From the NCBI RefSeq assembly GCF_039545095.1, contig NZ_BAABRS010000001.1, forward strand, positions 1,364,001-1,428,000: a stretch of 64,000 bases of DNA. The letters are read 5' to 3'. The position numbers and the translations under genes were made by a program. This DNA is from Fodinibius salicampi (lineage in GTDB: Bacteria; Bacteroidota; Rhodothermia; Balneolales; Balneolaceae). Below the pieces are notes generated by a model. The model had not been told where the DNA came from. It ran no database searches and saw only the letters and a list, made by a program, of their open reading frames with translations. This document shows, in pieces, positions 1 through 64,000 of the stretch. The number at the start of each line of letters is the position of its first letter. Positions within the stretch are counted from its first letter, which is position 1.

Positions 1-129
1 CCTATTAATTTTATACTGAGATGTAGTATTCTACGCAAAAAAGATCAAATCGTTGCACAAAAATAAATTTGTTATCTTTTTAATCAGACTTATACTCTAC
101 TATTCCATTTTTAATAAAAGATATAACTC

Positions 130-873
130 ATGCAATTAGATATTCTTGCTCTGGCGGCCCATCCCGATGATACAGAACTATGCTGCGGAGGTACACTGGC
201 GGCCCTGGCCAACCAAGGGAAAAAAGTGGGAGTTGTTGACTTTACGAAGGGAGAAATGGGTACACGAGGCACTCCTGAACAAAGGATGCGGGAAGCCTCT
301 GCTGCAGCAGATATAATAGGACTCGAGGTACGCGAAAATCTGGAAATGGCGGATACAAAGATCCAAAACAACCGCGAAAATCAAAAAAAGATAATCCAAA
401 AAATCCGTCAATACCGGCCGCATATCTGCCTGGTAGGAGCCCCTGAAGATCGCCATCCGGATCATGGTAACGGGACTCAACTGGCACTCGATGCAATTTA
501 CTACAGTGGACTTACAAAAATTGAAACCCGTGATGCAAAGGGGAGTCGACAAGAACGGTGGCGTCCTTCACACACCTTGCACTATATGCAGGATCGTCCT
601 TTTGAACCAGATATTGTTTTTGACATTAGTGATACATTTGAAACTAAAAAGAAAGCTATATTGGCATTTGAGACGCAGTTTAATGTAGCAGATCCAAAGG
701 ATGAGCCGAAAACCTATATTTCCGACACCGAATTTTTTGAGGGTATTGCAGCTCGTGCCCGTCATTACGGACATCTGATTGGGACTAAATACGGCGAACC
801 GTTTAAGTATCAAAACGGTCCCCTGCCAATGCGTTCTTTAAAGACTCTTTTTGAAACAAGTCCGATGAGATAA
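130..873 (+). CDS. bshB1: Bacillithiol biosynthesis deacetylase (PIG-L/LmbE family)
   Basis: A 247-residue protein that opens directly with the zinc-binding AHPDD motif (about residues 9-13), followed by a second metal-ligand region with EDRHPDH near residue 110. These are hallmarks of the PIG-L/LmbE deacetylases, and the length fits BshB1. Known family role: cytosolic Zn-dependent deacetylation of N-acetylglucosaminyl-malate to GlcN-malate, the second step of bacillithiol synthesis. Transcribed rightwards and convergent with the phosphatase gene 17 bp downstream. The ATG at 130 follows an AT-rich leader with no clear Shine-Dalgarno. bshA and bshC are not in the window. It could instead act on bacillithiol conjugates (Bca-like), but the sequence reads as BshB1. 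Confidence 0.88.
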   Translation: MQLDILALAAHPDDTELCCGGTLAALANQGKKVGVVDFTKGEMGTRGTPEQRMREASAAADIIGLEVRENLEMADTKIQNNRENQKKIIQKIRQYRPHICLVGAPEDRHPDHGNGTQLALDAIYYSGLTKIETRDAKGSRQERWRPSHTLHYMQDRPFEPDIVFDISDTFETKKKAILAFETQFNVADPKDEPKTYISDTEFFEGIAARARHYGHLIGTKYGEPFKYQNGPLPMRSLKTLFETSPMR

Positions 874-890
874 TTAGCAGCAGCGCAGTA

Positions 891-1724
891 TTATCTTCTG
901 CTCTCTACAACATTCCCTATTAGTTCCTTCTCTGTAAACTGCGACTGTATACCGTCCAGCAGGAATGAATGTATATCCGAGTTTCCGGCTATAATGCGTT
1001 TTCCAAACAGCCAATTATCTCCGCCCTGCCAGTCAGATATCCGTCCACCGGCTTCTTCGATAATCAGTGCACCCGCCCCCACATCCCAGGGATTTAATGA
1101 ATACTCATAGAAGCCATCCAGACGACCACTTGCAACGCAACACAAGTCATAGGCTGCAGCTCCGGCACGACGAACCCCATGGGTTTCGTGCATCAGCGTG
1201 CGAAAGAAAGACAGGTAATTATCCATCAAACTTAAATCATTATAAGGGAAACCTGTTCCAATTAACGATCCATGCGCATTTTCTATGCTCGAAACTGAAA
1301 TAGGTCGGCCGTTTAGAAATGCACCTTGACCTTTTATGGCAATAAACCACTCATCGCTGGCCACTTCTAACACTAAACCCATTTTGGGTTCTTTATTTTC
1401 CCATAGTGCTATGGACACACAATAGACCGGGAACCCATGGGCAAAATTGGTTGTGCCATCAATGGGATCAATCAGCCAAATACGACCTTCCGGCAATTCC
1501 TGACCTCCGGATGATTCCTCAGCCATAATATCATCCTCGGGGAATTCCTTATTGATAACCGACAAAATTTGTTTTTCTGCTTCCAGGTCTGCATCCGTAA
1601 CGAGATCATTCTTTCCCTTTAAATCTATGGAAAAACTGTTGGATGCCCGGAAATCACGAATTACTTTTGCTGCATTTCCGGCAGCTTTTCGGGCAATATT
1701 AAGTTCTATGGTATAATCAGACAT
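891..1724 (-). CDS. Inositol monophosphatase family protein (SuhB-like)
   Basis: A 277-residue protein with the Mg2+-binding signature DPIDGTTNFAHG in the first third and the second family motif NPWDVGAGALIIEEAGG near the C-terminus, both typical of the inositol monophosphatase superfamily. The upstream glutamate motif EESSGG is also present. The family dephosphorylates myo-inositol-1-phosphate and related sugar phosphates, or acts on 3'-phosphoadenosine phosphate (CysQ); the exact substrate cannot be read from sequence. It lies 70 bp downstream of dnaG on the same strand, so the two may be cotranscribed. Confidence 0.88.
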   Translation of the reverse strand: MSDYTIELNIARKAAGNAAKVIRDFRASNSFSIDLKGKNDLVTDADLEAEKQILSVINKEFPEDDIMAEESSGGQELPEGRIWLIDPIDGTTNFAHGFPVYCVSIALWENKEPKMGLVLEVASDEWFIAIKGQGAFLNGRPISVSSIENAHGSLIGTGFPYNDLSLMDNYLSFFRTLMHETHGVRRAGAAAYDLCCVASGRLDGFYEYSLNPWDVGAGALIIEEAGGRISDWQGGDNWLFGKRIIAGNSDIHSFLLDGIQSQFTEKELIGNVVESRR

Positions 1725-1794
1725 GAATATATCTGTTTTAAAAATTTAGGATAAAAACTTTTGGAAACGATAATGATTTGAAATCCGAATCGTC

Positions 1795-3852
1795 TTATTG
1801 CTCACTTTTCATTTTATATTCGAACACTTTTTCGGAGACACTTCTTGCGGATTCCGTATCTGGATCGGGATACAACTCATCGATAGGCGACTGTTGTATA
1901 TGCGTCCGTCGACGCCCGACTTCCTTCATCTGGCGCATTACTTTTTTTCGGTCCTCGCCTTCAGCCGAATTGAACCTTTCATAAAGTTCGACCTGCAATC
2001 GATCCAGAAAATGGGATTTCAATGCTTTAAGCGCTCCCTTTGCCGTCCGATACGGATTCTTATCTCTTTTATACTGTACACCAATCTTTTCATGATGCCG
2101 ATCGCTTACAGAATATTTCTCCAGGACAATTTCTCCCACCAGCTCCGGATAGGGATGCTCCCTACTGGCATATTTCTCGACGCTCACCTCCTTCTCGGTT
2201 TTAAACCGCTCAATAATATCCGAGAAAAAATCACGTAATTGTTCATCTTCAAAATGTTTTTCCGAACAGTACGATCCGATATAATCAATCATATCACGGC
2301 CGTACATCAGCATCAGGCGGATCAGCTCCTTTTCATAATTCGGACGCTTTTTGGGTGGCTGAGGCTTTTTATTTGTGTCGTTTCGCTCCTTATTTCCCCT
2401 AACCTGTTTGTTAAATCCAACGGTATGCGGATGCGGGGCTTGTGGCCGATGATCGCTGCTTTCCGAAGGTTCCTGCTGTTGACGTGCCTCCCGTTCCTTG
2501 CGGCGCTTTTCACGCTTTCTGGCTTTTTGCAGCTCTTCTTTCAATTCTTTTCGTATTTTGCCTAACTCATCAAAAAGAGCCCTGTCCCCCACTTTTGCCT
2601 TACTGTTCAGATGCTGTACAAATGTTTCTCTCGAAACCGGGTCGGGCATATGGGCAATACTTTCCAAAATTTCACTAATTATCTTCTTTTTTTCAGCCGG
2701 GGCTTCCCACTTGCCCAATTCCCTGGCCTTTTGGATTTGATAGGTCAGAAAATCATTTTCTTTCTCCTCTTTCATTTCCAGGAAAGAATCACCCCCGAAC
2801 TGACGCACAAAAGAGTCGGGATCTTCGCCTTCGGGCAGTTCCAGTAGTTTTACATCCATTCCCTCACGCAAGGCTATATTGATCCCCCTCTTCATAGCAC
2901 GCTGGCCGGCCGAGTCGGAATCGTATATCATGGTAATAGTTTCGCCATAGCGATGCAGCAACTTCATCTGCTGGGGAGTCAGTGAGGTTCCACTGGATGC
3001 CACTACATTTTCGATACCATACTGTTGCAGTGATATAACATCGGTATAACCTTCTACCAGAATAACCTCATCGGATTTGCGAATTTCATTTTTGGCAAAA
3101 TTAATTCCGTAAAGAACTTCACTTTTATTATAAACTTTGGTCTGAGGAGAATTAATATATTTAGCGGTCTTCTCATTCCCTAATACGCGCCCGGCATAGG
3201 CAATCACTTTGCCCGATGGATTAAATATGGGAAACATCAGCCTTCCCCGGAAGGCGTCGTAGTAGCCCTCTCCTCTGTTACTCGGCTTTATCAATCCTGC
3301 TTCAAAAAGATATTCTTCATTTAATCCCGAATCCAAGGCCGCCCTGTAGAGTTGTTCTCCTCCCTCAGGCGCATAACCCAGACCGTATTTTTTGATAATC
3401 TTCCGATTGTATCCGCGTTTTTGCAGATAGTCACGGGCCTTTTGGGCTTCATCTGTCTCCATCAAGTGCCGGTAGAAAAAAACACCCGCATATTTAAGGG
3501 CGTGATAAATTCCTTCTCTCAGATTGTGCTCTTCGGTAAGCTCTTCGTCATCTTCTTCTGGCAATGAAACTCCATAACGGTCGGCCAATGAACGCATGGC
3601 TTCAAGAAAGCCGACCCCCTCCATTTCCATAACAAAGTTAAATACATCTCCCGATTCTCCACATCCAAAACACTTATAGATGCCCAGGTCTGGCGTTACG
3701 TGGAAAGAAGGCGTACGTTCGTCGTGAAAAGGACATAACCCTTTCCAACTGCGTCCGGATCGTTTGAGCTTGACGTAGTCTTCGACTACCTCAACGATAT
3801 CCGAGGCACCGCGCACTTCCTCTTTTTTTTCATCGGGAATCATTACTGCCAT
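1795..3852 (-). CDS. dnaG: DNA primase
   Basis: A 685-residue DnaG. The N-terminal CHC2 zinc finger is visible as C40, H43, C61 and C64. The catalytic core then carries the TOPRIM motifs VEGYTDVISLQQYG and MIYDSDSAGQRA, which hold the metal-binding acidic residues. A charged, low-complexity Lys/Arg/Gln-rich linker around residues 425-510 leads to the C-terminal DnaB-interaction helical domain. The protein makes RNA primers for replication. A closely spaced phosphatase gene follows. Length is slightly above the usual 600-660 because of the linker. No sigma factor gene follows it, unlike the classical macromolecular synthesis operon. Confidence 0.96.
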   Translation of the reverse strand: MAVMIPDEKKEEVRGASDIVEVVEDYVKLKRSGRSWKGLCPFHDERTPSFHVTPDLGIYKCFGCGESGDVFNFVMEMEGVGFLEAMRSLADRYGVSLPEEDDEELTEEHNLREGIYHALKYAGVFFYRHLMETDEAQKARDYLQKRGYNRKIIKKYGLGYAPEGGEQLYRAALDSGLNEEYLFEAGLIKPSNRGEGYYDAFRGRLMFPIFNPSGKVIAYAGRVLGNEKTAKYINSPQTKVYNKSEVLYGINFAKNEIRKSDEVILVEGYTDVISLQQYGIENVVASSGTSLTPQQMKLLHRYGETITMIYDSDSAGQRAMKRGINIALREGMDVKLLELPEGEDPDSFVRQFGGDSFLEMKEEKENDFLTYQIQKARELGKWEAPAEKKKIISEILESIAHMPDPVSRETFVQHLNSKAKVGDRALFDELGKIRKELKEELQKARKREKRRKEREARQQQEPSESSDHRPQAPHPHTVGFNKQVRGNKERNDTNKKPQPPKKRPNYEKELIRLMLMYGRDMIDYIGSYCSEKHFEDEQLRDFFSDIIERFKTEKEVSVEKYASREHPYPELVGEIVLEKYSVSDRHHEKIGVQYKRDKNPYRTAKGALKALKSHFLDRLQVELYERFNSAEGEDRKKVMRQMKEVGRRRTHIQQSPIDELYPDPDTESARSVSEKVFEYKMKSEQ

Positions 3853-4121
3853 AACTCAGAAATAATAATGGAATTTCCGGTCATTATCATCCTATATATC
3901 CAGAATTTAAAATTAGACTACACGAATTCTATTACTCCAAATCTACCTTGTTAATCCTTGGATAATACAAAATCAAAAACCATCTATCAGGTAATATTTG
4001 AAACTAAGATTCTGATTACTTCCCAAATTTCTAATTCCCTTCTGATATCTTTGCCAATTCACTATGATGTGGGTATATTCCGTCCGACACAACAGAACCG
4101 TTTAATTTAATAGAATAGTTC

Positions 4122-4997
4122 ATGAGCGTACTTGTTGGTAACGATACTCGATTAGTAGTACAGGGAATTACGGGCAGCGAAGGTAGTTTCCATACTAAAC
4201 AAATGATAGAATACGGCACAAATGTAGTTGCGGGAGTCACGCCTGGTAAAGGCGGCCAAGAACATCTGGGACTTCCGGTTTACAATACGGTTGCAGATGC
4301 TGTTGAAAAAGAACAGGCAAATACTTCTGTCATTTTTGTACCGCCGGCTTTTGCAGGCGATGCCATTTCCGAAGCCGCCTTTGCAGGGATTGAAGTCATT
4401 ATCTGTATTACGGAAGGTATTCCCGTTAAAGATATGGTAGTTGCCAAACAAGTAGTGGAAAGCTACGGTGCTGCGCTTGTTGGGCCCAACTGCCCAGGAG
4501 TCATAACTCCGGGTGAAGCCAAAATAGGTATTATGCCCGGAAATATTTTTACATCCGGAAAAGTGGGACTCATTTCGAGATCCGGAACGCTTACCTATGA
4601 AGCGGTCGACCAATTGACCAAAGCCGGACTTGGACAAAGCACGGCTATCGGTATTGGCGGTGATCCTGTTATCGGAACTACCCATACTGACGCTGTTAAG
4701 CTTTTCCAGGACGATGATAATACGGAAGCAATTGTACTCATCGGCGAAATTGGAGGAACGGCTGAAGAAGAAGCCGCCGCTTATATCAAAGATAATGTTG
4801 ATAAACCGGTCGTTGCCTTTATCGCGGGAAGTACAGCTCCTCCCGGCCGACGCATGGGACATGCCGGCGCCATTATTTCCGGAGGAGAAGGGGGTGCCGA
4901 TGCGAAGAAAAAGGCACTGCGTGATGCGGGCGTAACCGTCGTTGATAGTCCTGCTGAAATTGGCAAAACGCTCAAAGAATTATTAGAAACAGTTTAG
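4122..4997 (+). CDS. sucD: Succinate-CoA ligase (ADP-forming), alpha subunit
   Basis: A 291-residue protein with the N-terminal CoA-binding Rossmann domain ([20 protein letters not shown], about residues 13-32) and the active-site histidine in [15 protein letters not shown] near residue 250, which is phosphorylated during catalysis. It is the alpha subunit of the TCA-cycle enzyme interconverting succinyl-CoA and succinate with nucleotide triphosphate formation. The beta subunit gene sucC is not adjacent, so the subunits are encoded apart. A strong hairpin terminator follows immediately, supporting a single-gene transcript. Confidence 0.96.
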
Positions 4998-5007
4998 AAT
5001 TAATTAT

Positions 5008-5045
5008 CTCGTCCGGTCATAAATTGATCGGACGAGCTTTTCTTT
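5008..5045 (+). terminator. Rho-independent terminator of sucD
   Basis: A 12-bp stem (arms 5008-5019 and 5025-5036, one G-T wobble) with a 5-nt loop is followed by a T-rich tract (CTTTTCTTTG). It starts 11 bases after the sucD stop codon. Confidence 0.85.
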
Positions 5046-5136
5046 GTGGCGGTTCTTTTTTAACACAAACTGTTACCAACAACAGTATTTGAAACTGTTC
5101 GAGGTTAAAAAGTTCCATAACGGAGCTATAATTGCT

Positions 5137-5316
5137 ATGGCTTATCTTATCTTTGGACTGGCTATCGGTACATTTATAAGTGCCCTTATAGAAAAATACC
5201 ACAAAACAGATAAAACCCAGTTAATACCGGCTTCCTACCTTTTTATTCTCAGTGGAATCTTCTTCTTGGTCTTCCTTTATATTGGATGGCCATTGATCGA
5301 ACAGGTTTTTACCTAA
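5137..5316 (+). CDS. Small two-helix membrane protein, unknown function
   Basis: A possible 59-residue protein starting MAYLIFGLAIG, with two hydrophobic segments (about residues 2-17 and 27-50) separated by a charged loop EKYHKTDKT. I chose the ATG at 5137 rather than an earlier one at 5044 because GGAG lies 11 bases before it and the extra upstream residues look non-coding. Its last 96 bases overlap, on the opposite strand, the end of the secreted protein gene at 5221-5592. Not recognised as a known family. Either this gene or its antisense partner could be spurious. Confidence 0.4.
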   Translation: MAYLIFGLAIGTFISALIEKYHKTDKTQLIPASYLFILSGIFFLVFLYIGWPLIEQVFT

Positions 5317-5592
5317 ATCCAAGGAAAATTCCTTATTGGAAGAAAGACTGTCTGCCTGTCCAATAACCGGCATATCGTAAGTAAACCCTTTGGGTTTGTA
5401 GTGCAATATTTTAGCGTCACTGTCTTTGGGATTATAGATAGGCATTTGATCCAAAGATGACCGATCCACATCACCGGAAATTTTTAGGGAGTCCCCCGCA
5501 TTGTTTTGATAATTTTTAGCAGTTGGTTGAGCCTGTATATTCATCAAACCTACTATCAAAATGACCGGGAGTATTAAGATAAAACGTCTCAT
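5221..5592 (-). CDS. Secreted hypothetical protein
   Basis: A 123-residue protein with a clear Sec signal peptide (MRRFILILPVILIVGLMNIQAQ) and a mature part rich in Asp, Lys and Pro, including a MPIYNPKDSDAKILHYKPKG stretch of a type I associate with small secreted Bacteroidota/Balneolota proteins. No enzyme motif is visible. It probably sits in the periplasm or at the outer membrane. Its 3' end overlaps a small membrane-protein ORF on the other strand by 96 bp. Function unknown; the signal peptide makes it more credible than its antisense partner. Confidence 0.55.
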   Translation of the reverse strand: MRRFILILPVILIVGLMNIQAQPTAKNYQNNAGDSLKISGDVDRSSLDQMPIYNPKDSDAKILHYKPKGFTYDMPVIGQADSLSSNKEFSLDLGKNLFDQWPSNIKEDQEEDSTENKKVGSRY

Positions 5593-5817
5593 ATTTTTTA
5601 TAGCTTTAATTTTGAAGAATTTGCATATTTATCACCATGCAACCTCACCAAAATCCTAAAATACCTATTACCAAATCCTCAGGATCTGTATAGATAAAAC
5701 TTTGTTGCAATCAGATTATTGTTTTTCTAACATTTTCGGAACTGCTATTCACCAGATAAGTGATCAGACAACGGCAAATACATCCACAGAAAACCAGATA
5801 ATAAAATTCCAGTAATT

Positions 5818-6708
5818 TTATCCCATTACAATTTCTTCTATACTGTGGATATCATATTCAGGGGTTGCGCCACTTTTTTGTGCTACAAATGAACCTGCGG
5901 CATTCGCATACTTAAGGAGCTCCTTGCCTTTCTTCCCACACTGTACTCCATAGATCATTGTTGCCAAAAAAGCATCTCCTGCTCCAACACTATCCTTAGC
6001 ATCGGTTTTATACCCTCTATGGTCAGACCAGCTCCCGTCTTCAAATAGCATTGCTCCCGCCGGCCCTTTCGTTATACAAATGAATGAACATTCAAATTTT
6101 TCAGCTAACGTTTCAACAATCTGACAAGAACTTCCCGATAAAGAAAACCACTTTTTAATTTGTTCCAGCTCGGCTTCGTTCATTTTAATGATATCAGCGG
6201 CGGCAAGAGAATCCCTGATAACGGTTCTATCTATATGAGGCGGACGTAAATTCAAATCTAAAATCTTCTTATCGGCATATTTCCACAGGTTTTGAATGGT
6301 ATCCCGGCTTTGTTCATTACGTTGGGCCAGTGAGCCAAACACGATGCCCCAACTTTCCCTGACTGCTTGCTTTAGTGAAGGAGAGGGTTCTATAAAATCC
6401 CAGGCTACCGGTTCAATAATCGTATAGCTGGGTTCGCCATTAGAGGTTACTTCCACTTCAACAAAACCGGTTTCCGACTGGCCGTCGGTCTGAATATGGG
6501 CTGTGGACATGTCGTTTCGTTGGATGCGCCTCAGCGCCTCTTTCCCCAAACGATCGCCCCCGACCCTGCTACACATTTCGACTGAGATCCCTAGCTGATT
6601 AAGATGATAACAGACATTCAGCGGTGCGCCTCCGAGAAACAACCCTGATGGCAGGGCATCCCAAAGTATTTCTCCAATACACAGAATCTTCCGTTGTTGT
6701 TCGGCCAT
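5818..6708 (-). CDS. PfkB-family carbohydrate kinase (fructokinase-like)
   Basis: A 296-residue ribokinase-fold kinase. The N-terminal part has GEILWDALPSGLFLGGAPLN, resembling fructokinase substrate-binding segments. The C-terminal PfkB signature DSVGAGDAFLATMIYG carries the anion hole and catalytic Asp. It phosphorylates a sugar, probably fructose, with ATP in the cytosol. It lies 66 bp downstream of a sugar porter gene on the same strand, so import and phosphorylation of one sugar probably form an operon. The substrate is inferred from context. Confidence 0.85.
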   Translation of the reverse strand: MAEQQRKILCIGEILWDALPSGLFLGGAPLNVCYHLNQLGISVEMCSRVGGDRLGKEALRRIQRNDMSTAHIQTDGQSETGFVEVEVTSNGEPSYTIIEPVAWDFIEPSPSLKQAVRESWGIVFGSLAQRNEQSRDTIQNLWKYADKKILDLNLRPPHIDRTVIRDSLAAADIIKMNEAELEQIKKWFSLSGSSCQIVETLAEKFECSFICITKGPAGAMLFEDGSWSDHRGYKTDAKDSVGAGDAFLATMIYGVQCGKKGKELLKYANAAGSFVAQKSGATPEYDIHSIEEIVMG

Positions 6709-6774
6709 AGATTAAAAAAAATCAAAAATTTATATACTCAGGTTATCGTTATCCGGCTATCGCTCAGCAGCATG

Positions 6775-8133
6775 CTACGCTAGTTCCTCTTGCTTAAACT
6801 CGGCATCTTTGGGTAGCAGGATATCCTCCAACTCCTCAAGCGAACGATTTTTGGTTTCCGGCATCAGCAGCCAGACAAAAAGTAGCTGCAGCACCATCAT
6901 CCCGGCAAAAAAAGCAAAGATCGTACCGCCGGAAAAAGCACTTAGCACGGTGGGTGTAACCAAGGTAATCAGTGCGGCAAATACCCAGTGGGTACCGGAA
7001 CCCAGTGCCATCCCGTAATCGCGCACTTTGTTCGGAAATATTTCAGAGATAAATACCCAGATAACGGCTCCCTGTCCCACCGCATGCGAGGCAATAAAGG
7101 CGCAGACAAAGGCCACAACCAACCCTCCTTCAGCCCCGGTAAAAAACCCCCAGGAAACGCCGGAAAGCGAGATAATATATCCGAAAGAACCATAATACAT
7201 GAGCTTCTTGCGTCCAATGCGATCAATCAGGTACATACCCAACAGCGTAAAGAGCAGGTTCACAATACCCAGTGGAATCGAGGCGCCTAACACATCCGAG
7301 GCCGCAATACCCGCCTGCTCAAAGATGCGCGGGGCATAATAAAGTACAAAATTAATGCCCGACAGTTGATTAAAGAACGCAATCAAAAATGCGAGCGCCA
7401 TCAAAAAACTATATTTTCGAGAAAAGAATTTGGCGTCGGTAACCTTCTTGGTTGACTTCTTAATTTCTACCAATAATTCTTCAATATTAGCTCCTGGATT
7501 AAGTTGTTTCAATAATTTTCGAGCTCCTGAATCGTCTTTCTTTTTAAGTGCCAACCAACGCGGACTTTCCGGCACGCCAAGCACAAAGAAGGCGTAAATA
7601 GCGGCAGGAATGGCTTCCACGCCCAACATCCAGCGCCAGGCATATTCATCAAAGTACACCCCAATAAGGTAATTTGACAAGTAAGCCACCAAAATGCCCA
7701 GCACGATATTAAACTGGTAGGAAGCCACCAGTCGGCCGCGGTTTGCCGCCGGAGTAATCTCAGAAATATAGATCGGGGCCGCCACCGACGAGGCCCCCAC
7801 CCCTAATCCTCCGATAAAGCGCGCAAAAGAAAAGAGATAGGGATCGAGTGCCAAGGCGGATCCCAAGGCCGAAAGCAGATACAATACGCCAATAGCAAAG
7901 AGCGTCTTTTTGCGGCCGAACCTATCGCAGGGAATCCCCCCAAACAGCGCACCAACGACCGTTCCCCAGAGAGCCATCGACATAATAAAGGTGCCATGAA
8001 AGAGATCACTGGTATTCCATATTTCCTGAATTGGTCTATCGGCCCCGGATATGACAATGGTATCAAAACCAAATAAAAATCCCGCCAGTGACGCCACAAT
8101 GGCCGACAATAATATAGATCTCGTTTTTATCAT
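6775..8133 (-). CDS. Sugar porter (MFS, sugar:H+ symporter type)
   Basis: A 452-residue, 12-helix inner-membrane transporter of the major facilitator superfamily. Sugar-porter hallmarks are present in order: DRFGRKKT after helix 2, RFIGGLGVGASS in helix 4, the PESPRWL motif before the central loop, DRIGRKKLMYYG after helix 8 and the closing PETKNRSLEELE. It resembles XylE/GlcP/GLUT-like proteins. The likely role is proton-coupled uptake of a hexose or pentose, which the PfkB kinase downstream would phosphorylate. The gene is the first of this two-gene unit. Confidence 0.92.
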   Translation of the reverse strand: MIKTRSILLSAIVASLAGFLFGFDTIVISGADRPIQEIWNTSDLFHGTFIMSMALWGTVVGALFGGIPCDRFGRKKTLFAIGVLYLLSALGSALALDPYLFSFARFIGGLGVGASSVAAPIYISEITPAANRGRLVASYQFNIVLGILVAYLSNYLIGVYFDEYAWRWMLGVEAIPAAIYAFFVLGVPESPRWLALKKKDDSGARKLLKQLNPGANIEELLVEIKKSTKKVTDAKFFSRKYSFLMALAFLIAFFNQLSGINFVLYYAPRIFEQAGIAASDVLGASIPLGIVNLLFTLLGMYLIDRIGRKKLMYYGSFGYIISLSGVSWGFFTGAEGGLVVAFVCAFIASHAVGQGAVIWVFISEIFPNKVRDYGMALGSGTHWVFAALITLVTPTVLSAFSGGTIFAFFAGMMVLQLLFVWLLMPETKNRSLEELEDILLPKDAEFKQEELA

Positions 8134-8409
8134 GATATTTTAGTTAAAATTACTGGGATTCTCTACCGTTTAACACGATTTAATACCAATCCCGGAGATT
8201 CCTACTTAGACAAGTAATACTATTCTTAAATCGATATCAAAATATCCCATTCCTTTTAACGGATTTTAGTTTACACATCATCCCAAAACTTTATTCTATA
8301 ACTAAAAAATACATATCAACAATAAATCGTAATTATTTTTTACATACAATTGTTTGGCAAGATTTTTTTAAAACCCTAATTTAAGATTAACCTAAAAAGA
8401 ACGTCTGTA

Positions 8410-8730
8410 ATGCAAGGGAAGTTTAAGACATATTTCAGTCTTTTCCTGCTGGTGCTCATGAGCATCGGCCTGACTATCTCCACCCTTCATTCCCATCACC
8501 ACCTGGAATGGAGCCATTCGTCAGACTTTGTTGATACAGGACATTGTCTTACAGAAGATACTACCGTATGTCCCATATCCGGGTATATCTTTGAAACAGA
8601 TGTACTTTCCGCTTCCTTTTTTGGGGAAGCTTTTTTCAAATCTAAAGAGATTATTACAGACCACCAGTTTTTTATAGATGACTATTCTACCTCGGTAAAT
8701 CGAGGACGCTCCCCTCCTGCTCTAATATAG
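8410..8730 (+). CDS. His-rich secreted or membrane-anchored hypothetical protein
   Basis: A 106-residue protein with an N-terminal hydrophobic segment (about residues 8-27) followed by a His cluster HSHHHLEWSH and two Cys (residues about 46 and 53). It resembles short DUF2946-like exported proteins seen beside metal-uptake TonB receptors, but I cannot assign a family firmly. The His cluster suggests divalent metal binding. It lies 87 bp upstream of a His-rich lipoprotein and a TonB receptor on the same strand, which supports a zinc- or copper-related role. Confidence 0.65.
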   Translation: MQGKFKTYFSLFLLVLMSIGLTISTLHSHHHLEWSHSSDFVDTGHCLTEDTTVCPISGYIFETDVLSASFFGEAFFKSKEIITDHQFFIDDYSTSVNRGRSPPALI

Positions 8731-8817
8731 ATTCCCATATATATTATTTCATTCTATTAATCCGCATCCATTTCAACACGTTGTGGAATTCTTATCTAAT
8801 ATTAAATATTTAGAGCG

Positions 8818-9297
8818 ATGAATACTATCAATTTACGATCTGTCTGTACACTCTTTATAACTACACTATTTACCACATTTATCATTATAGGTTGCAGCAA
8901 CCCGGCAAACTCCAATGGAGATGACCATCATTCACATCCGGAAGGAGCAGTCCTCCAAATGAATGGTGAAGAAATTATTCGTATCGAAGAGGGAGAAATT
9001 GTCTCAGGTAATTCCAGTCTTGAAATTGAAAACGGAGATGAAACTCCACTCATTACGATCTACTTTTTGGATCATGATGGCGAAACGTTCCATCCTGAAG
9101 AGGATCATTTCTCTTTGAACTGGGACCAAATTGATACCTCTGTTGCAGTGATTGAACAACATGAAGAAGACGGCAAATGGAGCTTCCACCTTGTTGGACA
9201 GAGTCCGGGCGAAACCGAAGTTCGCTTCCGCCTGTGGCACGAAGATGAAAATCACTCTGATTTTGACACCCCTCCTATTCCTGTCACCGTCAATTAA
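8818..9297 (+). CDS. His/Asp/Glu-rich lipoprotein, probable metal-binding
   Basis: A 159-residue lipoprotein. The signal ends in a lipobox ending IIGC (Cys about residue 26). The mature part starts with DDHHSHPEG and contains other metal-ligand-like clusters (LDHDGETFHPEEDH, LWHEDENHSDFD), with an Ig-like beta pattern. The likely location is the outer membrane or periplasm. Next to a TonB receptor that also has a His-rich loop, it probably captures or delivers a divalent cation such as Zn2+; this is inference. A hairpin separates it from the receptor gene 55 bp downstream. Confidence 0.75.
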   Translation: MNTINLRSVCTLFITTLFTTFIIIGCSNPANSNGDDHHSHPEGAVLQMNGEEIIRIEEGEIVSGNSSLEIENGDETPLITIYFLDHDGETFHPEEDHFSLNWDQIDTSVAVIEQHEEDGKWSFHLVGQSPGETEVRFRLWHEDENHSDFDTPPIPVTVN

Positions 9298-9304
9298 AAA
9301 TTCC

Positions 9305-9332
9305 GGTGGATGGGGACTTTGCCTCATCCACC
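9305..9332 (+). promoter_or_regulatory. Intercistronic hairpin before TonB receptor
   Basis: Arms 9305-9315 and 9322-9332 pair over 11 positions (one G-T) with a 6-nt loop. The following TTCTCT is only weakly T-rich, so it may be a partial terminator, attenuator or mRNA stabiliser between the lipoprotein and receptor genes. Confidence 0.5.
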
Positions 9333-9352
9333 TTCTCTAAAAGAATATCCTT

Positions 9353-11578
9353 ATGCGATACCTTACTCTTTTACTCATATTCTGTTTATATGGAATATTT
9401 CCAGCTGAATTATATGGTCAAACAACTAATAAAGGAGAACTTTCGGGCCAAACAATAGATCGTAACTCAGAAGAACCACTCGGCTATGTTTATCTCCATT
9501 TGGAAGAATTAAACCGTACGGTTACCGCTCATTCCGATGGCTCTTTTTCTTTCCAAAATATTTCTCCCGGGTCCTATACCCTGTCGGCTACTCGCATTGG
9601 ATACCAGGCCGTATCCCAGACTATTACCATTGAAGCTAATGAAACTACAGAAATCACGGTATCACTAAAACCCTCTGCCCTCAGCTCGGAAGCAATTGAA
9701 GTAGTAGGAGCTGCCGAGCAGTCCTCTGCTGGCAACCTTGAACATGCTTCAAAAACCATACAGGGAACAGATCTTCGCCAAAATTTAGGTACTACTCTTT
9801 CTGCAACTATGGATGATCTGCCGGGTATCAATTCTCGATCCATGGGATCGGCACCTGCCCGACCGGTCATCCGGGGACTGGGTGGTGAACGTGTACTTAT
9901 CCTGCAGGATGGGGAACGTACGGGTGATGTATCATCACAATCGGCTGACCATGCTGTTACAGTAGATCCTATGGCTGCCGAAGAAATTGAACTTGCCCGT
10001 GGCCCCGCAGCTCTTGAATATGGTGCAAATGCGATCGGGGGGGTGGTTAATGTTGTTCGAAATCAAATTTCCTCATCTCTGCCCGACCATTTCCACGGCA
10101 CAGCCAGCCTGCAGGGAAAGTCTGTCAATACAGGAACTGTAGCAGCTCTGAATGTCGGAGGACCAATTGGCAGTGATCTTGCTCTAAAAATTGATGGGAA
10201 TCTACGTTCTGCTCGTAACCTTAAAACGCCCGAAGGAACACTCACTAACTCTGATATCTTTTCTACTAATAATTCAATAGGAATCAGCTACTTACGACCT
10301 TGGGGCTATGCCGGGCTTGCGGGAAGTATGTATTTGAATAACTATGGTATCCCCCCTGACCCAAATGGTGGACATGAACATGGCGTTGATATTGAAATCG
10401 AAAAATATCAGACAGAAGGAAAAACAAAAATAGCTCTTGATAACGAAACATTTAAGTCTATAAAAGTTACCTTCTCTCATAAAAGCTACTACCATAAAGA
10501 AATTGAAAATAGTGGAGCGATAGGAACTGAATATGGTGTTCTTACTACGAATAGCAAGATTATAACCCAACACCAAAGCTGGGGATTTCTCGATGAGGGG
10601 ACAATAGGTTTTTGGGGAGAAACCAAAAATTATGCCGTCAACGGTACACAGACGCCAGATTCTGATGCTCATAGTTTGGCCGGTTTTGTTGTAGAGGAAA
10701 AAGATATTGGAGCTCTTCACCTTGAAGCGGGTATTCGTTTCGAACTAACTCAATCCATACCGGAGGAAGAATACAGCGCATCTATTGGAGAGATACGTGA
10801 ACGCACTTTTTCCGGCCTTTCTACTTCAGCTTCCGTTATATATGATTTGGGACATGGTTTCTTTTCCGGAGCTACATTTATGCACTCTTTTAGGGCGCCC
10901 TCCCAGGAAGAACTCTATTCCGAAGGGCCGCACCTGGCTTCCTACTCTTATGAGGTTGGCAATCCGGACCTAAATCCCGAACGAGGATTGGGTAAGGAAC
11001 TATTTATCCGTCACAAAACAACTTCATCCACCGCAGAAATAGGTGTATATCATAATTCTTTTAACAGCTATATCTATCCGCGTAACACGGGAGAGCCCAG
11101 CTCACGATTTCCTTCGTTAAATGTATATCAGTTTACAGGTGTGGATGCCTTATTTCAAGGAGTTGAAACCTCCTATCAGATCGAGTTTCTTAACAATTGG
11201 GTAATGTCGGGATCTCTCAGCTATACCCATGCTAAACGCAAAGCAGTGAATGAAGGATGGCAGCCGCTACCACAGATTCCTCCTCTACAGGGTAACATCG
11301 GTCTGAAATATACCGTCGGAGGTTTCCAATTAGGAGGAAAAACCACAATTGCTGCCCGGCAAGACAGAACTGGTGAATTTGAAGGCCCCACAGATGGCTA
11401 TACAGTATTTAATTTGTTCGGGCAATACAGATTTGAATCCAGTGGCTTCCTTCATACCGTATCACTGAATGGTGAAAATCTCTTCAATAGAACTTACCGC
11501 AACCATTTATCGCGCATCAAAGACTTAATGCCCGAACCCGGTAGAAATATCTCACTACTCTACCGAATCTATTTTTAA
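9353..11578 (+). CDS. TonB-dependent outer membrane receptor, ZnuD-like
   Basis: A 741-residue receptor. After a signal peptide ending near residue 22 (LYGQ) comes a carboxypeptidase-regulatory-like domain (about 27-110), then the plug domain (RPVIRGLGGERVLILQDGER) and a 22-strand-type barrel ending in a terminal aromatic residue (LLYRIYF). The surface loop GGHEHGVDIEIE is His/acid-rich, as in zinc receptors of the ZnuD type. TonB-ExbBD energises import across the outer membrane. The two upstream genes encode His-rich exported proteins, which strengthens the metal-uptake inference. A strong terminator follows. Confidence 0.9.
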   Translation: MRYLTLLLIFCLYGIFPAELYGQTTNKGELSGQTIDRNSEEPLGYVYLHLEELNRTVTAHSDGSFSFQNISPGSYTLSATRIGYQAVSQTITIEANETTEITVSLKPSALSSEAIEVVGAAEQSSAGNLEHASKTIQGTDLRQNLGTTLSATMDDLPGINSRSMGSAPARPVIRGLGGERVLILQDGERTGDVSSQSADHAVTVDPMAAEEIELARGPAALEYGANAIGGVVNVVRNQISSSLPDHFHGTASLQGKSVNTGTVAALNVGGPIGSDLALKIDGNLRSARNLKTPEGTLTNSDIFSTNNSIGISYLRPWGYAGLAGSMYLNNYGIPPDPNGGHEHGVDIEIEKYQTEGKTKIALDNETFKSIKVTFSHKSYYHKEIENSGAIGTEYGVLTTNSKIITQHQSWGFLDEGTIGFWGETKNYAVNGTQTPDSDAHSLAGFVVEEKDIGALHLEAGIRFELTQSIPEEEYSASIGEIRERTFSGLSTSASVIYDLGHGFFSGATFMHSFRAPSQEELYSEGPHLASYSYEVGNPDLNPERGLGKELFIRHKTTSSTAEIGVYHNSFNSYIYPRNTGEPSSRFPSLNVYQFTGVDALFQGVETSYQIEFLNNWVMSGSLSYTHAKRKAVNEGWQPLPQIPPLQGNIGLKYTVGGFQLGGKTTIAARQDRTGEFEGPTDGYTVFNLFGQYRFESSGFLHTVSLNGENLFNRTYRNHLSRIKDLMPEPGRNISLLYRIYF

Positions 11579-11604
11579 TACTGAAAAATATTTCTTCCAA
11601 AAAT

Positions 11605-11638
11605 AAAATCCCGGGACTATCAATCCCGGGATTTTTTT
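11605..11638 (+). terminator. Rho-independent terminator after TonB receptor
   Basis: A perfect 11-bp stem (11605-11615 with 11625-11635, core TCCCGGG) with a 9-nt loop and a run of seven T. It closes the 8.4-11.6 kb unit. Confidence 0.92.
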
Positions 11639-11836
11639 GCTTCAGGGCTCAGTTATGTTAGGGTTACAAGAGAAAAACTCTTTAAAAAGGGTGCATTTAG
11701 CTCCCCCTTCTATATAACAAGAGTGATAAGCGACCAAAATGTTACAAAAAAGTTTTATTTTTTTTGAAGTTGTATACCATTGCCTCAAAATGTGTATTTT
11801 ATTACCTCTAATAACCTTTCAAGAATATCTTTTTAT

Positions 11837-12721
11837 ATGATATCAAATAGTCTTTCCCTATCAGGCATTTCCCTCCGAACAACATGCCTATTTCTTGCAC
11901 TAATTATTCTCGGCGGATGTTCAACGATCCAGGAAATCACTAATAGTATTCAGAAACCAAAAGTATCGGTAGCTAATGTTCGAGTCACTGATTTTAACTT
12001 CAGCCAGATGGAATTGACCTATGTTATCAAGGTAGAGAATCCCAATGCAGTGGCTGTGGAAATGATAGGTTACGACTATAATCTGGATATTAACGAACAT
12101 CCTTTTATTAATGGCGACCAATCTAAAACGATGACCATTGAAGCATCGGGAGAAAGTATCTTTGAAGTGCCCATGACGCTGAACTTTCCGGATTTATATA
12201 GGACCGCTTCGGAGTTGGTAAATGAAGATGAGAGTTCTTACCAGTTTCTAAGTCATTTACGGTTCGACCTTCCCATAATTGGCACGACGGGAATCCCGGT
12301 CAAAAAGTCCGGGAATATACCCCTGCTTAAATTGCCAAAGCTTAGTATGCAAAGTATAGAAGTCAATAACCTTAACCTATCCAGTGCGGATCTTACCCTT
12401 AAACTTGGATTTAATAATCCCAATGGATTTGGAATGGATATCGGCCAGCTCAATTATGATCTCATAGTTAATGGAAGCCAGTGGGCAGACGGGACGGCGT
12501 TGCAGGATGTTAAAGTCAAAGAGAATGGGTTAACCGAACTCGAAATTCCTATATCACTGAACGTTACGCAAATTGGTACTTCGGCCTATCAAATACTTAC
12601 GGGATCAGAAAATCTGGATTATCAATTCCAGGGGAACTTTCAATTCAATGTAGGCCACGAGTTGCTGGGCAGTACTAACTTTGATTTCAACCGTTCAGGG
12701 AAAATACCCGTTAACAGATAA
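11837..12721 (+). CDS. LEA14-like (LEA type 2, WHy domain) lipoprotein
   Basis: A 294-residue lipoprotein starting at 11837; an upstream in-frame ATG at 11780 would put 19 polar residues before the signal and is less likely. The lipobox is LGGC (Cys about residue 29). The mature part has two tandem LEA14/WHy-type beta domains, recognisable by ENPNAVAVEMIGYDYNLDINEHPF and the second repeat NNPNGFGMDIGQLNYDLIVNG. Such proteins are associated with desiccation and envelope stress; the molecular role is unknown. It lies 41 bp before the Ser/Thr kinase gene and is probably cotranscribed. Confidence 0.82.
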   Translation: MISNSLSLSGISLRTTCLFLALIILGGCSTIQEITNSIQKPKVSVANVRVTDFNFSQMELTYVIKVENPNAVAVEMIGYDYNLDINEHPFINGDQSKTMTIEASGESIFEVPMTLNFPDLYRTASELVNEDESSYQFLSHLRFDLPIIGTTGIPVKKSGNIPLLKLPKLSMQSIEVNNLNLSSADLTLKLGFNNPNGFGMDIGQLNYDLIVNGSQWADGTALQDVKVKENGLTELEIPISLNVTQIGTSAYQILTGSENLDYQFQGNFQFNVGHELLGSTNFDFNRSGKIPVNR

Positions 12722-12762
12722 AAATAAATATCAATAGAGACGACATTATTTTACAGACGGAC

Positions 12763-15225
12763 ATGGAACAGATTCACCATTACGATATAGAACATGAATT
12801 AGGTGCAGGGCAACACGGAACGGTTTATTATGCCACCGACACCCGGCTTAAGCGGCCAGTAGTTATTAAGATTGTACACCCGAAACGGGCAAAGGAAAAG
12901 CATATACGAGAACGAATTTTAGAAGAAGCGCGAATTGCCTCCGCCATTCAACATCCTAATGTAAGTGCTATCTATGAAGTAGGAGAATTTGATAAGCGTC
13001 CCTACATCGTAATGCAATACGTACCGGGACGCACCCTTAAAGAATTACTGGAAGGAGGTCCTTTGAACCTCCAGTTTGCTTTGTCAATAAGCATTCAAAT
13101 TTCCGATGGACTGGCGGAAGCTCATAAGCTTGATATTCTCCATCGGGATCTCAAACCAGCCAATATTATGGTTACTGACGGGGGACTAGTCAAGATTCTC
13201 GACTTTGGACTTGCCAAGCGGCTCGGCACCACCGAGGTTATTGCACATGAAGAGAATTCCCCTAATTTTAAAAATGGAGATCAGGAACAATTATCCTCTC
13301 GTTTTGGGACAACCGCCTATATGGCCCCCGAACAGTTTATCACCCTGCGTAGCAGTAAACAATCAGATATCTTTTCACTGGGGATTATACTATATGAAAT
13401 TATTACCGGGGAACACCCTTTTCTGGTTGGTGACCGTAATGATGAGATGCTCATCGTCCAATCTATACGCTCAAGGAAACCGGCTCCTCCCCAAGAACAT
13501 CGACCGGAGATTCCGGATACGTTAAATAATCTCATTATGCAAGCCATTGACAAACAACCTACCAATCGGTTTGAGTCAGTCGCAGCCCTCCATGAAGGAC
13601 TTAAAACACTTATGAAAAGCATGGAGTTTGAGAAGGGAATGATTCCGGGTGAAAGCTCTGCTTTGCTTCCCTCGCCTTCTTCTCCTCGAACAAAAAGTTC
13701 AAAAAGCGGAGATAAGAAAAATACGGGCTTTTTTTCTATGCTTACAGAATTTTTCCTTCAAAAAGATCGCAAGGAAGTTTCCGAGAATTCTATTGCGGTC
13801 TTACCCTTTAAACAGGTAAAAGAAAACGGACATACCCGTTATTTTGGATTGGCGATGGCCGATGCCATAGCAACACGACTATCCCAAAATTCCTCCGTAG
13901 TAATTCGTCCACCGGGTACCTTCCTTTCCCTTTCAGATCAAACTGTTGATGAAATTGAAGCAGGACACAAACTTCAGACTGAATATGTATTAACCGGCTC
14001 ATTTTTCAGTGATGATGATGGGTTTACCCTTAACTGGCAACTCCTGGAGGTAAACTCACAGAGCATAAAAGCCGGAGATACCATCTCTGTTCCCTCTTTT
14101 GATCTGGTAAAAGTGCAAAGTGAGATAACAGATGCGGTATTTGATACGCTCTTTAGTCTTGGCAAACTGGAAAAAAATCATAAGAAAACTTCGCTCGATA
14201 ATCTTCCTATTGATTTGTCGGAACAATACTTGGAAGCACAGGCACTATTATCTCGCTTTTTATGGGGATCCAATAATCCCAAAGACCTAAAGGAAGGCAA
14301 AGAAAAATTTGAAGAAGTTCTCGACCAAGCCCCTAATTTTGCGGCAGCTCATGCCGGACTCGGCAGAACCCATCTGAATTATGTGACTAATGGCTTTGGC
14401 GGTCCAACTCATTTTATGAAGGCCCAGCGCCATCTTGAAAAAGCTCTTGAGCTGGATCCGGATAATGTGGAAGCCAAACTTCAACGCGCGTATACCTATT
14501 TATGGAGAGGGGAAAAAGAGCAAGCCCGCCGCGATATTCAGTACCTGCTTAACCATCATAGCAATAACTCTGAAGTTCTTTTAGGAGCCGGTATCATTAT
14601 CCAACTGGAGGGACTTCACCGGGAAGCTCTTCGCCTGCTGGGGATGGCCCTGCAAGATAACCCAGCTGCCGCTACACAGATATACAATCGCCGGGCCCGC
14701 TTAAACCACTATCTGGGGCAGATGGATCTGGCCTGGCTGGAAGTCAATAAGGGACTTACGCTCGAGCCGGACCATTCATTGCTGCGCACTACGGAAGGAT
14801 ATCTTTATTTCCGGGAAGGAGCGTATGAAAAAGCAATTCCTATATTGGAATCTGTTATTGAAAATGAACCTAACAGGCGGGTTACTTATCCAACATTGGC
14901 AATGTGTTATGTTCGGAACGGGCAGCGTGAAAAAGCGTCTGAGCTGATCACTGATGAACTGCTCAGCATCGCCTCAACAGATTGTGAAATGGCACACCGG
15001 CTGGCCACTTATTGTGTAGTGGATGGAAATACTTCCGAAGCACTGCACTGGCTTCGTAAGGCGATTTACCTAGGCTATGAGAACTATCCCTGGATTGCCG
15101 AAAACCCTGCCTGGGAGACCCTTCACGATAATGAAGAATTTAATGATATTCGCTCTGATCTGGAACGCGTTTACAAGCGTAACCGGGAGCACTGGGAAAA
15201 ATTTCTGGCCAAATTCTGGTCATAA
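12763..15225 (+). CDS. Serine/threonine protein kinase with TolB-like and TPR domains
   Basis: An 820-residue protein. The N-terminal Hanks-type kinase (about 1-290) has the ATP lysine in VVIKIVHPKR, the catalytic loop HRDLKPANIM, DFGLAK and the activation segment end APEQF, so it looks active. A basic Ser-rich linker follows, then a TolB-N/FlgO-like domain (IAVLPFKQVKENGHTRYFG) and C-terminal TPR repeats (EKALELDPDNVEAKLQRAYTY and later copies). There is no membrane segment, so it is likely cytosolic. The substrate is unknown. This architecture is shared with bacterial cyclase-like signalling proteins. It is flanked by lipoprotein genes on the same strand. Confidence 0.9.
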   Translation: MEQIHHYDIEHELGAGQHGTVYYATDTRLKRPVVIKIVHPKRAKEKHIRERILEEARIASAIQHPNVSAIYEVGEFDKRPYIVMQYVPGRTLKELLEGGPLNLQFALSISIQISDGLAEAHKLDILHRDLKPANIMVTDGGLVKILDFGLAKRLGTTEVIAHEENSPNFKNGDQEQLSSRFGTTAYMAPEQFITLRSSKQSDIFSLGIILYEIITGEHPFLVGDRNDEMLIVQSIRSRKPAPPQEHRPEIPDTLNNLIMQAIDKQPTNRFESVAALHEGLKTLMKSMEFEKGMIPGESSALLPSPSSPRTKSSKSGDKKNTGFFSMLTEFFLQKDRKEVSENSIAVLPFKQVKENGHTRYFGLAMADAIATRLSQNSSVVIRPPGTFLSLSDQTVDEIEAGHKLQTEYVLTGSFFSDDDGFTLNWQLLEVNSQSIKAGDTISVPSFDLVKVQSEITDAVFDTLFSLGKLEKNHKKTSLDNLPIDLSEQYLEAQALLSRFLWGSNNPKDLKEGKEKFEEVLDQAPNFAAAHAGLGRTHLNYVTNGFGGPTHFMKAQRHLEKALELDPDNVEAKLQRAYTYLWRGEKEQARRDIQYLLNHHSNNSEVLLGAGIIIQLEGLHREALRLLGMALQDNPAAATQIYNRRARLNHYLGQMDLAWLEVNKGLTLEPDHSLLRTTEGYLYFREGAYEKAIPILESVIENEPNRRVTYPTLAMCYVRNGQREKASELITDELLSIASTDCEMAHRLATYCVVDGNTSEALHWLRKAIYLGYENYPWIAENPAWETLHDNEEFNDIRSDLERVYKRNREHWEKFLAKFWS

Positions 15226-15315
15226 TATCAAGTTATTGCAAATCCATACTTTCAATAGGTAATAAAATTCCTTTTTTTCCCGTTGCCCGTATGTATAAAG
15301 ATAAAAACTTAATTC

Positions 15316-15918
15316 ATGAAAAGTATCTCGATGACTCATACTCTTAAATATATATCGTCCTTAATCTTAGTAATTACCCTTGTTAGCTGCCAAAGTGATG
15401 ACTCTGCTGATCAAACGGCCCAGCAACAAGCCTCACAACAGCAACAATCACAACAAATGCCCGGCCAAATGGGACAGCAGCAGGCTGCTCCGGATGTAGA
15501 CCTTTCAGAAGAAGAGGCTGAAACCTTTGCCGATGCTATCATTGCCGCTCAAAAAGTCCAGGCAGGTGCTCAACAAGAATTGGTCTCTATTATTGAAGAC
15601 GAGGGGCTTGATATCCAAACCTATCAAAAAATTGCCCAAGCTTCCCAACAGGGACAAGAACCAGCAGACAGCGTTATTGAAGATGGAGATATGGATAAGT
15701 TTGATAGCGCAAATGAATCTATTAAAGAAGCCCAGCAAGGAATCCAATCGGATGTAGCCGATGCTGTTGAAGAAGCAGGAATGGAGATGGAACGGTTCCA
15801 GGAAATTAATCGGGCCGTCCAACAAGATCCCGAACTTCAGAAGCAAATACGACAAAAACTGCAGGAGAAGATGGGTGGCATGCAACAACAGCCTCAACAA
15901 CAACCTTCCAATCAATAA
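15316..15918 (+). CDS. DUF4168-family lipoprotein
   Basis: A 200-residue protein with a signal peptide and lipobox LVSC (about residues 22-25). A Gln-rich low-complexity stretch follows (about 37-60), then a DUF4168-like helical region (EEEAETFADAIIAAQKVQAG, with a second copy-like half around FQEINRAVQQDPELQKQI), and a Gln-rich tail. Function unknown. The family is found in periplasm or outer membrane of many bacteria. A second ATG at 15331 is also possible as start. A terminator follows closely. Confidence 0.78.
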   Translation: MKSISMTHTLKYISSLILVITLVSCQSDDSADQTAQQQASQQQQSQQMPGQMGQQQAAPDVDLSEEEAETFADAIIAAQKVQAGAQQELVSIIEDEGLDIQTYQKIAQASQQGQEPADSVIEDGDMDKFDSANESIKEAQQGIQSDVADAVEEAGMEMERFQEINRAVQQDPELQKQIRQKLQEKMGGMQQQPQQQPSNQ

Positions 15919-15944
15919 ATCATCCTTTTGATTGTTCTTTTCAG

Positions 15945-15977
15945 GCCCGCTTCTATTTAGGAGCGGGCTTTTTATTT
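15945..15977 (+). terminator. Rho-independent terminator of DUF4168 gene
   Basis: GCCCGCT (15945-15951) pairs with AGCGGGC (15962-15968) and is followed by TTTTTATTTT. Confidence 0.85.
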
Positions 15978-16034
15978 TCAAATACTTTTTCTAGATAGAA
16001 ATTCAGTCCCGGTTAATCATTACTGTAATTAAAA

Positions 16035-16496
16035 ATGAAATATCACTATCACTCTCCTATCGGTTGGCTCGAGCTGGTTATTTCCAACCAGGTTCTGACT
16101 GCTATTCGGTATCTCGACAATAAACCGGATCCATTACAGACGCCTAAGCATTCCGTTTTTGAACAAGCTGCCAATCAGCTTACCAGGTACTTTAATAAGA
16201 AGGATAAGCATTTTACCATGCCTATAAGTACCCAGGGAACAGCGTTTCAAAAAACTGTTTGGGAAGAACTTCAAAATATTCCCTTCGGTACCACCATTAC
16301 CTATGGAGAGCTCGCAAAACGCCTGGGAGATCCCAATAAAGTACGGGCAGTAGGAAGAGCAAATGGGAAAAATCCTATCCCTATTATCATCCCCTGTCAC
16401 CGGGTTATCGGTTCTGACAAAAAATTGATTGGCTACGCCGGGGGTATCGAGCGTAAACGGTTTCTGCTCGAACATGAAGGGGCTATTTTACTATAA
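16035..16496 (+). CDS. ogt: Methylated-DNA--protein-cysteine methyltransferase
   Basis: A 153-residue protein with the suicide-cysteine active site IIPCHRVIGSD near residue 119 and the preceding helix-turn-helix GTTITYGELAKRLGDPNKVRAVGRA. These define the Ogt/MGMT family, which repairs O6-alkylguanine by transferring the alkyl group to the Cys. The length matches Ogt and there is no Ada-type N-terminal regulatory domain. A single gene between two unrelated genes. Confidence 0.94.
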   Translation: MKYHYHSPIGWLELVISNQVLTAIRYLDNKPDPLQTPKHSVFEQAANQLTRYFNKKDKHFTMPISTQGTAFQKTVWEELQNIPFGTTITYGELAKRLGDPNKVRAVGRANGKNPIPIIIPCHRVIGSDKKLIGYAGGIERKRFLLEHEGAILL

Positions 16497-16574
16497 CTAA
16501 AAAATCTTCGCTATTCTCCCCTGTCGCAGGTTTATTATATTAGAGCTTCCAGGATAATAGAAAATAATATCTGT

Positions 16575-18173
16575 ATGAGTAATCCTATAAAATTAATTTC
16601 TACTTTTCTTCTTCTAATGCTGGGATTTTCTGCTATAGCATATGCCCAAGTACAGGAAGCCCCAGATCGAACGATGGGTGAAGGGCCTTTTGATCGCCTG
16701 ATCATACGCGGTGCCATTTTGGTTGACGGTACAGGCTCACCACCACGCGGTCCTGTGGATGTTGTTGTGGAAGAAAACAAAATAACTTCCGTTCAATCTG
16801 TTGGATACCCCGGGGTTTCTATTAATGAACAGCAACGCCCAGAAGCAGATACCGATACCTATGAAATTGATGCGGAAGGGATGTATCTGTTGCCCGGCTT
16901 TATTGATATGCATGCCCACACGGGAGGATCAGCCCAGTGCACCCCGGCAGAATATGTCTATAAACTCTGGATGGCTCATGGTATTACTACTGTTCGCGAG
17001 CCCGGTTCTTTTAATGGGATGGATTGGACACTCCGCCAGCAGAAACGGAGTCAAAATAATGAAATAACGGCGCCGCGCATTTTCCCCTATATCGGTTTTG
17101 GGATGGGACACGAAGGTGAGATCACTTCTCCGGATGAAGCCCGGCAATGGGTTCGGACCATTGCAGATGCCGGGGCCGAAGGCATTAAGTTTTTTGGGGC
17201 ACCAAAGCCAGTTTATGCTGCCGCTATCGACGAAGCCAACAAACTGGGTTTGGGAACCATGACTCACCATGCGCAAACACGTGTTGTCTATAATAACGCC
17301 CTGGAATCGGCCCGGCTTGGATTGACAAGCATCACCCATTGGTACGGCATTCCCGAGGCCTTATTTACGGATCAAACTATTCAGGATTATCCTGCAGAGT
17401 ACAACTATAATAACGAGCAACACCGTTTCGAAGAAGCCGGCAAGCTATGGAAACAAGCCGCAGAGCCCCATAGCGAGCATTGGAATAAAGTGCTGGATGA
17501 AATGCTAGAGCTTGACATTACCCTCAATCCTACATTTACAATCTATGAAGCCAGCCGCGATCTCAGTGTCCAGCGCCGCGCTGAATGGCACGAAAAATAC
17601 ACCCTGCCCTCCCTTTGGGAATTTTATAAGCCCAATCGCAGATCTCACGGCTCATACTGGATTAACTGGGGTACTGAACAAGAAGTAAATTGGAAAGAGA
17701 ACTACCAGCTCTGGTTTGAATTCGTTAATGAATTTAAAAACCGTGGAGGGAGAGTTACACTGGGATCGGATGCCGGTTATATTTACAAATTGTACGGCTT
17801 TGGCTATATACAGGAAATGGAGCTTTTCCGGGAGGCTGGTTTTCATCCCCTGGAAATTTTTCAATCGGCTTCTCTTAAGGCTGCAGAGGTGCTAAACATG
17901 GATGATCAACTGGGTACCATCGAAGTTGGCAAACTCGCCGACATGGTGTTAGTCGATGCCAACCCACTTAAAAATTTAAAAGTACTATATGGTACCGGTG
18001 CTATTCAAGTAGATGAAGACAATAAGCCCACCCGCATAGGTGGAATTAAATATACCATTAAGGACGGGATTGTTTTTGACGCCCAAAAAATGTTGCAGGA
18101 TGTAGCTGAAACAGTGAAAGAGGCCAAAGCGGAAAAGGACTATGAAATCACTCAACCCGGACTGGATTATTAA
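16575..18173 (+). CDS. Secreted amidohydrolase-superfamily metal-dependent hydrolase
   Basis: A 532-residue protein with a signal peptide cut after AYAQ (about residue 25). The TIM-barrel metal site is complete: HxH in DMHAHTGG (about 115), a candidate bridging Lys in EGIKFF, His in THHAQ and ITHWYG, and the catalytic Asp in LGSDAGY. Related to imidazolonepropionase-like and prolidase-like secreted amidohydrolases of Bacteroidota. It probably cleaves cyclic or peptide amide bonds in the periplasm; the substrate is unknown. Transcribed alone and convergent with the histidine kinase gene. Confidence 0.88.
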   Translation: MSNPIKLISTFLLLMLGFSAIAYAQVQEAPDRTMGEGPFDRLIIRGAILVDGTGSPPRGPVDVVVEENKITSVQSVGYPGVSINEQQRPEADTDTYEIDAEGMYLLPGFIDMHAHTGGSAQCTPAEYVYKLWMAHGITTVREPGSFNGMDWTLRQQKRSQNNEITAPRIFPYIGFGMGHEGEITSPDEARQWVRTIADAGAEGIKFFGAPKPVYAAAIDEANKLGLGTMTHHAQTRVVYNNALESARLGLTSITHWYGIPEALFTDQTIQDYPAEYNYNNEQHRFEEAGKLWKQAAEPHSEHWNKVLDEMLELDITLNPTFTIYEASRDLSVQRRAEWHEKYTLPSLWEFYKPNRRSHGSYWINWGTEQEVNWKENYQLWFEFVNEFKNRGGRVTLGSDAGYIYKLYGFGYIQEMELFREAGFHPLEIFQSASLKAAEVLNMDDQLGTIEVGKLADMVLVDANPLKNLKVLYGTGAIQVDEDNKPTRIGGIKYTIKDGIVFDAQKMLQDVAETVKEAKAEKDYEITQPGLDY

Positions 18174-18212
18174 ATCTCTTTTCCCAATTTCGTTCCTTTT
18201 TTGGAAGTAATC

Positions 18213-21200
18213 TTATATCAAGGAACTGCTTGATCCTTTTACTTCCTGCTTATCAAAGGAGAAAGAAAGATCAAGTCCGTTTTCATTATTGATATTAAGA
18301 TCAGCATGTAACTGTTCTATCAGGGTATCAATGATAGTAAATCCCAGAGACTCATTTTTTTTCTCTACAAAATCGGCGTCAAGCCCCCGGCCATTATCCT
18401 TTACTCTTACATGAATAATATTGTCGCGCTGTTTTATGGAAATTAATATTCTTCCTTCTTTCCGGCCTTTAAAGGCATGCTCATATGCATTGGAGATAAC
18501 TTCATTAAGGATTAGCGCACATGGCACGGCCTGATTCACATTTAATGCAAAACTATTATAGTCCAGTTGAAGATCAATTTCTTCTCCATTAATCGTCATC
18601 TGCTTAATATTTTCGATCAGTTCTTTAATGTAAGGACCGAAACTTATCTTGGAAAGCGAACTGGATTCATACAACTTCTCGTGTATGAGAGCCATTGTCT
18701 GTATCCGTTTTTCACTATCGGTAAGTAGCTTTATAACTTCTTTGTTATCCGTATTGAATGACTGTAATTGCAGCATACCGGATACCACTGCTAAATTATT
18801 TTTAACACGGTGATGGATTTCCTGCAGCAGCGTTTCTTTTTCTTTCAACGATTCTTTCAGCTCAATTTCAGACTTAACCCGTTCCGTAACATCCTGGGCG
18901 ACAAGCTGCAATCCTACTTGCCCATCGTCTAATTTAATAGGTACACCCTGTGATTCTAAATACAGCTCTGTCCCGTTATTAACGGTTATCTTATATGTAT
19001 GGATTTCTTTCTCTTTTCCATTAATAACATCTTTTATCCATTTTTGAGCCAGCTTCCGCTCCTTCTCATCCAAAGTAATCAGATCAAAATAATTTTTCCC
19101 AATTAACTCATAGGGAGTTTTAAATCCAAGTATAGCAGCTCCCGATTGGTTGATATATTTAATATTACCCTCAGGATCTAAAAGCTGAATCAGGTTTGGA
19201 TCATTTTGCACCAGGGTTTCCCAACGTTGTTGACTTTCTTGCAATTTTTCTCGGGCAAGAATTCGATCAATTTGTGAAGTGAGGGTCTGTACAATGCTGT
19301 CAAGCAACTGGCGCTCTTCTTTAAGGAAAGGATCTTCTTTAGAAATAGTCCCGGTATCAGTATAAACTAGTTGTATTTTAAGGGGTTTACCTTCAATGCG
19401 AGTACTTTCAGCGGACAACTCCCAATCTGTTTCCCGAAAGTTATCCGTTATAAAGGTATTTCCATCAAATGTAATAGCAGCTTCAGTAAGATCTGGATAC
19501 TGCAAGCCCTGGGGCAAATATTCTACCGCTTTAGCGAGAAGCTCTGAAGCATTCGCATAGTCTTGCTCAGAAAGATTCGAAATACTATACAGGCATCGTT
19601 GCTCCTTTATTCGTTCATTTAATTTCTGAAGGGTCTGTTTCCGATCGGTAATATCCGTAGAAATTCCGCATAAACAGTTTTCAAATCCCGGGACCCCTTT
19701 CAGAGGATACTTTATAGTGTGATAATGCCTTATTCCATCTCCTATGGGCAGCTGTTCCTCCACTTCTATGGTTTGTCCCTTCTCCAGAACCTTTTTGTCA
19801 TTTCCTCTAACATTTTTGTGAAGTTCATCACCAAATAACTGCTTATCCGTTTTACCAATTATTTGATGCCCTTCTAAACCAAAAAGCTCTTTATAACTAT
19901 TATTCACCAAACGCATCCGCCCTTCGGAATCTTTAACATATATAATCGCTTCGGTCTGATTTATAATCGCATCCAGTAAGAGCCGTTGCTGCTCTAATTC
20001 ATATTCAGCTTCCTTAATTTCAGAAAGATTCATGCAGGTACCAACGATAAATTCTTCCCCTCCCTTTGTAAATCTCTTGGCCGTAATATAGTACGGGATA
20101 AGTGCTCCCTCTTTGGTTTTCAGTTCAACTTCCGCATCGGCATGACCGGTTTCAAATGCTTGAGCAATTTTAGATTTTACCAGATCATGATCTTCTTGCT
20201 GGTAAAAATCGAGGGGATCCATTTGTGCTATTTCCTCACCGGAATACCCGAGTTCCTGTGCAAAGTTGTCATTCCACCTTATATAATTTCCTTCTTTATC
20301 AACCACGTAAAACAGACCCGGCAGACTTCCGATGGCTGTATTCGTAAATGCCTTCTCCTCTTCCAGTTTTTGCTCATATCTTTTGCGGTCTGAAATATCG
20401 CGAGTACTGGCCTGAATTTCTATCAAATCTCCATTTTCATCAAAAATGGGCCGCATAACAGATTCCGTCCATTTATACGTCCCTAGCTTCGTACCCTTTC
20501 TAAAAACCCAGCGCTGTATTTCTCCCCGTTCCTGAAAATCCATTGCCTTCCCCTCCAATCGACTTCGATCTTCGGGATGCATATTATCGAATCCATTGTG
20601 TCCGACCAATTCTTCAGGCTCATACCCGATTAATTCTTTACTTGATTGTGATACATACTTGTACGTGCCGTCCGGTGCATGACGGGAAATCATATCTGTA
20701 GAGTTCTCAGCCAGCAACTGAAACTTCTCTTTTTCTGTTTTCAGCTGTTCGTTCTTTTTGGCAAGCTCTTTATTCTTTTGCTCCAGTTTAAGGGAATAAG
20801 AACGTTGCTTGAGTAGAATTTTAATGCGCGTTTTTAGCTGCTGTGGGGTAATGGGGGTATATACAACATCATCTACAAACTCCCATATAGTCTCGTTTTG
20901 CCGGGTTGCCTGTCTATTTGCGGAAAGCAACAAAAATGGCAGAAACAACGGAGCCGTTTCTTCTTTACATTTATGAAAAAGTTCCTCGTTTTCCGAAAAT
21001 GAAATCTCATCCATAATACAGAGATCAAAATCAATATCTGCTGTATTATTGAATCCAATTTTAAAATTCAGGGAATCCGGGATGCACTGCTGTATTAGTT
21101 GAATACCATCAGGATCCTTTACTGATATAAGGATTGTTGCCCTATGATCGTCCGACAATAATAGCGAATTCGAATCCATTTCTATTTCGGATTTTTTCAT
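18213..21200 (-). CDS. Multi-PAS sensor histidine kinase (HisKA_2) with N-terminal pseudo-receiver
   Basis: A 995-residue cytosolic kinase with no membrane segment. Order: a receiver-like domain (about 18-135) with DFDLCIMDE but no acidic pair and no conserved Lys (VVYTPITP); a coiled coil; PAS domains near 160-275, 280-400 and 405-520; a GAF-like region (about 530-650); another PAS (about 660-780); then HisKA_2 with EIHHRVKNNL (His 796/797), N-box LNEVISNAYEHAF and G-box KDNGRGL. HisKA_2 kinases typically sense light, redox or stress through PAS. The C-terminus is nearly identical in layout to that of the kinase at 22351-24558, so they are paralogues. It has its own upstream region. Confidence 0.93.
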   Translation of the reverse strand: MKKSEIEMDSNSLLLSDDHRATILISVKDPDGIQLIQQCIPDSLNFKIGFNNTADIDFDLCIMDEISFSENEELFHKCKEETAPLFLPFLLLSANRQATRQNETIWEFVDDVVYTPITPQQLKTRIKILLKQRSYSLKLEQKNKELAKKNEQLKTEKEKFQLLAENSTDMISRHAPDGTYKYVSQSSKELIGYEPEELVGHNGFDNMHPEDRSRLEGKAMDFQERGEIQRWVFRKGTKLGTYKWTESVMRPIFDENGDLIEIQASTRDISDRKRYEQKLEEEKAFTNTAIGSLPGLFYVVDKEGNYIRWNDNFAQELGYSGEEIAQMDPLDFYQQEDHDLVKSKIAQAFETGHADAEVELKTKEGALIPYYITAKRFTKGGEEFIVGTCMNLSEIKEAEYELEQQRLLLDAIINQTEAIIYVKDSEGRMRLVNNSYKELFGLEGHQIIGKTDKQLFGDELHKNVRGNDKKVLEKGQTIEVEEQLPIGDGIRHYHTIKYPLKGVPGFENCLCGISTDITDRKQTLQKLNERIKEQRCLYSISNLSEQDYANASELLAKAVEYLPQGLQYPDLTEAAITFDGNTFITDNFRETDWELSAESTRIEGKPLKIQLVYTDTGTISKEDPFLKEERQLLDSIVQTLTSQIDRILAREKLQESQQRWETLVQNDPNLIQLLDPEGNIKYINQSGAAILGFKTPYELIGKNYFDLITLDEKERKLAQKWIKDVINGKEKEIHTYKITVNNGTELYLESQGVPIKLDDGQVGLQLVAQDVTERVKSEIELKESLKEKETLLQEIHHRVKNNLAVVSGMLQLQSFNTDNKEVIKLLTDSEKRIQTMALIHEKLYESSSLSKISFGPYIKELIENIKQMTINGEEIDLQLDYNSFALNVNQAVPCALILNEVISNAYEHAFKGRKEGRILISIKQRDNIIHVRVKDNGRGLDADFVEKKNESLGFTIIDTLIEQLHADLNINNENGLDLSFSFDKQEVKGSSSSLI

Positions 21201-21610
21201 TACAGTCTGATCACAGTATTTTGTTTAGAACTGAGTATCTCACTTAGCCGTCAATTAGTTATTATAAAAATGCCACACATATATTTATCTCGCTTAGCCA
21301 GCCCTTCTATATAATATCAATTGCAGATATTACCGTAAATGTACCGCAATTACATCTAACCCTTACCAATAAAAATTAGCTAAAAAATTTATGAGATGGC
21401 CAATGCCCCAAAAGCTTTATTAACATTTTTTAAGATAAGCAATTGTTTTCTACGTAGAAAGACGTAAAACACCTATTTTTCAATACGTATTTTAACTTAT
21501 CTATGCTTGCTTTTAATAAGTGAGACTGAATTCTCTGTAAAAAATTATCATTCTCCAGCATCTTCCATTAAATTCCTCCAACTTTTCATAAGACATTAAA
21601 TAACAAATCT
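21201..21610. other. Intergenic region between divergent kinase and ferredoxin genes
   Basis: About 410 bp, AT-rich, with no gene seen. It must hold the promoters of two divergent genes. The one structure noted is the TACG/AAAAATAGG element near 21470-21489, with two further ACGTA copies just upstream of it on the + strand. Confidence 0.6.
21470..21489 (-). promoter_or_regulatory. Putative shared signalling-island operator, site 1
   Basis: On the minus strand it reads TACGTATTGAAAAATAGGTG, and ACGTC follows a few bases later. Similar sites lie upstream of the KaiC operon and the response regulator. It sits about 270 bp upstream of the 995-residue kinase. Function inferred only from recurrence. 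Confidence 0.35.
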
Positions 21611-21970
21611 ATGAACCGACGCGTACAAAAAAAGGCCAAAGAGCTCCATGTAGATAAGATTCAGCGGCATATTTTTCTCTGTGCAGACCAGACAAAACCG
21701 AAATGCTGCAAAAAGGAAATCGGTCTAGAGGCATGGGCATTTCTAAAAAAAAGACTTAGTGAATTAAATCTCGATGGTGCCGGGGGAATTTACAGGACCA
21801 AAGCCAATTGTTTGCGTATCTGTAAAAAAGGACCGGTTGCGGTGGTTTATCCGGAGGGTATTTGGTACCATTCCTGTACGCCCAATGTGCTGGAACGGAT
21901 CATCCAGGAACATCTCATCCAAGGGAACCCTGTTAAGGAATACATGTTTGCAGAACAGCCGCTGCAATAA
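21611..21970 (+). CDS. Thioredoxin-like [2Fe-2S] ferredoxin domain protein
   Basis: A 119-residue protein whose cysteine pattern ([10 protein letters not shown] near residues 29-38, then CLRICK near 71) and fold cues ([23 protein letters not shown]) match thioredoxin-fold [2Fe-2S] ferredoxins, also seen as NuoE/Shethna-like small proteins. It probably carries electrons in the cytosol; the partner is unknown. It is divergent from the 995-residue kinase and convergent with the PAS protein (stop codons 6 bp apart), so it sits inside the signalling island without sharing its strand. Confidence 0.82.
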
Positions 21971-21976
21971 AGTTTT

Positions 21977-22333
21977 TTAATTAAAAACTTTAATAGAACG
22001 AGCTAACATAGCCTCTTTTTTATTATAGATAACAGGACTTTCAACCATCAGTGTTACAAAACTGCTTCCATCCGATGTTCTGGGGATAAATAAGTGTTTC
22101 CGAAGCTCTGGTTCCAAATCATCCTGAAAATCTGTCGGAATATCTTCTCCAATAAAATCGTCATGAAAGAGATATCTAAATTGAATTTTGGAATATCCGT
22201 AGGCGTTAATGGCAGCGTTATTTACTTCCAATATTCGTTTATTCGATCTTGCATAAATCCACATTGGAATCGGATTAAACCAAAAAAAAGTGTCTGACAA
22301 GTTCTCGTTATAAAAGTTTTTCTTTTCCATCAT
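21977..22333 (-). CDS. Single PAS-domain protein
   Basis: A 118-residue protein made of one PAS domain: FFWFNPIPMWIYARSNKRILEVNNAA, then YGYSKIQF and a C-terminal beta hairpin. It has no output domain. It follows the 735-residue kinase by 17 bp on the same strand, third in the KaiC-kinase-PAS unit, so it may be a detached sensor or adaptor that dimerises with the PAS domains of the kinase. Ligand unknown. The C-terminal part is short for a full PAS, but the main fold is present. Confidence 0.75.
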   Translation of the reverse strand: MMEKKNFYNENLSDTFFWFNPIPMWIYARSNKRILEVNNAAINAYGYSKIQFRYLFHDDFIGEDIPTDFQDDLEPELRKHLFIPRTSDGSSFVTLMVESPVIYNKKEAMLARSIKVFN

Positions 22334-22350
22334 AATACGCCAAATTAATG

Positions 22351-24558
22351 TTAAACTAACGTGCTTGAAGAGCCTTTGACTTCTTGCTTTTCAAAAGAAA
22401 TTGCAAACGAAAAGCCGTCATCGTTTTTCATCTCTTTATCAGCTTCAAGCTGGGTTATTAACGTATCGATAATAGCAAAACCCATAGAGTTATTTTTCTT
22501 TTCACTAAAATCATCGGGAAGACCCGAACCGTTATCTTTTATTCTTATTAAAATGGTATTGTCCTGTTCTTCCAGTGAAACACTTATACAACCATTTTTT
22601 TTGTCACTAAAAGCATGCTCAAATGCATTGGAAACGACTTCATTGATCATCAGGGCACAAGGCACCGCTTGGTTCACATTCAGATTAAAAGAGTCAAACT
22701 CAAGATTAAGCTCAATATCTTCTGAATTGACCGATACCTGTCTGACATTATCAAGCAAATCTTTAACATAAGATCCGAACTCAATTTGTGAAAGCGACTG
22801 AGACTGATACAGCTTTTCATGTATCAGAGCCATGGTTTTAATACGATTTTTACTGGCACTCAATAACCTTTTAACTTCTTTATTTTCGGTACTAAGCGTC
22901 TGCAGCTCCATCATGCCCGATACTACGGCCAGGTTATTTTTAACACGATGATGAATTTCCTGCAAAAGCGTTTCTTTCTCAGAAAGCGACACTTTAAGCT
23001 GCTGTTCGTATTTTATGCGATCAGTAACATCGGTAGAAATTCCGCAGAGGCAATTTTCAAATCCGTAGATCTCCTTCAATGGGTATTTAATCGTATGATA
23101 TACCCTTGTTTCATATTTATTGATTGGAAGTTCTTCCTGAAGCTCAACCATTTCATCAGTTTCAAATACAATACTATCATACGGCTCCACTTTTTCGGCA
23201 AATGTTTGTCCGTGCACCTCCTCGGATGTTTTTCCAATAACCTCCTCCCTACTCAAATCAAAAATGCGTAAGTAACTTTCATTGACAAGTTGGTATTTCC
23301 GGTCTTTATCTTTTACATAAACAAGAGACTTTGTTTGGTTAATCACAGCATCCAGCAACTGACGCTGTTGCTCAAGTTCATACTGCGCTTCCTTTATGGC
23401 AGATAAATTCATACAAAAACCAACAATGTAATCTTTATCTCCCCTGCTAAAACTTTTTGCCTTTACATAATAGGGAATTAGCTCGCCGCTCTTAGCTAGC
23501 ATTTGCATCTCTGCTTCTGCACTACCCGTTATAGAAGCCTCAATAAGTTTAGAAATTGCAAATTCCCGATCCTCTTTGTGATAGAATTCCAGCGGATGCA
23601 TTTGCTCTACTTCTTCATCAGAATATCCCAACTCCCGATCTATATTATTCCATTTTACAATATTAAGATCCTCGTCAATCAAATAGAAGAGTTCGGGTAA
23701 GCTCTGGATTGATTTATCAATAAACTCTTTCTCTTCCCTGAGCTTTTTCTCAAAATCTTTTCGTTCTGATATGTCTCGCGTACTGGCCTGAATTTCTATT
23801 ATTTTTCCTGTCTCCTTATCGCCAATAGGTCTCATTACAGATTCAACCCACTTATAATCGCTCTCCTTTGTTTTTTTCCGAAATTCCCATCGCTCTATCT
23901 TATTATCTTCAAAGCTCCTGACTTCCTCCCGTAATCGTTCGCTGTCTTCGGGATGCATGTTATCTAATGCATTTTGCCCCATCAGCTCTTCCGGGGTATA
24001 GCCTGTCAACTCTTTTGAGGCAGGTGAAACATACAGGTAGGTCCCATCAGGAGTATGACGAGAAATCATATCCGTAGAATTCTCAGTAATCAACTGGTAC
24101 TTGCGCTTCTCCTCGGCCAGTTCTCTATTTTTTTCTTCCAGTTTCAGAGAGTATTCACGCTGTTTTAACAGAAGGCTAATACGCGATTGCAACAGCTTTG
24201 GGGATGCGGGAATATACACCACATCGTCAGCCAACTCTAGCATGGTAGCATTGTTTCTGATTGCCTTCTTATTGGGTGACAATAGTAAGAAAGGCAAAAA
24301 GATCGGCGCAGCCGTATCTTTTAGCTCCTGCAACGACTGCTTATTGGCCTCAAACGATGGATGATCCATGATACAAAGATCAAAATCCCGATTGGCTATA
24401 CCATTACTACTGGTTTCTATAGCCATAGAGTCGGGCAGAAACTGCTTTATCAGTTTCAAATCCTGAGTATTATGGACCGATAACAAAAGCACCGGCTGGC
24501 CTTCGGTACTCAATTCCGGGTAATTATATGTCGAGCCCATAGTATCCATGATAATCAC
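22351..24558 (-). CDS. PAS sensor histidine kinase (HisKA_2) with N-terminal pseudo-receiver
   Basis: A 735-residue paralogue of the 995-residue kinase upstream in the coordinates. Order: pseudo-receiver (about 20-135, DFDLCIMDH present, acidic pair and Lys absent); coiled coil; three PAS domains (about 155-275, 280-395, 400-515); HisKA_2 with EIHHRVKNNL (His 536/537), N-box INEVVSNAFEHAF, G-box KDNGSGL. No membrane segment. It lacks the GAF-like region and extra PAS of its paralogue. The start lies 11 bp after the KaiC-like gene stop, implying cotranslation with it. It is likely to receive or give phosphoryl groups within this module. Confidence 0.92.
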   Translation of the reverse strand: MIIMDTMGSTYNYPELSTEGQPVLLLSVHNTQDLKLIKQFLPDSMAIETSSNGIANRDFDLCIMDHPSFEANKQSLQELKDTAAPIFLPFLLLSPNKKAIRNNATMLELADDVVYIPASPKLLQSRISLLLKQREYSLKLEEKNRELAEEKRKYQLITENSTDMISRHTPDGTYLYVSPASKELTGYTPEELMGQNALDNMHPEDSERLREEVRSFEDNKIERWEFRKKTKESDYKWVESVMRPIGDKETGKIIEIQASTRDISERKDFEKKLREEKEFIDKSIQSLPELFYLIDEDLNIVKWNNIDRELGYSDEEVEQMHPLEFYHKEDREFAISKLIEASITGSAEAEMQMLAKSGELIPYYVKAKSFSRGDKDYIVGFCMNLSAIKEAQYELEQQRQLLDAVINQTKSLVYVKDKDRKYQLVNESYLRIFDLSREEVIGKTSEEVHGQTFAEKVEPYDSIVFETDEMVELQEELPINKYETRVYHTIKYPLKEIYGFENCLCGISTDVTDRIKYEQQLKVSLSEKETLLQEIHHRVKNNLAVVSGMMELQTLSTENKEVKRLLSASKNRIKTMALIHEKLYQSQSLSQIEFGSYVKDLLDNVRQVSVNSEDIELNLEFDSFNLNVNQAVPCALMINEVVSNAFEHAFSDKKNGCISVSLEEQDNTILIRIKDNGSGLPDDFSEKKNNSMGFAIIDTLITQLEADKEMKNDDGFSFAISFEKQEVKGSSSTLV

Positions 24559-24569
24559 TCCGTAAAGAC

Positions 24570-26012
24570 CTACTTGTCAACTTCTGGCGTACCAGATAAA
24601 ATTCCACGCATATTTTCCAGTTTATCTCCAACCTTGATACCTTCGGAGGTAATTTGAAATTCACGAATTGATTTTTCAAAATCACTTAACCGTTTCTTTA
24701 GCACGCCGACGGCTTTTCTTAGTTGTCCACTTACTTCCAGGTATCGCAGAAAGATGATATTGTCAGCTAGATAGCTTGCATTCATATTCGTAGTCGAAAA
24801 TCCGCCTGTCACATTTTTTGTCTCATTCAACAAAAGCGTAGTAACACCCATATTCTGCAAGTACACAGTGAGCGCATGCAACCGTTCCAGGGTATTTTTA
24901 CCGCGCACCGCCATATTATATCCCCCTACAGCATCGATCATAACAATTGAAGTGCCATTTTCCTCCACATCCCTACGGATGATTTTCGCAAATTCATCCG
25001 GGGAATAGGAAAGTGGTTCTACCGACATAATATTAAGAAACCCCGCCTCAAGCATCTTTCGAATAGGAGTGTTAATCATTTCGGAACGCTGTATAATCAG
25101 CTCTTTCGATTCTTCGAAGGTATATACGGCAGAACGTTCATTACGCGAAGCGGCTTCTTTAATAAACTGTAGTCCAAGGTTGGTCTTTCCAACTCCCGTC
25201 GGACCAACAATCAGGCTGGTTGTTCCTTTTTCAATACCGCCGTTAAGCAGCTTGTCAACCCCCTCCACGCCTGAGGATAGTACCCCTTTTGCGTAAGTTC
25301 GGCTATAATTATTGGGACGCAACCGCGGATAAATAACGATTCCATCTCCTGTTATTTTGAAAGCATGTTCCCCACTCAAATAATCAGACCCCCTGAATTT
25401 CGTGACGCTTAGGGTTCTCCAATCAGATTTATTATCCAGCTTTATAATACCGTCAACCCAAAAGGCGGCGTCGTCCCCATTACCACCATTACTACCCAGC
25501 GATTCAGAGGTCATCATCAGCGTGGCACCGCGTTTGGTAACATAATTTACCAGCGACAGGGTCAGTTTCCGCATTTGATAGGGATCCTGATTCAATAATC
25601 GCAACATCGTAAAGGAATCAAATAGGATGCGACTGGGGGAAAGTTCATCTACCGCCTTTGTCACAGCTTTCATAATCGGCCCCTGCTCCACATCCGCAGA
25701 AGAAAACACGCTGTACTGCTCATTATTTTCACTTAGGTCATCACTCGGGCTTAAATCCAGACCCACTACGCCAGAAAGATCAATGCCAAACTGTCTGGCA
25801 TTTTGGAGCAGACTCTCTTTCGACTCAACCATCGTAATACATAGGGCATCTTCCCCCTTATCCAGGGCTTGCTTTAAAAAGTGAAAGCCCAGTGTTGATT
25901 TACCCGAACCCGGCCCTCCTTGTACCAGATAGGCTTTTTGAGGGATTAGTCCACCGTGCAGGATTTCATCTAAGCCGTCTAACCCAGTTGAAAGTTTGTC
26001 AAAGTCACTCAT
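24570..26012 (-). CDS. KaiC-like dual RecA/P-loop ATPase
   Basis: A 480-residue protein with two KaiC domains. CI has Walker A GGPGSGKST (32-40); the paired catalytic glutamates are only half kept (M61-V62-E63). CII has Walker A GPTGVGKT (270-277) and an intact FEE (299-301). Aligned by eye to cyanobacterial KaiC, the phospho-site pair Ser431/Thr432 corresponds to Ser413/Tyr414 (NASYLADNIIFLRY). It is first in a tight unit with a histidine kinase and a PAS protein. No KaiA or KaiB is present. The family can act as clock, stress or signalling ATPase; here a two-component link is inferred from context. Confidence 0.92.
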   Translation of the reverse strand: MSDFDKLSTGLDGLDEILHGGLIPQKAYLVQGGPGSGKSTLGFHFLKQALDKGEDALCITMVESKESLLQNARQFGIDLSGVVGLDLSPSDDLSENNEQYSVFSSADVEQGPIMKAVTKAVDELSPSRILFDSFTMLRLLNQDPYQMRKLTLSLVNYVTKRGATLMMTSESLGSNGGNGDDAAFWVDGIIKLDNKSDWRTLSVTKFRGSDYLSGEHAFKITGDGIVIYPRLRPNNYSRTYAKGVLSSGVEGVDKLLNGGIEKGTTSLIVGPTGVGKTNLGLQFIKEAASRNERSAVYTFEESKELIIQRSEMINTPIRKMLEAGFLNIMSVEPLSYSPDEFAKIIRRDVEENGTSIVMIDAVGGYNMAVRGKNTLERLHALTVYLQNMGVTTLLLNETKNVTGGFSTTNMNASYLADNIIFLRYLEVSGQLRKAVGVLKKRLSDFEKSIREFQITSEGIKVGDKLENMRGILSGTPEVDK

Positions 26013-26136
26013 TAATAATTATAGATATTTTATATATAAATTAATGTCTTCTAAAAAACCTAAAGAGTATTTAAATCTTCGTATTTAACTTATTTGGTAA
26101 CGTAAGGGAGTACAAACAAAGTTTGTTGACGTGATA

Positions 26137-26158
26137 TACCTATTTTTTAAGATGCGTA
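26137..26158 (-). promoter_or_regulatory. Putative shared signalling-island operator, site 2
   Basis: The minus strand carries TACGCA, then 10 bases, then TAGGTA, and ACGTC follows 6 bases on, as at site 1. It is about 125 bp upstream of the KaiC-like gene and downstream of the frameshifted receiver gene. Confidence 0.35.
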
Positions 26159-26230
26159 CTTATACCTACACGAGAGTTAAAAAGGCGTAGTTAACTGGTA
26201 GATATCAATAAAGGTTGGGCCAAAAGAAGA

Positions 26231-26589
26231 CTACTTTTCAGCAAACTGAGAAACAATATGCAATAGTTCTTTAGTATCAGAATATATAGGTAGGCACTCA
26301 TTTACACCAGCTTCTATTAACGGATCGCTTCGTTCACTTAAGCCGTCTTCACAAAGGGCAACAAGATATTTAGAAAGCTTTTTTCGCAAATGCCTCGTAT
26401 ATATTCATCAGGTTTATAAGGCGATGAAATGAGGTCAACAAGTGAAACTTGGTATTTTCTGTCTATAGGTATTCCTTCCAGAAATTGGTCATGGGTTATA
26501 TGCTCAATTTCCCAATCGTCTTCTTCATTGAGTATTGATATGATAGCGTCATTTTGTATCGATTGGTCACCTATTAGTAAGATTCGCAT
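26231..26589 (-). pseudogene. Receiver-like (REC) protein interrupted by a one-base frameshift
   Basis: From ATG 26589 (MRILLIGDQ) the frame encodes a receiver-like fold with VSLVDL, then ends early at an out-of-frame stop (26338). A -1 shift at the A6 run on the minus strand (26379-26384) opens a frame to a TAG at 26231 that reads YLVALCEDGLSERSDP and ECLPIYSDTKELLHIV, a typical receiver C-terminal half. Restored, the protein is about 119 residues. The phospho-Asp is present, but one of the acidic pair and the Lys are not. It is stand-alone, between the KaiC operon and the regulator gene. Mutation, assembly error, or slippage at A6 could explain it. Confidence 0.75.
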
Positions 26590-26753
26590 ATGAAAAGGAT
26601 TTATTTTTTTCACCCTGTTCATATAGCGGTTTACCTATTAAGAATAAAAAAGAAGGGCTTCAAAACTGCTAAAACATCATATCAACAAAGGTATTCTCTA
26701 CTTTTCATAGTACGGCCTAAGCAAGTCAAAGTAAAACAGTAATTTATTTAGCT

Positions 26754-27392
26754 TTACTTCAGGGTAAACAGATTGTTTTTGATTGCAAATTTTACCAAGC
26801 CGGCCGTATTTTTAGCTCCTGTTTTTTGCATCAAATTACGGCGGTGAGCATCTACTGTTCGTACACTAATACCCAGTTCTTCAGCAATTTCGCGATTTAT
26901 TTGTTCTCTGCAGATTAATTGCAGAACCTGTAATTCCCGCTCGGTAAGGTCGGAAACCCGTTCACTGGTAGAACGAACCTCTTTCCCCTTAATAAGCAAC
27001 CCTATGGTATCGTTGCAGAGGTACTGATTTCCGGAATATACCTCTTTAATAGCTTTAATAAGCTCTTCGGCTCCCCGTTTTTTTAAAATATAGCCCGATG
27101 CACCGGCCTGCATTACATCTTTTACCTGCCGGGGATCTTCTTCATCGCTCATAGCCAGAATATGAGTTTCTAGATGATCCCCCAAGATTTTTGTTATGGT
27201 ACTCAAAGGATCCAAATCCGGGATATCTATATCGAGCACAACAACCTCTATGTTATCTCCTTCGGGATCATAGGGACATAGTTCCTCTTTATTTTTAGCC
27301 GTACCAATTACGTTAATATCAACATCTTCGGATAAGATTTTTGTAATACCATCTCGAACGATCTCGTGGTGTACTGCAATCAGGATATTCAC
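26754..27392 (-). CDS. NarL/LuxR-type response regulator, atypical receiver
   Basis: A 212-residue protein. The receiver domain (1-120) keeps phospho-acceptor Asp54 (VVLDIDIP), Ser82 and Lys104, but the usual Asp-Asp pair is replaced (IAVHHEIVRDG at 5-15). The C-terminal LuxR helix-turn-helix has LTERELQVLQLICRE and ISVRTVDAHRRNLMQKTGA. It probably regulates transcription, perhaps of the kinase and KaiC genes beside it. It is the only DNA-binding output in the signalling island. Loss of the acidic pair suggests altered phosphorylation or constitutive dimerisation. Confidence 0.92.
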   Translation of the reverse strand: MNILIAVHHEIVRDGITKILSEDVDINVIGTAKNKEELCPYDPEGDNIEVVVLDIDIPDLDPLSTITKILGDHLETHILAMSDEEDPRQVKDVMQAGASGYILKKRGAEELIKAIKEVYSGNQYLCNDTIGLLIKGKEVRSTSERVSDLTERELQVLQLICREQINREIAEELGISVRTVDAHRRNLMQKTGAKNTAGLVKFAIKNNLFTLK

Positions 27393-28087
27393 AAATGCTA
27401 AAAGTTATTTAATAAATAATCATAGCAGGTCAGAAATGTGTCTTTAAAATAAACGCACACATTACTTGTTCCGACCCAGTCTATTTTTAACGTACTTCTG
27501 CTTTTCGTATTCTGCGTGCTCTGTATTTCAAGCCGTGTTCGAGCAACATTATTAACTCCCAATATTATCAGAAAAAGAATAACTTATTTTCAGCAAGATG
27601 TATATAGGCTAAACTGCCTATTTTATATTTAGGTATAAACCCTAAGTTCTTTTACCATATAAGGTTAGGAATAAATGAATATTAAATAACAATACATTTA
27701 ATGTCGTCTAAAATGGATTGACAAAATCAGTTTTTAATTACAGTCATAAAATTTCACTCTTAGTACTTTATTTTAAACTTGAGAATAAAATTGCGGTTAT
27801 GCCAGAAATAAGCTGATAGCTATCCAACCTTTGAACAGGTATAGAAAGCATATTTAAAATATCTGTGACAATGCTATAGCCTCCCAGTTCGTTAAGAACC
27901 AATAAGTAAGTGAATAGAAGAGCTAATGAATTAATATTTGATTATGAGTTATGGATTTTCTCAAGTCAATCATCTCATCATAGTTCACAGGCGGCTATGA
28001 TATTTTTAACGATTACTAAACGATAGTTTTAACTCCTGAAATTTATCTTTAGCTTGCGTCTTCAATAATCAACTTACCCACAGCCCT
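27393..28087. other. Long intergenic region upstream of response regulator and AsmA-like gene
   Basis: About 695 bp between divergent genes, AT-rich. No gene, RNA or riboswitch was recognised. It contains two motif copies resembling the signalling-island element (27479-27494 and 27615-27635, minus strand). The rest shows nothing I can assign. Confidence 0.55.
27615..27635 (-). promoter_or_regulatory. Putative shared signalling-island operator, site 3
   Basis: The minus strand has TACCTA, 9 bases, TAGGCA: an imperfect inverted repeat. A shorter variant, TACGTTAAAAATAGAC, lies at 27479-27494. Both are upstream of the response regulator gene. Confidence 0.3.
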
Positions 28088-29764
28088 ATGGGAAAGATCA
28101 AGATGAAACTAGCCGGAGTGAATCCCCTGCTCAAAGGTATTCTCTATTTTATTGGAGGACTTGTTCTCATACTGCTTATTCTCCAGCTTGCAATATTTAT
28201 TTGGGGAAACAACTATGTGGAAAGTCAGCTGCGGGCTCAACTTAGGCAATCAAATACCCAAGGCTATTCTATTGATTTTGAAGATCTTGATCTCAGAGTA
28301 TTCTCAGGATCGGCAACTATTAGAAACATCCGGGTAGATACCGATACCTCCCTATTTTCCTCCACGGATGATACTTCTTCTGCTCCACGTTTTCTCTTTA
28401 CAGGCTCCCTCGGACAATTAAGCCTAAGCGGAGTCAATGTCTTTTCTTCCCTCATGGGTGAAGAACTACATATTGGCACGCTGACCCTTGACAGCCCCGA
28501 TATCTCCGCACTGAAAAATCCGAATGAAGTGTCCCGGGATGATGGTTCTTTCTCCTCTGTTGATTCTACTATCCTTGCTGGCATCCCCGACCGATACACT
28601 GCCCTCGAAATAGGTGAAATTATCATTAAAAATGGCCATGGAAAGCTCACTCAAACTGATGATACGCTTTCTTCTCTCCAACAGCTGAATCTTTCCCTTC
28701 GAGAGATAAGAGTTGACTCGGCTTCAGCTCAATCAGGACGCCTTTTTATTACCGACAATATTTCATTGGATGCCCGTGATTTTACGATGCATCTTTCCGA
28801 CAGCCTGAATACCATTGCTTTTAACCACCTTTCAATTTACTCCGATGATCAAACTGTAGCTCTGGATTCCCTACAGCTTAACCCCCGTTATGGAAAACTG
28901 GAGTTTGCCCGCCGGCACGGCACCACCATTGACCGCATTGACCTTGCCATCCCGAATATTCGGTTTGAATCGGTTGATTTCCCCCAACTAGTGGAATCTG
29001 GACGTATTTATGCCGGCTACGGCCATATCAGCGATCTCCGGCTCGAAGACTACCTCAACCGAGGCATTCCTCCAGGACCACCGGTCGCCAAGCCCCTGCC
29101 CTTTGTTGCTTTTCGTGATCTCAATATTCCTGTCAAAATGGACTCCCTGCATATTGAAAACGCCTATATTTCCTATAGCGAATATGTGGGCGACACTCCC
29201 CGGGCGGGCACTATCACCTTTGAACAGACTGACGCTATATTCCGAAACATCAGTAATTACCCGGAAGATGTGGAGAAAGGGATCACCACAACCCTGGATG
29301 CGGAAAGCCAGGTTATGGGTACGGGATTACTTGATGTCCATTTTGAGTTTCCAATGGATACCCAAAATGGTTTTCATAAAATAGAAGGGAAACTTAGTGA
29401 AATGTCAATGCCCCACTTTAACCAGATGGTTGAACACGTAGCTTTTATCCGAATAGATAACGGACAGCTAGACAGCCTGACCTTTGAAATGACACTTGAT
29501 CAAGAACAATCCAGCGGTACACTTGTCATGAATTATGAAAACTTTAGTATTTCCGTGCTCAATAAGCAATCCATTAAACAACATGGCCTGCTGGAAAACT
29601 TCAAAACATTCTTAGCCAATAATTTTATTGTCAGAAAGAAGAATATCCCTGGAAATGATATGCAGGCGGGCCGTATTGATTTTGAGCGTGACGAATCGAA
29701 ATCTATCTTTAACTATTGGTGGAAATCGCTCTTGAGCGGAATCAAGGATTCCATCAGGAAATAA
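28088..29764 (+). CDS. AsmA-like membrane-anchored protein
   Basis: A 558-residue protein with one N-terminal transmembrane segment (about 14-35), then a long beta-rich periplasmic part. The segment after the helix, YSIDFEDLDLRVFSGSATIR, is the pattern seen in AsmA/DUF748-type proteins, which span the periplasm and are linked to lipid transport or envelope assembly. No enzymatic motif is seen. It stands alone on the plus strand after a long intergenic region. The family is called on general architecture, so function is tentative. Confidence 0.65.
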   Translation: MGKIKMKLAGVNPLLKGILYFIGGLVLILLILQLAIFIWGNNYVESQLRAQLRQSNTQGYSIDFEDLDLRVFSGSATIRNIRVDTDTSLFSSTDDTSSAPRFLFTGSLGQLSLSGVNVFSSLMGEELHIGTLTLDSPDISALKNPNEVSRDDGSFSSVDSTILAGIPDRYTALEIGEIIIKNGHGKLTQTDDTLSSLQQLNLSLREIRVDSASAQSGRLFITDNISLDARDFTMHLSDSLNTIAFNHLSIYSDDQTVALDSLQLNPRYGKLEFARRHGTTIDRIDLAIPNIRFESVDFPQLVESGRIYAGYGHISDLRLEDYLNRGIPPGPPVAKPLPFVAFRDLNIPVKMDSLHIENAYISYSEYVGDTPRAGTITFEQTDAIFRNISNYPEDVEKGITTTLDAESQVMGTGLLDVHFEFPMDTQNGFHKIEGKLSEMSMPHFNQMVEHVAFIRIDNGQLDSLTFEMTLDQEQSSGTLVMNYENFSISVLNKQSIKQHGLLENFKTFLANNFIVRKKNIPGNDMQAGRIDFERDESKSIFNYWWKSLLSGIKDSIRK

Positions 29765-29908
29765 AGCACAAACCTGTCTATTCCCGGAGTCTGCAATACT
29801 ATTCCTTTCTGTTTTTTATTATTTTCGATTTTTATTCTTACAAAGGTCACTACGGATTAAGTTCCTCTATTGCCTAAACAAGGCAGCATTAACATATACA
29901 CTATTATC

Positions 29909-30859
29909 GTGCAGATTCCTACTTTTTCAGATATCCAGAGCGCGTACCTTAAGATTCAAAACAAAGTACACCGCACGCCTGTTTTAAGCAGCCAAAAGGT
30001 AAATGAACGAGCCGGCGGAGGAGAGCTTTTCTTTAAGTGCGAGAACTTTCAAAAGATTGGGGCTTTTAAATTCCGGGGCGCAACCCATGCTGTAGGAGAA
30101 TTATCGGACAATAATGCCCAAAATGGAGTTGCCACTCATTCATCTGGCAACCATGCCCAGGCGGTGGCCCTTGCGGCCAAGCTACGGGGGATTCCGGCTC
30201 ATATTGTAATGCCCAAAAATGCTCCTGGGGTCAAGGTCCGGGCCGTGCGCGATTACGGTGCTAATATCACTTTTTGTAATCCCACACAAGAAGCCCGAGA
30301 AGCCACCCTGGAAGAAGTCGTTGCAGAGACCGGGGCTACTTTTATTCATCCCTATGACAATCTAGATATTATTATGGGTCAGGGTACGGCCGCGCTGGAG
30401 CTGCTCGAAGAACATCCCAAACTGGATATGCTGCTGGCTCCCGTTGGCGGAGGCGGACTTATGAGTGGCAGTGCTATTGCCGCTTCGGGACTGGCAGCAT
30501 ATACAAAAGTAATTGGTACGGAACCTGAGATAGCCAATGACGCCTATCTCTCCTTTAATTCCGGAGAACTGTATCCGGTACAAAGCACAAACACCGTAGC
30601 TGACGGACTGCGAACCTCACTCAGTGAATTGACCTTCTCTTGCATCCAAAAGCATGTTGATGATATCATTACCGTTAAAGAACAAGAAATTATTGATACC
30701 ATGCGGTTTGTCTGGGAACGAATGAAAATCATCATAGAACCTTCCTCCGCTGTGCCGGTTGCGGCAGCATTCAATCATATTGATACGCATGACCAGCAAG
30801 TTGGTATTATCATCAGCGGAGGTAATATGGATCTCGATCATCTTCCGTGGATGAAATAA
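29909..30859 (+). CDS. Serine racemase / L-serine-threonine dehydratase-like PLP enzyme
   Basis: About 316 residues from a GTG at 29909; a TTG at 29870 would add 13 residues, and neither has a clear ribosome site. The PLP lysine is in FKFRGATHA, the phosphate loop in SSGNHAQAVA, and the tetraglycine loop in PVGGGGLMSG. It is a fold type II PLP enzyme close to eukaryotic-type serine racemase and biosynthetic threonine deaminase, without the ACT regulatory domain. It would convert L-serine to D-serine and/or deaminate Ser/Thr to 2-oxo acids. The next gene, 68 bp on, is a D-amino-acid oxidase, which favours D-serine metabolism. Confidence 0.85.
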   Translation: MQIPTFSDIQSAYLKIQNKVHRTPVLSSQKVNERAGGGELFFKCENFQKIGAFKFRGATHAVGELSDNNAQNGVATHSSGNHAQAVALAAKLRGIPAHIVMPKNAPGVKVRAVRDYGANITFCNPTQEAREATLEEVVAETGATFIHPYDNLDIIMGQGTAALELLEEHPKLDMLLAPVGGGGLMSGSAIAASGLAAYTKVIGTEPEIANDAYLSFNSGELYPVQSTNTVADGLRTSLSELTFSCIQKHVDDIITVKEQEIIDTMRFVWERMKIIIEPSSAVPVAAAFNHIDTHDQQVGIIISGGNMDLDHLPWMK

Positions 30860-30927
30860 GAAACATATTGAAGATCAACTTTCTCACCTAAATGGATTTA
30901 GCTATAGTATTTACTCATTAGTCATTT

Positions 30928-32118
30928 ATGAATTCTGAAAAAATTATCATTATCGGGGGTGGAGTATCGGGAATTACTACTGCCCTGACGCTCCAGCTCC
31001 TGGGTTGCCAAACCGAAATTTATACCGAAAAAAAAGCAGAGAATATTGCAGATAAAAATACTCACCCGGAATTTGCGAGCCTCTTTCCGTCCGCTTCGGT
31101 AATACCCCATTCGGTCTATTCAAATCAGCTAGAAGAGCTTTTCCAATCTTCCCAATCATTCTTTTACGAATTGCGCAAGCGGTCTTTTCCAGGGCTGACG
31201 CTCCAAAAGCATTTTGAGGTTTTTGAATTTGAGAAAGATCGTCCCGAATACGGCGACTGGATGATGAATTTTAATTCTTTAGAGGAGTTTCATCCACGGG
31301 AAATTCCGCGCCGCTCCTTATCTCAGGATGTATACGGGTGGGCCTTTGATTGCATCTTTGCCGACTGGCCGCTTTATTTTCCGGGCTTAATTACACTCTA
31401 TAAAGAATCAGGTGGTGAAATTAATCAGCGTAAGATACAAAAAAGAGAAATCCCCTCCCTTCCGGCAGATATTATAATCAATTGCAGCGGTACTGGCAGC
31501 CCTGATCTTTTTGATGATCCAGTGGAAAAGCAAATGATATTGAAGGGTCATTTACTTCACAAGCCCGAAGCATCGCTGATCACCAACAGCAATGATGAAA
31601 TTATTTCCTACAATTATACCCCAAAAGCCTCCATCTATTCGGACTCTTCCGGAAATGCCTGCGATGTGTATTGCTATCCGCGTAAGGATGGCTGGATTTT
31701 AGGCGGTAGCCGGGAATCCGGCTTTTTAGATAACAACGATAGTGAAACAGAGGATAGTCCAATAGAAAATACTCGAGCTTATAAAATTGATAGCCTTGAT
31801 ATTCCTTCGGCAGTTATTGACTTAAATCAAGAGATTCTAAATACAACATTTGGCCACTCTCTGGAACAATCTGATAAGTTATCTGCTCTAATGGGATATC
31901 GCTATATCCGTAACAAAGAAAATGGATTGCGCTTAGACCATGAAACATTGGATGGTAAAACGGTCTATCATAATTATGGTCACGGAGGAGCTGGAGTTAC
32001 GCTCTCCTGGGGATGTGCAATACACCTAGCAAATAAAATTATATCTCTAAAGAGATCTCAAATGCAATCAACTCTGTTAGACAGATTGGAAGAAATAATG
32101 TTTGATAAAAAGACATAA
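30928..32118 (+). CDS. D-amino-acid oxidase family FAD enzyme
   Basis: A 396-residue flavoprotein. The FAD-binding Rossmann motif IIIIGGGVSGITTA is at residues 6-19. The C-terminal DAAO signature VYHNYGHGGAGVTLSWGCA and the preceding GYRYIRNKENGLRLD are clear. It oxidises D-amino acids to 2-oxo acids with O2 (or reduces another acceptor) in the cytosol. The middle is shifted relative to the classic 340-residue enzyme and holds an extra segment. It follows the serine-racemase-like gene and precedes the AI-2E gene by 24 bp. Confidence 0.87.
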   Translation: MNSEKIIIIGGGVSGITTALTLQLLGCQTEIYTEKKAENIADKNTHPEFASLFPSASVIPHSVYSNQLEELFQSSQSFFYELRKRSFPGLTLQKHFEVFEFEKDRPEYGDWMMNFNSLEEFHPREIPRRSLSQDVYGWAFDCIFADWPLYFPGLITLYKESGGEINQRKIQKREIPSLPADIIINCSGTGSPDLFDDPVEKQMILKGHLLHKPEASLITNSNDEIISYNYTPKASIYSDSSGNACDVYCYPRKDGWILGGSRESGFLDNNDSETEDSPIENTRAYKIDSLDIPSAVIDLNQEILNTTFGHSLEQSDKLSALMGYRYIRNKENGLRLDHETLDGKTVYHNYGHGGAGVTLSWGCAIHLANKIISLKRSQMQSTLLDRLEEIMFDKKT

Positions 32119-32142
32119 CAATGAATCAGGGGAAAGAATACT

Positions 32143-33252
32143 ATGGATAAATATCCTATTGCACTACGATATTTAATACGGCTTCTGCTGTTATTCTCAA
32201 TAATAGCCGTACTCATTATTGCCCGCCAGCTGTTAGTGCCTCTATTTCTGTCAATTTTGTTTGCCTATTTACTGTATCCTGCAGCAAATAAAATGGAAGA
32301 AAGCAACATCCCCCGAATAGCAACTAATCTGATTTTAATTGTCGGCACCTTTGCGTTTTTAGGAGGCATAATTTACGGGGCATCACTTATGGTCGTTACG
32401 TTCACTACCGATCTGCCAGAGATAAAAGATCAAATTGACACCAATATTACTCGCTTCCGCTGGGCACTGGGACGCACATTCGGGGTAACGGCCGAGCAGT
32501 TGGATAATATTGTTGAGAGCATCCGGGGTTCCGGAGAATATATTGCGCAACTATTTACCGGTACGGCCAATACTATTTTAACAGCTGGTCTGCTCCCGGT
32601 TTATACTTTTTTACTCCTTTTCTACCGCGATAAGTTCCGTAAGTTCGTGTCGATGCTCATATCTAATCATGAAGAAGAAACGGCCCAAGACATTATTGAC
32701 CAGGCCTCGAAAATTGTTCCTCAGTATTTAAAGGGACTCTTTATTGTTTGCTTTATTCTAATAGGACTTAATAGCCTGGGATTTTATCTTATCGGTATCG
32801 AATATGCGTTGCTGATAGGATTAGTTGCTGCTATTTTTAACCTGATTCCATACCTGGGAACGGTCATTGGTTACGGTATCGCTTTCCTGTTTGTGCTGGC
32901 TACACAGTCACCGGGATTGGCACTGGGAGTTATCGGCCAGTTTTTCGTTATTCAATTTATCGAAAATAATATTCTTACGCCGAACATCACGGGATCATAT
33001 GTACAAATTAATCCGCTAGTAACTATTCTCTCTCTCATTGCAGGCGGAATGATCTGGGGACTGCCCGGCATGTTTATGGTAATCCCCTACCTGGCGATGT
33101 TCAAAATTGTATGTGAAAATATAGAGAGCCTTGAACCGGTCGGTTACCTTCTGAGCACCCGGGGAACGGAGGAACATGCCCTTACTTTTCAATCCATGAT
33201 GAACAACTCCGGTGCGGATAGCACAGGAAACCCAAAAAATCAGGCTTCCTAA
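32143..33252 (+). CDS. AI-2E family transporter (PerM/TqsA-like)
   Basis: A 369-residue membrane protein with about eight transmembrane helices, with the family's signature toward the C-terminal half: NLIPYLGTVIGYGIAF and FIENNILTPNITGS. The AI-2E family includes autoinducer exporters, Na+(Li+)/H+ antiporters and permeases of unknown substrate; nothing here decides between them. The tail is hydrophilic. It ends 13 bp from the convergent RHH gene and may be cotranscribed with the oxidase. Confidence 0.9.
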   Translation: MDKYPIALRYLIRLLLLFSIIAVLIIARQLLVPLFLSILFAYLLYPAANKMEESNIPRIATNLILIVGTFAFLGGIIYGASLMVVTFTTDLPEIKDQIDTNITRFRWALGRTFGVTAEQLDNIVESIRGSGEYIAQLFTGTANTILTAGLLPVYTFLLLFYRDKFRKFVSMLISNHEEETAQDIIDQASKIVPQYLKGLFIVCFILIGLNSLGFYLIGIEYALLIGLVAAIFNLIPYLGTVIGYGIAFLFVLATQSPGLALGVIGQFFVIQFIENNILTPNITGSYVQINPLVTILSLIAGGMIWGLPGMFMVIPYLAMFKIVCENIESLEPVGYLLSTRGTEEHALTFQSMMNNSGADSTGNPKNQAS

Positions 33253-33265
33253 AACCTTACTTTAT

Positions 33266-33604
33266 TTAGTTATAGATCTGTTTTTCTGCACATTGGGGAC
33301 AGTCCAACCAGTTTTCCGTGGGCATTGAGGAAAGTGCATTGGGACTACTTCCCTTTTCAAAAACTGGTCGATAGAGTACTTCTCCCTTCTCATGTGATTC
33401 GCCACAAGTATGGCAACTAATTTCATCATCAAGCTCCTTGGGAGTATAGCCGGCAATTACCCACCCTTCATGTCCCGCATGAACGGCCAAACTCTCCAGA
33501 GCCGCTCGCACAGTCTGTGATTTATTGCCGCTGTAATACTTTTCGGAGAGTTCCCCCAAGAGCTCAACCGTTTCATTATCCAAAGTAAAATTGAGGCGTT
33601 TCAT
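33266..33604 (-). CDS. Ribbon-helix-helix-like protein with C-terminal Cys pairs
   Basis: A 112-residue protein. The N-terminus MKRLNFTLDNETVELLGELSEKY followed by SQTVRAALESLA is a ribbon-helix-helix (CopG/NikR-like) DNA-binding pattern. The C-terminal half carries CHTC (about 64-67) and CPQC (about 104-107), which could bind Zn2+ as a split zinc ribbon. It is third in a MerC-ZIP-RHH operon (37 bp after the ZIP gene). A metal-responsive repressor of this operon is a reasonable inference; the palindrome at 34899 is a candidate operator. Confidence 0.75.
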   Translation of the reverse strand: MKRLNFTLDNETVELLGELSEKYYSGNKSQTVRAALESLAVHAGHEGWVIAGYTPKELDDEISCHTCGESHEKGEVLYRPVFEKGSSPNALSSMPTENWLDCPQCAEKQIYN

Positions 33605-33641
33605 AGAAGTATTATATTAATATTGGTTATCCTAAGGAAGT

Positions 33642-34463
33642 TTAATAGGCTGCATACCATGCCAGAAAGACTATGATTCCCCCTAAAAAAGTATAGAGTA
33701 CAGCCCACTGTCGGTAACGATCCAGTTTGTGGTGTTCATCGTGTGTTAAATCGGTTTCCTGGTGGATCTTACCCCCTACTTCGCATTCTGGCAGGAAATC
33801 AATAGCTACATGGAAAAAGACTCCGGTTGCAAAACCAAAAATGAGTGCATTTATGATATCATTGCCAGAAAGATTTAACAGGCTTACCGGTAACGCTGTA
33901 AGTCCAATTGCCGCCGCAGGTAATAGTACCGATAAAGCTGATTTCCCCTGTTTAGTGAGGCGCCGGGAAGCAGCATAACCGGCCGGACCCTTATGAGAAA
34001 CAATAGCTATACCCAGCAGCACTCCGAGTTCCGGCATAGCTGCATAGACCATCCCGATAATCAGTCCTGCAGATAGCGCATGGGATGTAAGCTCCAGTAC
34101 CACCGGATCAATCGAAGTTTTGGTGTGTGTCAGTCCATGATTGAGTGTATGAATAGCAAAACCGGCTATGATACCGGCTGCAATTCCCAATCCGCCATAA
34201 ACAGGATGATGATTGATAGCTGTAGGGACTAAAAAGATAGCGGCACTGGTTATCATGGCCCCACTTGACAACCCATAGCCAGCAATAAGATGATTAAGTT
34301 TACTTTGACTGGCCGATTTGATCCCCAACGGTATTGCCAGGGCCATCGCTGTAAAAGCGATCCAGGAGATTCCAATAATTTTCCAGTTTGCGTACAGGAT
34401 GGCTATAAAGGTAAATACACAGAAGACAAAAAGAGTACCGTAAACAATAGATTTATCTGACAT
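33642..34463 (-). CDS. ZIP-family metal transporter
   Basis: A 273-residue polytopic protein, about eight helices. ZIP signatures: HALSAGLIIGMVYAAMP followed by GIAIVSHKGPAG, and FFHVAIDFLPE in the next helix, supplying metal-ligand His, Glu and Asp. A His-rich loop (DLTHDEHHKLDRY) precedes the final helix. It should move Zn2+ or another divalent cation into the cytosol. It starts 24 bp after the MerC-like gene and is followed by an RHH regulator, so the three genes form one metal-homeostasis unit. Confidence 0.86.
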   Translation of the reverse strand: MSDKSIVYGTLFVFCVFTFIAILYANWKIIGISWIAFTAMALAIPLGIKSASQSKLNHLIAGYGLSSGAMITSAAIFLVPTAINHHPVYGGLGIAAGIIAGFAIHTLNHGLTHTKTSIDPVVLELTSHALSAGLIIGMVYAAMPELGVLLGIAIVSHKGPAGYAASRRLTKQGKSALSVLLPAAAIGLTALPVSLLNLSGNDIINALIFGFATGVFFHVAIDFLPECEVGGKIHQETDLTHDEHHKLDRYRQWAVLYTFLGGIIVFLAWYAAY

Positions 34464-34487
34464 AATCTATGTTAGAACATATTAGAA

Positions 34488-34877
34488 TTAAAAATCTTTG
34501 GTAACAGAACAGGATCGGGCGGAATGGTTTTGATAGTTTAGCCAATGTCCACGTACCAGTAATGCACTTCCTATTATAGTAATAAATGATTCCCACCATA
34601 ACCCTACAAAATCATGTAGCAACCAGGAAAGAGTAATCACTCCCAAACCTGAATAAAGAAATACAGAAACATTTTTAGCATTTTTCGATTTGCGAATTGC
34701 ATAATATATGGTCGGTAAGATTAAGAGAAGTAATACAGGATGTGTCCATTCATGTGTTGCTTCTGCAGCGGGCCAAAGGGGTAACAGAGATACAAAAACC
34801 GGTACCAATAAACAATGAACGGCACATAAGCCCGACAGGCCAATACCTATTTTATCCCAAAAAGATTTTGTAACCAA
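34488..34877 (-). CDS. MerC-domain small membrane protein
   Basis: A 129-residue membrane protein if it starts at TTG 34877; a farther TTG at 34940 would put the promoter and palindrome inside the gene. The first MerC-like helix contains GLSGLCAVHCLLVP, with a CAVHC motif where MerC has its metal-binding Cys. Three more helices follow, with a HDFVGLWWES stretch and Cys/His-containing tail. MerC proteins carry Hg2+, but in Bacteroidota such proteins are often near zinc genes. Context (ZIP, palindrome) suggests zinc or another metal rather than mercury, since there is no merA or merR. Confidence 0.75.
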   Translation of the reverse strand: MVTKSFWDKIGIGLSGLCAVHCLLVPVFVSLLPLWPAAEATHEWTHPVLLLLILPTIYYAIRKSKNAKNVSVFLYSGLGVITLSWLLHDFVGLWWESFITIIGSALLVRGHWLNYQNHSARSCSVTKDF

Positions 34878-34898
34878 GAGGAAGATGTATGCTGCAGT

Positions 34899-34940
34899 TT
34901 TAGTGTGTACGATTATACACACTAAAATATTGAAGAACAA
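34899..34940 (-). promoter_or_regulatory. Promoter with overlapping 12-bp palindrome, MerC-ZIP-RHH operon
   Basis: The minus strand reads TTGTTC at 34940-34935, a 17-bp spacer, then TATAAT (34917-34912), a near-consensus -35/-10 arrangement. A perfect inverted repeat, TTTTAGTGTGTA and TACACACTAAAA around 6 bases, spans about 34899-34928 and covers the -10 box. It looks like an operator for a dimeric repressor. The arms are not a sequence I can assign to a known regulator. Confidence 0.65.
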
Positions 34941-34953
34941 GCTCTTTAATAAA

Positions 34954-34983
34954 AAAAGCCATCACTATTACATGATGGCTTTT
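34954..34983 (-). terminator. Rho-independent terminator of csbD-like gene (possibly bidirectional)
   Basis: An 11-bp stem (34954-34964 with 34973-34983, core AGCCATCA) with an 8-nt loop is followed on the minus strand by a T-rich run. It lies just downstream of the CsbD gene and upstream of the MerC promoter. Confidence 0.85.
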
Positions 34984-35015
34984 CCTTCTGTAAGAGTTAA
35001 TTGTTTTTTAAAATA

Positions 35016-35201
35016 TTACAAATCCTTGATAATCGCTTTTATCTCGTCTTTGGTCTTACCCAGTTTTTGCTGAATATTACCAATCAGCTGATCTTCCTTT
35101 CCTTCTTCGTAAGTCAAATCATCATCCGTTAACTCTGCATACTCCTCTTTCAACTTTCCTTTCAACTCGTTCCAGTTTCCCTCAATTCTTAGTTTATCCA
35201 T
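35016..35201 (-). CDS. CsbD-family stress protein
   Basis: A 61-residue hydrophilic protein with the CsbD pattern: [22 protein letters not shown], then [21 protein letters not shown]. CsbD-like proteins are general-stress proteins (sigma-B regulated in Bacillus) of unknown biochemistry. It is one of two copies in this cluster, with a YtxH protein between, and a terminator follows. Confidence 0.9.
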
Positions 35202-35327
35202 ACTAGTTTTAACTATTTTATGATTGAATATTAATACTTCTCTCCTTTATTAGGTATCATCTCCCTTACCTTGATAATAAAATTAGATAGCAATTTGTGA
35301 TATTTAGAAGAAAATGAATAAAGCAGG

Positions 35328-35723
35328 CTAATAACTTCTCAAGGCCTCTATCAATTCACTTTTATTCATTGTTGAGTAACCCTCAATCTCCAGGGTTTTG
35401 GCTTTCTGGTAGAGTTCGTCTTTGGTCCAATCCTCATAGGAAGTAAGTTTCTTTGCTTTTTTAAGGATCTCATCCCCTTTTTTCTTAAGCTCTTGACTAA
35501 GCTCGTTAACTTCTCCCTTACCAGCTTCAACTTTCTTATTGAGAGTTTCCCGAAGTTCCTCTATCTCATCTTTTAAATCCTGAAGGTATTCGGCTCTTTT
35601 TTCATTAATCTTTTTTCTGGTTTCCTCTCCTTTATTCGGAGCGAACAACAAGCCAATAATAACCCCGCTGGCTATGCCCGTTAAAGTGGCTAAAATTACT
35701 TTTTCTTTATTTCCTGTTCCCAT
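35328..35723 (-). CDS. YtxH-domain protein with C-terminal Rho-N/SAP-like helix
   Basis: A 131-residue protein. One N-terminal membrane helix (about 10-27, LATLTGIASGVIIGLLFAP) and NKGEETRKKI give the YtxH signature. A long coiled coil follows (about 33-90). The last 35 residues, DWTKDELYQKAKTLEIEGYSTMNKSELIEALR, look like a small Rho-N/SAP-type helix-extended-helix motif. YtxH proteins are general-stress membrane proteins. It lies between two CsbD genes on the same strand. Confidence 0.82.
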   Translation of the reverse strand: MGTGNKEKVILATLTGIASGVIIGLLFAPNKGEETRKKINEKRAEYLQDLKDEIEELRETLNKKVEAGKGEVNELSQELKKKGDEILKKAKKLTSYEDWTKDELYQKAKTLEIEGYSTMNKSELIEALRSY

Positions 35724-35799
35724 AACTGTACTGATTTAAATTAAAGATGTCATTTAATATTTAAACACGTTGTATAGGTAAAATAATTTCAATACCCGA

Positions 35800-35994
35800 T
35801 TAATCATCCAATAAGCTACGGATCATATCCGAAATTTCAGCCTTTGTTTTCCCCAGCTTTAGTTGCAGTTCTCCAATAAGACGCTCTTCTTTTCCTTCTT
35901 CATAGATGAGATCCCTCTTCGTTAAGGCGGGATAATCTTCTATAAGCTTCGCCTTTATTTTTCGCCAGTTTCCTTTTGTTATTAAACCACTCAT
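35800..35994 (-). CDS. CsbD-family stress protein, second copy
   Basis: A 64-residue protein (GNWRKIKAKLIEDYPALTKRDL, EGKEERLIGELQLKLGKTKAE) clearly paralogous to the CsbD protein at 35016-35201. More basic than that copy. It is the first gene of a csbD-ytxH-csbD set read on the minus strand, with gaps of about 76 and 126 bp. Confidence 0.88.
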   Translation of the reverse strand: MSGLITKGNWRKIKAKLIEDYPALTKRDLIYEEGKEERLIGELQLKLGKTKAEISDMIRSLLDD

Positions 35995-36640
35995 AATAAG
36001 TTTTGATTGGAAGATTTAATTTCAAGCTGTATTCCCAAGCAACAATTATGGTTCATTTATAATGGTTTTATGTTATAGGTCTTAAAGGCTTATAAAGTTT
36101 CGGATAAATTCTTAAAAAGATATTATCATCTTCCAAATTATACAGCGTACAACCATGGAATTCCCCAATATCTTAGTATGTAAAGCCTTATGTCTACTCT
36201 CTCTTGAACAACCTATAAGTGGCTTAGCAAACAATACCCCTAAGCTTCCAAATAAATTTATATGGTGATAGTTAATACGGATAGCACGGAAATAGCTCTG
36301 CGATGGATCATAGAAGTAATAAAATACCGGTTTAAAAAGCCGTCTCGACAAACATCGCTATGAGTGATAATGGCAAAGTGTAATGAGTTATATACATCAG
36401 TATTTTCTTAAGAAAAAGATACGCAGAATCAGAACTATTCTTATTACTCATCGGTCATTCTATTTGATTCTTATTCACCATGTCCATCCAGATATGCTCC
36501 CAATATTTACGTTTATTGCCAGCGATTGAGCATATATCATTCTATCAAATCATACTTTGAATAATTTTCGCAGTAGAATATTGCATTGCTCTCTCCTTCT
36601 AAAATTAAATACCATTAGTTTTAATTTAGCACTTCCCCCC
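35995..36640. other. Intergenic region, no gene recognised
   Basis: About 645 bp with stop codons in all frames and no convincing product. A 79-residue ORF at 36112-36351 has no recognisable motif. A short palindrome TTTCTTAAGAAA lies near 36406. It may carry promoters for the csbD set. Confidence 0.6.
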
Positions 36641-37174
36641 TTAATTCCATCCCCGAACTCCTTTTAGCAACTCATTATCAAGTTCATGATCAGGATCTTC
36701 ATGGTGCAAGACTGCAATATCTCCAGTGGCCTCCATTACCACTGCTTTTACCTGGCTTAACTGAGTGGCATTAGCTTCCCGTAGTTTTGCACGGAGATCG
36801 GCATGGGTTACTTTAGCCTTTTTTAAGTTATCTTCTAAAATTTTTGTCCCCTTCATTAACAACAATGGTTCATTATTTACCAATTTGCTCATCATGGATG
36901 AACTTCCTCTCAAGCTTGCAACCGTAATTTGCAGAACATATAAGGTAGCAAGTGCTGTTATAGCCAAATATAAAGGCGGATCTTTTGCTAAAATAGTACT
37001 CGCAATAACCGACCCTATTGCCACCGTTATCGCGAAGTCAAAACTAGACATTTTAGAGAAAGAACGTAATCCCGCTATCCTCGTAAAAAGTATAAGTGAG
37101 ATATAAATTCCAATGGTAGATAATGTGGCCATCAATACTGCTGACCAGGTAGTGTTTATCCAACTGTAATCCAT
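36641..37174 (-). CDS. DUF421 (YetF-like) membrane protein
   Basis: A 177-residue protein with three N-terminal helices and a cytosolic domain. The family signature is visible: RIAGLRSFSKMSSFDFAITVAIGSVIAS, then NNEPLLLMKGTKI. DUF421 proteins are inner-membrane proteins linked to spore or stress functions in Bacillus (YetF/YdfS), molecular role unknown. Its stop is near an upstream exoD-like gene read the same way; 26 bp separate them. Confidence 0.88.
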   Translation of the reverse strand: MDYSWINTTWSAVLMATLSTIGIYISLILFTRIAGLRSFSKMSSFDFAITVAIGSVIASTILAKDPPLYLAITALATLYVLQITVASLRGSSSMMSKLVNNEPLLLMKGTKILEDNLKKAKVTHADLRAKLREANATQLSQVKAVVMEATGDIAVLHHEDPDHELDNELLKGVRGWN

Positions 37175-37200
37175 AAAAGGTATAATCTAAAGATTAATTT

Positions 37201-37818
37201 CTATAACAAATTATAAATGATCAGACCAAATGTACCAGCAGAAAACAAAAAAGCGAGCAAGGCCATCAGTCCGTCACGGGTAATTAATGCTAATCCAAAG
37301 GCAGTAAGCGCGATACCTGCTATAGTAGCACTAAAAGGGATAACTTCCATGACTGGCATTACTAATGCAATAGCAATACACACAGAGGCAATAATATAGA
37401 TTCCAACGCCCCGTGTTACCATAGTTAGTCGTGGACGTAACCAATGATCAGAAAACCGGGCAGGAGAGTGCATCCACTGAAGTCCCTTTTTGAGTTTATC
37501 CTTCCCCACAGATTGTCTGAGCAACCAGTCTGGCAGCCAAAAATGATCATACTGAAACAGCAACTGACTTCCTATCAACAATATAAGTATTCCCATAATA
37601 GTCGGTACCCCAGGGATATCGCCTAAAATAGGTGCAATGGTAACCAAACAAATTAGTAAAAGAGGTCCGAACGAACGGCGGCCAACGGTGTCCAGTATTT
37701 CACCCAACGATACGTCCTCTTCCTTTTTGTCTATAGCGTCTTCAATTTGATCCAGAAGTTGAGTTAAATTTGTAGGCTCTTCACTCATATCCTTATATAT
37801 ACCAGATATTGAAGACAC
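37201..37818 (-). CDS. ExoD-family membrane protein
   Basis: A 205-residue protein with about four to five helices after a cytosolic N-terminus (LTQLLDQIEDAIDKKEEDVSLGEIL). The region RRSFGPLLLICLVTIAPILGDIPGVPTIMGIL and WLPDWLLRQSV match ExoD, named for exopolysaccharide synthesis in rhizobia; the real activity is unknown. It precedes the DUF421 gene by 26 bp on the minus strand. Both sit in a set of stress-related genes. Confidence 0.9.
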   Translation of the reverse strand: MSSISGIYKDMSEEPTNLTQLLDQIEDAIDKKEEDVSLGEILDTVGRRSFGPLLLICLVTIAPILGDIPGVPTIMGILILLIGSQLLFQYDHFWLPDWLLRQSVGKDKLKKGLQWMHSPARFSDHWLRPRLTMVTRGVGIYIIASVCIAIALVMPVMEVIPFSATIAGIALTAFGLALITRDGLMALLAFLFSAGTFGLIIYNLL

Positions 37819-37840
37819 TAAATATGTTTTTAATATAAAA

Positions 37841-37868
37841 AAGGCTCCGACTAGTTGTCGGAGCCTTT
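37841..37868 (-). terminator. Rho-independent terminator of aconitase gene
   Basis: An 11-bp perfect stem (37841-37851 with 37857-37867, core GGCTCCGAC) with a TAGTT loop lies 25 bases past the aconitase stop, and a T-rich tract follows on the minus strand. Confidence 0.9.
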
Positions 37869-37892
37869 CCAGTTTTAATTCTCAAACTGAAT

Positions 37893-39857
37893 TTAGCTAG
37901 CCTTCTTTTCGGCTTTAAAGCGATTAATTACTCCACCATGGAGCACCGCTTCTTTTTGGCGATCACTAAAGGTGTGTTTTACAGTATATTTATTGCCTTT
38001 CGTCTTATTATGAACGACGACTTCATTGCCATTTTTAATAGCACTTCTGATGTCATTCACGGTTAAGACATCGCCCTGATCGATATCCTCATAGTCCGCA
38101 TCATTTGCGAATTCAAGCGGTGGAATACCAAAGTTGATCAGGTTTTGCCAGCCAATACGGGCGTAACTCTTTGCGATTACGGCCCGCTGACCCAAATAAC
38201 GCGGAGCGATAGCCGCATGTTCGCGACTTGAACCCTGGGCGTAATTTTCGCCGGCTATTACTACGTGCCCACCGTGCTCATCTTTAGCTTCCATCGCCCG
38301 ATCATGGAAGTTTTTATCCACAACATCAAGTGTAAATTTACTAATTTCTGGAATATTACTGCGGAATGGCAGCACTTCTGCCCCGGCACGGAGAATTTCA
38401 TCGGTAGAAATATCATCTCCCATCTTGAGCAGAACCGGAACGTCAAAATCTTTAAGCTCATCAAAGTCGGGCATGGTTGAAATATTCGGCCCTTTCTTGA
38501 TTTCACCTCGTTCCTTTTTCGGTTTCGGCGGGGTCAACATTTCCGTATTTATGTGAATCTCATTAGGATGCTCATACTTCGGATATTTCATATTATAAAG
38601 ATCCTCAAGATCGCGCGGATCGGTAATCTTTCCGGTCAATGCAGAAGCCGCCGCTGTTTCGGGACTTACCAAAAAGACTGAGTCTTCGGGGGTTCCTGAA
38701 CGGTCAGGAAAGTTACGCGGCACAGTACGCAAGCTGTTTTGTCCTGTTGCAGGCGCCTGCCCCATGCCAATACAGCCGTTGCATCCGGCCTGGTGAATAC
38801 GAGCTCCCGATTGAACAAGGTTAAACATCACATCATTCTTAACCATATTTTCGATAATCTGGCGTGATGTAGGATTGATATCATAGGAAACATTGTCATT
38901 CACCGTTTTATCCTTCACAATCTCAGAGGCCATCCAGAAGTCACGAAAACCCGGATTCGCGGAAGAACCAACATAGGACTGATAAATATCTTGTCCCTCT
39001 ACTTCACGAACAGGCACTACGTTACCCGGACTGCTGGGCAGAGCTATAAGCGGTTCCACATCATCCAGCACAAGTTCTTCATACTTATCATATTCAGCAC
39101 CTTCATCAGCTTTGAGTTCGACGAATTCATGACCACGCTCTTGGGATTCCATAAAACGACGCACCTCACCATCGGCAGGAAATACCGTGCTGGTAGCTCC
39201 CATCTCGGTACCCATATTTGCAATAACATGGCGATCCATGGTATCAAGATTTTTCAGCCCTTCGCCAAAATATTCAATTACATAACCGGTAGCTCCATCT
39301 ACATCATAGCGACGAAGCATCTCAAGTACTACATCTTTGGCACTTACCCAATCGGGCAAATTACCTTTAACTTCTACTCCTAATACTTTGGGCATCTTGA
39401 TGTATAGCGGTTCACCAGCGATGGCAAAAGCAACATCTAAACCACCAGAGCCAATAGCCAACATACCCATACATCCTGATGCAGGAGTATGGCTGTCAGA
39501 ACCAGCTAAGGTTTTACCTGGAATTGCAAAACGTTCGGTTTCAATAGGATGGCTTACCCCGTTTCCAGGACGGCTAAACCACATACCAAATCGTTCGGCT
39601 GCTGATTTCAAAAATACGTGATCATCTGGATTTTTATAGTCGGTCTGTATCAGGTTGTGATCCACATACTGACAGGACATTTCTGTTTGGGCTTCATCCA
39701 GTTCCATCGCTTCCAATTCCAACATCACCATGGTTCCGGTAGCATCCTGAGTCAGTGTCTGGTCAATCTTTAAACCGATTTCCTCTCCGGCTTTCATTTC
39801 ACCATCAACAAGATGACTCTTAATAAGTTTTTCGGTTACATTAAGTGGTTTACTCAT
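37893..39857 (-). CDS. acnA: Aconitate hydratase (Aquifex-type)
   Basis: A 654-residue aconitase. The substrate and cluster motifs are present: GSDSHTPASGCMGM (about 117-130), the paired cluster cysteines in GCNGCIGMG (about 355-363), and the mobile domain YAQGSSREHAAIAPRYLG (about 560). The length and the DWVSAKDVVLEMLRRYDVDGATGYVIEYFGEG segment fit the thermophile-type aconitase of about 650 residues rather than the 890-residue AcnA. It interconverts citrate and isocitrate with a [4Fe-4S] cluster. A strong terminator follows. Confidence 0.95.
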   Translation of the reverse strand: MSKPLNVTEKLIKSHLVDGEMKAGEEIGLKIDQTLTQDATGTMVMLELEAMELDEAQTEMSCQYVDHNLIQTDYKNPDDHVFLKSAAERFGMWFSRPGNGVSHPIETERFAIPGKTLAGSDSHTPASGCMGMLAIGSGGLDVAFAIAGEPLYIKMPKVLGVEVKGNLPDWVSAKDVVLEMLRRYDVDGATGYVIEYFGEGLKNLDTMDRHVIANMGTEMGATSTVFPADGEVRRFMESQERGHEFVELKADEGAEYDKYEELVLDDVEPLIALPSSPGNVVPVREVEGQDIYQSYVGSSANPGFRDFWMASEIVKDKTVNDNVSYDINPTSRQIIENMVKNDVMFNLVQSGARIHQAGCNGCIGMGQAPATGQNSLRTVPRNFPDRSGTPEDSVFLVSPETAAASALTGKITDPRDLEDLYNMKYPKYEHPNEIHINTEMLTPPKPKKERGEIKKGPNISTMPDFDELKDFDVPVLLKMGDDISTDEILRAGAEVLPFRSNIPEISKFTLDVVDKNFHDRAMEAKDEHGGHVVIAGENYAQGSSREHAAIAPRYLGQRAVIAKSYARIGWQNLINFGIPPLEFANDADYEDIDQGDVLTVNDIRSAIKNGNEVVVHNKTKGNKYTVKHTFSDRQKEAVLHGGVINRFKAEKKAS

Positions 39858-40244
39858 ATAATAAAATGTAGTATTGTTATAAACTTCTGTTTTCCTATTT
39901 ATATAAAGTTATTCCATTCTGCTTTCGTTTCAAAAGTTATCAATAGGAGTACTATTTATCTTCTTTTAAGCTAATTTAAATTGGTTCTATCTTACACTCC
40001 AAAAAAGCTTCGTTTTTATCATTTTTTTTATTAACTATGGAATAGAGCTGGCAATAATTCAATTTATAAAAAGAAATATGCGTGATCAGCCTATGAATTA
40101 TGATAAACTGACTTTATAACTTGACAAACCGAGTCCCAACTCGGCAGTCAGCTAAAGCCTCTCTGGTGCACTTCTACTTTTTGCACCTTTTCTGATTCAA
40201 AAACTAGAATCTAACTAATCAAGCACACATAATAGGAGTATATT
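39858..40244. other. Intergenic region upstream of aconitase and Dabb genes
   Basis: About 387 bp, AT-rich, between divergent genes, so it should hold both promoters. A weak inverted repeat GGTGCA / TGCACC lies at 40165-40187. Nothing else is recognised. Confidence 0.6.
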
Positions 40245-40565
40245 ATGATTCGACATGTCGTAATGTGGAAACTTAAAGATGAAGCCGAAGGAGCCACAAA
40301 GGAGAAAAATGCAGAAAAAATGAAGCTCATTCTTGAAGGCTTAAAAATAAATATTGATGAAATAAAAAGTGTGGAAGTCGGTATTAATATTTCCGAAGGA
40401 GATGGAGAAACCGGCACACCCTATGATGTTGTGCTTATATCCGATTTCGAGACCGAGCTTGATTATACCATGTATACTCGTAATGACCACCATAAAAAAG
40501 CGGTAAAATTTATTGACTCCGTAATCGAGGAACGACATTTCGTAGATTATAAAGTAGATATCTGA
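40245..40565 (+). CDS. Dabb-family stress-responsive alpha/beta-barrel protein
   Basis: A 106-residue protein beginning MIRHVVMWKLKDEA, the typical Dabb (stress-responsive A/B barrel) start with a conserved His. KSVEVGINISEG and YDVVLISDFETELD match the barrel strands. Dabb proteins are dimeric and include oxygenases and cyclase-like enzymes; the substrate is unknown. An unusually good ribosome site AGGAG (40234-40238) is 6 bases before the ATG. The gene is a lone plus-strand gene convergent with the amidotransferase. Confidence 0.88.
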   Translation: MIRHVVMWKLKDEAEGATKEKNAEKMKLILEGLKINIDEIKSVEVGINISEGDGETGTPYDVVLISDFETELDYTMYTRNDHHKKAVKFIDSVIEERHFVDYKVDI

Positions 40566-40587
40566 TATAAAGAAGTACGATTGGGGA

Positions 40588-41385
40588 TCATTTTACAAAC
40601 TTCTTAGCTTGGCTTATTAATGCGCCAAAAATTGCCCGCTGGTGTACTATCTGGGGCATATATTCTGGGTGCCACTGGACACCCATCATAAACGGATATG
40701 ATATATGCTCAATAGCCTGAGGCAGATCTGTTTCTTCCCGCGCAATAACCCTCAGTCCACTGCCTATGTTATCTACAGCTTGATTATGCAAAGCATTAAC
40801 CCAAATATTATCTTTCCTAATAATCTGGCCTAATTTTGAGTCTGATTCAATAAGTACCTTCTTTTTGGGCCAGATAGAATAAACTTGGGGCACTTCACTA
40901 TAAAAATCGCCTATATCCTGATACAAATTCCCTCCAAAATGGACGTTGATCAGTTGAGATCCACGACATATACCTAATATGGGAATGGTATTATTGATAG
41001 CCTTTTGAAGTATTTCAAACTCCAGTCTATCTCTTTCGGGGTCAACAGCAGATGATTTTGTCGAAAGGAGTTTTCGAATCAAAAACAAAAAAGGATAAAA
41101 CAAGAAGGACAGTATTTTTATAAATCCTTGATATAAACTTGATGGTTTAGGCCCCATTTCAAAAGGATTTTCAGCAAAAGATTTTCCATACCTTTCCTGA
41201 TCAATATCGGCCCCGCCTCCTAAGATAAGTCCATCCAGATTCTCACCTGGATGTGGTTCGGAAGGCGTTATTCTAATTGGTTTTCCTCCCTGTAATAATA
41301 CTGCGTATTTGGTAAACCACCATGCAGCAGTTCCCCCCTTATCCGGTCCTGTTATGCCAATGGTCGGTTTGTTGCTATTCTTCAT
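40588..41385 (-). CDS. Class I glutamine amidotransferase / peptidase C26 (PuuD-like)
   Basis: A 265-residue enzyme of the PuuD/gamma-Glu-GABA hydrolase type. The nucleophile elbow GICRGSQLINVHFGGNLYQDI carries Cys, and GVQWHPEYMP carries the catalytic His and Glu. An insertion (about 75-120) is hydrophobic and basic (ILSFLFYPFLFLIRKLL), perhaps membrane-associated. It overlaps the upstream amidoligase gene by 11 bp, so the two are translationally coupled. In this pairing it may supply ammonia or remove a gamma-glutamyl group. Confidence 0.86.
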   Translation of the reverse strand: MKNSNKPTIGITGPDKGGTAAWWFTKYAVLLQGGKPIRITPSEPHPGENLDGLILGGGADIDQERYGKSFAENPFEMGPKPSSLYQGFIKILSFLFYPFLFLIRKLLSTKSSAVDPERDRLEFEILQKAINNTIPILGICRGSQLINVHFGGNLYQDIGDFYSEVPQVYSIWPKKKVLIESDSKLGQIIRKDNIWVNALHNQAVDNIGSGLRVIAREETDLPQAIEHISYPFMMGVQWHPEYMPQIVHQRAIFGALISQAKKFVK

Positions 41386-42376
41386 TTAAATCTAATAATA
41401 TAACTATAGATTCTACCCATTCCTTTTTAAAGGACACCAGTGTTTTCTCTTTACGCATTACATATAACTGAGCAAGTTTCTCTATCATTTCAGGCTTTTG
41501 GACCAGCTCTTCTACAGCTATCCAATAATTCCATTCTTTGGCAAATGTCCAGCTTAAGTCATCAATTTTACTATTGGGCAAGCGGTAGTGAAAAGTAGGC
41601 CTTGGTGTATTCTTTTCCCCATTAAGCTTGCGTTTTACCGTGGCCTCGTCAAGCATGGCAAGTATCGGAAGGAGATCTAAAGGCCTGTTTCTTGTTGGAT
41701 TAAATTTTATATAGTCTGAAATAAACTCCTTTTGTGAGGGCTCATAACCAACATCCAGTACCTTTAAAACAAATTCTTTAGGAAAAGGATCTACAAAGGG
41801 AGACAATTTCCTGGAAATATCGATTTCCAACTTTTCCAAAAGCCAGGGATATAGCAGTAAGAATGCGCGCAAATATTTCAGAATGGTCTCAATATCCAGT
41901 ACAGGGGCTTCAATATTGATATGCATTCCAAAAGCATGCACGAGAGACCCTTTAGTCCCCTCTGCCTTTTCTTCCCACAGCTTTTTACGTAAATCTTCTA
42001 ATCGTCCAAACTTTGAAATGGATACAGGGGGCATTACAATTTCTACAGGAACCACAGACATTGCTAATTTATCTATAATATCTTCTATAGATTTGCGAAA
42101 GGAGCGTTCTTCGATATCTATATCAGCCGTATCAAATATATCTTCCTCCGCCATTTTTTGTAGGATACGGGCATCGAGTTCTACTCTAAAATCCCCCAAA
42201 TCAGTATTCCTTATCTCAATATAGTATCGGTGATTCTTCCGGACTTCTCCTCCGTATATAGAGGTTATAATATCCGCAACACGCTCTAAACCGATACCTG
42301 CAAATTCGAGCTCAAGTCCTATTTTTCGCTCTTCATTATTCTCATTATACAGTACCGGAGGTGATCTATATGCCAT
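41375..42376 (-). CDS. Amidoligase (glutamine synthetase-like fold, Amidoligase_2 family)
   Basis: A 333-residue protein with the amidoligase start motif RKIGLELEFAGIGLERVA and later FRVELDAR, ATP/metal-binding Glu patterns, EIVMPPVSI, and HAFGMHINIEAP. This is the Amidoligase_2 family, described by Iyer and Aravind as COOH-NH2 ligases in peptide or metabolite modification systems with class I amidotransferases. The neighbour is exactly such an amidotransferase, overlapping by 11 bp. No ATP-grasp or peptide precursor gene is evident beside it. The substrate is unknown. Confidence 0.82.
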   Translation of the reverse strand: MAYRSPPVLYNENNEERKIGLELEFAGIGLERVADIITSIYGGEVRKNHRYYIEIRNTDLGDFRVELDARILQKMAEEDIFDTADIDIEERSFRKSIEDIIDKLAMSVVPVEIVMPPVSISKFGRLEDLRKKLWEEKAEGTKGSLVHAFGMHINIEAPVLDIETILKYLRAFLLLYPWLLEKLEIDISRKLSPFVDPFPKEFVLKVLDVGYEPSQKEFISDYIKFNPTRNRPLDLLPILAMLDEATVKRKLNGEKNTPRPTFHYRLPNSKIDDLSWTFAKEWNYWIAVEELVQKPEMIEKLAQLYVMRKEKTLVSFKKEWVESIVILLDLNEE

Positions 42377-42573
42377 AAATAAATGGTTTCGATATCTTTT
42401 CTTACAAAAGGTCAGGGTAACATTTCATAGGTAAACTCATTATCGAACAGTTTTATAAGGTAAAAAGCAACAAAATAACTGCCCTTATAAAACACTTGCC
42501 TACCTGGCGACTAATTTGCATAATAATGTAACAATAATCTAAAATAACTAATCCCCAAAATAAGGGACAATTT

Positions 42574-43875
42574 ATGAACAGAGTTCTATCGATTTTGTCA
42601 TTGATTTTGCTATTTCCAATGCTAGTCTTGGCGCAGCAGCAACCTCAGGTATTTGAAGGAGCTAAAATCATTCCCATTGAAGGAGAACCTATTTCGGAAG
42701 GAACACTTATCATTGAGAAAGGCAAAATAACAGCTGTAGGCACCCGGGAAAATGTTGAAATTCCCGAAAATGCCCAAACACATGATGTAAGTGGAAAAGT
42801 TATTATGCCCGGACTCGTGGATTCCCACTCCCATATTGGCAGCGGAGATGGAGGCGATCGCTCATCAGCCTTACATCCCGATACCCGTATACTGGACAGT
42901 ATTGATCCCCGCAGCGATACCTTTAAAAAAGCGCTTGCCGGCGGGATTACTACGGTAAATGTTATGCCCGGATCGGGTCATCTTATGAGTGGCAGAACCG
43001 TTTATCTAAAACTTCGTGATACCAATACTATTGAAGAGATGCTTTTTGTTGATGATCCGGTAAATGAAATAGCCGGCGGACTTAAAATGGCGAATGGAAC
43101 AAATCCAATTGGAGAGGGTCCCTTTCCCGGTACCCGTGCTAAATCTGTAGCTATGGTACGCGACTTGTTTATTAAAGCCCAGGAATATAAAAACAAAGTT
43201 GAAAAAGCGGATGGGGACCCTGAAAAAATGCCTACGCGGGACTTAGGTATGGAAACGCTTATCCAAGTGCTCGATGGTGAAAGGGTTGTACACAATCACA
43301 CTCACAGACACGATGATATTCTGACAGCTATTCGTTTATCCGAAGAATTTGGATACCGGCTGGTCCTCCACCATGTGAGTGAAGCCTGGAAAGTGGCCGA
43401 AGAAATTGCGGAAGCGGAGGTACCCTCTTCTATTATTGTGCTGGATTCCCCCGGAGGAAAAATGGAGGCTGCTGACATACGATACGAAAATGGTGCAGTC
43501 CTGGAGGAAGCCGGCGTAATGGTGGGATATCATACGGATGCTTCCATAACCGATACCCGTTTGTTTCTGCGATCTGGGGCCTTTGGTGTGCGCGCCGGAA
43601 TGAGCCGCGATGCAGCTCTAGAGGCTCTGACAATCGCTAATGCAAAGATGCTTGATCTCGAAAATCGGGTCGGAACACTCGAAGAAGGAAAAGATGCTGA
43701 TTTTATTATTCTTTCCGGAGATCCGCTGAGTACTTACACTCGTGTTCAGCAAACTTGGGTGGAAGGTAAAAAACGATTTGATGTTTCCGATCCTGAGGAT
43801 GCCAAATATGCTGTCGGAGGATACAAGGTATTTGAACGGTCGACCCAAAATCATCACCATCACGGTATCGATTAA
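42574..43875 (+). CDS. Secreted amidohydrolase (imidazolonepropionase-like)
   Basis: A 433-residue protein with a signal peptide to about residue 20 (VLAQ). Metal site: DSHSHIG (HxH, about 86-92), VHNHTHRHDD, LHHVSEA and YHTDASITD, the full His/Asp set of an active amidohydrolase. The C-terminus ends QNHHHHGID, an unusual natural His cluster. It probably hydrolyses a small cyclic amide or peptide in the periplasm. It is followed 67 bp on by a paralogue whose metal ligands are missing. Both are on the plus strand. Confidence 0.88.
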   Translation: MNRVLSILSLILLFPMLVLAQQQPQVFEGAKIIPIEGEPISEGTLIIEKGKITAVGTRENVEIPENAQTHDVSGKVIMPGLVDSHSHIGSGDGGDRSSALHPDTRILDSIDPRSDTFKKALAGGITTVNVMPGSGHLMSGRTVYLKLRDTNTIEEMLFVDDPVNEIAGGLKMANGTNPIGEGPFPGTRAKSVAMVRDLFIKAQEYKNKVEKADGDPEKMPTRDLGMETLIQVLDGERVVHNHTHRHDDILTAIRLSEEFGYRLVLHHVSEAWKVAEEIAEAEVPSSIIVLDSPGGKMEAADIRYENGAVLEEAGVMVGYHTDASITDTRLFLRSGAFGVRAGMSRDAALEALTIANAKMLDLENRVGTLEEGKDADFIILSGDPLSTYTRVQQTWVEGKKRFDVSDPEDAKYAVGGYKVFERSTQNHHHHGID

Positions 43876-43942
43876 TGTACTGTTTGTTACCCGTATGGTA
43901 TCCACAATCTGATCAATTTCTTATTAAAGCATTATTCTTATT

Positions 43943-45136
43943 ATGAAACGTCGAATCATTCTATTAACCGTCTTTATTTTTAGCCTCACTACTGCTATTC
44001 ATGCCCAATTGGCCGTTAAAGCCGATACGATCTATACTATGGAAGGACCTAAAATTGTGAATGGCATTATTTTGGTTGACGATAATAAAATAGCCACCGT
44101 TGGTCCAGCAGATGAGATCGATATCCCAGCTAATTATGAGGTACATGAGGCTTCGGTAGCAACTCCCGGCCTTGTTGATGCTCATTCCGTAGTTGGATTG
44201 GCCGGCATCTTCAACCAAGAGCATGACCAGGATCAGCTGGAAACATCCGATGCCATACAGCCCGAATTACGTGCGATAGACGCGTATAATGCCCGGGAAG
44301 AATTGGTTAAATTCGTACTCGATAAAGGCGTTACAACCACCCATACGGGCCATGGTCCCGGTGCACTGGCAAGCGGACAAACCATGATTGCCAAAACCCC
44401 TTACAATACCGTGGAAGAAGCACTGGTTGACTCCTCAACTACTGTTGCTTTTACCCTTACATCTGGAGTCAGCCAAAATTTCGATAAACCCGGTACACGC
44501 TCCAAAGGGATGGCCATGCTGCGACAAAAATTTATTGAAGCACAGGAATATATTGAGGAAAAAGAATCAGAAGATCCCCCATCCAGAAATTTGACCATGG
44601 AGGCTTTGGCTAAAGTGCTCAACGGAGAATTGACAGCCATGATTACCGCTCACCGGGCACAGGATATCATGACAGCCTTGCGCCTGAAAGAAGAATTCGG
44701 TTTTAATATGATTCTCGACGGTGCTGCTGAAGCCTATCTCGTATTGGATGAAATAAAGGAAGCAGACATCCCGGTATTTATCCATCCTACGATGGTCCGC
44801 ACGTATGGGGATACCCAGAATGCCAGTTTTACTACTGCCGCAAAGCTACATGATGCGGGTATACCGTTTGCATTTCAAAGTGGATTTGAAAGCTATGTAC
44901 CCAAAACGCGTATAGTTCTCTATGAAGCCGGCGTGGCTACTGCTTACGGGTTGCCCCGAGAAGCGGCTTTAAATGCCCTTACCAAGAGTCCATCACAAAT
45001 CCTGGGCATTGATAAACTTGTGGGTTCGCTACAGGAAGGAAAGGATGCGGATATCGTACTTTTTGATGGAGACCCGCTGGAGTACACCACTCATATTCGT
45101 TCCGTTATTGTGGACGGCAAAGTTGTCAAAAAATAA
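43943..45136 (+). CDS. Secreted amidohydrolase paralogue, metal-binding ligands lost
   Basis: A 397-residue paralogue of the upstream amidohydrolase, with a signal peptide to about residue 22 (IHAQ). The fold pattern is the same (DADIVLFDGDPLEYTTHIRSVIVDGK at the C-terminus), but the HxH is DAHSVVG, the internal His positions read ITAHRAQD and LDGAAEAY, and the catalytic Asp position reads QSGFES. It is probably catalytically weak or a non-catalytic partner of the enzyme encoded just upstream; this is inference. Confidence 0.82.
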   Translation: MKRRIILLTVFIFSLTTAIHAQLAVKADTIYTMEGPKIVNGIILVDDNKIATVGPADEIDIPANYEVHEASVATPGLVDAHSVVGLAGIFNQEHDQDQLETSDAIQPELRAIDAYNAREELVKFVLDKGVTTTHTGHGPGALASGQTMIAKTPYNTVEEALVDSSTTVAFTLTSGVSQNFDKPGTRSKGMAMLRQKFIEAQEYIEEKESEDPPSRNLTMEALAKVLNGELTAMITAHRAQDIMTALRLKEEFGFNMILDGAAEAYLVLDEIKEADIPVFIHPTMVRTYGDTQNASFTTAAKLHDAGIPFAFQSGFESYVPKTRIVLYEAGVATAYGLPREAALNALTKSPSQILGIDKLVGSLQEGKDADIVLFDGDPLEYTTHIRSVIVDGKVVKK

Positions 45137-45260
45137 GTCGGGAGACTTGAAAAGGGAATGTTTAATTCCTTTCCATTCTATGTGTCTTGATCAAAAAGTA
45201 AAACATTTTTTAGTCATTCTCGTATATTAGCTTGTAATCATAACTAAACGATCGATTATT

Positions 45261-45458
45261 ATGAGTGGACAAGGATCAGCCGGTAATGTTATCGCAGCGT
45301 TAGCAAGCTTTTTTATTCCCGGACTGGGGCAACTTTTGCAGGGACGCCTCATCAAAGCAGCCATACAGTTTGTATTGGCCGGCGTCCTCTGGATCTTCCT
45401 GATGGGATGGATCATCCATCTGTGGTCTATTCTGGATGCGGCCATGTTTAAGGCTTAA
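45261..45458 (+). CDS. Small TM2-like membrane protein
   Basis: A 65-residue protein with two hydrophobic helices (about 10-22 and 32-52), containing AALASFFIPGLGQLLQGRLIKAA. The FIPGLGQL motif is typical of TM2-type and DUF5683-like small membrane proteins. Function unknown. The Smr gene follows 12 bp later. Confidence 0.78.
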   Translation: MSGQGSAGNVIAALASFFIPGLGQLLQGRLIKAAIQFVLAGVLWIFLMGWIIHLWSILDAAMFKA

Positions 45459-45470
45459 CTCATTGATCTT

Positions 45471-45752
45471 ATGAGCCAGGAGACTGAACCTAAAGAGCTC
45501 CCAATTGACGGGACCCTGGATTTACACACCTTTAAACCAGAAGATTTGGGGTCCCTTATTCCCGGCTATATTGAAGCATGTCTGAGCAAAGGGATTTTTG
45601 AAATCCGGATTATTCATGGCAAAGGAACCGGCAACCTGCGTCGGTCTGTCCATGCCCTGCTCGATCGCAATCCACATGTAAAATCATATTCTCTGGCTGG
45701 AGACCACAGCGGATGGGGAGCGACCATAGCCACGCTGGAAAAAAATAAATAA
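45471..45752 (+). CDS. Small Smr-domain protein
   Basis: A 93-residue protein that is a single Smr domain: LDLHTFKPED (LDLH motif), IRIIHGKGTGNLRRSVHALL (HGxGxG) and AGDHSGWGATIATL. Smr domains are found at the C-terminus of MutS2 or alone, and have nicking or RNA-cleaving activity. It precedes a MutS-family protein gene by 69 bp on the same strand, which recalls a split MutS2 arrangement. Confidence 0.9.
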   Translation: MSQETEPKELPIDGTLDLHTFKPEDLGSLIPGYIEACLSKGIFEIRIIHGKGTGNLRRSVHALLDRNPHVKSYSLAGDHSGWGATIATLEKNK

Positions 45753-45821
45753 TCACTGCATTTTTCTATTCCTTTCTCTATCCTTTGGCTAAATAGTAAC
45801 GTATCAAAAAAAAATGATGGC

Positions 45822-47651
45822 ATGAGCTATACCTCCGCCTCACTACGCAAGGCACTGGAAAACCAAATTCGTCGGCTTCAAAAGAAAACCGATGACCTTA
45901 AAAACCAGAGCCAACGATTATCGATGATTCGGCTTTTTATCTTTGTGGGAGGACTGGCACTCGTCTATATGGCCGGGAGCTTAGGACCTGAATGGCTGTT
46001 CTGGATTACATTGATCACTTTCATCGGAGGTTTTTATAAGCTCATTACTATTCATAAAAAAATTGATAAATCAGTTGAAAGGTTTACCGTCTGGAAAAAT
46101 ATCCGCCGTAATCAGTTAGCGCGCCAGTCTCTTAACTGGTCAGATATTCCAGATTCCAATGCTATTAAATCATACCAGGATCATCCCTTTGCTTTTGACC
46201 TTAACATTATAGGGAAACACTCCCTGCTAAGTCTGATTAACACAGGACATTACCAGGGAAGCACCGATTTTCTTGCACAATTATTACTTCAACAAGAACC
46301 AGATCCGGAGGAAGTAGCTGATCGGCAGTCCGTAATTAAAGAGTTAAGTTCCAACGCCAGCTTTCGGGATCGCCTGCAATTACTGGCCCAACTGAATAGC
46401 AAACAGGAACTAAGTGATGACTGGACTCTGGAAGAATTGCGTGAGCACCTAAATAACGCTGAAAAGGTCAATTATAATGGTGTCTTATCCCTTTTGGGTG
46501 GACTTTCTATACTCAATATCGTGCTCGGGGTGCTTTACCTTACGGGCTATATCGCACCATATGTCATATTTACTTTTGTGCTTTACCTGGTGATCTACAA
46601 CTTCAACAGTGATAAAATCAGTGGGCTCTACAACGAGGCTTCCCAAATAGTAAAGCTCTTAAAACCTTTCAAGACAATTCTGGAATATCTGGAAACTTAC
46701 TCTTACTCAGGGAATCCTAATCTAAAGGATTTTTGCAGCCCCTTTTGGAAGCGTTCAAATGCACCGTCCGGGTATATAAACCAGATCGTCCGGATTGCTG
46801 GGGCAGCCTCTTCTCAGCAAAGCGAAATCATTTGGGTACTGCTTAACTTTTTAGTGCCTTGGGACCTCTATTATGCACAAAAACTAAGTGGTTACAAACA
46901 GGAAGTAGCTCCCTTCCTGTCTCGTTGGCTCGATCGGTATTATAAACTTGAAGCCCTGAGTTCTCTGGCTAATTTCAGCTGGCTAAATCCGCACTATAAT
47001 TTCGCGCTGCCGGAAACGAATTCTGGTAACCCATTTGAGGCTAAAAACCTGGGACACCCTCTTATTCCGGAGGATGAAAAAGTAACTAATAACCTAACCA
47101 TTCATGAAAAGGGCGAAATCCTGTTAATCACCGGATCGAATATGGCGGGCAAGAGCACTTTTTTACGGACCGTGGGTATCAATCTGGCACTTTACTTCAG
47201 CGGTGGACCCGTAAACGCTTCCTCTCTGACTACCATCCCCTTTCGGTTGTTTAGCAGCATCAACATTACCGATTCCCTCGATGAAGGGCTCTCTCACTTT
47301 TATGCGGAAGTCAAACAACTGCGAAAACTGCTGACATTTCTTGAAGACAATCATCCGATGCCTGTTTTCTTTTTGGTGGACGAAATTTACCGGGGAACCA
47401 ATAATCGCGAACGGCTACAGGGCAGCAAAGCCTTCCTCCAAAATGTAGCCGGAAAAAACGGAATAGGTATGGTATCAACCCATGACCTTGAACTGGCACA
47501 ACTGGAAGAGACCATTCCCGAACTCAGCAACTGGCATTTTTCAGAAACCATTGACGACGGAAAAATGAGCTTCGAATACAAATTAAAATCGGGTCCCTGC
47601 CCTTCTACCAATGCCTTAAAGATTATGGAAATTGAGGGGCTACCGGTTTAA
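45822..47651 (+). CDS. Membrane-anchored MutS-family ATPase
   Basis: A 609-residue protein. The N-terminal half has two hydrophobic pairs (about 32-70 and 222-262), unusual for MutS. The C-terminal third is a MutS ATPase domain: Walker A ITGSNMAGKSTFLRT (about 430-444), LVDEIYRGTNNRE (Walker B plus signature) and VSTHDLELA. It lacks the mismatch-recognition domain I of MutS. Similar proteins occur in Bacteroidota as MutS-related proteins of unknown role. It may act at the membrane on DNA structures rather than in mismatch repair. It lies after the Smr gene. Confidence 0.88.
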   Translation: MSYTSASLRKALENQIRRLQKKTDDLKNQSQRLSMIRLFIFVGGLALVYMAGSLGPEWLFWITLITFIGGFYKLITIHKKIDKSVERFTVWKNIRRNQLARQSLNWSDIPDSNAIKSYQDHPFAFDLNIIGKHSLLSLINTGHYQGSTDFLAQLLLQQEPDPEEVADRQSVIKELSSNASFRDRLQLLAQLNSKQELSDDWTLEELREHLNNAEKVNYNGVLSLLGGLSILNIVLGVLYLTGYIAPYVIFTFVLYLVIYNFNSDKISGLYNEASQIVKLLKPFKTILEYLETYSYSGNPNLKDFCSPFWKRSNAPSGYINQIVRIAGAASSQQSEIIWVLLNFLVPWDLYYAQKLSGYKQEVAPFLSRWLDRYYKLEALSSLANFSWLNPHYNFALPETNSGNPFEAKNLGHPLIPEDEKVTNNLTIHEKGEILLITGSNMAGKSTFLRTVGINLALYFSGGPVNASSLTTIPFRLFSSINITDSLDEGLSHFYAEVKQLRKLLTFLEDNHPMPVFFLVDEIYRGTNNRERLQGSKAFLQNVAGKNGIGMVSTHDLELAQLEETIPELSNWHFSETIDDGKMSFEYKLKSGPCPSTNALKIMEIEGLPV

Positions 47652-47889
47652 GAATTCTTAAATAAAAAGTTAGGAATTATGAACTAGTTTTCTCAAAGTA
47701 TATGCCTGCCTATTTGCAGACTTCTGTTATTTAATATCTGCTTTTTTACTGTGTAATATTTCAAATTACCAGTTGTCTACAGAATATCGAGATTCCATCT
47801 TTAAACCAGAACTATATATATTTCACATCTGCTAAATAAATTTATATTTAACAGTTAGAACAGTAGTTACGAGAACTAAATATATACTA

Positions 47890-48846
47890 TTGAATTTAGT
47901 CCAAAAAATAGAAGACGCACATAAGCGAATCAAAAATGATATTTTTCAAACGCCCCTGCTCTATTCACACTGGCTGAGTAATAGCTGTGATGGTGATGTT
48001 TATCTGAAGTTGGAAAATGAGCAGATTACCGGTTCATTTAAAGCCCGTGGCAGCCTGAATAAACTGAAATGGATTCAAGAGCAAAATCTGGAGAAACACC
48101 CTGTTACGGCCTCCACCGGAAATCACGGATTGGGATTTGCCCGGGCTTGCGAGCTATTGGATATTGATGGGACGGTTTTCCTGCCTCACAATGCGGTGGA
48201 TTCCAAAGTAGAAGCGATTCGCAATTATGAAGTGGATATTCGTTTTCACGGAGACGATCCCTATACTACCGAAAGATATGTCCGCAAACGCGCCGAAGAG
48301 GAAGGCTGGATCTATGTCTCTCCTTACAATGACCCGGAAATTATAGCGGGACAGGGTACCATCGGAAAAGAAATACTTGACCAGCAGGAGGAAATCGATA
48401 ACATTTTGGCCACTGTAGGTGGTGGTGGATTAATCTCCGGCATCGGTTCTTATGTCAAAAATAAACTGCCGGATACATCTATTATAGGATGCCAACCGGA
48501 GCATTCACCCGCAATGAGTGTAAGCGTCCGCGTCGGTGAGTACCAGGAAATTGAATCAAAACCTACGCTTTCAGATGGTTCTGCCGGTGGATTCGAGGCC
48601 GATGCCATTACTTTTGACCTCTGTAAAAAACTGGTAGATGATTTTATCCTGATTTCTGAAGACGAAATTCGGCATGCCATACGTTCTATGATCAGGCACC
48701 ACCATAAAGTAATTGAAGGATCGGCCGGAGTGGCTATAGCAAGCCTGTTAAAAAATCCGCGTCGTTTTGCAGATCAAACTATGGTAATTGTGGTATGTGG
48801 TGCTAATATTGCCCCGGATACCTTACAATCCATTTTATGTTCGTAA
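47890..48846 (+). CDS. Threonine/serine dehydratase-like PLP enzyme
   Basis: A 318-residue fold type II PLP enzyme starting at TTG 47890 (MNLVQKIEDAH), with no ATG nearby. The PLP Lys is in GSFKARGSLNK, the phosphate loop in ASTGNHGLGFA, and the tetraglycine in VGGGGLISG. It resembles catabolic threonine ammonia-lyase and EutB-like hydroxyectoine enzymes, without an ACT domain. It is a distinct paralogue of the serine-racemase-like protein at 29909. Gene context gives no pathway. Confidence 0.85.
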   Translation: MNLVQKIEDAHKRIKNDIFQTPLLYSHWLSNSCDGDVYLKLENEQITGSFKARGSLNKLKWIQEQNLEKHPVTASTGNHGLGFARACELLDIDGTVFLPHNAVDSKVEAIRNYEVDIRFHGDDPYTTERYVRKRAEEEGWIYVSPYNDPEIIAGQGTIGKEILDQQEEIDNILATVGGGGLISGIGSYVKNKLPDTSIIGCQPEHSPAMSVSVRVGEYQEIESKPTLSDGSAGGFEADAITFDLCKKLVDDFILISEDEIRHAIRSMIRHHHKVIEGSAGVAIASLLKNPRRFADQTMVIVVCGANIAPDTLQSILCS

Positions 48847-48888
48847 CCATAAACATTCGTTTACAACCATTAATTAAAATATACCATT

Positions 48889-49572
48889 ATGAGAGCCCTT
48901 ACTTTACTATTAACTTCTTTTCTCGCTTTCGGAACCGTCCAGGCGCAGGATAATACCATCTCTATCAATTCCTCGGCTACCGTTGAAATTCCGGCCGATC
49001 GGTTGGTTTTTAATATCAATATTAATGCCGAAGCAGAAGAGCCTCAGGAAGCATATAAACAACATCAGCAACGGGAACAAATCCTGCTTGATCTCCTGAA
49101 GAAACACCAGATCAAGGAAGAGAACATCAGCTTCCAGCCTATCTCGATCTCAAATATCAATACTCATCGCAATGACCAGGAACCGCGCATTCGCACGCGG
49201 CAGCAGGTAAGTTTAACGCTCTCCGATTTCGACCGGTACGAAGAGATTCAGATTGCACTAATTGAAGGAGGCTATGATGATTTTAGCGGTCAATTTATAT
49301 CAACCGAATCCGACAATGGAAAGGATCAAGCACTGAAGGATGCTCTCCATACTGCCCGCCAAAAAGCTGAGCTCATTGCTGAACAAAGTGGCCTTACTCT
49401 TACGGGTATTCATTCTGTGGACTTCTCATATAATCAGTCACCTCCCCGTCCTATGATGATGGAAATGGCCGCGCGGGATGATGCCTCAGGAAGTCTTATA
49501 TCCGAATATGCACAAACAGTAAGTGTATCCGCAAGTGTATCAGTGAAATATAATTTTATGAAAGTGAATTAA
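48889..49572 (+). CDS. SIMPL-domain (DUF541) periplasmic protein
   Basis: A 227-residue protein with a signal peptide ending VQAQ (about residue 20) and the SIMPL pattern ISINSSATVEIPADRLVFNININAEA, followed by QQVSLTLSDFDRYEEI and repeated beta strands. SIMPL proteins include BP26/OMP28-like antigens and are periplasmic with oligomeric channel-like assemblies; the biochemical role is unclear. Convergent with the tesA-like gene across a hairpin. Confidence 0.86.
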   Translation: MRALTLLLTSFLAFGTVQAQDNTISINSSATVEIPADRLVFNININAEAEEPQEAYKQHQQREQILLDLLKKHQIKEENISFQPISISNINTHRNDQEPRIRTRQQVSLTLSDFDRYEEIQIALIEGGYDDFSGQFISTESDNGKDQALKDALHTARQKAELIAEQSGLTLTGIHSVDFSYNQSPPRPMMMEMAARDDASGSLISEYAQTVSVSASVSVKYNFMKVN

Positions 49573-49599
49573 CCCACTTTAGTATTGGAGGCTATAAAT

Positions 49600-49629
49600 G
49601 GATACTAATTCCTGGAAAAATTAGTATCC
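49600..49629. terminator. Bidirectional hairpin between SIMPL and esterase genes
   Basis: Perfect 11-bp arms GGATACTAATT / AATTAGTATCC (49600-49610, 49619-49629) around an 8-nt loop, between convergent genes. There is no strong T-tract. Confidence 0.6.
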
Positions 49630-49664
49630 TTAGTCTTCAATATTAATAAAACAGCAACCTTTCT

Positions 49665-50300
49665 TTACTCTTCTTTCTTAATTTTTAAGATAGGTTTCAG
49701 CACTTCCCAAACATTTTCGGCCAAAACCTTGTGACCCTCTGCCGTGGGATGAATTCCATCTGACTGATTAAGTTCTTTATTCCCCCCTACACCTTCCAGT
49801 AAGAATGGAACAAGCTCAGTATCGTTTTCTTCAGCAAGTTCAGGATACATTTTACGAAATTCCTCGGTGTATTCCTGTCCCAAATTGGGTGGTACCTGCA
49901 TTCCTGCCAATACAATAGTCGCTTCCGGATACTTTTCGCGTACTTTGTCTATTATCTTTTGCAAATTATCTTTAGTAGTGCTCAAATCCACGCCCCGAAG
50001 TCCGTCATTTCCTCCCAGCTCCAGCACGAATACATCCACGGGCTGCCGAAGCATCCAATCGATCCGTCGAAGCCCCCCCGCCGAGGTCTCTCCACTCAAC
50101 CCTCCGTTAATAACCTTATAGTTCCAGCCCAGAGAATCGATACGTTGCTGAATAAGGGCGGGAAACGCCTCATTCTCGTCAATTCCATGTCCAGCAGTGA
50201 TACTGTCACCAAAGAAAAGTATGCGCTGGGGATTATCTTGTCCATGAACAGACAGGATTAATAAAAAAAACGTAACAAAAAGTGTTAAAAGTCGTTTCAT
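49665..50300 (-). CDS. tesA: Arylesterase / lysophospholipase L1-like SGNH hydrolase
   Basis: A 211-residue protein with a signal peptide ending VHGQ (about 21). SGNH blocks are in order: FFGDSITAGHG (Ser), GGLSGETSAGG (Gly), LGGNDGLRG (Asn) and SDGIHPTAEGH (Asp-His). It is like E. coli TesA, a periplasmic thioesterase/lysophospholipase and arylesterase. It is divergent from the ABC exporter genes next to it, the same arrangement as tesA with ybbA-ybbP in many Proteobacteria. Confidence 0.9.
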   Translation of the reverse strand: MKRLLTLFVTFFLLILSVHGQDNPQRILFFGDSITAGHGIDENEAFPALIQQRIDSLGWNYKVINGGLSGETSAGGLRRIDWMLRQPVDVFVLELGGNDGLRGVDLSTTKDNLQKIIDKVREKYPEATIVLAGMQVPPNLGQEYTEEFRKMYPELAEENDTELVPFLLEGVGGNKELNQSDGIHPTAEGHKVLAENVWEVLKPILKIKKEE

Positions 50301-50423
50301 CAGTTGACTAACAAATAATTACCGTTTTTATTCTTTATGAATCAGGAAACGATTTCTTCCGCAGAATGATTCATTTATCTTTGAAGAATACCAATAACAG
50401 CATTTTAACCAGTTTATTATTTT

Positions 50424-51146
50424 ATGGGTACAAATCATATCTTGGAAGTTACCGATATTACCCAACAATTCAGAAGCGGTGATCAAAAACTTACCGTTTT
50501 AGACCAAATTAATTTCTCTGTGGAGGAAGGCACCACCTGCGCCATTGTGGGACCTTCCGGGAGTGGGAAAACCACTCTATTGGGACTCTGTGCCGGACTT
50601 GATCGGCCTACCGATGGCAAAATAAACCTAAACCAAATTGATCTAGGTCCACTTACCGAAGACCAACGCGCACAAGTACGAAATAAACATGTTGGTTTTG
50701 TTTTCCAAACTTTTCAGCTGGTACCTACTCTTACCGCTCTGGAAAATGTTATGGTTCCACTGGAGCTCAGAGGAACTAATCCCAAAGAAGTCGAACATGA
50801 TGCCCGGGAGTTACTCACTGAAGTAGGACTTGGGGATCGCCTCCAGCACTATCCTGCCCAACTTTCGGGTGGCGAACAGCAGCGCGTTGCCATCGCTAGG
50901 GCTTTTATCAATCGGCCGAAAATCTTATTTGCTGATGAGCCTACCGGTAATCTCGACTCTGAAACGGGCCACACCATAGAAGAACTACTTTTTGATCTCA
51001 ACCGCATCAGCGGCACCACGCTGGTGCTGGTTACACACGACCACTCCCTGGCCGAGCAGTGTCAGCGTATCATTCATCTGAAGAACGGCCGTATTCACAG
51101 CGATGAACGGAACGAACCATCCGAAACAGAAGCCATCAATCAATAA
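50424..51146 (+). CDS. ABC transporter ATP-binding protein (YbbA/LolD-like)
   Basis: A 240-residue ATPase: Walker [10 protein letters not shown] (about 45-53), Q-loop [10 protein letters not shown], signature [14 protein letters not shown], Walker [13 protein letters not shown] and an H-loop VTHDH. It is MacB/LolD-type and pairs with the FtsX-like permease encoded 13 bp downstream. YbbA-type systems act on envelope lipids or lipoproteins. Divergent from tesA. Confidence 0.92.
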
Positions 51147-51159
51147 AAGCAGCTCATAT

Positions 51160-53709
51160 ATGCACTCCTTCTTTTCAGGCTGGTCGTGGAAAATGGCATG
51201 GCGCGATGCCCGCTCTAATAAAAAGCGCCTCTTTATTTATATCTCGGCTATTATTATCGGGGTTGCCGCACAAGTAGCCATTACCTCCTTTCGGGACAGT
51301 CTCAACGAAACGATCAATAACCAGTCAAAGGAACTGCTTGGGGCTGATCTTGAAGTTGAAACTGAACAGCCTTTTCCGGATACGCTCAGGGCCTATTTCG
51401 ATGAGCTGGGTGGTGAACAGGCTACCATCACAGAATTTCCTTCTATGGCGTTATTTCCCAAAGGAGGACAAACCCGTTTGTCTAATATCCGTGCTCTGAA
51501 AGGTAATTTCCCGTTTTATGGAACGCTCGAAACGGATCCTGTTTCCGCGCTACAACAATTCAAATCGGATACCTCTGCCCTCGTTGATCAAACATTGATG
51601 ACCCAATTTAACCTGTCGGTGGGCGATTCCGTAAAAGTAGGTCAGGTAACCTTTCCCATAAGCGGCGCTGTAACCAAAGTGCCGGGTGAAGCGGCAGCGG
51701 CCTCCATGGTAGGGCCACGCATCTTTATTCCCCACTCCATGCTCGACTCAACGAAATTGGTACAGCAAGGGAGTCGCATTGAATACAAGCGATATTTCAA
51801 ATTTGAGAATGGCCGGGAGATTACTCCCATAGAATCAAAGCTCGATTCACTCGAAGAGTCTCTTGCTATGGATATTGATATAGAAACCATAGAAGAGCGA
51901 CAGGAAGAGTTAGGCGAAGCCGTTGGTAATTTAGGTAAATTTCTAAATCTCGTTGGCTTCATTGCTCTCCTTTTGGGCGGTATCGGGGTAGCCAGTTCCA
52001 TTCATGTATATATCAACCAGAAAATAAGTACCGCATCGGTACTCCGTTGTTTTGGCGCCTCCTCTAATCAGACTATGAGCATCTTTCTTATACAAGCTAT
52101 AGTTTTGGGCTTTTTGGGGGCACTCGTTGGAACACTCATGGGCGTAGGTATACAATACCTGCTTCCCTCTTTGGTCAGTGACTTCTTTCCGGTGGATATA
52201 GAGCTAACAATATCCTGGCTTGCAATCGGCCTTGGTCTTTTTACCGGTACGGGCGTAGCCCTAGTTTTTGCTCTGCTGCCGCTATTAGCACTCCGTAAAG
52301 CCTCGCCACTCTATGCCCTGCGAACGCTAGAAGAATCTATTACGCAACTGCTCTCACAAAAAGTAAAGTGGACTACCTACGGCCTTATAGCGTTAACCGT
52401 CTTTGGCTACGCTACCCTGCTTACCGAGAGCTGGCGGGCAGGCGGACTTTTTACACTCGGCATGATCGCCGCCTTTGGATTGCTGCTACTTACTGCTCAG
52501 TTACTTATAAAAACAGTTAAACGCTACTTTCCCTCTCATTGGACCTATGTATGGCGACAGGGTTTAGCCAACCTATATCGCCCTCATAATCAAACAGCCA
52601 CCCTGATGCTTTCACTTGGCCTTGGGATGCTGCTCGTAAGTACGCTCTATTTTAGCCAGGATATGCTGATGAAAGAGCTTGATTTTGCCACCAGGGATGA
52701 TGCTCCCAATCTTATTTTCTTCGACATACAGTCTGATCAAAATGAGGGACTCAATAACCTCCTTGATGATCAAGACCTCCCTATACTTCAGAATGTACCC
52801 ATGGTAACCATGCGCCTGGATTCACTGAGGGGACGAAGCATAGAGGCGGTAGATGAAGATACTACCACCGAAGTACATGGATGGGCACTCAGACGGGAAT
52901 ATCGCTCTACCTACCGCGACTCCCTTATCGATTCAGAAACCCTGCTGGAAGGAGAATGGATCGGAACTGCCGATCCTTCCGAAGGCCCTGTACCCGTCTC
53001 TGCAGCCCAGGAAATTGCCGAAGATCTTCAGCTTGAAATTGGGGACTCCCTCACCTTCGACGTTCAGGGTGTCCCGATATCAGCTTACGTGGGCAGTATA
53101 CGAAAAGTTGACTTCCAGCGTGTGCAGCCAAACTTTTTTATGCTATTTCCGGCCGGTGTACTGGAAGCCGCTCCTCAAATTTTTGTAACGATTACACGTA
53201 CTGAGGATACGGAGGCTTCTGCCAGGGCTCAGCAGGCTGTGGTACAGGAGTATCCCAATGTTTCAGCTATAGATGTAAGCCGTATTTTGGAAACTATCAA
53301 TCAGTTTGTAAGTAAAATTTCCCTGGCTATCCAGTTTATGGCTCTTTTCAGTATCATAACGGGACTTATTGTCCTAGGCAGCTCAGTTGCCACCAGTCGG
53401 TTCCAACGTGTTAAAGAGAGTGTGCTTTTACGTACCATTGGCGCCAGCAGAAAACAGATTATCCAAATACTGGCTGTGGAATATCTCTTTTTGGGCGTTC
53501 TTTCCGCCTTAACGGGGTTAATACTTTCCGTAGGAGCCGCCTGGCTACTTGGCTACTTCTATTTTGATATTGCCTTTGTTCCCAATGGATGGGTTATTAT
53601 CGGGGGCACCGCGCTTGTTACAGCCTTAACGATCCTGATAGGCATGGTAAACAGCAGAAGTATCCTTAACAAAACTCCCATTGAAGTATTACGTGCAGAA
53701 ACAACCTAA
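51160..53709 (+). CDS. FtsX-like ABC permease (YbbP-like)
   Basis: An 849-residue protein starting at ATG 51160; an ATG at 51103 would overlap the ATPase gene. It has ten transmembrane helices in the duplicated FtsX arrangement: helix 1 near residue 27, three around 275-385, two in the middle, and four at the C-terminus, with two large periplasmic domains. The C-terminal motif TPIEVLRAET and RFQRVKESVLLRTIGASRKQI are FtsX-typical. With its ATPase it likely forms a YbbAP-type envelope transporter of unknown substrate, linked to tesA. Confidence 0.9.
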   Translation: MHSFFSGWSWKMAWRDARSNKKRLFIYISAIIIGVAAQVAITSFRDSLNETINNQSKELLGADLEVETEQPFPDTLRAYFDELGGEQATITEFPSMALFPKGGQTRLSNIRALKGNFPFYGTLETDPVSALQQFKSDTSALVDQTLMTQFNLSVGDSVKVGQVTFPISGAVTKVPGEAAAASMVGPRIFIPHSMLDSTKLVQQGSRIEYKRYFKFENGREITPIESKLDSLEESLAMDIDIETIEERQEELGEAVGNLGKFLNLVGFIALLLGGIGVASSIHVYINQKISTASVLRCFGASSNQTMSIFLIQAIVLGFLGALVGTLMGVGIQYLLPSLVSDFFPVDIELTISWLAIGLGLFTGTGVALVFALLPLLALRKASPLYALRTLEESITQLLSQKVKWTTYGLIALTVFGYATLLTESWRAGGLFTLGMIAAFGLLLLTAQLLIKTVKRYFPSHWTYVWRQGLANLYRPHNQTATLMLSLGLGMLLVSTLYFSQDMLMKELDFATRDDAPNLIFFDIQSDQNEGLNNLLDDQDLPILQNVPMVTMRLDSLRGRSIEAVDEDTTTEVHGWALRREYRSTYRDSLIDSETLLEGEWIGTADPSEGPVPVSAAQEIAEDLQLEIGDSLTFDVQGVPISAYVGSIRKVDFQRVQPNFFMLFPAGVLEAAPQIFVTITRTEDTEASARAQQAVVQEYPNVSAIDVSRILETINQFVSKISLAIQFMALFSIITGLIVLGSSVATSRFQRVKESVLLRTIGASRKQIIQILAVEYLFLGVLSALTGLILSVGAAWLLGYFYFDIAFVPNGWVIIGGTALVTALTILIGMVNSRSILNKTPIEVLRAETT

Positions 53710-53744
53710 GTATTCAGAAAGATAAAGAAGAGATCCATACAAGA

Positions 53745-53906
53745 ATGGATATAGGTCAAAAAACAACGTATATATCACTGTTTGTTTTGGCAATATGTAT
53801 CCTGCTTACCCTTGTTATCTACCTTTATACAGGTCATTTAGTTATTGTACTACTTATTGCACCCCCTATTATCCACTGGATTCTTAAAAAGCGGAAGGAA
53901 TCTTAA
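53745..53906 (+). CDS. 53-residue small membrane protein
   Basis: A short frame from ATG 53745 to TAA 53904 encoding MDIGQKTTYISLFVLAICIL and a second hydrophobic stretch YTGHLVIVLLIAPPIIHWIL, ending in a basic tail KKRKES (positive-inside). It lies 35 bp after the FtsX-like permease on the same strand, so it may be cotranscribed. Only a weak purine stretch precedes the start. No family recognised. Confidence 0.6.
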   Translation: MDIGQKTTYISLFVLAICILLTLVIYLYTGHLVIVLLIAPPIIHWILKKRKES

Positions 53907-53986
53907 GCCTACAAAAGGAGTATGGAACATAGTGTCTTATAAATGCTTATAATACTACATCTTGTTTAACCAAATAGATATCAGAT

Positions 53987-54673
53987 ATGACAACATTCAA
54001 AAAAGCTACTATACTAACGATTTGTATTGGTTTTTTGGCCTTTACGTTTGAAGGTTGTAAAAACTGGAGTAACACAGCCAAAGGCGGTGCAGGAGGTGCT
54101 GCTGCCGGAGGATTAGCTGGTGCCATCATTGGTAAAGCTGCCGGTAATACGGTAAACGGAGCTATTATTGGCGCTGCTGTAGGTGGAGCAGCTGGTGCGG
54201 CTATCGGTAACTACATGGACCGCCAGGCCGAAGAGATAGACGAAGAGCTTGAGAATGCCAAGGTAGAACGCGTAGGTGAAGGTATTAAAATAACCTTCGA
54301 TTCCGGTATATTGTTTGACTTCGACTCCTATGCCCTGCGGGAAGCTTCCAGGGAAAATATTCGTGAACTTTCCGATATCCTTCAGAAATATGAGGATACA
54401 GAAATCCTGTTTGCCGGGCATACCGACAGCCAGGGTTCTGCAGAATACAACCAGGGACTTTCAGAAGACCGGGCTAAATCGGTAGCCAGTTATACCTCAG
54501 AACAGGGAGTTTCCAGCGAACGCATGATTATTACAGGTTACGGGGAAGAAGATCCTGTAGCCGACAACAGTACCGAAGCCGGACGTCAACAGAATAGAAG
54601 GGTAGAAATCGCGATCTATGCCAACGATGAGCTTAAAGAGAAGGCCAAGAATGGCGAAATAGGCGAAGGATAA
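53987..54673 (+). CDS. OmpA-family lipoprotein with glycine-zipper
   Basis: A 228-residue lipoprotein: signal with lipobox FEGC (about 22), then a glycine-zipper segment (GGAGGAAAGGLAGAIIGKAAG and a second Gly/Ala repeat, about 29-80), then an OmpA peptidoglycan-binding domain with FAGHTDSQGSAEYNQGLSEDRA and NRRVEIAIY. It tethers the outer membrane to peptidoglycan. The YiaD-like type is typical of many Gram-negatives. A good terminator follows. Confidence 0.93.
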   Translation: MTTFKKATILTICIGFLAFTFEGCKNWSNTAKGGAGGAAAGGLAGAIIGKAAGNTVNGAIIGAAVGGAAGAAIGNYMDRQAEEIDEELENAKVERVGEGIKITFDSGILFDFDSYALREASRENIRELSDILQKYEDTEILFAGHTDSQGSAEYNQGLSEDRAKSVASYTSEQGVSSERMIITGYGEEDPVADNSTEAGRQQNRRVEIAIYANDELKEKAKNGEIGEG

Positions 54674-54703
54674 TACTTCTAACTTTCTGAGATTATTATA
54701 TTT

Positions 54704-54736
54704 AAAGGTCCGTACTTCTTAGTACGGGCCTTTTTT
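54704..54736 (+). terminator. Rho-independent terminator of OmpA-type gene
   Basis: Arms 54707-54716 and 54721-54730 (one G-T) with a TCTT loop, then TTTTTTATTT. Confidence 0.9.
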
Positions 54737-54834
54737 ATTTAAAAACTTTCTGATCTAGTTATTTATAAAGTGTCAATCGTTCTTTGAAAAAAAATCTGGA
54801 AAAGAACCTGAGTTTCGGAGTTAGAGTTACTGAA

Positions 54835-56046
54835 TTACAATTGAGATACCAACTCTTCTATAACTCCTACTGCCTTATCAATCTCTTCAGCTGTATTATA
54901 GTAATGAGGAGAAATCCGCAGCGCCATTTCTACAGTTTTAGCATCCATATTGATTACTCCGTGGTTACGCTGTGTCGCGCTTGTATTAATTTTTTGTTCC
55001 CTCAACTGTGCTACTAAATCATCTATATCGATTCCTTCAATACCTGCTGTTACAATAGCGCACTTATTTTCTCCCCCATTCAACACTTGTACGCCAGATA
55101 GTTTGCTTAATGCTTCCCGGGTGTATGTTGCAAGTTCACTAGCACGCTGACTGGCTATTTCTATACCTATCTTTTGAGCTTACTCGGCAGCAGCTCCCAG
55201 TCCAAGGACAAGAGCATAGGGAAACTCCCAGTTTTCGAATCGTTTTGCATCGCCTTCCACCTGAAAATTATTGGCAGAGATCCACTTGGCTCCCCTGGTA
55301 TCTGGAAACAAAGGGGAATATCCCTGTTTAAGCATCCGGTCGGATACGTATAAAAACCCTACGCCACGCGGCCCACGTAAAAATTTACGTCCCGTAGCTG
55401 CCAAAAAATCACAATGGAGGTCCATTACATCAACCGGTAATTGTCCTACTGCCTGACAGGCATCAAGAAGAAAAGGGATCTCAAACTTACGACATATTTC
55501 ACCCACCACCTTTGCATTTTGAATGAGTCCGGAATTAGTTGGTATCCAGCTCATCAGTACAAGTTTCGGGCGTTGCATCTGGATAAGATCGTGAATAGAG
55601 TCAGGATCAACACCACCTTCAGGTAGATCTTCCGCCCGAACAATCTCAATTCCATATCGATCAGCTAGATTTAGCAGCATAATTTGGTTTGAAGAGTAAT
55701 CCGCATTGGTAGTTATTATGTTATCTCCCCGCTGGAAATTGAAAGCGCTAAGTGCCTGTGATACAGCTACGGTAGCATTCTCCACAATAGCGATATTGGC
55801 AGACACAGTTCCAATAAGCTGAGCAATAGCATCATAAGAGGCGGATATTTCTTTTTCTGCTGCTTCCGCTGCCTCGTATCCACCAAAACGGATCTCGTTA
55901 TCAAGATGTTTATGAATCGCCTCTATGACAGGCGTCGGCATTAATGCGGCACCTGCATTGTTAAAATGAGTACGATATCTACAACCCGGAGTGTCTCTTC
56001 GCCACTTTTCCAGATGGGAGGAACCTAATAATTTTGTTTTATTCAT
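54835..56046 (-). pseudogene. Class V aminotransferase / cysteine desulfurase-like gene, single in-frame TAA
   Basis: From ATG 56046 the frame encodes a class V aminotransferase (NNAGAALMPTPVIEA, then the PLP-Lys site ATGRKFLRGPRGVGFLYV). It stops at TAA 55180-55182 after GLGAAAE. The same frame continues to 54835 through AQKIGIEIASQRASELATY and SPHYYNTAEEIDKAVGVIEEL, the missing C-terminal domain. The homologous context usually reads GAAAEYA, so a Tyr codon (TAT or TAC) to TAA change fits. Full length would be about 403 codons. An isoform truncated at residue 289 would lack the C-terminal domain. Function uncertain (selenocysteine lyase or isopenicillin-epimerase-like). Confidence 0.85.
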
Positions 56047-56097
56047 AAATGAGAAGACTATCAAATAACAGTTAACTATGCCGAGTACTATAACGGA

Positions 56098-56553
56098 TTA
56101 AATATTATTCATTTCCGTATGTATACTATAACTGATATAATCTGTATCGGCTATATCCATTTCACGTTTTGATGTATATTCAGACATCTGTCCCCTGTGG
56201 TGTTGACCATGGGTGCAAAGATGAAGGAGGATATCACCAATAGATGAACTACCCGAATCACCACTAAACCGCTGAAAACTAATAACCCTGTCTATATCCT
56301 GCTCTAAAAGCTGATAATAAATTTTCCTGTGCTCTTCCTGCAAATCAGTTAATTGCTCTGAAGGTAAAATCTGCCAGATATTTTGACCAATTTCCTGGCC
56401 GAAGATACGCTGAAACCACGCCTGCTCACTCAGTAAAATATGACTCATCATCTTCGCAAGATATTGGTCATTACTCCCTTCATCAGACAGGAACTCAATC
56501 CAAATCTCATTAGCCCAAATACAATGATGAACCTGTTTATTTAAATATTCCAT
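56098..56553 (-). CDS. DinB-family protein
   Basis: A 151-residue four-helix-bundle protein. DinB ligands: VHHCIWANEIW at the start (His 8/9), a central HILLSEQAWFQRIFGQ (conserved His plus helix 2 pattern), and HGQHHRGQM near residue 113. DinB-superfamily proteins bind a metal and include thiol S-transferases, some using bacillithiol (BstA-type); bshB1 at the start of the window shows this genome is likely to make bacillithiol. It is upstream of the broken aminotransferase by 51 bp. Confidence 0.87.
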   Translation of the reverse strand: MEYLNKQVHHCIWANEIWIEFLSDEGSNDQYLAKMMSHILLSEQAWFQRIFGQEIGQNIWQILPSEQLTDLQEEHRKIYYQLLEQDIDRVISFQRFSGDSGSSSIGDILLHLCTHGQHHRGQMSEYTSKREMDIADTDYISYSIHTEMNNI

Positions 56554-56666
56554 TTATCACGTATGCACTAAAGTTACGACCGCAATATCACATTAAATAA
56601 TATTGATAAAATGTAAAGAATTGAAAGGCTCAAAGCGGCTAAGCCAGATATAAAAAATATATCCTC

Positions 56667-57173
56667 CTAAACGCTAGAGACAATTAATCCGAATTGAGAT
56701 AAGTGATGATAGCAATGTTTGAAATGAAATTTCTTCCACTGGTCTCCATTTAGTTCTCCAAAAACCGGATTCATTTGTGAAGCATCCGGATTGTTTTCGT
56801 AATACTCTAAAAAGTCTTGAATCTCTTCGTTTAATTTGGCTTTTGCTTTACTCAAATTTGGATATCTCAAATCTAGTAATCCTGAACCCGTTACTGGATT
56901 TACAAACCCCTTAGGCATAGGACGATTCATATTTAAAAAAGCCTGAAGCTTAGACCTTTTCTCTTCCGGAGTATAGCATTCAACTTCCAATTTACCCGTT
57001 GATACTTTAAATGCAAGAATCAGATGCTCAATCATGTGGTGAATCGTCATTTTACCCCAATCCGCTTCTATATCCTCATCAATAGAATCAATAATCTCTG
57101 GCAAATTTTTGTCGAAGAACCTGTCTATCAAGTCAGGATCTTTCACGTTAAGAGGCAGTTTAACAGGTGTCAT
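56667..57173 (-). CDS. DUF1569 (DinB-superfamily) protein
   Basis: A 168-residue protein with WGKMTIHHMIEHLILAFKVS and GELNGDQWKKFHFKHCYHHLSQFG, matching DUF1569 in the DinB superfamily, in which His residues form a metal site. Function unknown. It is upstream of the DinB gene by 113 bp on the same strand. Each is probably a small metal-dependent transferase; this is inference. Confidence 0.8.
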   Translation of the reverse strand: MTPVKLPLNVKDPDLIDRFFDKNLPEIIDSIDEDIEADWGKMTIHHMIEHLILAFKVSTGKLEVECYTPEEKRSKLQAFLNMNRPMPKGFVNPVTGSGLLDLRYPNLSKAKAKLNEEIQDFLEYYENNPDASQMNPVFGELNGDQWKKFHFKHCYHHLSQFGLIVSSV

Positions 57174-57502
57174 AGCTTACTATTTTGGATTAAAGCCACA
57201 AGTAGAAAAAATGGACCACAAAATGCGTTAGTAGAGACTCCAAATTGGTGGCCCTACTGCTTTAATCATAAGCATTTATACCAGTATACTAAAAAAGTAA
57301 CTGTTTTTTCTATTCTGGTCGGAACTTTCTATTCAAAGGATCAAAGAACAAAGAATAAAAAAGCGTTCGCCTCTATAGTTCCCTATATATACTCCCAAAC
57401 AAGAGGTCCCCATCAAATCTGTATAACCAAATTGAATGGGGACCTAAATTTACTACAAATAAGATGCGACTCAATTATCTTAACCAAGCCACTATCTTGT
57501 AT
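57174..57502. other. Intergenic region with an inverted repeat
   Basis: About 329 bp between the DUF1569 gene and the LVIVD protein gene (both minus). The perfect 9-bp arms GGTCCCCAT (57405-57413) and ATGGGGACC (57436-57444) could form a hairpin with a 22-nt loop. It may be a processing or termination element of the LVIVD gene, since it lies just past its stop. No gene seen. Confidence 0.55.
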
Positions 57503-59548
57503 TTATTTAGAAGCAAGATCACGCAATGTACTTGTCAGTTTCTTCATTTTTGCTGTTTGTTCAGAGGCTGCAGCCTGCCCTTCTATCCGATCAGCCAATT
57601 CTGAAAGGAGTGTTTCCTGTTCCGAACCAGATGCCCCTTCGGCTTCCGAAATACTTTCTCTGATAGCGATAAGGCGTTCCGGAGATAGGCTCCTACCGCG
57701 CTCAAGCTGATCGACATACGCTTTTGCAAGGGCAAAAGTAGCAGGCCAGTCGTACTTCGGCTGTCCCTGGGCATTCAGCTGATCAAACTTAATAGTATTC
57801 GCGGCATCGATCTCATTCTGGGTAAGGTAAGGACTTGGTTCGAGCTCAAAGATATCAAGTCCGCGAGCGATTTCTGAATTTACAATTGCGCCATTGTACC
57901 AATATACAGACCAGCTTCCGCCCATCTGCATACGTGTAGAATCCACGGGACCACGATCATGAAAAGCAATCTCGACCGGGTTTTTCGGATCTGTCCAGTC
58001 AAAGATGGATATCCCACCCTGGTACCAAGACTGCACCATAATATCCCGATCGGGTACCGGAATTAAAGAGCCGTTATGCGCCACACAGTTTTCCTGTTCT
58101 GTCTGGGCGGCAGGCATCTTAAAGTAGCTTTGGAAATGCATCTCTTTGTTATCATCGATAGTAAAAATAGCATTGGCACCCCATTCGTAGGGATCATCCT
58201 CGCGGCACTTTGGCTGTCCACCTCCGCCCCATTCATCCGTAAAGAGTACCTTATCTCCTTCATTATTAAAGGTTGCAGAGTGCCAATAAGCAAAATTTGA
58301 ATCCGCAACAGCGTCCACGCGTTTGGGGCTTGCAGGATCCGAGATATCCAATAAAAGGCCATATCCCTCACAAGCGCCTCCCGCCAATCCAATTTCTGGA
58401 TAAAGGGTAATATCATGGCACTGATTAGGTCCTCGTTCTTCTGTTTCATCACCTTCTTCATCGTCATCATTCCCACTGCCATACCGTTCAGTAAGTATAT
58501 CCTGCAGATTATTACGTAGGGTCGTGCTATCGGCAGCTGTTGGGGCTTCACGGCCGTTTTCCTTTGCAATATTCAGAAGCATAGGCTGTATAATTCGATC
58601 TGGGATAATACGTTCCCGGCCGAACACGTCTGCTACAAATGCTCCTTCTTCTTTAGCCTTTTCAATTTTAGCCTGATCAGCGGGAGAGAGCCCGTGCGTA
58701 GGTGCTTCTGTCAAATTTTCAAAAATACGGGGTGAGTTTACAATAGCCGCTTGCTCGGGATTATCCAGCGGTACCTTTATTACCTCAATCCGGTAAAGAG
58801 CCGAATTGGGATCATCTTCGGGCGGAGCACTTGAACAACCGGGAAGCTCTTCTTCAGGGCGTACCGGGGCAGAACCAGAAACGTACACATACACATTTTC
58901 CTCATCCTTTGGATCATCCAGAACGGAATGAGTGTGAGATCCGCGACAGGTCTGGACATTCGAAATGTACTCGGGATTTTTAATATCAGAGATATCGAAA
59001 ATCCGGATACCACGGAGGCGTTCTTCACTAACGGCTTTATTAACTCCTTCGGTGCCACAATCAAGACGGCCGCCAAGCCCCTCTCCGGAGACAAAAAGCA
59101 GATCTCCGTAAACAGACACATCGCTCTGTGAGGCGGGGCAGAGAAAATCAACCACAAGGCTTGGTTCCGCAGGATCAGAAATATCCCAGACCATAAAGCC
59201 ATTATAATTTCCCTGGATAGCATAATTATCTTTAAACGCCAAGTCAGAGTTCGTTACTCCCACAAAATCCTTTGGTGGAGGGGTTTGGGAAAGCAAATTG
59301 AGATTCCAAATTGCCTCTTCCGCATCGAATAATCCTGCTTCTAATCCTACTCGCGGATCGGGACTGGGTTTCTCTATTTCCTCCAGGGGTTTAATATCAG
59401 AACTGTAGGTAGCAGAAGAAGAATTATCAACCGTGGAGGATGAGGGAGCACATGAATAAGTAGCAAAAGCCACTATAGCAAGGAGCATCCCCAAGTAGCT
59501 TCTCCCCAGCCTAAAACATTGTAAATTTAGATTGCAATCGGAGTTCAT
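57503..59548 (-). CDS. LVIVD-repeat lipoprotein
   Basis: A 681-residue protein starting at ATG 59548 (MNSDCNLNLQCFRLG), with a lipobox ATYSC near residue 33. It contains LVIVD-type beta-propeller repeats: GFMVWDISDPAEPSLVVDF, IRIFDISDIKNPEYISN, LLLDISDPASPKRVDAV and SIFDWTDPKNPVEIAFH. An acidic insertion (about 378-391) and a Glu/Ala-rich C-terminal helix are present. It is probably surface or periplasmic. LVIVD proteins are of unknown role. It is 64 bp downstream of the DUF305 lipoprotein gene, so the two are likely one operon. Confidence 0.85.
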   Translation of the reverse strand: MNSDCNLNLQCFRLGRSYLGMLLAIVAFATYSCAPSSSTVDNSSSATYSSDIKPLEEIEKPSPDPRVGLEAGLFDAEEAIWNLNLLSQTPPPKDFVGVTNSDLAFKDNYAIQGNYNGFMVWDISDPAEPSLVVDFLCPASQSDVSVYGDLLFVSGEGLGGRLDCGTEGVNKAVSEERLRGIRIFDISDIKNPEYISNVQTCRGSHTHSVLDDPKDEENVYVYVSGSAPVRPEEELPGCSSAPPEDDPNSALYRIEVIKVPLDNPEQAAIVNSPRIFENLTEAPTHGLSPADQAKIEKAKEEGAFVADVFGRERIIPDRIIQPMLLNIAKENGREAPTAADSTTLRNNLQDILTERYGSGNDDDEEGDETEERGPNQCHDITLYPEIGLAGGACEGYGLLLDISDPASPKRVDAVADSNFAYWHSATFNNEGDKVLFTDEWGGGGQPKCREDDPYEWGANAIFTIDDNKEMHFQSYFKMPAAQTEQENCVAHNGSLIPVPDRDIMVQSWYQGGISIFDWTDPKNPVEIAFHDRGPVDSTRMQMGGSWSVYWYNGAIVNSEIARGLDIFELEPSPYLTQNEIDAANTIKFDQLNAQGQPKYDWPATFALAKAYVDQLERGRSLSPERLIAIRESISEAEGASGSEQETLLSELADRIEGQAAASEQTAKMKKLTSTLRDLASK

Positions 59549-59612
59549 ATTTATATTATCTCTTTTAAAATTAGAAGTGCTTTTTTTTGAAAAAAAATGT
59601 ATTAAAACAACT

Positions 59613-60314
59613 TCAACCTGATTCTGGTAAATCATCAAGCATCAGCTGCATCCGGTCGATTTCCGTCCGCTGGTCGACCTGAATATCTGAGGCCAGCCGG
59701 AAGGCCTGTTCATCCTGGGCGGCCCCATCGGTCCCAAAAAGGTTGTCAACCATATGTACCGCACCGGCATGATGTTCAATCATATATTTGAGAAACAATC
59801 GGTCGAACTCAGTACCCTTAGCCTTCGCAAGTTCTTCCAGCTTTTGCTGCGAAAGCACACCGGGCATTTTTTTGTAGCTGGTAAAAGGCTCGTTATCGAT
59901 CTCAATATATAAATCCAGTCCTTCAATCTGGATTTTCGGTGCAGGTTGGTCCCGATCGCGGAGCCACTGCTGCATCGAAGCAATTTCATCTTTCTGGGCA
60001 TTAATAATCCGTGCGGCCAATCGCTGAACTGCAGCACCGGCATTATTTTCCGGGGCTAAACGGGACATGATAAGTGCCTGTGCATGATGGGCAATCATCC
60101 CCCTCATAAACTTAACATCGGCTTCCGTGAAGTCCATGCGGGACTGCTCCACCTTCTCCCAGTAAAGCTCTTCCAGCTCTGATTTATTCGAGGAAGACGC
60201 AGTCTCATCTGATTTTGTACTTTCAGTACTTTTGCAGGAAACTGTTCCAATAAAAAGAAGAAGGACAGCAACAATTTTGAAAGGAAATAATACTCTTATA
60301 TTACTGTTAAACAC
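59613..60314 (-). CDS. DUF305 lipoprotein
   Basis: A 233-residue protein if it starts at GTG 60314, just before a signal peptide (FPFKIVAVLLLFIGTVSC, lipobox TVSC). Farther upstream starts give an unlikely leader. Two DUF305 halves are visible: DVKFMRGMIAHHAQALIMS and FLKYMIEHHAGAVHM, each with His pairs in a metal-binding ferritin-like bundle. DUF305 proteins are found in copper-related and other metal contexts. It is the first of a two-gene unit with the LVIVD lipoprotein. Confidence 0.85.
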   Translation of the reverse strand: MFNSNIRVLFPFKIVAVLLLFIGTVSCKSTESTKSDETASSSNKSELEELYWEKVEQSRMDFTEADVKFMRGMIAHHAQALIMSRLAPENNAGAAVQRLAARIINAQKDEIASMQQWLRDRDQPAPKIQIEGLDLYIEIDNEPFTSYKKMPGVLSQQKLEELAKAKGTEFDRLFLKYMIEHHAGAVHMVDNLFGTDGAAQDEQAFRLASDIQVDQRTEIDRMQLMLDDLPESG

Positions 60315-60622
60315 GTCTCGGCAAGAATATATTTTTAAATTATACTTTAATATAGCGCCACAGTATAAATGCAAAATGGAAGAAAAACCAGTGCATTTTT
60401 TTAGATTCTTTGGCCAATAACCTTCTGTTTTCCTTCTTTTCTCCAAACTTTAGTCTATGGCGGGAGGCGTTATTATCATCCTCCGAACAGCTGATAATTA
60501 TTTACTCTGTAAAAGGTATCAATTTATTTGATAAAAAGTAACGCCTTTTGATCTATTTATATTTAGGGATAATTAATATGAACTCCAATCCTCTTGATAA
60601 ATTAATATTCACATGAAAATAC
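60315..60622. other. Intergenic region, no gene recognised
   Basis: About 308 bp between same-strand genes. AT-rich; a candidate promoter region for the DUF305 gene. No convincing structure. Confidence 0.5.
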
Positions 60623-61192
60623 TTATGATAACTCGCGCCGTATCCTGCTCAAAGACTGTGGTGTAATATGCAAATATGAAGCAATATGCTGTTGCGGAAC
60701 CTTCAACGCAAGATCCGGATAACGATTTATAAACTCCAGGTATTTATCCTTGGCAGATCCAAAATGCAGGAATTCCTTGTTCTTTATTTTGTTGAGCAAC
60801 GCTGATTCCGTTAAACTCTTAGTAAGGATATACAAATTAGGAACCTCTTCATACAACTTATTCCACTTTCTGCGTTGGATGGATAAGATCCTGCACTTGG
60901 TTACAGCCTCTATACCCAAAGCGCTCGGTTTATTATCATAAAAACTTTCAAGAGCTACGGCAAATTGGTTTTTACAGATAAAATGTTTGATAATTTCCTT
61001 CGCATCACCTCCAATGATATATTCCCGTAAGATGCCTTCATCGACAAAACCAATGCGATCGGAAGTCATGCCTATGGATAAAAAATCGTCACCGGACTTA
61101 ATGCTTTGTACTTCAAAAAAACTGGTTACATATTCCACCTCTTCATCAGACAATATCCCTCCGAAACTCAGAGCATTGATAAGGTTTTTCAT
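60623..61192 (-). CDS. Crp/Fnr-family regulator, cyclic-nucleotide-binding domain
   Basis: A 189-residue protein with a cNMP-binding beta barrel (FEVQSIKSGDDFLSIGMTSDRIGFVDEGILREY) and a C-terminal helix-turn-helix (QQHIASYLHITPQSLSRIRREL). It has no Fnr-type Cys cluster. It is like the regulator at 63214-63789. It is downstream of the SDR gene by 26 bp on the same strand. Confidence 0.9.
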   Translation of the reverse strand: MKNLINALSFGGILSDEEVEYVTSFFEVQSIKSGDDFLSIGMTSDRIGFVDEGILREYIIGGDAKEIIKHFICKNQFAVALESFYDNKPSALGIEAVTKCRILSIQRRKWNKLYEEVPNLYILTKSLTESALLNKIKNKEFLHFGSAKDKYLEFINRYPDLALKVPQQHIASYLHITPQSLSRIRRELS

Positions 61193-61218
61193 ATTTTTTT
61201 AAAATGGGTCATTAAGAA

Positions 61219-62256
61219 TTATATTAATTCGACGTTTATTAAACTGCGGGCACATGAGCGTACTGCTTCCTTCACAGGTAACGGCTCCCATTGCAATACA
61301 TTTCTTGATTTTGAGCTATCGACCTTTCTTTCCTTACCCAAATCATTGAGTATAGGTTCAAGAGTAGAATCAAAATACGAAAAAAGACGAACTATAAAAT
61401 TTGGGAGGATCCAGGTGGGTATACTTCTGTCAGGAAAATGCTCCTGTAAAATTTCCGTAATTTCATTGAATTTTAAATATGCTGATGATCCTATAAAGCG
61501 TTCACCCGCTGCTTCCGGGTGTTCCATGGCTCGAATTAAAAGATCAGCAACGGATCGAACGTCCACTATATCAAAACCAATATTGGGCACCGCCGGCATG
61601 CTTCCATCCATTGCTTTGCGAACAATATTTGCTGAAGTCCCGAAATCCTTTTCCAAAACGGGTCCCAAAATAGCCCCCGGACAGACTGTTGCAAATTCTA
61701 ATTCACCGTTATGCTGATCCATAAATTTCCAAGCCTCTTTTTCAGCTATTGTTTTACTTCTATAATAAGGGGTAGTATCGTCCTTATTATCACAATTAGT
61801 CCAGTCAGCTTCGGTATATATTCCATCTTCAATACCCTTTTGTTTTCCGTAAATGATCGCTCCTATGGACGAAGTAAGTACTACCCTCTTCACATTAACA
61901 TTATGAGCTGAGGCCGCTTTAAGTATATTTATCGTACCATTTTTTGCCGGAAGAATTAACTCATCTTCATGATCCGGAAGTTCCCTGGGGAATGGAGAAG
62001 CAATATGCTGGACAAAATCTATTCCCGGCATTAGCTCATCCCAAACGTCGTTATCCTGCAGATTCGCCTCCGCAAATTGTAACCAATCGATATTAGAGGT
62101 ATGCTGGGCTATAACATTTTTAATATGATCTGCGCGCTCTATATTTCTCAGCGTTCCAGTCACCCGATATCCCTTTTCGAGTAATTGAATAGCGGTCTGA
62201 GAACCGAGGAAACCGGTTACTCCGGTCAATAATACTGAATGTCTTTTCCCTTCCAT
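61219..62256 (-). CDS. NAD(P)-dependent SDR, dihydroflavonol-4-reductase-like
   Basis: A 345-residue extended SDR. The Rossmann motif VTGFLGSQTAIQLLEKG (TGxxGxxG, about 13-19), the active-site YxxxK in YYRSKTIAEKEAW (about 165), and VCPGAILGP are clear. It is like bacterial dihydroflavonol reductase or cinnamoyl-CoA reductase homologues. It reduces a carbonyl compound with NADPH; the substrate is unknown. It sits between a metallo-beta-lactamase gene and a Crp-type regulator. Confidence 0.9.
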   Translation of the reverse strand: MEGKRHSVLLTGVTGFLGSQTAIQLLEKGYRVTGTLRNIERADHIKNVIAQHTSNIDWLQFAEANLQDNDVWDELMPGIDFVQHIASPFPRELPDHEDELILPAKNGTINILKAASAHNVNVKRVVLTSSIGAIIYGKQKGIEDGIYTEADWTNCDNKDDTTPYYRSKTIAEKEAWKFMDQHNGELEFATVCPGAILGPVLEKDFGTSANIVRKAMDGSMPAVPNIGFDIVDVRSVADLLIRAMEHPEAAGERFIGSSAYLKFNEITEILQEHFPDRSIPTWILPNFIVRLFSYFDSTLEPILNDLGKERKVDSSKSRNVLQWEPLPVKEAVRSCARSLINVELI

Positions 62257-62377
62257 AGTATGTATATACTTTTAAAATAAGTTAGATTTCTCTGCGTCTA
62301 AATTATAAGAATCATACCTCTTATTTCTCTTATCATTTGGTAAAAAATAGGACAATGTTTTATTGACCAAGAAACGC

Positions 62378-63145
62378 CTACAGAAGCTCTATGCTTTCTC
62401 CGTCATTCGGTATAAATACTTTATCCTGAAGCTTTTCTTCCTCTAGCATATTTCTCAACTGTTTTCTGGTAGTCGGACAATGATTAATTGCTTCCAAATG
62501 ATTCGCAATTACTTTTCCGGGACTCTGTCTGACGAATTGAATAATTTCATCCATATTCATCAGTAGTGGTCTGAATATATCAAATTGAGCAGAACCGCAG
62601 GCAACCACACTGACATCGGGCCCATATTCCGTTAGTACCTGGTTGACACCATTCGTAAAGATAGTATCTGAACTTAAATAGATGGACGGTTCTCCGGGTA
62701 ATTCAAGAAGGAATCCCATTACATCACCCATAAACTTGGTCACAAATCCATAACCGTGAGTGGCCGGGATTCCGGTTATATACCCGCCCGAAAACTCTTT
62801 CTGTTCCCAGTAATCGAATGTTTTATGGATAGCAAGCCCCTGTTTATGAAGTATTTCTTTGTCATGGACACTGCACAATACGGGTATTTCTTTTTCCTTA
62901 AGAAATGCGATGCCCGCCCCATCGAGATGGTCCGGGTGTCGATGGGTAATTATTGCATGTGTAACGCTATCCAACAATGCCTTACTTCCCTCTGGCAAAG
63001 AAACAGTAGGGTTTTTCCTTGGTTTGGATCTAATAAAAGCAAACGGAGGAAGTGTTCCTTTATCCCCGAGCATTGGATCAACTAACAGAACTTTTCTTTC
63101 AGTTTCTATTACCATGGTTACATTTCGGAGGTGATATATCCTCAT
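62378..63145 (-). CDS. Metallo-beta-lactamase-fold hydrolase (UlaG-like)
   Basis: About 255 residues from ATG 63145 (MRIYHLRNVT); the frame extends upstream but that part overlaps the next gene. Metal site: THRHPDHLDG (HxHxDH), later GIPATHGYGF (His), SSDTIF (Asp) and NHLEAINH (His). This looks like the UlaG-type, lactonase or phosphodiesterase-like MBL subgroup. The substrate is unknown. It lies 68 bp downstream of a Crp-type regulator, which may control it. Confidence 0.87.
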   Translation of the reverse strand: MRIYHLRNVTMVIETERKVLLVDPMLGDKGTLPPFAFIRSKPRKNPTVSLPEGSKALLDSVTHAIITHRHPDHLDGAGIAFLKEKEIPVLCSVHDKEILHKQGLAIHKTFDYWEQKEFSGGYITGIPATHGYGFVTKFMGDVMGFLLELPGEPSIYLSSDTIFTNGVNQVLTEYGPDVSVVACGSAQFDIFRPLLMNMDEIIQFVRQSPGKVIANHLEAINHCPTTRKQLRNMLEEEKLQDKVFIPNDGESIELL

Positions 63146-63213
63146 ATATTCATCATTTTGTTGTTGTTCGCTCCCAATTAAATGATGAAGTCGAAAAATA
63201 GCATTGATTCCAA

Positions 63214-63789
63214 TCAAGAAATACGGCGGCGTATTCTGCTCAGGGTTTCGGGCGTGATACCCAGATAGGAAGCAATATGATACTGGGGTATTTCCTGAAG
63301 CCACTCCGGTTTATAGATACGAAGCTCTTTGTAAAGTTCTTCCGGGGTCTTTGTAACCCGGTTGTATTCGAACATTTCCCTGATCTTTAATAACTGCTCG
63401 AAGACCAAATCTCTAAATTCTTCCCGGCATTCATATTTTTCCAACAACTTAAAAAAAGGTATCCGGTCAAGCTCAAGCAACTCTATATCTGTTAAGCTTT
63501 GCTGATTCCGTTTTGTTTTTACAGTGTTGATGAATGAGGAAAAATCAGTTATAAATCGAGGTTTCGTATAAAAATTTATATTCACCTCCCGGTGATCGTT
63601 CAGGTAATACTCTCTTATAACTCCCTTATTAAGGAAGCGAAGTTTACGATCCGTTTCAGTCTCTTTAAGAATTATAGTGTTTTGGGGGATGACCCTTTGC
63701 TTAAAGGAAGACAATAGCTCATTAAGTCCCTTGTGACTGAGCGGACAATTTGTTCGAAGAAACAGGGATATATTTTCTGTATTACTCAC
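63214..63789 (-). CDS. Crp/Fnr-family regulator, paralogue
   Basis: A 191-residue protein, a paralogue of the 60623-61192 regulator. N-terminal effector barrel (FKQRVIPQNTIILKETETDRKLRFLNKGVIREY), C-terminal helix-turn-helix (QYHIASYLGITPETLSRIRRR). No Cys cluster. It is the first of four same-strand genes (Crp, MBL, SDR, Crp). Confidence 0.9.
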   Translation of the reverse strand: MSNTENISLFLRTNCPLSHKGLNELLSSFKQRVIPQNTIILKETETDRKLRFLNKGVIREYYLNDHREVNINFYTKPRFITDFSSFINTVKTKRNQQSLTDIELLELDRIPFFKLLEKYECREEFRDLVFEQLLKIREMFEYNRVTKTPEELYKELRIYKPEWLQEIPQYHIASYLGITPETLSRIRRRIS

Positions 63790-63995
63790 TTAGTTCATGA
63801 TTAATGCCCAAACTTAAAGGCCTTAAAATTACCGTATCTAAGATAGTAGGCTAAATTTTAACTGCAAAGATATTAGCCAAAAACGACCAGATTAAAACCC
63901 GTCACTTAATTATGCGCGCTCCTCATTGGAATGGTTCCAGTCTGGTTTTTATTATAGATTATATCATAGCTATTTAATTTAATCCGGAGGTCATT

Positions 63996-64000
63996 ATGCC
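63996..64000 (+). CDS. Start of a gene that runs off the window
   Basis: An ATG at 63996 is preceded by CCGGAGGTCATT: a strong GGAGG ribosome site 5 bases away, unusual in this AT-rich region. Only five bases are inside the window, so the product cannot be judged. Confidence 0.5.

Follow-up and report, generated by a model that had tools for sequence, protein, structure and literature searches.

A small receiver-like gene lying beside a KaiC gene in Fodinibius salicampi is broken by a one-base change of reading frame, and we consider it, with a probability of roughly 0.7, to be a young pseudogene carrying a single lesion, namely a recent one-base indel. The analysis covered a window of 64,000 nucleotides (the whole stretch of DNA analysed), and all positions are counted from its first letter unless a contig is named. 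According to the proposed course of events, the ancestral gene would have encoded a stand-alone pseudo-receiver, with a LuxR-type response regulator on one side and KaiC on the other, an arrangement found in three species of one Balneolaceae genus. The lineage leading to this genome would then have lost one base within an A-run at codons 69–71, presumably by replication slippage that shortened seven A to six. Translation would thereby leave the frame after alpha3 and encounter a stop 13 codons further on, giving a product of 83 residues without beta4, alpha4, beta5 and alpha5, which is very probably unable to fold or function and would thus amount to a loss of function. The correct annotation is a frameshifted receiver gene, neither two genes nor a recoded gene, and the finding has little significance beyond annotation.

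The split gene spans 26231–26589 on the minus strand, comprising 359 bases, i.e., 120 codons minus one base (Table 1). The run of six A, the stop of the first frame and the end of the -1 frame lie exactly where the sequence-only reading had placed them. The start codon is backed by an orthologue, L016, in which a stop codon is located just upstream of the corresponding ATG. When an intact orthologue was used as the query, adjoining matches were obtained in both frames, with E = 9e-22 in the first and 1.7e-4 in the second, and a family profile matched the first half at E = 2e-18 and the second at E = 0.001, in agreement with the receiver-like C-terminus proposed earlier for the -1 frame. Since this downstream frame is homologous to the C-terminus of the orthologues, it is more than a chance open frame, and an open frame arising by chance was ruled out. 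As a separate observation, residues 1–15 of the receiver (MRILLIGDQSIQNDA, 26545–26589) are identical in the three species, while the remaining upstream part is only 36–49% identical across them; good conservation extends to the DNA flanking the start codon.

Table 1. Features of the split receiver gene and its neighbours in the window.
Feature	Position	Strand	Remarks
First (zero) frame	26338..26589	-	ATG at 26589; 83 codons (83 aa), of which 70 N-terminal receiver-like and 13 out of frame; TAA stop at 26340–26338
A6 run	26379..26384	-	GAA AAA AGC; one-base frame loss relative to orthologues (gap in DNA alignment); -1 frame open from here
-1 frame	26231..26380	-	C-terminal 49 codons of the same receiver gene (KLSKYLVALCEDGLSERSDPLIEAGVNECLPIYSDTKELLHIVSQFAEK); TAG stop at 26233–26231
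LuxR-type response regulator (receiver + GerE)	26754..27392	-	Intact, upstream neighbour; 80% identical in both relatives
Double-domain KaiC-like ATPase	24570..26012	-	Intact, downstream neighbour
PAS / HisKA_2 histidine kinase	22351..24558	-	After KaiC

Relatives were found by searching with the adjoining KaiC gene, which led to two uncultured Aliifodinibius genomes (L015 and L016) holding the only two close orthologues of the split gene in the collections searched. In both, the small receiver gene is a single uninterrupted frame of 119 codons. The joined window protein is 45–51% identical to these orthologues, and the DNA alignment with them contains only one gap, one base long, which falls precisely on the A-run. 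At the site of the break, the relatives read GAG AAG AAA and GAG CAA AAA, in frame, and hence the A-run is not common to them. The earlier reading had named orthologues that stop in the same place, without a conserved extension, as evidence against its proposal; in both L015 and L016 the extension is present and in frame. Across the order, the family profile found matches in 96 of 129 genomes, many of them receiver domains of ordinary LuxR-type regulators rather than orthologues; none of the matches listed has an internal stop, and only the window copy among them is in two pieces. As is expected of an indel pseudogene, the orthologues are therefore intact across the lesion, and among the matches listed the lesion is limited to one genome. 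The one-base break, the intact orthologues, the unconserved site and the occurrence in one genome are features which the gene shares with single-indel pseudogenes and singleton frame transitions (PMC3711429), from which it shows no notable difference. The break is thus best taken as an unremarkable recent lesion or, less likely, as a sequencing slip.

As for the protein itself, a single-sequence Pfam scan of the window protein gave no receiver match, and the receiver relationship is visible only with a family profile. This profile matches solved receiver domains of natural proteins, including NarL, VraR, DesR and CheY, with E down to 1e-7, and 8 of the 15 family members match PF00072 at E up to 0.01; the one displayed in full scores below the curated cut-off. 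An AlphaFold2 model of the L016 orthologue, computed from a two-sequence alignment with two of five models good, adopts the (beta-alpha)5 receiver fold (pLDDT 83.6), and its best matches in the PDB are receivers, with TM about 0.8. By fold and profile similarity, the family thus belongs with the receiver domains of PF00072, and the earlier description as a receiver gene holds in this sense; it does not hold for a canonical receiver, since the conserved Thr and Lys are missing. The canonical phosphoacceptor set (acidic pair, Asp, Thr/Ser and Lys) is incomplete: the family does not conserve the Thr/Ser of beta4 or the Lys of beta5, the acidic pair is reduced, and the phosphoacceptor Asp, which the window protein and its orthologues retain, is Asn in several homologues. 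The lack of conservation of Thr/Ser and Lys, together with the replacement of Asp by Asn in part of the family, therefore indicates a pseudo-receiver. The family resembles those atypical receivers of the PF00072 superfamily that lie next to a NarL/LuxR-type regulator in its fold and in its profile matches to NarL, VraR and CheY, and differs from them in the residues named above and in having no output domain. The break falls at residue 70, after alpha3 and before beta4, and removes the last two fifths of the domain, from beta4 to alpha5.

The age of the lesion was judged from codon comparisons. In the downstream part, pN/pS is 0.62 and 0.53 for the window gene compared with each of the relatives, and 0.66 when the two intact relatives are compared with one another. 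The absence of extra downstream divergence points to a young break and rules out an old pseudogene, although a young lesion, a functional recoded gene and a sequencing error would all alike show no further decay. In the upstream part, pN/pS is 0.33–0.44, and the receiver gene as a whole, at 0.33–0.66 as compared with 0.15–0.20 for its LuxR and KaiC neighbours, is loosely constrained. The KaiC loci of two congeners (L187 and L186) have no stand-alone receiver gene before KaiC. This absence, together with the loose constraint, indicates that loss of the receiver is tolerable and compatible with a retained KaiC–histidine kinase operon, and the receiver gene seems dispensable.

The alternative that survives best is a sequencing or assembly error, in which case the true sequence would be one A longer and the gene intact, encoding a 119-residue protein; we regard this as unlikely, but deserving serious attention. 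One-base deletions in homopolymers are a common type of sequencing error, and apart from the break the gene is complete, with constraint reaching as far as its end. In addition, according to a study of frame transitions in prokaryotes, most singletons validated by similarity are expected to be sequencing errors (PMC3711429). However, in a comparison of 0.8 Mb of the relative G018 against 1.6 Mb of this genome, made as a proxy for error, none of the 582 homopolymers of at least six bases within 332 intact orthologous genes of this assembly caused a frame break, which makes systematic homopolymer error unlikely. Ten split matches occurred among about 475 matched open frames, a number that includes antisense shadows; most of the ten overlap better matches (antisense or shadow frames) or represent N-terminal mismatches, and the clear internal breaks are two, one in the window receiver gene and the other near G000:C1:40715 in a methyltransferase-like gene. 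Thus, a systematically poor assembly is unsupported, given 582 runs without a break and two clear breaks only, and a sequencing error is less likely than a real deletion. The methyltransferase-like gene (G000:C1:40208-40856, L081) shows a one-base frame change relative to G018, with no long homopolymer at the switch (C1:~40715).

That the A-run serves programmed -1 ribosomal frameshifting or transcriptional slippage, so that both a short and a full-length receiver would be made, appears very improbable, even though the run coincides exactly with the switch and the frame beyond it is open and under constraint. The switch codons GAA AAA AGC contain no X XXY YYZ heptamer in the zero frame, and their register leaves the A_AAA_AAG heptamer out of the phase needed. 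No stimulatory RNA fold was found in the 95 bases downstream (z = 0.12 relative to shuffles), the orthologues have no conserved frameshift site, and in the relatives the protein is encoded in one frame. Transcriptional slippage usually requires eight or nine or more A/T, as against six A here; selection against it usually becomes apparent at nine A or T (PMC1088944), and for programmed cases the run lengths cited exceed seven (PMC3711429). Furthermore, a short form truncated of beta4 to alpha5 would, judging from the modelled fold, hardly be plausible as a regulator. The dnaX-type programmed frameshift (A_AAA_AAG) likewise has an A-rich switch site, but the window site differs from it in its register and in lacking both conservation and a downstream hairpin. 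A programmed shift is recognised by a conserved site and a cluster of frameshifted genes, singletons being indels or sequencing errors (PMC3711429), and by these criteria the split receiver is a singleton. Programmed frameshifting and transcriptional slippage were thus rejected on register, run length, the unconserved site and the missing RNA structure. Among the three options of the sequence-only reading, the recent indel is therefore the best supported, an isolated sequencing error is less likely, and programmed slippage finds no support. Slimmer still is the chance that recoding at the A6 run arose recently in this species from an ordinary gene, giving two receiver forms beside KaiC, one short and one full-length. 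Least probable is reversible phase variation, in which changes in run length would switch the receiver on and off: a homopolymer does sit at the switch site, but A6 and A7 are short for such switching, hundreds of similar runs lie inside intact genes of the genome, and the relatives have no run here.

The gene order around the lesion is identical in the window, L015 and L016, beginning with threonine dehydratase-like and oxidase genes on the opposite strand, continuing with the LuxR-type regulator, the small receiver gene, KaiC and the PAS histidine kinase, and followed by a small PAS protein and a ferredoxin-like gene. The position beside KaiC, as proposed before, is borne out by the double-domain KaiC-like ATPase downstream. 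KaiB was not found in the 20 genomes searched, and neither this genome nor any of the 11 congeners searched yielded it, so that the double-domain protein (24570–26012) occurs in a genus without detected KaiB. In many Balneolales genomes, mostly without KaiC, a small atypical receiver gene (L119-L138; for example, G014:C3:291698-292824) lies ~0.8 kb downstream of the gene for a LuxR-type regulator and is followed by that for a PAS/HisKA_2 kinase, and the three constitute a conserved three-gene signalling module. The Balneolales family of atypical receivers offers a modest starting point for work on signalling and on KaiC in the absence of KaiB. In the window, the small PAS and ferredoxin-like genes lie between two related kinases of the PAS/HisKA_2 type (735 and 995 aa; 18213–24558), and in both close relatives the place of these kinases is taken by a single longer one of about 1000–1130 aa; the pair looks like a tandem duplication. 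Finally, a block before KaiC at 26090–26170 (AAAATAGG..T.T.ACGTCA.CAAA.T.TGTTT) is conserved in both relatives and is likely to represent a putative promoter or operator.
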